23,053 bases of DNA from a virus: the IMG/VR virus record IMGVR_UViG_3300046011_006521, positions 1 through 23,053 of that record. One strand, given 5' to 3'. The notes below the pieces were generated by a model. The model saw nothing but the letters and a program-made list of their open reading frames with translations, had not been told where the DNA came from and searched no databases. Position 1 is the first letter of the stretch, and each line of letters opens with the position of its first letter. Made by a program: the position numbers and the translations under genes. Shown piece after piece: positions 1 through 23,053 of this stretch.

Positions 1-931
1 GAAAATTATTCCATTTTTCAGCTCCAGGAAAGAATGGAGTTTTCCATTGATAGACTGCCGACAATTTTCGTTTACTATAATCAATTACGTTGATTTTATC
101 TCCGCGGAATTCTGTTGTTAGTTCTATAGGATTTTTTGTTAATACCCATTTTCCTTTAGTTTTGCCATCCGGACTTCCTAATTTCCATGTAGTTGCTACA
201 TTGCTTCGAATTGTGAAATCGCGATGTGCTGCGTTTGGTTCACCGTGATTTCCCCAACCATATATGGATTCTAAATTAAACAATGTATATGCGCCACCGG
301 GTGCGGCAGATGCAGCTGCATACGCAATTCCTACTACACTTCCTTTGGCATCTAAATTTCTAATACCACGGGTTGCGGCAGATGCGCCATCTAATCTAAC
401 ATTGTTAATGCTAAATGTTGATCCTTTGAAAGCCCGGAAATCTTTGTATTTAGTAATCGACCAATTTTCTAGTTGCGACAATCGAGTAAATGGCATAACC
501 GAATATGGTTGTCCCATGTTTTCAGTACGCGTATCGGTACCAGTTTTGCCTTTAAATGCAGTTGATATAAACGCTCCTGCAAATTGTTGAGTTAATGGAT
601 TACCTAAAAATGAAGTTGCACCCATTATTGCATTTCTCGTAACATTGGAAAATATAGCACCGGGGTTTGTGTTACCAACATTGCTAGTAATATCTAATCG
701 ATTAGGATATGTAAATCCTGCAGGAATTATTGTCGGGTCTTCATTGTTAATAAGTACCGGTTGCGTTCCTTGCACGGGACGTAATGCTGTGCCATAATCA
801 TTGGATCCTCCGATGCTGTCCGTTAAGTATACAGTGTTGGGAGTTTCATAGTTTTCGACGTTTCCAATTGGAAACACTGTGAATCCGTACGGCGCTTTAT
901 ATGTATATGGCTTGTTAAATATATATAGCAT
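1..931 (-). CDS. Unrecognised virion protein, N-terminal 310 codons (cut by window edge)
   Basis: The reading frame opens with ATG at 929-931, 11 nt after the tape-measure stop, behind an AAGGAAAC ribosome binding site, and stays open to base 1, so the C-terminus is missing. It begins MLYIFNKPYTYKAPYGFTVF. The fragment is rich in Asn, Thr, Gly and Ala, with no signal peptide, membrane segment or coiled coil, and contains GRNLDA-like and WSITKYKDFRAF stretches; it looks like a soluble beta-rich structural protein. I do not recognise the family. Its place directly after the tape measure is where T4 has baseplate-hub and tube-cap genes (48, 54), so a hub, tube-cap or baseplate role is a reasonable guess from position alone. 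The lack of stops over 310 codons, the start context and the co-orientation make the gene itself secure. Confidence 0.8.
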   Translation of the reverse strand, partial: MLYIFNKPYTYKAPYGFTVFPIGNVENYETPNTVYLTDSIGGSNDYGTALRPVQGTQPVLINNEDPTIIPAGFTYPNRLDITSNVGNTNPGAIFSNVTRNAIMGATSFLGNPLTQQFAGAFISTAFKGKTGTDTRTENMGQPYSVMPFTRLSQLENWSITKYKDFRAFKGSTFSINNVRLDGASAATRGIRNLDAKGSVVGIAYAAASAAPGGAYTLFNLESIYGWGNHGEPNAAHRDFTIRSNVATTWKLGSPDGKTKGKWVLTKNPIELTTEFRGDKINVIDYSKRKLSAVYQWKTPFFPGAEKWNNF

Positions 932-942
932 AAGTTTCCTTG

Positions 943-2637
943 TTAAGCATTAAGTCGTTGACCTTGTCGTATTGTTAATTGAGATTGTATTTTATCTCCA
1001 TCGAATATATTTGTTACATGAAAACTCATTGCTTGCAATGCCGCAATAATTGCTGCGGTATCGCTTCCTCGTTTACTTGCAACTGCTGATCTGGCATTTG
1101 GCATTGCAATTATGTCATCTTTAGGATTCAATTCAAATGAACCCAACGGCCCAGAGACATAGTTTTTTCCGCCAGCTGGTATAAATAAATCGTTCATTTG
1201 TTTTGATGTTGTACCGTCAGTAATCGTTTCACCTGGGCCTGCAGTTGCTAATGTTTTTAAATTGGTTATAAAAGCATCAATTGTTGATATAACACCACCT
1301 GCACCAAGTAATACTTTTATTACTTCGGCATCATTCAATTTTTCGATAACCTTACTTGACAAGTTAATTGCAGTTGTTGTTTGTTTCGTTAAACCGTCAG
1401 CTAATTTCATTACCTGAACAACTTGATCCGTTTCGTCTTTGTCTATAGATTTAGCATATTCAGTCTGAAACTTATCGCTTTGTTTCTCTGCTTCAGATAA
1501 TTTATTAGCTAAAAATAATTCTTCTTCAAGAATAGTTAAATTATCTTTACCTGCTTCGCGTCTTAATGCATTTTCGTATTCGATAACATCAGCAATGTCT
1601 TTTTGGTTTTCAGATTGTACGACGCCGGCGTCTTTTTCAAGTCTACCATTAATTTTTAATTGCGAATACATTCTTAACAATTCATCGTTTGAAAATCCTA
1701 ATGCTTCAGCTGATTTTTGTAAAAGATATGGATTACGTTTCATTTCCTCGCCGTTAGCTTTTAAATATGTTGTTAATTCTTCGGTAAGCGCAAGACCATC
1801 CCCTTCTAACCTAGCTTTTTGTATTGCTGCAACGTTTAGATCTTTAGCTCCTAATATTTGTAATTCTATTTCGTTGCCGATAGCTTGTTCTACATCCAAA
1901 AATCCGGTACCAGTACTTAATACTTTGCTTAGTTCAATTCCTAATTTTTTTGCGTTTAATATTGCCCCGGATAGATTACCTATTCCTTTTTGACCAAAAA
2001 CTGCTGCTGTTTCTGCATCTAAATTACCAATTCCTTCCTTAATATCAGTAAATGCGCCTTCATATGAACCTCGTAAGTTTTCTGAAAATGTAGCAATTTG
2101 TTCATCTAAGTTATTAAAATTAGTAGCAGCTGCACCTGACAGTAATGCTTGATTTTGAATAAATCCTGCGGTTACTTCAGCACTTAAACCTAATTTATTT
2201 CGCATTTGATCGGCTTGTCGCATTACTTCTCGTCCGTAACCGGTTGCATCTTTTAAATATGCAGCTTGTGCTGGAAATACTTTTTTTAATTCACCTGCAT
2301 ATGTTTTTAATTTATCGGTATTAACGCCTAATGATATTCCTAATTTATCAAATCCTTTGCTTAATTGCGCAGCACGCATCGTAGTTACATTGAATGATTC
2401 TGATAATTTTCTATTTCGTTTTTCTAGAATATTAACTTTTTCATATGCATTTATTACTACATCTTCAACTTGTTTGAATCCTGATGCACGTACGACATCT
2501 TTCCCACCAGTTTCAAACGATGCGTATACATCTTCTGATAATTTTTTTAATAGTTTTAACGCGTCTATTGCGCCTTGTGGGTCTACGCCATGGCGTGGTT
2601 TTTGTTTTAATTTTGCAATAAGACGTATTTGATTCAT
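943..2637 (-). CDS. Probable tail tape-measure / hub protein (gp29-like position), 564 aa
   Basis: Tape-measure proteins occupy the tail tube lumen and set tail length. This protein is mostly helical, rich in Lys, Glu, Leu and Ala, with heptad-like segments around residues 60-130 and 330-440, one hydrophobic stretch near residues 440-465 (VIKVLLGAGGVISTIDAFI), and a Gly/Pro-rich C-terminus containing SGPLGSFELNPKDDIIAMP, a type of ending I associate with phage tape measures. T4 gp29 is 590 aa, close to this length. It follows the gp26/gp51-like chaperone pair, the usual place for a tape measure. An in-frame ATG at 2649 would add MERF, but it sits 4 nt from the conserved ATATTTATA box and has no ribosome binding site. 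The ATG at 2637 has a GGA 7 nt upstream and is preferred. Family assignment rests on composition, size and position, not on a catalytic motif. Confidence 0.7.
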   Translation of the reverse strand: MNQIRLIAKLKQKPRHGVDPQGAIDALKLLKKLSEDVYASFETGGKDVVRASGFKQVEDVVINAYEKVNILEKRNRKLSESFNVTTMRAAQLSKGFDKLGISLGVNTDKLKTYAGELKKVFPAQAAYLKDATGYGREVMRQADQMRNKLGLSAEVTAGFIQNQALLSGAAATNFNNLDEQIATFSENLRGSYEGAFTDIKEGIGNLDAETAAVFGQKGIGNLSGAILNAKKLGIELSKVLSTGTGFLDVEQAIGNEIELQILGAKDLNVAAIQKARLEGDGLALTEELTTYLKANGEEMKRNPYLLQKSAEALGFSNDELLRMYSQLKINGRLEKDAGVVQSENQKDIADVIEYENALRREAGKDNLTILEEELFLANKLSEAEKQSDKFQTEYAKSIDKDETDQVVQVMKLADGLTKQTTTAINLSSKVIEKLNDAEVIKVLLGAGGVISTIDAFITNLKTLATAGPGETITDGTTSKQMNDLFIPAGGKNYVSGPLGSFELNPKDDIIAMPNARSAVASKRGSDTAAIIAALQAMSFHVTNIFDGDKIQSQLTIRQGQRLNA

Positions 2638-2653
2638 AAATCGTTCCATTTTA

Positions 2654-2662
2654 TATAAATAT
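2654..2662 (-). promoter_or_regulatory. Conserved ATATTTATA box before tape-measure gene
   Basis: Coding-strand ATATTTATA abutting the stop codon of the gp51-like gene and continuing as TAAAATG. It is one of eight identical boxes in this window that precede genes. If it is a promoter box with a start point 6-7 nt downstream, the transcript would begin at or inside the ATG at 2649, which supports the later start at 2637 or a leaderless message. Confidence 0.4.
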
Positions 2663-2926
2663 TTACAATGGAGATTTTACGATTCTAGGTTTTTTTGTAT
2701 TAGCCGCTTTTGAACGTTGTTGTTCGATCTCTGCTAATTTCTCATCTTGCATTTTATTTATTTTGCTAATCCAAAATCTTCTAATATGCACTGGCATTGT
2801 ATATATAGTATCCCAATCCCAACGACCTGCACCGAACCAAATTAAATTAAAAATGCTTTCATGTAAAGCTACTCGGTCTTCTGGCTTAAAACCAAAAAAA
2901 GTCGGTGTTAATTGGAAACCTAGCAT
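2663..2926 (-). CDS. gp51-like tail assembly / baseplate hub partner overlapping gp26-like gene
   Basis: From the ATG at 2926 this gives 87 aa beginning MLGFQLTPTFFGFKPEDRV. The core contains HESIFNLIWFGAGRWDWDTI followed by YTMPVHIRRFWISKINK, a Trp-rich pattern (WDWDxxYxMPxxxRxFxxxKI) that I associate with the small gp51-like or second tail-chaperone ORFs of T4-like phages; the tail is charged and basic. T4 gp51 is larger (about 250 aa). In-frame ATGs at 2959 and 2941 are alternatives; the one at 2926 has GGAGG 8 nt upstream, the best ribosome binding site. It overlaps the end of the gp26-like gene in another frame, and the overlap contains CTTTTTTTGG, so synthesis by frameshifting from gp26 is also possible. 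Role inferred: helper in hub or tail-tube assembly. Confidence 0.65.
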   Translation of the reverse strand: MLGFQLTPTFFGFKPEDRVALHESIFNLIWFGAGRWDWDTIYTMPVHIRRFWISKINKMQDEKLAEIEQQRSKAANTKKPRIVKSPL

Positions 2927-3647
2927 TGAAGGCGCCTCCATCTTCGCCTTCAAATTCATAGTTTAAATCTAAATCCGGGATATTATTTGTTACATATGTT
3001 CTGAATTTTTTCGAATCAATAGCAAAAAATTCATATCGTATGAAATCTTTAATATATTCTAATTTACGAGAATCATTAACTTGAGTAATTGCATGTTCTA
3101 GAAATTCAGACAATTTTAAGTTTTCACCATCACTTGTAGATAAAAATCTAAATTTTAATAAAGTTCCATTATCTAATTTATAGTCAAATTCACCATTATC
3201 ATCGGATTGCAATTCAAATGTAGTAGGTATTAATTTTGTTAAATCAACAACGCGATTCAAATTAGTACCAGTTTTTGGATCGACAACTACAACCGGATAA
3301 TCTTTACCATAACTCACAATACGTGCGGCAATAATTAATCCGTTTTTGTCAATTTTAGCAATAGTAGAATAATCAACTGGGGTTACAATCAAAGCTTCCA
3401 GAAGTTTATCTAATACAACTCCTTCTCGCATATATGATGGATTAGTTAAAATATCTTCATCATATGCTGTCATGTATCGCATTTCAATCTTACCGCTTCG
3501 TAGTGGATGATCTTTTGGATACACCATACCGTTACTTACTAACGTGAAAATTTCCGATGGAATACTTTTTTGTTTTTGTGATTCGTACTGTTGTTTTGCT
3601 AATTGTATCAGCGTTTGATCTGAAACTCTATCTGTCATTCCTGCCAT
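2886..3647 (-). CDS. 26: gp26-like baseplate hub subunit / tail assembly chaperone, 253 aa
   Basis: This matches the T4 gp26 (T4 baseplate protein) family: an N-terminal SNGMVYPKDHPLRSGKIEMR followed by YMTAYDEDILTNPSY, which is the hallmark 'xYPxxHPLxxGxIxxRxMTxxDEDIL' block, and a C-terminal FPINTDFFWF where the family typically ends with aromatic FFxF/W. T4 gp26 is 208 aa, so this one is slightly longer. The protein is soluble with no signal peptide. In T4 it belongs to the central baseplate hub; in many related phages the equivalent gene sits just before the tape measure and behaves as a tail assembly chaperone. The start at 3647 has AAGGA 8 nt upstream and an ATATTTATA box before that. 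The downstream gp51-like ORF overlaps its last 13 codons in another frame. Confidence 0.8.
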   Translation of the reverse strand: MAGMTDRVSDQTLIQLAKQQYESQKQKSIPSEIFTLVSNGMVYPKDHPLRSGKIEMRYMTAYDEDILTNPSYMREGVVLDKLLEALIVTPVDYSTIAKIDKNGLIIAARIVSYGKDYPVVVVDPKTGTNLNRVVDLTKLIPTTFELQSDDNGEFDYKLDNGTLLKFRFLSTSDGENLKLSEFLEHAITQVNDSRKLEYIKDFIRYEFFAIDSKKFRTYVTNNIPDLDLNYEFEGEDGGAFNARFPINTDFFWF

Positions 3648-3668
3648 TTTAAATCCTTATAACTTTAT

Positions 3669-3677
3669 TATAAATAT
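3669..3677 (-). promoter_or_regulatory. Conserved ATATTTATA box before gp26-like gene
   Basis: Coding-strand ATATTTATA followed by ATAAAG and then AAGGA and the ATG at 3647. It lies 8 nt beyond the U-tract of the terminator after the tube gene, an arrangement expected for a new transcription start after termination. Confidence 0.5.
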
Positions 3678-3685
3678 TGCGAACA

Positions 3686-3713
3686 TAAAAAATGGGAGCA
3701 CGTAATGCCCCCA
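3686..3713 (-). terminator. Rho-independent terminator after tail tube gene
   Basis: On the coding strand TTGGGGGCA and TGCTCCCA pair around a TTACG loop, with one G-U pair, and are followed by TTTTT. It starts about 15 nt after the stop of the tube gene at 3730. This would let the tube gene be read as a short, high-output unit. Confidence 0.75.
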
Positions 3714-3729
3714 ATTCTGTTTGTGAATA

Positions 3730-4245
3730 TTAATATTGATGTATTGCGTAATCGTATTTCAATGTTAATTCAATTGTTACAGCTTCTTCTGTACCCCAAT
3801 CCATTTGACCGAAATTTGCATCAGATATAAATGTACCTTTCAATGTCCAGTTTTCAATTTTTTCACCTAAACCAGATAATGCATAAAATTCAATGTCTCT
3901 TTTATAATCAGATGAATATCCATCTCGACCTGTCAATGATTCGTGATGTAAACGTATCCATTCCATTACCGATTGTGCACCCTCGCTAGTAATTGGATCG
4001 TACAATGTGATTGATACATCACTCCATCTAGATTTTCCTTTAACTTTACGATCAATGTTTATGTGATCTAGTACGATTTCACCATTTGTGATAGTTGGGC
4101 GTGCTGCAGCTTTTACTAAATATGCTGGGATATTAGTACCTGCCAATTGCATTATAAAACGATTAGCATATTTCGGTTCCCACGTAAACGCACTATTAAA
4201 TAAATCAAATTGACTGATATCCGGTAAGGTTGGTGTTAATGGCAT
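3730..4245 (-). CDS. 19: Tail tube protein (gp19-like), 171 aa
   Basis: This protein forms the inner tube through which DNA passes. Its length is close to T4 gp19 (163 aa). Features consistent with the family are the N-terminal WEPKYANRFIMQLAGTNIPA, the mid-protein ITLYDPITSEGAQSVMEWIR block with the conserved D-P and the helix that follows it, and the C-terminal WTLKGTFISDANFGQMDWG followed by a hydrophobic beta strand ending near LTLKYDYA. The alternation of beta strands around one helix is the tube fold. It follows the sheath gene, as in T4 (18-19), and has its own upstream box, AAGGA ribosome binding site and downstream terminator, fitting a protein needed in very high copy number. Confidence 0.93.
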   Translation of the reverse strand: MPLTPTLPDISQFDLFNSAFTWEPKYANRFIMQLAGTNIPAYLVKAAARPTITNGEIVLDHINIDRKVKGKSRWSDVSITLYDPITSEGAQSVMEWIRLHHESLTGRDGYSSDYKRDIEFYALSGLGEKIENWTLKGTFISDANFGQMDWGTEEAVTIELTLKYDYAIHQY

Positions 4246-4267
4246 TTTTATTATCCTTTATTTTTTA

Positions 4268-4276
4268 TATAAATAT
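4268..4276 (-). promoter_or_regulatory. Conserved ATATTTATA box before tail tube gene
   Basis: Coding-strand ATATTTATA followed by TAAAAAATAAAGGATAAT and the ATG at 4245. It directly follows the sheath terminator and shares the linker ACTGTAC with the equivalent site after the capsid gene. Confidence 0.5.
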
Positions 4277-4284
4277 AAGTACAG

Positions 4285-4313
4285 TAAAAAAGGTAGAACC
4301 GAAGTCCTACCTT
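4285..4313 (-). terminator. Rho-independent terminator after sheath gene
   Basis: On the coding strand AAGGTAGGAC and GTTCTACCTT form a 10-bp stem (one G-U pair) closed by a TTCG tetraloop, followed by a T tract and then ACTGTAC. It lies 24 nt after the stop of the sheath gene at 4337. Confidence 0.88.
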
Positions 4314-4336
4314 ATTCGTAAAGTTTACAATTTCAA

Positions 4337-6781
4337 TTATGATGTAAAACTAGCACCAGTTGGTTGAATATTGAAATCTAAAATAATAAATTCAGCCGTA
4401 CGAGTTGGTTGAAGTAAAATTTGACCGTATAAAATATTTTGATCTATTAAATCCGATGTGTTATTCGTTTGATCCATTATCACTTTGAATTGTGAAATAC
4501 CTTGTTTCGCTTTTACTTGATCTAAATACGGATTAACTATGCTTGTAAATCTCAATCTAGTTGCATCTGTATTTTGTTCGAATACCAAATAACGAGTTGA
4601 TGATGCAATAAATTTCTTAACCGCAATTAATAATCTACGTACATTTACTCGGTCTAATGCACTTGGTCTAGCCTGCAATGTCTTTTGACCCCAAATAACT
4701 TGTCCTTCGTTAGGAAAGTTTGCAATAGGATTAACACGTGCTTCATACAATGTATCTCGCATAGTTTGTGATAAATTCATATATGTATCAGATACGCTAG
4801 TTAAACCACCTCGAGTTAAACCTGCCGGTGCCCACCATGGCGCTGCTACTTTGTCATTGAATGCCAATACTCCTGGAACTACAACACTAGGCGGTACCCA
4901 TAATGGAACATTTTTTGCTGGATTGATGATTCTTACCCATGGCCAATATGTTGATGTATAATTGCTATCCAATGTTGTTACTTGAGATACAACTGCAGTC
5001 AATGAATCCGTTAATGCATTTGAATCCATTACATAAAATGTATCTTGACGAGTTTCGCATAAATTACGTGCTGCACTAGTTATAACACTATGTAAACTAT
5101 CAACAATACCCGGAGTAATCAACATGTTCATATCATAATAATCTGTATTTGCTAATAATGCAAATGCTTTGTTATATGTAATAGTTCCAGCTGAATTTGT
5201 TCCGGAACAATTAAATCCAAATGTGTTTGCAGCCGTAATATCTTTTCCGGAATATTTAGGTAAATTTGGACGAGCCCCATCAAATCCGCCTTGAAATCCA
5301 ACAATAAATTTACGTGTTGACAATGCAACATTTGTAGCAAATGTTCCTGCCGTTAATGCAGATTCTAATGAACCAGAATAAGCAACGGCTGGGAATGCAG
5401 CTGCAGCATCTTGTGATACATTTCCAAGATAAAAATCTGAATTGCTTCCTGTATTTGAGCCTGATGTTGGTATTGCTGCTAAATAATTCAAATTGTTTAC
5501 ATTTGCAAAATCAAATCCGAAATAATTATTTGCTGCCCATGTTGTTTGAACTTGAGTTGTTAAATACGACGTAGCATTCAAGTTTAACGATCCAGATGCC
5601 ATTGGTATTGGCGAATTCATTGCACGGAAACCAAATGGTATCAATGTTTTTGCATTGGTTGCATTTGAAACGCCAGCATCAACCGATACGCGAATATAAT
5701 TGGACATGTTCGGATAATCGCCATTAACTAAAATGTTACCTGTGGTATCAACTGTTTGAAATCTATCACCAATTACTCGTGCAATGTATTTAGGTGAGGT
5801 TGGATCTAAATTAACATTTTGGAATGTTTCAACGATATCGGGTTGGCGATCTGTATCTGCAGATGAATATGGTGAATTTGGAATACTTGTAGTGTTTACG
5901 CGTCGTACTTCAATTGTAAATGTTCCATATCCGTTTGGATCTGCAACTTCTGCAGAAGTTCTTACATCGCGTATACCAATTTTAACTTCATGATTAACTG
6001 ATGTACCATGTGACAATGTATAAAATTGAAACAAGTTTTTTGCAGCAGTACCAATTTTTTGTGATGTAATCCATGGGGTCGTTGCAGCTTGGAATCCTTG
6101 TGCAAATGGATAACTAGTAATTTTTGCCAATTCAATTGTTACATTGCCCATGTTATTAAACAATGTAGATGCTGCAGAATTTTCATATTGTACATATACC
6201 GGATAATCTACTGCTTTAGGAGATGAACCAAATTTCTTTTGTACGTAATTTGTTGCACTTGATACGATAGAACAACTTATTGCACTTGTCGCATCTGCTG
6301 CGTATTGTGAATAACCTGGGATAGCTGTTGTTCCATATGAACCAGATACTTTAATCGTAAATGAGCCAGAACCTAAATTAGTTAATACAGAATCGCCAAA
6401 TAAATCTGTTGATGCATTGTATGTTACTGGTGTTGTTGGGTGTAATACGTGTGTTACAACTTGAACTGATCCTGACTTTGCTAAAATTGCCAATGCTCCA
6501 TTGTTCAACGTATAACCATCTTCATATAAAAGACGCGTTACCGTAATTACATTTCCACTTTTTAAATAATCTTGTACAACGAATGGAACATATGAATCAT
6601 CAGTATAAGAACCAAAGATTGATGTAAATTCACCGTACGAAGTTATTTTAGTTGGAATTAGTGCAGGACCTTTTACTGTTGGTCCTACAATTGCCGCTCC
6701 TATTTGTGCGACACCACCTGCTAAATACGTCTGATCTACTTCATTCGTAAATACGCCAGGTGAGACAATTCTTTCTGCCAT
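4337..6781 (-). CDS. 18: Tail sheath protein (gp18-like), 814 aa
   Basis: This is the contractile sheath subunit. The N-terminus, MAERIVSPGVFTNEVDQTYL followed by IGAAIVGPTVKGPALIPT and SYGEFTSIFG, is the typical sheath start (SPGV.., GxxGPTxKGP.., S..EF...FG). The last ~180 residues hold the second conserved part, with WWAPAGLTRGG, LYEARVNPIANFP, GQVIWGQKTLQ, RVNVRRLLIAVKKFI and a C-terminal beta strand pair ending LDFNIQPTGASF. T4 gp18 has 659 aa; the extra ~150 residues fall in the central, surface-exposed region (about 110-560), which is rich in Ser, Thr, Asn and Ala. Start context is AAAGGAG, 8 nt before the ATG, preceded by an ATATTTATA box. A terminator follows, so the gene is probably an independent late unit. 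Confidence 0.95.
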   Translation of the reverse strand: MAERIVSPGVFTNEVDQTYLAGGVAQIGAAIVGPTVKGPALIPTKITSYGEFTSIFGSYTDDSYVPFVVQDYLKSGNVITVTRLLYEDGYTLNNGALAILAKSGSVQVVTHVLHPTTPVTYNASTDLFGDSVLTNLGSGSFTIKVSGSYGTTAIPGYSQYAADATSAISCSIVSSATNYVQKKFGSSPKAVDYPVYVQYENSAASTLFNNMGNVTIELAKITSYPFAQGFQAATTPWITSQKIGTAAKNLFQFYTLSHGTSVNHEVKIGIRDVRTSAEVADPNGYGTFTIEVRRVNTTSIPNSPYSSADTDRQPDIVETFQNVNLDPTSPKYIARVIGDRFQTVDTTGNILVNGDYPNMSNYIRVSVDAGVSNATNAKTLIPFGFRAMNSPIPMASGSLNLNATSYLTTQVQTTWAANNYFGFDFANVNNLNYLAAIPTSGSNTGSNSDFYLGNVSQDAAAAFPAVAYSGSLESALTAGTFATNVALSTRKFIVGFQGGFDGARPNLPKYSGKDITAANTFGFNCSGTNSAGTITYNKAFALLANTDYYDMNMLITPGIVDSLHSVITSAARNLCETRQDTFYVMDSNALTDSLTAVVSQVTTLDSNYTSTYWPWVRIINPAKNVPLWVPPSVVVPGVLAFNDKVAAPWWAPAGLTRGGLTSVSDTYMNLSQTMRDTLYEARVNPIANFPNEGQVIWGQKTLQARPSALDRVNVRRLLIAVKKFIASSTRYLVFEQNTDATRLRFTSIVNPYLDQVKAKQGISQFKVIMDQTNNTSDLIDQNILYGQILLQPTRTAEFIILDFNIQPTGASFTS

Positions 6782-6805
6782 TAATATACTCCTTTTTTTG
6801 TTTTA

Positions 6806-6814
6806 TATAAATAT
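6806..6814 (-). promoter_or_regulatory. Conserved ATATTTATA box before sheath gene
   Basis: Coding-strand ATATTTATA in the 52-nt gap between the coiled-coil gene and the sheath gene, followed by TAAAACAAAAAAAGGAG and the ATG at 6781. No terminator precedes it, so fibre transcripts could also read through into the sheath gene. Confidence 0.5.
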
Positions 6815-6833
6815 GTGTGTTTAATGCCAAACA

Positions 6834-7103
6834 TTATTCGGTTGGAGTAAATGTCCCGTCAGCAATATTGATTTGGCCTTCGCCGTAACGATTACGCATT
6901 TTTTCTAACAAGGCTTGTTCTTGTTGTTGCAATGCATCGAATGTTGTAAGTAGTTGTTGTTCATCGGAACGTAGTTGCGTTAAACGTGTTTCAATTGAAT
7001 ATCGTTCAATTGCAATTTGGCCAAGAATATTTGTGTTTTTTGTAAACTCTTCGCGTAGTGATTGGATTTCGTTTAAATGTTCCGTATCCAGTTTTCTGGT
7101 CAT
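6834..7103 (-). CDS. Small coiled-coil protein of unknown function, 89 aa
   Basis: Residues 5-70 form a continuous amphipathic helix rich in Glu, Gln, Leu and Arg (for example EIQSLREEFTKN and RLTQLRSDEQQLLTTFDAL), predicted by eye as coiled coil. The end, NRYGEGQINIADGTFTPTE, resembles a short ending (YGxGxINxxxGxFTP) that I recall from small hypothetical proteins of T4-like phages, near structural genes. No enzyme motif, membrane segment or signal peptide is visible. The ribosome binding site is weak (AAGAAAG). It lies between the fibre array and the sheath. It might assist fibre or tail assembly, but nothing in the sequence proves this. Confidence 0.75.
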   Translation of the reverse strand: MTRKLDTEHLNEIQSLREEFTKNTNILGQIAIERYSIETRLTQLRSDEQQLLTTFDALQQQEQALLEKMRNRYGEGQINIADGTFTPTE

Positions 7104-7156
7104 AACATGTTCTTTCTTTTTATTTTATTATATGTAATTTGTTGCAATTATCCAAA

Positions 7157-8383
7157 TTAAAATGCTGATATAATTGCATCCATTGATTGTGATGATATGG
7201 TATTAGCTAAACGCTGTCCTATTGAATTTGATGAAGTTAATGAAGTTAAGGCAATATTCCAAATATCTTCTGGTTTTACAAGAGCAGTTCCTACTGTTTG
7301 ATCTACGGCTACTCCTATTGAAACAGAATTTGGATCAGGTACCGCCATTGAACCTGTTAATTCGTTTCCAGGTCCATATATGGTTCCTACGCGCACATCG
7401 GAGCCAGAAGGTACACCTGTAACTTGATCTGGTGATAAAAGTGAGATTGTATTAGCGGACCCAGATACTCCAATTGTGTAACGTGTTGTTACATCATCAT
7501 ACATTTGTACGTTATAGCAATATATTGCATTACGTGAGCCTGAATTAATGAGTGGGCCAGAGAATATGTTGGTTGCTGTAGTTGAGGTGGATGATATGGC
7601 ATTTGCTGTTGGAGAAGATATCACTTGACCTATTACATTAATGATACCAGCTGTAGTTGATGTTATAGCGGGTTGTACTGTAACACTGGTGACATTTCCG
7701 GTTATGTTTATAGTACCTATTCCGGTATTACTAATTGCAGCTGCATTAGTACCACTTATTACATTACCTGTTATGTTAACGATACCCAAGAAACCATTAA
7801 CTATAGCAAATGGCCCAGAACCATTTATTCCACCGGTTACGTTGCCTGTTATATTTACTGTACCTACTGATGACACGGCGAAATTATTTGATTGATTGGT
7901 ACTTCCAGGTTCAACGTTTCCTATTATATTAACAATACCCGCTGCCGAATTAGTCACAGTTCTAGCGTTAGATGTACTATTACTCGGAAGTCTTACATCT
8001 CCAATTATGTTGATGGTCCCTGTATTTACATTTTGTAGAGTATTTCTTGTGGAAACTAAATGTGCTGTTATTGTGATTGAACCAGTATTGTAGTATTTTA
8101 CAAATCCTCCTGCCACGGTAGCGCCAGAACTATCTAAACCACCCACATTAACTGATTGTGTTGTAGTGCAAGTAATATTGTAGTCAGCGTATATATTAAG
8201 CAATCCGTTCGCTACGGCACTACCGGTAGCAGTATTACGTATACTTCTAACAATAACGGTTTGATCTAACGTTACAGTTTGATTGTTTAAAAATACATCA
8301 TCAGATGCAGTTGGTATTAAACTACCACTCCATATTGCAGCGTCACTCCAATTTCCTGATATTATTGGCCATCTGTTTGGCAT
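7157..8383 (-). CDS. Beta-helix fibre/adhesin paralogue 4 of 4, 408 aa
   Basis: Probable receptor-binding or tail-fibre component. The N-terminus, MPNRWPIISGNWSDAAIWSG, then LIPTASDDVFLNNQTVTLD, is the G8-like beta domain opening shared by all four neighbours (SGNWS..xxW.xG.xPTAxDDV). Residues ~90-290 are a run of short repeats centred on NITGNV / INIxGxV, as expected for a right-handed beta-helix. The C-terminal ~110 residues carry the shared ending (NAIYCYNVQM, DVRVGTIYGPGNELTGSMAV, GVAVDQTVGTALVKPEDIW, IGQRLANT). A TTG at 8407 could extend the ORF by MQLLKENN but the ATG at 8383, one nt after the previous stop (TAATATG) behind AAGGA, is clearly better. It is the last of the tandem set. Confidence 0.85.
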   Translation of the reverse strand: MPNRWPIISGNWSDAAIWSGSLIPTASDDVFLNNQTVTLDQTVIVRSIRNTATGSAVANGLLNIYADYNITCTTTQSVNVGGLDSSGATVAGGFVKYYNTGSITITAHLVSTRNTLQNVNTGTINIIGDVRLPSNSTSNARTVTNSAAGIVNIIGNVEPGSTNQSNNFAVSSVGTVNITGNVTGGINGSGPFAIVNGFLGIVNITGNVISGTNAAAISNTGIGTINITGNVTSVTVQPAITSTTAGIINVIGQVISSPTANAISSTSTTATNIFSGPLINSGSRNAIYCYNVQMYDDVTTRYTIGVSGSANTISLLSPDQVTGVPSGSDVRVGTIYGPGNELTGSMAVPDPNSVSIGVAVDQTVGTALVKPEDIWNIALTSLTSSNSIGQRLANTISSQSMDAIISAF

Positions 8384-8384
8384 A

Positions 8385-9560
8385 TTATTTTCCTTTAAAA
8401 GCTGCAATAGTTGCTGCTGTGGTTTGTACTGTTGCTATATTTTGTAAACGAGCTCCAATTGTATTGGAACCTGTTAAACTTGATACTGCATACGTTAAAA
8501 TATCTTGTGGGGTCAATGTAGCAGAACCTGTTGTTTGATCTACGGGTACTCCGTAACGAACAGAACTAGTTGCAGGTACTACCATTGAACCGGAAAATTC
8601 GTTTGATCCACCATATAAACTTCCGCTTCGTACATCGGTTTGAGTGGGTAGGCTTGAAGTAAATGACGTATCGTAAAATGTTACGTCTTTACCGAATGTA
8701 TCTGATTGGAAAGTGTAGGTTGGATGCGAATCTGAAAAGTATTGTATTTTTGGGGAAAATACTGCGTTAATATTATTTTGGTTGATTAATGGACCAGATA
8801 CACGTACTGTTGCTGCTGTTGATGTTGATGATATACTTGGGGTGTTATTATTTGCTGCAATGGAGCCCGAGATAGTAAGTGTGCTACCTTGGGTACTACT
8901 AATAGCAGGTGCAATTCGAGCTATGCATGAACCTGTTATATTTATAGTACATGCTGATATTGTATTGACTATTGCGGTTCCATTAGCACCAGTTGTACCT
9001 CCTAATACGTTTCCTAATATATTTAAGACACATGCTGAATTAGCATAAATAGCATTAGCTGATGGTGCACCGGTATTAGTACCTCCGGTAACATTTCCTA
9101 TAATATTTATTGTTGCAGCTGCTTGTACATTTAACGCAGCATTTACTCCACCACTATTAACTAATGGATTTGATAATTCTCCATTAATATTTACTACACA
9201 TACGCTATTAACAGATACTGCAGCTTGCCCTCCGCCGGTAGCAGCTCCGATTAAATTTGAATTTATATTTACAATTATACCAATACCTGTTATTCTAACT
9301 AAACCGCCAATTGGACCGGTCAAAGATTTAGCTATTATACCATTTGTTGCAGTACATGTTAATGTCCTACTAGTAGAAATAGTTACGTTGCTGGTAGCAT
9401 TTGCAGCTCCTGTTAATGATATAATTGTAGCATCAACATCTAATGTTACTATATGGTTAGCTGCAATTACAACATCATCTGCAGATGTAGGAACTACACC
9501 TCCTACCCAAGTTCCGGTGGCTGACCAATTTCCTGTTGCAGCTGATGTTATTGTTGCCAT
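8385..9560 (-). CDS. Beta-helix fibre/adhesin paralogue 3 of 4, 391 aa
   Basis: Begins MATITSAATGNWSATGTWVG and continues VVPTSADDVVIAANHIVTLD, the clearest G8-like N-terminal domain of the four. The middle (about residues 85-270) is a low-complexity beta-helix with repeats such as INIIGNVTGG, LNILGNVLGG and INITGSC. The C-terminal domain repeats the family pattern: NAVFSPKIQYF, PTYTFQSDTFG, DVRSGSLYGGSNEFSGSMVV, GVPVDQTTGSATLTPQDI, IGARLQNIATVQT. The ATG at 9560 lies one nt after the previous stop (TAATATG) with AAAAGGAAC upstream; the TTG at 9596 inside the upstream gene is rejected. Likely a trimeric fibre or adhesin; the receptor is unknown. Divergence among paralogues is concentrated in the central helix. 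Confidence 0.85.
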   Translation of the reverse strand: MATITSAATGNWSATGTWVGGVVPTSADDVVIAANHIVTLDVDATIISLTGAANATSNVTISTSRTLTCTATNGIIAKSLTGPIGGLVRITGIGIIVNINSNLIGAATGGGQAAVSVNSVCVVNINGELSNPLVNSGGVNAALNVQAAATINIIGNVTGGTNTGAPSANAIYANSACVLNILGNVLGGTTGANGTAIVNTISACTINITGSCIARIAPAISSTQGSTLTISGSIAANNNTPSISSTSTAATVRVSGPLINQNNINAVFSPKIQYFSDSHPTYTFQSDTFGKDVTFYDTSFTSSLPTQTDVRSGSLYGGSNEFSGSMVVPATSSVRYGVPVDQTTGSATLTPQDILTYAVSSLTGSNTIGARLQNIATVQTTAATIAAFKGK

Positions 9561-9561
9561 A

Positions 9562-10818
9562 TTATAAAGTTCCTTTTGATGAAATTGCTGCTGCAACGTT
9601 TGCTACAGTTGCAGTGTTTTTTAATCGGGTTCCAACTGCCGTAGAACCAGTCAAACTACTTGTTGGAGTCGCCCATGCATTTTGTGTATCAAATGAAGCA
9701 GAACCTGTTGTGTTCCCTACAGGTACTCCTTTAAGTACAGAACCGGTAGACGGTATTGCTACTACACCGGTAAATTGAGAGGTATCTCCAAACGTAATTC
9801 CTTGGCGTACATTGTTAATGGAAGGGAAATTTCCGGGATAATCTGTTGTATATAGTGTTCTTTGTTCTCCAAATGTTTCTGTATCAAATGTCCAAGTTGG
9901 TGTTGAACCTGATATAAGTTGTATGTTTGGGGCAAATACTGCGTTGCGATTTCCAGTATTATAGAATGGACCTGTCAAAATATTTGTTGCAGAGGGATTT
10001 GTTAATGAAATGCCTACAATGTTGTATGATGCATGTATGGGCCCTATAATAGTTGTTGTTCCTGCACCAGTTAGTGAAAGTGCTGGGGATGTAAATGCTG
10101 CGCAGCTTCCGGAAATTTCTGTTATATGTGATGTAGTGCTGACTATTGCTGGGCCTAAAATACTACCGGTTATGGTAATAATAGAGTTTGCTGCTGGTGT
10201 AGCTATAATGCCAGATTCTCCAAAGTTTGATAAAGTTCCTTTGATGTCAACAGTTACTAGATTAGTATTGCATGTTAGTTGTGGTGCACCATTAGTTACC
10301 ATACTTCCTGATATGTTGATTGAACATGGGGAGGTTATGTTAAATGTTTGAGCTCGGGTGTCTGTAGTAGTCGTACTCATACTTCCTGTAAAATTTACAG
10401 TCTGGTTGGTTCTAACTCCTATGCAGTATAGACTTGCACCGTTGGCTACAGTGCTTCCAGATATATTTACAACTCCAGAACCACTTAAAATAATTGAGGA
10501 GTTAAAGTTAGTTAAAAGTGCTCTAATTATATTTCCATTAATCGAACAACCCGTTGAACCAATATATCGTATAACTTCTACTGCATTTCCTTGTATGGTA
10601 TCCGCAGATATTGTTATATTAGAGTTAATATCAAATCTACCGCCAGCTACTGCGGGTGAAGATGCATTGTTTCGTAAACTTAATACTGCACTACTAGTGT
10701 CAATAGTTACAACAAAATTATTTGGGCGAACATCATCTGCAGCAGTTGGTAACGCACCTGTATTCCATACCGTAGTATCGCTCCAATTTCCTGATTTTAC
10801 TGCATATACATTTGCCAT
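9562..10818 (-). CDS. Beta-helix fibre/adhesin paralogue 2 of 4, 418 aa
   Basis: Starts MANVYAVKSGNWSDTTVWNT with LPTAADDVRPNNFVVTID, the shared N-terminal domain. Central repeats include VNISGSTV, INISGSMVTNG, VDIKGTLS and ITITGSILG, a beta-helix pattern that is less regular than in paralogues 3 and 4. The C-terminal domain contains NAVFAPNIQLISGS, PTWTFDTETFGEQRTLYTTD, NVRQGITFGD, GVPVGNTTGSASFDTQNAW and VGTRLKNTATV. It starts 2 nt after the stop of paralogue 1 (TAATTATG) without a strong ribosome binding site, so translational coupling is likely. Function as a host-recognition protein is inferred from architecture and location in the fibre cassette. Confidence 0.85.
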   Translation of the reverse strand: MANVYAVKSGNWSDTTVWNTGALPTAADDVRPNNFVVTIDTSSAVLSLRNNASSPAVAGGRFDINSNITISADTIQGNAVEVIRYIGSTGCSINGNIIRALLTNFNSSIILSGSGVVNISGSTVANGASLYCIGVRTNQTVNFTGSMSTTTTDTRAQTFNITSPCSINISGSMVTNGAPQLTCNTNLVTVDIKGTLSNFGESGIIATPAANSIITITGSILGPAIVSTTSHITEISGSCAAFTSPALSLTGAGTTTIIGPIHASYNIVGISLTNPSATNILTGPFYNTGNRNAVFAPNIQLISGSTPTWTFDTETFGEQRTLYTTDYPGNFPSINNVRQGITFGDTSQFTGVVAIPSTGSVLKGVPVGNTTGSASFDTQNAWATPTSSLTGSTAVGTRLKNTATVANVAAAISSKGTL

Positions 10819-10820
10819 AA

Positions 10821-12113
10821 TTACACTTTAAATGATGATATGGTAGCTCCTACTGTTTGTATAGTGGAAGCTCCGGTTAATAAATTTCCTATACTACCCG
10901 AGTCGGTTAAATTTTGTGTTGCAACATTAAACATATCTTCTGCTGTAAATATAGCAAAACCTGTTGTGTTGTCTGTTGCAACTCCGTTTTTTACTACGGT
11001 CGGATCCGGCATTGCTAGTGAGCCAGTTAATCCAAAATTATATTGTGTTCCTTTTCGTACATCAGTTTGTTGAGGTACTCCAGGTAATTGATTTGAAGTG
11101 TAAAGTGTTTTTGATACACCTGCTGTTTCTGTGTCAAATTGCCATGTTGTTGAGGTAGGTTCTATCATTTGCATACGATATGCATATACTGCGTTAAATG
11201 AACCGGTATTGTAGAATGGGCCTGTGAATAGGTTTGTTGCGCCGGTACCGGTTGAAATAACTCCGGATGCAGAAATGCTTGATGATATTGGTCCGCGGAC
11301 TATTAATTGGGAGTTTCCTGTTAATGAAATTGTACTAGTAGTTCCTGCTGTTAAACTGCCCGAAATATATACTTGAATCGCGTTTGCTGTTGAAACCAAT
11401 TGTCCGCCAGTTGTTCCGTTTGTAGTTACGCTACCCGTTACTGTAATTATCGAACCTATGCCTGGCAGAGAGATAAGTGGATTTGTTGTATAAGTTGTTG
11501 ATATATTTCCGTTGATATTTATTGTTCCTTCTAAGTTGTTTAATAATATTATTGGTACGTTATTTAAAGGTGGAGGAGTAATAACTGGGCCTGTTAGATT
11601 TAATGTTGTTCCAGCAGCGTTTACAACAATTGTTTGTTGTGATACAGCAGAACCCGTAGGTGATATACTACCGCTGATATTAATAGTGGATGCAGAGTTT
11701 ATATTGATAAGTGCGCGTCCATTAGCACCGGTTGTCCGTTTTATAGCTCCATTAATATTAATTACACCTGAGCCATTAATTATTAATGTTATTATATTAA
11801 TATTATTATTTATAGTATCAATATCACCATTAATTGTAAATCCATTAGATCCTGAATTAAATGTTAAACAATTAGTCGTGCCTGAGTTAATGTTAGCTGT
11901 TATAGTGTAATTATCATTGATTACAAATCCGCCGCCAGATGCAGCACTACCCGTTGTTAGTGTTCGTAATTGTAACACATTGATATTTTGGTCTATAGTT
12001 ACAGTAAATCCATTTGCTGCTACATCGTCAGATGCAGTAGGTAATCCTAATCCGTCATTCCATATTGCGGAGTTACTCCAATTTCCTGATGCTATAGCCC
12101 ATCTAATCGGCAT
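10821..12113 (-). CDS. Beta-helix fibre/adhesin paralogue 1 of 4, 430 aa
   Basis: Begins MPIRWAIASGNWSNSAIWND with LPTASDDVAANGFTVTID, the common N-terminal domain; its first residues are closest to paralogue 4 (MPNRWPIISGNW). The centre has INGDIDTINN, ININGAIKRT, INISGSISPTGS and ININGNIS repeats. The C-terminal domain has NAVYAYRMQMIEP, TTWQFDTETAGVSKTLYTSN, DVRKGTQYNF, GSLAMPDPTVVKNGVATDN and IGNLLTGASTIQT. It starts one nt after the stop of the 96-aa gene, with AAAAAGGAC as ribosome binding site. It is the first and longest of the four tandem copies. Confidence 0.85.
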   Translation of the reverse strand: MPIRWAIASGNWSNSAIWNDGLGLPTASDDVAANGFTVTIDQNINVLQLRTLTTGSAASGGGFVINDNYTITANINSGTTNCLTFNSGSNGFTINGDIDTINNNINIITLIINGSGVININGAIKRTTGANGRALININSASTINISGSISPTGSAVSQQTIVVNAAGTTLNLTGPVITPPPLNNVPIILLNNLEGTININGNISTTYTTNPLISLPGIGSIITVTGSVTTNGTTGGQLVSTANAIQVYISGSLTAGTTSTISLTGNSQLIVRGPISSSISASGVISTGTGATNLFTGPFYNTGSFNAVYAYRMQMIEPTSTTWQFDTETAGVSKTLYTSNQLPGVPQQTDVRKGTQYNFGLTGSLAMPDPTVVKNGVATDNTTGFAIFTAEDMFNVATQNLTDSGSIGNLLTGASTIQTVGATISSFKV

Positions 12114-12114
12114 T

Positions 12115-12405
12115 TTATAGTCCTTTTTCTATTATAAATTGTTGTATAATTCCCAGTATGTTATATGCTGCCGTTTCAGCCGGCATATCTTCGGATTCAA
12201 ATACATCCAAATATACTACGGGACGATCATGTCCTTGCAATACATCTGTTACTCCGCCTTCTAATTCGCGGTAAGGTGTTAAACGCATTGCTACGCTAGC
12301 TCCAACTGATGTTGGTTTAACTAGAGGTGATATTGATAAATTTATAGTGTAATATGGATATTCAATTCCATCTACTGTTATAGGATTTGTTGATTGTATT
12401 GGCAT
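12115..12405 (-). CDS. Small conserved-looking protein inside fibre cassette, 96 aa, function unknown
   Basis: Begins MPIQSTNPITVDGIEYPYYT and is a compact alpha/beta protein with ISPLVKPTSVGASVAMRLTP, a charged middle and a C-terminal helix (NILGIIQQFIIEKGL). No known catalytic motif. It sits between the 159-aa fibre-like gene and the four beta-helix fibres, with 4-nt and 1-nt gaps, so it belongs to the same translation-coupled unit. A GTG at 12450 would extend it by 15 residues into the previous gene; the ATG at 12405 is preferred because the neighbours also use stop-start junctions. Candidate roles are fibre assembly helper, connector or baseplate adaptor; none is shown by the sequence. 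Confidence 0.7.
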   Translation of the reverse strand: MPIQSTNPITVDGIEYPYYTINLSISPLVKPTSVGASVAMRLTPYRELEGGVTDVLQGHDRPVVYLDVFESEDMPAETAAYNILGIIQQFIIEKGL

Positions 12406-12409
12406 AACT

Positions 12410-12889
12410 TTATAAATATGTGTATGAATATCTGTTTGTCCAAGCAGCACTTGAAGTTGTTTGGGTTAAAGTTTCTCCGGATGAAGATATAGAAAGTCTT
12501 GAAATATCCCAAACGTTAGCAGATTCAGATGAACCTGAAATTGCTTGTCCTAAATAGAGTAAATTGACATTTGGATCTACAGATCCGGTATAATCGCTTC
12601 TGCGAATATATTCTGCAGCTCCAACACCTGTTAGTCCAGATCCATCGCCGGTGAAACTTCCGGTAAAAGATCCTGTGGTATATGATGAGGTAAATGCATT
12701 GAATGATGCAGTGGTAACTAGAGAACCGGTGTCAATTGTTACACCACCTTCTAAAAATGATGCAGTTAATGCATATGATGCGGTACCTTGCAATGATGCT
12801 GTTATTCCGGCTGTTACTGTGAGTGAACCGGTTATGTTGGAATTTCCCTGTGAGAAAAATCCATTTTTAATTATGAATTCGTTTGGCAT
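12410..12889 (-). CDS. Short fibre-like protein with TGSFTGSF module, 159 aa
   Basis: Starts MPNEFIIKNGFFSQGNSNIT and continues GSLTVTAGITASLQGTASYA, LTASFLEGGVTIDTG. Residues 54-90 (SFNAFTSSYTTGSFTGSF and GDGSGLTGV) repeat the module found twice in the 1209-aa fibre. Such ASYA/GSFTGSF shafts are trimeric fibre stems in related phages (general knowledge), so this is probably a short fibre segment or an attachment piece lacking a receptor-binding tip. The last 60 residues (YLGQAISGSSESANVWDISR, ending SYTYL) are unique in the window. Start context GGAAAGGGAAAAGATATG is good and an ATATTTATA box lies about 37 nt upstream. Confidence 0.8.
   Translation of the reverse strand: MPNEFIIKNGFFSQGNSNITGSLTVTAGITASLQGTASYALTASFLEGGVTIDTGSLVTTASFNAFTSSYTTGSFTGSFTGDGSGLTGVGAAEYIRRSDYTGSVDPNVNLLYLGQAISGSSESANVWDISRLSISSSGETLTQTTSSAAWTNRYSYTYL
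12411..12419 (-). promoter_or_regulatory. ATATTTATA box overlapping the end of the 159-aa gene
   Basis: Coding-strand ATATTTATA lies 5 nt before the ATG of the 96-aa gene and also encodes the last residues and stop of the 159-aa gene. It may be a real box or a coincidence forced by coding; it is the least convincing of the eight copies. Confidence 0.25.
12620..12730 (-). repeat. TGSFTGSF fibre module, copy C
   Basis: Third copy of the module encoding TGSLVTTASFN..FTSSYTTGSFTGSF.GDGS.LTG, here in the 159-aa gene. The protein match to copies A and B in the 1209-aa fibre is nearly complete over about 35 residues. Confidence 0.75.
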
Positions 12890-12926
12890 ATCTTTTCCCT
12901 TTCCAAGATTATGTTAGTATGTTTAT

Positions 12927-12935
12927 TATAAATAT
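12927..12935 (-). promoter_or_regulatory. Conserved ATATTTATA box before the 159-aa fibre gene
   Basis: Coding-strand ATATTTATA followed by ATAAACATAC, in the intergenic space before the ATG at 12889. It would allow the second half of the fibre cassette to be transcribed on its own. Confidence 0.45.
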
Positions 12936-12937
12936 GG

Positions 12938-13095
12938 TTAAATTCCGAAACGTGCTCTTGTTGCGTTAAAGTTTTGTAGGTTCTCCTAATATATCTCTTA
13001 TATTTTCATCAATGATAATATATCAAAATATAAGTGTATCTAAATTTGCTTCTTGATAATCTACTAAAATTTTTTTAATTATCGCGGGTTTATTT
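12938..13095 (-). pseudogene. Gap with probable coding debris between lectin-type and short fibre genes
   Basis: No intact gene fits here, but the coding strand keeps protein-like runs. Bases 13026-13100 read in one frame as FKNKPAIIKKILVDYQ continuing EANLDTLIF, stop TGA at 13023-13025, then YIIIDENIRDILGEPTKL to a TAA at 12966. In another frame 12938-12985 reads ENLQNFNATRARFGI and a TAA, which resembles a fibre C-terminus. No start codon or ribosome binding site serves these segments. I read the stretch as remnants of a gene lost when the cassette was rearranged, though chance open frames in AT-rich DNA are possible. No hairpin terminator is visible. Confidence 0.35.
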
Positions 13096-13269
13096 TTAAA
13101 TTAATCCTTCCTCATACTCAATGTAAATACCATCTTCATCTTCTTGTGGCTCGGTGTAAGTTCTTGTTACTGCATCATCACTTACTGGTATTCCAATTAG
13201 TGTATTTATCTCTCCAATGAAAGCATTTGCTTCTTCAAGTGTTTCAAAGTATCTTTTAGTAAATTCCAT
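13096..13269 (-). CDS. 57-aa acidic protein of unknown function
   Basis: Begins MEFTKRYFETLEEANAFIGE and continues INTLIGIPVSDDAVTRTYTE, ending with a very acidic PQEDEDGIYIEYEEGLI. The start ATG lies inside the last codons of the lectin-type gene (14-nt overlap), a normal phage arrangement for coupled translation. The coherent composition, the YFxTxEEAxxFI helix and the stop 0.17 kb later argue that it is real despite its size. There is no clear ribosome binding site apart from upstream translation. It could be a small chaperone or stabiliser for the protein encoded just before it; this is only a guess from the overlap. Confidence 0.6.
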   Translation of the reverse strand: MEFTKRYFETLEEANAFIGEINTLIGIPVSDDAVTRTYTEPQEDEDGIYIEYEEGLI

Positions 13270-14608
13270 AATAGTTGTTTATGTTTGTTTCAATTGCTGT
13301 ACGATTTGAGGATTGGTCGTTTCCATTCCAAAGAATACCTTCTTGAAAGTAACCATTGTTAAATATAGTATTGTCGGAATTACCAAAAGAATTTGGACCA
13401 TTATTAATTATGCTGATGCCACTAGTTTGTTGGACATTGTTTATCCACATATTGACATCTGAATTTCCTAATCTTTGCGTAAATGCGATAAAATCACCAG
13501 TTAATGAGGATGTTCCATTTGTTGATGATCCAAAACTAGATAAATTATTATTACTTAACCATCTAAATGAATTTGCTTGTTCATTATTAGAAGAACCAAA
13601 TGAAATAATATTACCACTTACCCTATTCCCAACATAAACACTCGATACTAAGTTGTTTGCATTTAATGAGAAAAAACCAATACTATACCTATCATTTGTA
13701 AACAATGTGCTTAATCTACCATTGCCGGGGTCAATAATTAGAGAACCATTTGAAACTATTTGACATTGATTAGCGGCACTTGTTTGTGTTCCATTTCTTC
13801 CACTCCCACTATGGTCGTACCACGTTGTTACAAAGCCGTTACCTCCAGCTGTTGCAACTGTCTTTTGATAAGGTTTAACTGTTGATGTTTGACTTATTTG
13901 AAAACCCCAAATAGCCATTCCTTTTGTTATATCTCCTAAGTAAGTAGTAGATACTCCATCTGGTGAAAAATTAATAGAAATTTGTAAAGTTGCATTAGCA
14001 GCAGTTTCAGTGAATGAAACTAAGTACCAATCATTAATATCTGGAGTAATAGTAAGATTTACAAATGGTGCTGGTTGTGAAACAATTGTTCCAGTTGCTA
14101 AATTTAACCACGCTTGCCTAGAGTTCAATCCAGTAGTTGTTGAAAGTCTAAAGTTGTCTCTACCTTGTGCCTTTATCCAAAAAGAAACAGTATAAGTATT
14201 ACCACCAACACCAGTAGTAGCTCTAGACACACCGTGAGTAGACGTCACCGCTGTTTCCAATAATACTCTCCCACTTGCCACACCTAAAGGGTCATTGATA
14301 AGTATTGGGCTAACTTGTGAAGCAGACTTACTCCAAGTAGTTTGTGATAAATCTTCACTCCATATTGCTAAATTATAACCAACAAAGTCGTTCACAGCAA
14401 TACCGTCTAAATCACCATTTGAATCAAAACCGAAATCTTCTTCAGCATTATCTAGGCTTCTTCTAACTCTAATAGCCATACCTGAATAAGCATTTCTTAA
14501 CTTACGCAAAGAATAAGCAACTGCTGCATTTGGAAATAAGTCCAAAAGTAAAGGTTGTGATTGTGGTCTAGGTCCTATTCTTACTCTCGATCTAATACGT
14601 ATTGCCAT
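13256..14608 (-). CDS. Lectin-type fibre protein: AbfB/concanavalin-like fold with inserted CBM-like domain, 450 aa
   Basis: Residues 20-77 (LLDLFPNAAVAYSLRKLRNA, YSGMAIRVRRS, DFGFDSNGDLD, NDFVG) and residues 255-330 (GGNGFVTTWYDHSGSGRNGT, QTSAANQCQIVSNGSLI) together match the start of the arabinofuranosidase-B catalytic-like/concanavalin fold seen in many phage and bacterial surface proteins. Between them, residues 78-252 (NLAIWSEDLSQTTWSKS, YTVSFWIKAQG, WYLVSFTETA, MAIWGFQISQ) look like a carbohydrate-binding module of the CBM4/9-like jelly-roll type. The remainder is a Ser/Asn-rich beta-sandwich ending SNRTAIETNINNYYGIY. Start: TAATATG with AAGAGGA upstream. Role inferred: binds or possibly trims host surface glycans. 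Catalytic residues cannot be confirmed by eye, so binding is the safer call. Confidence 0.8.
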   Translation of the reverse strand: MAIRIRSRVRIGPRPQSQPLLLDLFPNAAVAYSLRKLRNAYSGMAIRVRRSLDNAEEDFGFDSNGDLDGIAVNDFVGYNLAIWSEDLSQTTWSKSASQVSPILINDPLGVASGRVLLETAVTSTHGVSRATTGVGGNTYTVSFWIKAQGRDNFRLSTTTGLNSRQAWLNLATGTIVSQPAPFVNLTITPDINDWYLVSFTETAANATLQISINFSPDGVSTTYLGDITKGMAIWGFQISQTSTVKPYQKTVATAGGNGFVTTWYDHSGSGRNGTQTSAANQCQIVSNGSLIIDPGNGRLSTLFTNDRYSIGFFSLNANNLVSSVYVGNRVSGNIISFGSSNNEQANSFRWLSNNNLSSFGSSTNGTSSLTGDFIAFTQRLGNSDVNMWINNVQQTSGISIINNGPNSFGNSDNTIFNNGYFQEGILWNGNDQSSNRTAIETNINNYYGIY

Positions 14609-14609
14609 A

Positions 14610-17600
14610 TTACAATCCTCTTACAATTGTTTTTATAGTCCATGAACCCGTAGTGGATGATCCAGTTAAAGCCATGGCAGAACCTGTTATTAATACAGTA
14701 AACGAAATAGCACTCGTATTTCCAAAGTCTGTTGTGGTAGTTTCTGTGAAATTAACCGCAGATCCTGATTGGATAGCCATGATTGTACCTGCTCGAGCAT
14801 TTGAACCTGAACGAACTGAATATTCAAAGAATGCTGTATCATATGATGCAGTTGGTAGTGAGTACATTACAAAAGAACCGGAGGTTGTTTGGGTTACTTT
14901 TGCTGTAGTGATTAGCATTGGATCTAAATAGTTTCCAATGAGTGTGGTATTGTCGGAAAATACCTCCAAGATCGGAAGCCCACTTATGTCATTCACCGAA
15001 AATAAAGATCCACTTAAAGCATCCGTTACCGAAAATAGTTCACCCTGCGAACCTTGTACTGTAAATACTGGTTGTGTTGAGCCGGAACCATATATGGTTA
15101 GTGTAGATCCACTGTTCATATTACTTGATGCAGATAAGAACATACGTGAACCTGTAATATTTTGAGTTATATTAATCGAACCTGTGATTAATACGTTTTG
15201 ATTGAGTGGTGTTACAAATGAGGCTGTTGATGCAAATGATGCACTTACAGCTCTAGATGCTGATACAGCAAATGAAGCAGATGTAGCAAAACTTGCAGAT
15301 ACTGCATTTAAAACATAGCTAGCAGTTTGTGCTGTTTCAACATATGAAGCCGTTACCGCATATGAAGCACTTAATGGGGTTCCGTTTTTCCAAATAGCAT
15401 CATCATATATTAGTGCTTGCCCATTAATAGGTGATGTAATGGAAACATCTGTTAAGTCATCTAAGTTGCTTAATGCTATTCCTCCTCCACTACCTTGCCC
15501 ACTACCTCTGAATAGACCTCCGTTTATTATAGAATTAGCAGCAGTGTCAGTTATATCAGATGCATTCCCTTTTAACACTAAAAATCCTACAAATGTTGTA
15601 AAATCAAAAGTGTCACCTTCAGTAAATGGATCTGTTGGTAGGTATTGAAGTGCATTTAATAAAGATGAGTATCGTGCTTGACCATAGTAAACATATAGTA
15701 CTCCGGTTTTTGGATCCGTAAATACTCGTTGAATTGACCAGTTACCACTACCTACATTAGCTAATGTACCATCTCCATCTCTATCATACTTCGTAGGATC
15801 GACAACCGTATATAAATTCCCTGCATTAGTATCAAACTCAATAACAGATCCAGATCTTTGAACTCGTGCTAAGCTGGCAGTTGCTTGGGATGGTGTTGTT
15901 ATTTGGGATGGAAACTCAGGATCATTTTGATAAAATCCACCATGTATAAAAGAGGTACCAGACCCGACAGATAATCTTAAACTACCTACTTGACCCGTTA
16001 ACCCATATCCTGACATCTTTAATGGACCAAATGCATCTACAAAATTTGATATTTGTGATATTTGATCGTATGCTGTTTGTACTCCTCCACCAAATGCAGA
16101 TACGTGTGTATAGTCAAAATGACCTACTGCTCCTAGTGGTATGTAGTCGTGGTACTGTTGTGATGTAAATCTAGTTGATTGTTGCTGTAAAGCTCCAGTA
16201 TTATCAATATATAAATAAGTTACTTGTTGAGTTGCAATATTTGTAATACTCTGTGTGATTGCATTCCAAGTAACATACTCTACCATAGGTGAAACTTCAG
16301 AACCTGTTGTTGCATTATGTTCAGCTATAATACCACTACCAGGAGAAACAAAAACATTGCTTCCACTATAGGTAACAACACCACCATATAGTAGTCCGGT
16401 TTCTAAAATACCTTCAATCCATTTCCATTTTACAAGATTTCCATTTTGACGAACATACAAATCATATCCCAATGCTGTATTGGAACTACTTTGAAATAAA
16501 ACAGTTGAATCTAAATCTAATCCGGTTGGGTCTGGATCTTGGGTTGGGTCTAGTTTTAAACTACCTGATAGTGTAATTTGTTGAGATAATGTGTTTACAT
16601 ATGAAGCTGTTGATGCAAATGATGCTGTTCCTTGCAATGAGCCTGTTAGTGCACCCGTTTCCCAATCCAACGTTATGGTAGCACCATCTGATTGATACAG
16701 TTGTCGATTGTCCCAATCAATTGAATTGATATTAGCAGAATCTCTAGTTGTTCTAGTCTCAAAATCGGCAGATATTTGTCCATTTGTTGAAGCTATCTGA
16801 ACACCGGATGCGTCTGTTATTTCTAGTATATTATCAGCTGATGGAACGCTTACTGTAAAATTATCTGTTTGTAAATTTACTGCAGATCCAATTACTGTCA
16901 ATGAGCCAGAAATTGCAACACTTCCATTACCTGCTACAAACAAATTATGTCTCGTTACATCATCAATTCCGTCTCCTATAATAAATGCACTTTCATCAGA
17001 TATAGATTGATTGAATTGTCCTACTACGGATTGATATGAACCTGACGTTATTGTATAGTACCCAGCTGCATGTGAAGCTTTTCCATTTGCTATGGTATTC
17101 TCCCCTTCCGCGTGTGAGTAACCGCCGTTTGCAATAGCATTGTTTCCGTTCTGAAATGATCGATTGATTTTGTTGATTGTAACGCCAGCAATTCCACTTA
17201 ATGATCCGGATTCATTGAATTGCACCATGGTGTTGGTTGCGCCAGCTGGAACATATGATGCTGTTGTTGCAAAACTACTTGATATTGCTCGAGATGATGA
17301 GATTGCAAATGATGCGCTAACGGCTTGTAAAACGTAACTTGCTGTCTGTGCTGTTTGGACATATGATGCAGTTACTGCATTGTTAGCCCAACTTGCAGTT
17401 CCAAATAAAGATCCGGTGATGCTTCCTTGTACACGCAGTGACCCGGTAATCTCAACATCACTTTGACGGGATATAGGATTTGATCCAGTCCATTTTGACG
17501 AAACAATGCCGGTTAATTGAGATCCATCACCTCTGAAACTTCCGGTAAACGATCCGGTTGTATAACTACTAGTAAAGCTATTGTAACTGCTTGTAAGTGT

Positions 17601-18239
17601 GTCAACACTTGAAGTTAGGGTATTTATCCTAGAATTAAATGATTGGCTTACAAGTGCTTGACTAGCAGTATACGCAGTGAATGATGATGTAGTATTGTAT
17701 TTTAATAACTCATCGGTTGTTGCTATTGTGTAATTTCCCGTTGGCTTGTTAGGAAATTCTAAAACTACATTTGAATTTGTTACGTTGTTGTTTTGTAATA
17801 TACTTGCTGAAATATTAGTTTTAAGTACTAATCTGCCGTGTACATCTAATACTGCGTAACGATTATTATATAGATCGTTAGCTCCAACTTCTTCTTGACC
17901 TAATGAGGTCACAAAATAATTAGAATAGTCATTCACGCTAACAAAACCAGAAGATACTTTCAAACTTCCGGTAATTTCAACATCACTGTTTCTAGATATT
18001 GGGTTACTCCCTGACCATTTACTAGAAACGATACCAGTTAATTGTGAACCATCACCACGAAATGAACCGGTAAATGATCCTGTGGTATAGGATGATGTAA
18101 ATGTGTTAAATGAAGCTGTAGTAACTAAAGACCCGGTGTTTACATTAGCATTCAATGCATATGATGCTGTAACTGCGTTGCTAGCAGTTATTGGATAAAT
18201 TGATCCTGTTTGTAATTGCCCCGGTTTAAATTGTCTCAT
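14610..18239 (-). CDS. Long tail-fibre protein with repeated shaft modules and YadA-like head, 1209 aa
   Basis: Main fibre candidate. Positions below count from this start. N-terminus MRQFKPGQLQTGSIYPITAS; residues ~35-95 and ~221-269 hold two copies of a shaft module (SSYTTGSFTGSFRGDGSQLT then SNPIS..SDVEITGSL). Residues ~280-330 and ~956-1007 are TASY/SASF-rich trimer shafts. Residues ~362-440 contain AIANGGYSHAEGENTIANGK followed by ASHAAG and AFIIGDGIDD, a YadA-like head repeat. The middle (~520-950) is a globular beta region with PGSGIIAEHNATTGSEVSPM. The last ~100 residues (FEYSVRSGSNARAGTIMAIQ, ending TIKTIVRGL) are a compact tip or attachment domain. The ATG at 18239 overlaps the gp15 stop (TAATG) behind AAAGGA; an ATG at 18248 adds three residues but is only 2 nt from the GGA. 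Confidence 0.85.
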   Translation of the reverse strand: MRQFKPGQLQTGSIYPITASNAVTASYALNANVNTGSLVTTASFNTFTSSYTTGSFTGSFRGDGSQLTGIVSSKWSGSNPISRNSDVEITGSLKVSSGFVSVNDYSNYFVTSLGQEEVGANDLYNNRYAVLDVHGRLVLKTNISASILQNNNVTNSNVVLEFPNKPTGNYTIATTDELLKYNTTSSFTAYTASQALVSQSFNSRINTLTSSVDTLTSSYNSFTSSYTTGSFTGSFRGDGSQLTGIVSSKWTGSNPISRQSDVEITGSLRVQGSITGSLFGTASWANNAVTASYVQTAQTASYVLQAVSASFAISSSRAISSSFATTASYVPAGATNTMVQFNESGSLSGIAGVTINKINRSFQNGNNAIANGGYSHAEGENTIANGKASHAAGYYTITSGSYQSVVGQFNQSISDESAFIIGDGIDDVTRHNLFVAGNGSVAISGSLTVIGSAVNLQTDNFTVSVPSADNILEITDASGVQIASTNGQISADFETRTTRDSANINSIDWDNRQLYQSDGATITLDWETGALTGSLQGTASFASTASYVNTLSQQITLSGSLKLDPTQDPDPTGLDLDSTVLFQSSSNTALGYDLYVRQNGNLVKWKWIEGILETGLLYGGVVTYSGSNVFVSPGSGIIAEHNATTGSEVSPMVEYVTWNAITQSITNIATQQVTYLYIDNTGALQQQSTRFTSQQYHDYIPLGAVGHFDYTHVSAFGGGVQTAYDQISQISNFVDAFGPLKMSGYGLTGQVGSLRLSVGSGTSFIHGGFYQNDPEFPSQITTPSQATASLARVQRSGSVIEFDTNAGNLYTVVDPTKYDRDGDGTLANVGSGNWSIQRVFTDPKTGVLYVYYGQARYSSLLNALQYLPTDPFTEGDTFDFTTFVGFLVLKGNASDITDTAANSIINGGLFRGSGQGSGGGIALSNLDDLTDVSITSPINGQALIYDDAIWKNGTPLSASYAVTASYVETAQTASYVLNAVSASFATSASFAVSASRAVSASFASTASFVTPLNQNVLITGSINITQNITGSRMFLSASSNMNSGSTLTIYGSGSTQPVFTVQGSQGELFSVTDALSGSLFSVNDISGLPILEVFSDNTTLIGNYLDPMLITTAKVTQTTSGSFVMYSLPTASYDTAFFEYSVRSGSNARAGTIMAIQSGSAVNFTETTTTDFGNTSAISFTVLITGSAMALTGSSTTGSWTIKTIVRGL
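15220..15370 (-). repeat. TASY/SASF shaft repeat, C-terminal block
   Basis: Codes for a run of about 50 residues built from ASYxxTA, SASFA and ASRAV units. It matches the block at 17250-17401 over most of its length, including AVTASYV.TAQTASYVL.AV followed by SASFA. Confidence 0.7.
17250..17401 (-). repeat. TASY/SASF shaft repeat, N-terminal block
   Basis: Partner of the block at 15220-15370 in the same fibre gene. Both encode AVTASYV.TAQTASYVL followed by Ser/Ala-rich units. Such duplicated segments can recombine and alter fibre length. Confidence 0.7.
17433..17582 (-). repeat. TGSFTGSF fibre module, copy B
   Basis: Encodes FTSSYTTGSFTGSFRGDGSQ then LTGIVSSKWTGSNPISRQSD and VEITGSLRV. Differs from copy A only at a few residues (T for S, Q for N, R for K). 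Confidence 0.8.
17955..18137 (-). repeat. TGSFTGSF fibre module, copy A
   Basis: Encodes TGSLVTTASFNTFTSSYTTG then SFTGSFRGDGSQLTGIVSSK and WSGSNPISRNSDVEITGSLK. It is the first of two near-identical modules in the long fibre, with a third, shorter copy in the 159-aa gene. Confidence 0.8.
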
Positions 18240-19462
18240 TATTGCCATCTTCCTTTTATAATTATCACATCGGCAGATTCTATATCATATCCTAACGTTG
18301 CGGTATTAAACACAATCGTTTGCGTTGCAACATCACTCGGAGTCCATGTATATACAGCTTTGTCAATATATTGGCCATTAATGAATATATCAAATTCATT
18401 TTTAGTAGCTACGGTAAATGTTGTTGGATTTACTTTTGCGTATGCAGCAACTGTTACTGTGGTTGCAGATTGCCATGTAGCTTGTTTTTCGGTTAACGCA
18501 ACTAGGTATGCAAATGCAGTTTGGTCCAACGTTGTAGTATTACCGCCTCCATTTATAAGTACAGTTCCGCCGCTATTAATAATGTTTTGTGCTTGTAATA
18601 TCGGAGTTGGAACGATTGTCGAACCAAATAAATCGGAATCAATATCAATTACTTGTTCGAATGTTAATTTTTTAATTGAATACATTTTCTTAAGAGTTGA
18701 ACGTCGTGCTTCTTGTTCTGATAACAATGTGCCTAAAACAGTAAGTGGTATAGTTGCACGTACAAGCCGGTCTTCGCCAACGGTATTTACTGTTTCAAAA
18801 TTAATACTACCAATTGTAGTTGTAAATCGATTGTCTTCATTTCCCCATGCAAATCGTCCATATGGCAATATTTGATCAACCAACGAATTCATTTGCGAAG
18901 TAAAATCACACCACAACATCATGTCATATTCTATAGTAACATATTTAGGTATGTCTACTACATAAACTTTTTCAGATTGTTGCGGTTGATTAATTGGTAT
19001 TGGAAATAATGCATCTTCATATCGATTACGTTCATTGTATTTAGTTTTATAAATACGTACATTTTCAGACTGAGGACGGTTTACATCCAATGTTTTAACC
19101 GTATCTCGTTCCGTTACACTGTTTCGTTTCAACATGATCATTGGTGATTGTAACATGCCTTTTTCATCACGCATATAACCTAAACGACGGACGCTGTCCC
19201 ATTTCTCGCCATTTGCAAATATTACTGGTACTGGAATTATACTATCTGTTGCAGTTATTTGTGGACGAATTTCATTGTCAATAAACCATTTAATTGCATG
19301 ATCAATATCATATGTAGTTCGTTTAGGAGTGCGAATAACATCATCTTCACGACGTAATTGGTCAGCACGATTCAATAACAAATCATCAGTCAATCCTTCT
19401 GTACGAATCGGATCTGGCTTGTTAGTTTTACGATCAATATTTTGTCTATTCAATCTAGGCAT
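18239..19462 (-). CDS. 15: Tail sheath stabiliser / completion protein (gp15-like) with extra C-terminal domain, 407 aa
   Basis: gp15 caps the finished tail and joins it to the neck. The family core is at residues ~45-285: IKWFIDNEIRPQ, IPVPVIFANGEKWDSVRRLG, PMIMLKRNSV and IEYDMMLWCDFTSQMNSLVD followed by QILPYGRFAWGNEDNRF, all typical of gp15. T4 gp15 has 272 aa; here about 120 residues are added after DIDSDLFGST. The extension ends EFDIFINGQYIDKAVYTWTP and ESADVIIIKGRW, a small beta domain I associate with phage structural proteins. The start overlaps the gp14 stop by 1 nt (TAATG) with AAAGGA upstream, and the stop overlaps the fibre start in the same way, so translation of gp14, gp15 and the fibre is probably coupled. 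Confidence 0.88.
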   Translation of the reverse strand: MPRLNRQNIDRKTNKPDPIRTEGLTDDLLLNRADQLRREDDVIRTPKRTTYDIDHAIKWFIDNEIRPQITATDSIIPVPVIFANGEKWDSVRRLGYMRDEKGMLQSPMIMLKRNSVTERDTVKTLDVNRPQSENVRIYKTKYNERNRYEDALFPIPINQPQQSEKVYVVDIPKYVTIEYDMMLWCDFTSQMNSLVDQILPYGRFAWGNEDNRFTTTIGSINFETVNTVGEDRLVRATIPLTVLGTLLSEQEARRSTLKKMYSIKKLTFEQVIDIDSDLFGSTIVPTPILQAQNIINSGGTVLINGGGNTTTLDQTAFAYLVALTEKQATWQSATTVTVAAYAKVNPTTFTVATKNEFDIFINGQYIDKAVYTWTPSDVATQTIVFNTATLGYDIESADVIIIKGRWQ

Positions 19463-19983
19463 TAAAATCCTTTGTATGCAGGCGAGTTATTATTACCGCC
19501 GCGACGGATATCTCGTATTCCTAATGGTGTTTGTCTTGTTGCATGTGCGTCACATAGTACAGAAACACTATAACCATGTTGTGACCCGTTTGGCCATGTT
19601 TCTGGATTTTTACCTACAAAATATTGATTTGCATCTACATTGTCAAGTTCGTAATATTCATTGTCCCAAAATACTATGTCACCAACTTCTGGAAAAAATG
19701 CGGCTTTTTCTAAAATGTCACGTGATAATGCAAATTGTGCCGTACGCGTATATGAATGTCCATATTCATCCATATTCGATGTTTTTGTTTCTTTTGTAAT
19801 TAAACATGGAATTATGATAGAGTCGTTATATGCTTTTAATTCCGATTCTCCATATATATTTGAATCGCTAGCAGCAACTACGAGTTTGAAAAATTCAATT
19901 TCAGTATCAATAATTGCGTTTAGCAATTCTGAATTAATTGCAGCTAAAAATCTTGCATCTCTAATTCCTCCAAATAATGCCAT
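19462..19983 (-). CDS. 14: Neck protein (gp14-like), 173 aa
   Basis: The neck protein helps close the DNA-filled head before tail joining. It begins MALFGGIRDARFLAAINSEL and has IYGESELKAYNDSIIIPCLI and FPEVGDIVFWDNEYYELDNV, the segments expected in gp14-type head-closure proteins (a YGES block, then PExGDI.xW....YE). T4 gp14 is 256 aa, so this version is shorter and ends in a Gly/Asn-rich tail (RRGGNNNSPAYKGF). It follows the gp13-like gene by 12 nt with AAAGGAGAA as ribosome binding site and precedes the gp15-like gene, matching T4 order 13-14-15. Confidence 0.85.
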   Translation of the reverse strand: MALFGGIRDARFLAAINSELLNAIIDTEIEFFKLVVAASDSNIYGESELKAYNDSIIIPCLITKETKTSNMDEYGHSYTRTAQFALSRDILEKAAFFPEVGDIVFWDNEYYELDNVDANQYFVGKNPETWPNGSQHGYSVSVLCDAHATRQTPLGIRDIRRGGNNNSPAYKGF

Positions 19984-19995
19984 AAGTGTTCTCCT

Positions 19996-21225
19996 TTATC
20001 CAACATAAATTTTTAATGGAACTTTTGCAAGAATCTCGTTCATTTGAGTTGCTTCTGTATTTTGTCGGGTTAACATTTGTTCTTTTGTAAGTTTATCTAA
20101 AAACTCGCGTAATTGCGTAATCAACGTGTCTTTTTCTGATTGTCCTTGTGACACCAATTCAGATCCATTTAATGATACTTCCGAATTCGGAATCGGTACC
20201 GTTGAATATTTTCCGCGGACGAAGCCTAACATTTCTTTTACTAATGCGGCTCCATATTTTATAATCCACGCACGACCCATATCATTAATGCTACTGTATG
20301 TTTGATATGTATATGGTATATTTGATGCGTCACTTACAGCTCCTTTTATAAGTGCCGTATTACCAAATAACAAAGCATCGTTATTTTTATCTTCTTCAAA
20401 TAAAAATTCAAACCATACTTGTCCGTAAAATATTGTAGATGATGCACTTCCGGTACCTGATGTAGGAACTGGCCAGAATTTAATATCATCCCCATGTACT
20501 TCAAATGTATAATGTGATTTACGTATTTGGTCATTGAATTCAATTGCCTGCAATCTCAATAAATCTGCATGTATTGGCATCATCATGAAACTAATTGAAG
20601 GCGAAAATCCACCAAAGTTAAATGAATCTAACAATTGTTGTGAACCTAAACCAGTACCAACAAATGGGTCAAAATATCTAACAATGGCTGGGGGTGGATT
20701 ATGAAGTACTCGTTTAATTTCAATTGAACTGGTATTAGTTAATTGAATTCCCAATGACTTAGATACAGCAGTTCTGATACTATATGTTTGTTGACCAGGA
20801 ACCATATCTATTCGTGCTTTATACCATTTTGCAGTTCCACCTGAATCTGCTTCCGTACCGTATGCTTTAGATAATTTAGTTATGTAACCAAATGAATTTC
20901 CAACATTTTGTCCTGTGAAGCTAGAACCAGACATAAAACCAGATGCCGTTTGTATTCCTAACGTATTCATTAAATTGTTAACAATGTTAACTTGATTAAC
21001 TTGGTTGGAATATTCCATTACCGCAGCTTCAAAAGCTGTGTAGAAATTTATATCTCGTAGTTCAACATCCATGATTGGATATCCAACATGTTGTGCAGCA
21101 TATTTTGCGAAACTATCGGCATGTTGTTTAAACATTGGATCTGTATCAAAAAATCCAAAAGGCGTAGATCCTGTTGTAAACGATGAACTTCCGGGCCATA
21201 TTGGTTTATTTTCGCTGTAATCCAT
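19996..21225 (-). CDS. 13: Neck protein (gp13-like), 409 aa
   Basis: Forms the neck ring together with gp14. The most diagnostic part is near residues 310-370: RAWIIKYGAALVKEMLGFVR followed by GKYSTVPIPNSEVSLNGSEL, the gp13 hallmark (WI..YgxAlxKExLGxVRGKYxxxPIPxxxVxLNG). The N-terminus holds DVELRDINFYTAFEAAVMEY, also usual in gp13-type proteins. T4 gp13 is 309 aa; the extra length lies mainly in a Ser/Thr/Gly-rich middle (PPPAIVRYFDPFVGTGLGSQ). It starts 25 nt after PhoH with AAGGAAAC and its own ATATTTATA box, so the neck genes may be a separate transcription unit that continues into the fibres. Confidence 0.88.
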   Translation of the reverse strand: MDYSENKPIWPGSSSFTTGSTPFGFFDTDPMFKQHADSFAKYAAQHVGYPIMDVELRDINFYTAFEAAVMEYSNQVNQVNIVNNLMNTLGIQTASGFMSGSSFTGQNVGNSFGYITKLSKAYGTEADSGGTAKWYKARIDMVPGQQTYSIRTAVSKSLGIQLTNTSSIEIKRVLHNPPPAIVRYFDPFVGTGLGSQQLLDSFNFGGFSPSISFMMMPIHADLLRLQAIEFNDQIRKSHYTFEVHGDDIKFWPVPTSGTGSASSTIFYGQVWFEFLFEEDKNNDALLFGNTALIKGAVSDASNIPYTYQTYSSINDMGRAWIIKYGAALVKEMLGFVRGKYSTVPIPNSEVSLNGSELVSQGQSEKDTLITQLREFLDKLTKEQMLTRQNTEATQMNEILAKVPLKIYVG

Positions 21226-21242
21226 TTATTGTTTCCTTTTTA

Positions 21243-21251
21243 TATAAATAT
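21243..21251 (-). promoter_or_regulatory. Conserved ATATTTATA box before gp13-like gene
   Basis: Coding-strand ATATTTATA begins at the last base of the PhoH stop codon and is followed by TAAAAAGGAAAC and the ATG at 21225. Its spacing to the gene matches the copies before the sheath, tube and 91-aa genes. Confidence 0.45.
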
Positions 21252-21916
21252 CAATATGAATCATTTAAGAGAGCTAATACTTCTGTTAATGCTACATGTC
21301 GATGGTTTTCTAATAAAATGATTTCATTAACGAACCGGGATTTTGAAATTTTAGCAATTTCGTGTATTGCCGAATCATTTTTAAATTTTAAATCTATTTG
21401 GTGTTTATCACCAGTTAATATCATTATGCTATCTTTACCTAATCTAGATAACACCATTTGCAACTGTTGTTTAGTTAAATTTTGACATTCATCTACAATA
21501 CAAATTGCAGTGTCAAATGTACGTCCGCGGAAATGTGCTAAAGAAACTAATTCAATGTTTTCTTCTTTTTCCATTTTTTCTAATAATTCTGGTTTATTGT
21601 AAACTTTACGCATATTGCTACGTAATGGAACTAACCATGGATCCATTTTTTCTGCTAACGAACCTGGTAAAAAACCATTATCTTCGTTTGATACCGTTGG
21701 TCTTGTTATGATTATTTTGTTAACTTGACGTTTAAAAAACATGTCCAATGCAATTTGAACTGCTAACAATGTTTTACCTGAACCTGCTTGTCCTAAAATA
21801 AAATTATATGGAGTTTCAATTATTTTTGCTTTTGCTACACGTTGTTCGTCTGACAATGATATCGAAAATTTAATATCATTCTTCGGCGGAGTTTTATCCT
21901 TGTTTGGAGTTGCCAT
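21251..21916 (-). CDS. phoH: PhoH-like P-loop ATPase, 221 aa
   Basis: Cytoplasmic ATPase of the PhoH family (the ATPase half of RNA helicase superfamily 1-like enzymes). Walker A is LGQAGSGKT near residues 41-49, Walker B is ICIVDECQN near residues 138-146, followed by the sensor-like ILTGDKHQID and an Arg in ENHRHV near residue 206. The family motif IITRPTVSNEDNGFLPGSLA is intact. At 221 aa it consists of the PhoH core only. PhoH genes are common in phages, but their role during infection is not settled. It starts 12 nt after the 91-aa gene with AAAGG, and lies between capsid and neck genes, an unusual place for a presumed metabolic or RNA-related enzyme. Confidence 0.93.
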   Translation of the reverse strand: MATPNKDKTPPKNDIKFSISLSDEQRVAKAKIIETPYNFILGQAGSGKTLLAVQIALDMFFKRQVNKIIITRPTVSNEDNGFLPGSLAEKMDPWLVPLRSNMRKVYNKPELLEKMEKEENIELVSLAHFRGRTFDTAICIVDECQNLTKQQLQMVLSRLGKDSIMILTGDKHQIDLKFKNDSAIHEIAKISKSRFVNEIILLENHRHVALTEVLALLNDSY

Positions 21917-21928
21917 AATAAACCTTTA

Positions 21929-22204
21929 TTAAAATAATTTTGTAAGTGTTGATTCTTGCAATGTCATATCTTTACAACTTTCAATTTTTCCTAATATCAT
22001 TTTGCGAATTGCTTGAAATGTTTCGCGTGGTGGATATGGTGTCATAACTTTGATTGTAATTAATTCTTTATCTGGACCTAAATCTCGTTCTATATGTACC
22101 ATAAGAACTAATCGAATTGCTCTAATTCTATCTAGAACATCAATTAACCGTCCATCATAACGAATTATAGCTTGCATTGAATATTTATTTCTTGGAACTG
22201 CCAT
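21929..22204 (-). CDS. Small protein of unknown function, 91 aa
   Basis: Begins MAVPRNKYSMQAIIRYDGRL, with a helix IDVLDRIRAIRLVLMVHIER, a strand LITIKVMTPYPPRETFQAIR and a basic C-terminal helix. Compact alpha/beta, basic, no membrane segment or known motif. I do not recognise the family. It is the first gene after the capsid terminator, with a conserved box and AAAGGAAAAC ribosome binding site, and it is followed by PhoH, so the two are probably co-transcribed. Confidence 0.75.
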   Translation of the reverse strand: MAVPRNKYSMQAIIRYDGRLIDVLDRIRAIRLVLMVHIERDLGPDKELITIKVMTPYPPRETFQAIRKMILGKIESCKDMTLQESTLTKLF

Positions 22205-22221
22205 ATATGTTTTCCTTTAAT

Positions 22222-22230
22222 ATAAATATT
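22222..22230 (-). promoter_or_regulatory. Conserved ATATTTATA box before the 91-aa gene
   Basis: Coding-strand AATATTTATATTAAAGG lies immediately after the capsid terminator and ACTGTAC linker, and the ATG at 22204 follows. The box-linker-terminator arrangement is nearly the same as that after the sheath gene. Confidence 0.5.
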
Positions 22231-22238
22231 CGTACAGT

Positions 22239-22267
22239 AAAAAAGGGATGACCGAAGCCACCCCTTT
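22239..22267 (-). terminator. Rho-independent terminator after major capsid gene
   Basis: On the coding strand AAAGGGGTGGC and GTCATCCCTTT form an 11-bp stem with two G-U pairs closed by a TTCG loop, followed by a T tract and ACTGTAC. It starts about 47 nt after the capsid stop at 22314 and is the strongest terminator in the window. Confidence 0.9.
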
Positions 22268-22313
22268 CAACTCTTTAATTATTAACTAGTAATTAAAATT
22301 AATTAACTAACTA

Positions 22314-23053
22314 TTAAAGTGTGTTTAACCCGTGTACGTATACTTTTCCGTAGAATTCTGGACGAACTACTTTCTTCGCGTAACGTGTCATAACACCTTT
22401 ACGTGGAGTGAAGTTAACTGGATCGTATACTAATGGAGTCATAATCAACGGAATATAAGGACTAAATACAGCACCTGTTTCTAAGAACTGGCTTCCTCTG
22501 AATCCCATTAAGATTACGTTTTCTGTCATATATGGGTTTTTGTATACAGTGTAACGATTATTGATAGCACCAATTTTTTGTACACCTGCAGCAAATTCCA
22601 TTTTAGTTCCGTCAGTGTCTGCAGCAAATCCTGGGATAGATTCTAAGATCGTTGCTACTGATGGACTAGTTACAAGGAAGTTTGCACCACCACGTAATGT
22701 TTTTTGGTGAATTTTATTAGATACTTTTTGAAGTTTAGTACCTAAAGTTTGGAACCAACCACCTTGAGTGTTATAGAAACCATCACCAGCTAAACCAGGT
22801 GTTCCTGCGCCTACTTGAGTGAATCCAGTTCCATTCCAGATGTTGTTGTTCAATGCTGACCAATACTCAGTTGTTGGAGCTGCAGAGATTAACATATCCA
22901 AGATCTCTAAATCGATTTCCATAGATACATACTCAGATAACATTGAAGTTAATTCTGCTTCAGCATCAATTGAATGGTAAGCGTTTAAATCTTGAGCAAA
23001 CTCTGGAGTCCATACTGCTTTCAACTTACGTGTTTTAGCAACGATTGGATCTG
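22314..23053 (-). CDS. 23: Major capsid protein (gp23-like), C-terminal 246 codons
   Basis: This is the shell subunit of the head. The window begins inside the gene; the frame is open through base 23053, and reads DPIVAKTRKLKAVWTPEFAQ then DLNAYHSIDAEAELTSMLSE and YVSMEIDLEILDMLISAAP, all strongly gp23-type. Later segments include FYNTQGGWFQTLGTKLQKVS, GANFLVTSPSVATILESIPG, YKNPYMTENVILMGFRGSQF, PLIMTPLVYDPVNFTPRKGV and the ending MTRYAKKVVRPEFYGKVYVH. T4 gp23 is 521 aa before processing, so roughly half is missing here, including the prohead-protease cleavage site. The TTG at 23024 is only an internal codon, not a start. A dedicated terminator follows, consistent with abundant late expression. 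Confidence 0.96.
   Translation of the reverse strand, partial: DPIVAKTRKLKAVWTPEFAQDLNAYHSIDAEAELTSMLSEYVSMEIDLEILDMLISAAPTTEYWSALNNNIWNGTGFTQVGAGTPGLAGDGFYNTQGGWFQTLGTKLQKVSNKIHQKTLRGGANFLVTSPSVATILESIPGFAADTDGTKMEFAAGVQKIGAINNRYTVYKNPYMTENVILMGFRGSQFLETGAVFSPYIPLIMTPLVYDPVNFTPRKGVMTRYAKKVVRPEFYGKVYVHGLNTL

Follow-up and report, generated by a model that had tools for sequence, protein, structure and literature searches.

Four tandem genes of an uncultured virus, F1 to F4, encode paralogous proteins that are predicted to fold as beta-helices and that recur in the same order in other uncultured phages. Their C-terminal domains keep to their positions in the array, and their N-terminal parts have been exchanged between positions and phages. 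We consider it rather probable that the array is a modular rack of four receptor-binding proteins in a contractile-tailed phage, with the C-terminal domain (C-domain) as the slot, the helix as the cargo, and the products of two neighboring genes, g95 and g159, at the base. The DNA analyzed, 23,053 bases long and hereafter the window, makes up one entire IMG/VR virus record and is probably a genome fragment; its relevant features are listed in Table 1.

In the proposed mechanism, the N-terminal cap (N-cap) and the single-chain right-handed beta-helix would be exchangeable cargo, probably receptor binding, and the C-terminal ~150 aa would be an assembly domain dedicated to one of four slots. The g95 protein and the fiber C-terminal domain of g159 would likely form the common base under the slots. 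Host recognition would be altered by recombining helix cargo, from other phages or from other slots, onto the C-domain of a slot, with the four slots staying in place. Most likely, F1 to F4 would then belong to one complex as its four adhesins. The leading ideas for such an array are that it confers several receptor specificities or forms a heteromeric or branched complex.

Table 1. Positions of the array genes, their domains and the linked genes in the window
Feature	Position	Strand	Basis
F1, putative slot-1 beta-helix adhesin, 430 aa	10821..12113	-	ORF, paralogy; slot-1 clade
F1 C-terminal slot domain	10821..11273	-	Slot sorting
F2, putative slot-2 beta-helix adhesin, 418 aa	9562..10818	-	ORF, paralogy; slot-2 clade, SH-aLRT 100
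F2 C-terminal slot domain	9562..10014	-	Slot sorting
F3, putative slot-3 beta-helix adhesin, 391 aa from ATG	8385..9560	-	ORF, paralogy; slot-3 clade, SH-aLRT 99
F3 exchanged cargo, N-cap + helix, residues 1-240	8841..9560	-	67-93% by 30-residue block to the slot-2 protein of phage L009
F3 C-terminal slot domain, last 150 aa	8385..8837	-	67-90% to the slot-3 C-domain of phage L009; slot sorting
F4, putative slot-4 beta-helix adhesin, 408 aa from ATG	7157..8383	-	ORF, paralogy; AlphaFold model
F4 C-terminal slot domain	7157..7609	-	Slot sorting
g95, 96 aa, directly upstream of F1, gap of 1 nt	12115..12405	-	80-88% in other four-gene phages
g159, short fiber protein	12410..12889	-	C-terminal 74 aa recur at fiber-protein ends upstream of g95
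Long fiber-like protein, 1212 aa	14610..18248	-	Weak local match to immuto tail fiber; homologs upstream of other arrays

Architecture and predicted fold of the array proteins

F1 to F4 are read in this order on the minus strand, from 12113 to 7157, with stop-start gaps of 2, 1 and 1 nt at the F1/F2, F2/F3 and F3/F4 junctions (TAATTATG, TAATATG and TAATATG, respectively). The four are probably cotranslated from one message; promoter and terminator scans gave no excess above shuffles. The start of F3 was placed at the ATG, the ORF list having a TTG at 9596. All pairs of the four proteins could be aligned by BLASTP (E values of ~1e-30 to 1e-67), with full-length identities of 33 to 39% and many invariant columns in the SGNWS..W..PTA..DDV start and the VR.G..Y / GV.VD.T.G.A end. 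The central helix is homologous too, but has diverged further than the ends. The initial annotation had described four paralogous proteins of 391 to 430 aa with common motifs at both ends, coupled by stop-start junctions of 1 to 2 nt, and on both points it was correct. Alignment, which it had proposed as a check, showed homology reaching beyond low-complexity repeats; similarity through such repeats only is ruled out by the full-length alignments and the invariant non-repeat residues.

The beta-helix fold that had been suggested for these proteins was corroborated by an AlphaFold model of F4, the slot best conserved across phages, built as a single chain on 62 relatives. F4 is modeled as a single-chain parallel beta-helix, of the right-handed parallel beta-helix fold class, up to residue ~290 with pLDDT mostly >90, and its C-domain reaches only ~50 to 75. 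Because the C-domain is poorly resolved in the monomer model despite being among the best-conserved parts, the model hints that it may fold with a partner. Structural neighbors of the helix by VIA-align were antifreeze, epimerase, lyase and tailspike beta-helices (Z up to 16.9, rmsd of 3 to 5 over 225 to 275 residues), with CBA120 tailspikes among them at Z of ~15 to 16; these matches span the helix only, and indicate the fold while saying nothing on function. Foldseek gave no match of F4 to the PDB below an E value of 0.001, and in a viral structure library the sole strong match was an uncharacterized protein of an uncultured phage. Acidic or basic residues (D, E, H, K, R) conserved at a level of at least 85% were absent from the helix of every slot, which speaks, at the level of residue conservation, against a conserved helix enzyme; active sites specific to single alleles would be possible. 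A G8 domain (PF10162) scored 14.9 bits in F3, below the Pfam gathering cutoff of 22.9, and a G8 match was found in 1 of 62 family members (E value of 0.007).

The family is common in environmental viral contigs, and the searches of isolate, plasmid and bacterial genome collections did not recover it. No relatives were detected by tblastn of F1, F3, the F3 C-domain and g95 against isolated phages, by F1 in plasmids, or by g95 in bacterial and archaeal genomes (GTDB); the BLAST low-complexity filter may lower sensitivity for the helices, and to a lesser degree for g95 and the C-domain. A PDB sequence search with a profile of the four proteins returned nothing, and Pfam and PHROGs held no convincing family match for the array proteins.

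Ordered slots and exchanged cargo

Relatives were collected by IMG/VR scans. The comparison of copy number in related phages, which had been proposed earlier, recovered nine other distinct IMG/VR contigs with a complete four-gene array, and further contigs with cut-off copies. Loci that run on past the last copy comprised 10 distinct four-gene arrays (the window included), 53 one-copy loci and 5 two-copy loci; no three- or five-copy array was found among them. Stop-start gaps of 0 to 3 nt recurred across the arrays, the few negative values being misplaced starts. A tree of 117 proteins placed every position of the array in a clade of its own, with SH-aLRT values of 100, 99 and 100 for slots 2, 3 and 4 and of 97 for slot 1, one chimera excepted; single-copy proteins fell outside the slot clades, except for fragments cut by contig ends. 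Since each position forms its own clade, the quartet is, judged by this phylogeny, old and ordered. Duplication followed by divergence, as the initial annotation had supposed, therefore fits the paralogy and the diverged helices, but not as a recent expansion private to one phage, which the tree rules out: the positions are old slots common to many phages. Values of dN/dS between 0.12 and 0.35 indicate purifying selection, and thus proteins that are maintained.

The cassette is also mobile. Arrays of the phages L010, L019 and L020 adjoin other genes, and F4 of L020 is 90% identical to that of L006, whereas the sheath homolog is only 31% identical; the cassette therefore moves between phage lineages with its order kept. 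A further array of up to four copies (L187, 7150 to 12618) has C-domains that match all four slots poorly and is perhaps an independent expansion. The slot-3 gene of L008 (12093 to 12824) is without an intact N-terminal part, which is present in the near-identical L015 copy (11562 to 12872), and reflects either a genuine break in the gene or a misassembly.

Slot identity was examined in a sample of ~17 quartet phages and three close two-gene phages. In 58 of 58 proteins, the C-terminal ~150 aa matched best to those of another protein from the same slot, and the C-domain tree consisted of four clean clades (support of 98 to 99) with the minimum of four changes. When the proteins were divided into windows of ~30 residues, the best match was in the same slot for 55 of 57 to 58 of 58 proteins across the C-domain, as opposed to only 29 of 56, 44 of 58 and 47 of 58 in 30-residue windows of the N-terminal part. 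Slot-specific C-domain HMMs placed all eight held-out copies (from L085, L094 and L156) correctly, by a wide margin in seven and a weaker one in a truncated copy. No C-domain crossed between slots in the sampled proteins. Within a slot, identity across phages was 55 to 82% in the first 30 residues, ~24 to 57% in most of the helix and 57 to 89% in most of the C-domain; the helix segments are thus the least conserved, the C-domains are among the most conserved, and the first 30 residues are both conserved and common to all slots.

The divergence of the exposed part that had been noted earlier is therefore real, but part of it, at least, stems from helix cargo that has moved from one slot or phage to another. 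F3 of the window resembles F2 of L009 over residues 1 to 240 (74 to 85% in DNA by 60-codon block); beyond residue ~240, identity to this cargo donor falls to 30 to 55%, and the remainder of F3 matches the slot-3 C-domain of the same phage. Similarly, F1 of L017 carries slot-4-like cargo and F1 of L013 slot-2-like cargo, both switching ~150 residues before the end. In these clear swaps, of which there are ~4, the breakpoint lies near the border between the helix and the C-domain. Saturation as the sole cause of the poor slot sorting of the N-terminal part is ruled out by such sharp chimeras. The same separation was seen in two-gene arrays of a separate single-copy lineage, where the C-domains group by gene order (85 to 93% identity within and 73 to 80% between groups) and a long helix occupies copy 1 in L113 and L145 but copy 2 in L134, the order of the C-domains being kept.

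The conserved first 30 residues count against the rack, and a common N-terminal anchor is possible. They underlie its chief rival, the classic polarity, in which the common GNWS cap would attach and the C-domain would be a distal trimerization or folding domain of homotypic oligomers, with no docking address. Residues 1 to 30 are, as this polarity would have it, conserved within slots and common between them, N-terminal domains assemble the known tailspikes of branched complexes, and a C-domain unresolved as a monomer fits an oligomerization domain. However, the N-cap is modeled as a part of the beta-helix and swaps along with it, and N-caps that were all equivalent anchors would give no reason for four slots, although four are maintained in a set order. 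We therefore regard the classic polarity as unlikely, though it is the alternative to be taken most seriously. Far less probable is that the C-domains are four distal lectin-like tips for four receptors, carried on helices that act as spacers of variable length. Such tips would explain why the C-domains differ from slot to slot and why protein length varies widely within a slot (369 to 626 aa for slot 3), but receptor-binding parts usually evolve fastest, whereas here it is the C-domains that are conserved, and the helices that are least conserved within slots and exchanged. For the four-slot rack, which we continue to favor, we infer that the C-domain anchors or pairs subunits and that the helix binds to a molecule on the host surface; the attached end, stoichiometry, receptor and place on the virion are to be read in the same way.

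Comparison with known systems

Literature on equivalent arrays turned up only branched tailspike and fiber systems. In the Ackermannviridae (CBA120 and S117; TSP1 to TSP4), up to four tailspikes are linked by their conserved domains and bind different polysaccharides through their variable ones; the binding part is swapped, and the assembly domains (anchor, XD and TD) are N-terminal, XD being T4 gp10-like (PMC11414711). The array is like this complex in its clustered genes for different beta-helix proteins of a presumed receptor-binding type, in the helix fold of the F4 model, which resembles the CBA120 tailspikes, and, as read from the genes, in combining conserved assembly domains with variable binding domains that are swapped. 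It differs in polarity, as the variable part is C-terminal in the Ackermannviridae, whereas in the array the slot-specific part is C-terminal. Unlike the Ackermannviridae tailspikes, the four array proteins share one short architecture, have no conserved acidic or basic helix residue and match no sequence family. N-terminal XD/TD (gp10-like) domains are absent: the F4 model starts at the helix cap, the paralogs align from residue 1, and neither Pfam nor PHROGs matched such assembly domains in the array proteins. Because the helix cap leaves no space for preceding XD/TD domains and the polarity is reversed, the best reading, by analogy, would be that the array works like the branched Ackermannviridae complex without being a member of it and with no detected kinship.

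Klebsiella phage phiKp24 carries 14 TSPs in a branched complex that is assembled via T4 gp10-like domains (PMC11414711). The array would likewise place many receptor-binding proteins on one virion, if its products are located there. To our knowledge, the phiKp24 tailspikes are not equal-length tandem paralogs; they are taken for capsule depolymerases. The array proteins differ from tailspike depolymerases in having no conserved catalytic acidic residues in the helix. With G8 and pectate-lyase-like right-handed beta-helix proteins they share the single-chain parallel beta-helix and an N-cap weakly resembling G8, but the G8 score lies under the Pfam cutoff and concerns few members, and the helix has no conserved catalytic acid or base.

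Taken together, a fixed four-slot rack with C-domain addresses on a base of g95 and the g159 fiber end, a polarity opposite to that of known tailspike complexes, and a cassette that is mobile between distant phage backbones and has its cargo shuffled between slots could represent an undescribed class of host-recognition apparatus, a suggestion that we make tentatively. In uncultured phages, several adhesins may be kept side by side and renewed with assembly left intact, the position code being separate from the exchangeable part. This separation provides a testable rule for telling the domain that governs assembly from the one that governs host range.

Linked genes and genomic setting

The g95 gene stands immediately before the first beta-helix gene in every locus showing both; more distant family members were seen without a recognized g95 in view. 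Its identity to the copy in the window is 80 to 88% in other four-gene phages and ~51 to 64% in most single-copy phages, and within four-gene phages the mean for g95 is 87% as opposed to 49 to 61% for F1 to F4. The AlphaFold model of g95 is confident (pLDDT of 92), and fold comparison gave no Foldseek match with an E value of <0.001 and a best VIA-align Z of 3.2, which is uninformative. A protein ending in the C-terminal domain of g159, often a long fiber protein, was found just upstream in 154 of 162 g95 loci, a count that includes duplicate contigs. Being far more conserved than F1 to F4 and linked to a g159-type fiber end is what a common adaptor predicts, and we propose from these comparisons that g95 may be an adaptor shared between the fiber end and the variable adhesins. 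The 1212-aa protein, with its weak local match to the annotated tail fiber of Flavobacterium phage immuto, is a probable fiber shaft.

Transcription of the window starts with the C-terminal part of a T4-type major capsid protein, a 91-aa protein, a PhoH-like protein and a head-tail adaptor, continues with two tail/neck-type genes, the 1212-aa fiber-like protein, a 450-aa virion protein, g159 and g95, and ends with F1 to F4, an 89-aa protein, tail sheath, tail tube and baseplate hub. An ORF of ~57 aa (MEFTKRYFETLEEANAF...; 13096 to 13269, minus strand) lies between the 450-aa virion protein and g159. The closest isolates are immuto and Microcystis phage Mel-JY01 (49% in the sheath). The capsid part (22314 to 23053, minus strand) is 77% identical to that of immuto, far closer than the tail genes. 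Our guess at a Bacteroidota host rests on these closest isolate relatives. Mel-JY01 has the same backbone order, with a counterpart of the 407-aa gene followed directly by counterparts of the 89-aa gene and the sheath, and is without fiber genes, g159, g95 and array at that place. Since the module is missing there between conserved backbone genes, the whole of it is, by gene order, an insertion relative to Mel-JY01 or a loss in Mel-JY01.

The position of the array, with neck-type genes (head-tail adaptor, 407 aa) on one side and the gene for the tail sheath on the other, would suit whisker-like proteins that decorate the neck, head or tail sheath, or that have a general sticking role rather than one in host recognition, but this is the least probable reading of all, as the arrays of L010, L019 and L020 have other neighbors, in a backbone whose sheath homolog, seen in L020, is only 31 to 35% identical, the linkage is to fiber-type genes, and the hypervariability of the helix suggests selection on binding. 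Two neighboring tail-sheath homologs (22464 to 24938 and 25953 to 28427) were observed in L083, a 484-kb uncultured phage (LR756508).
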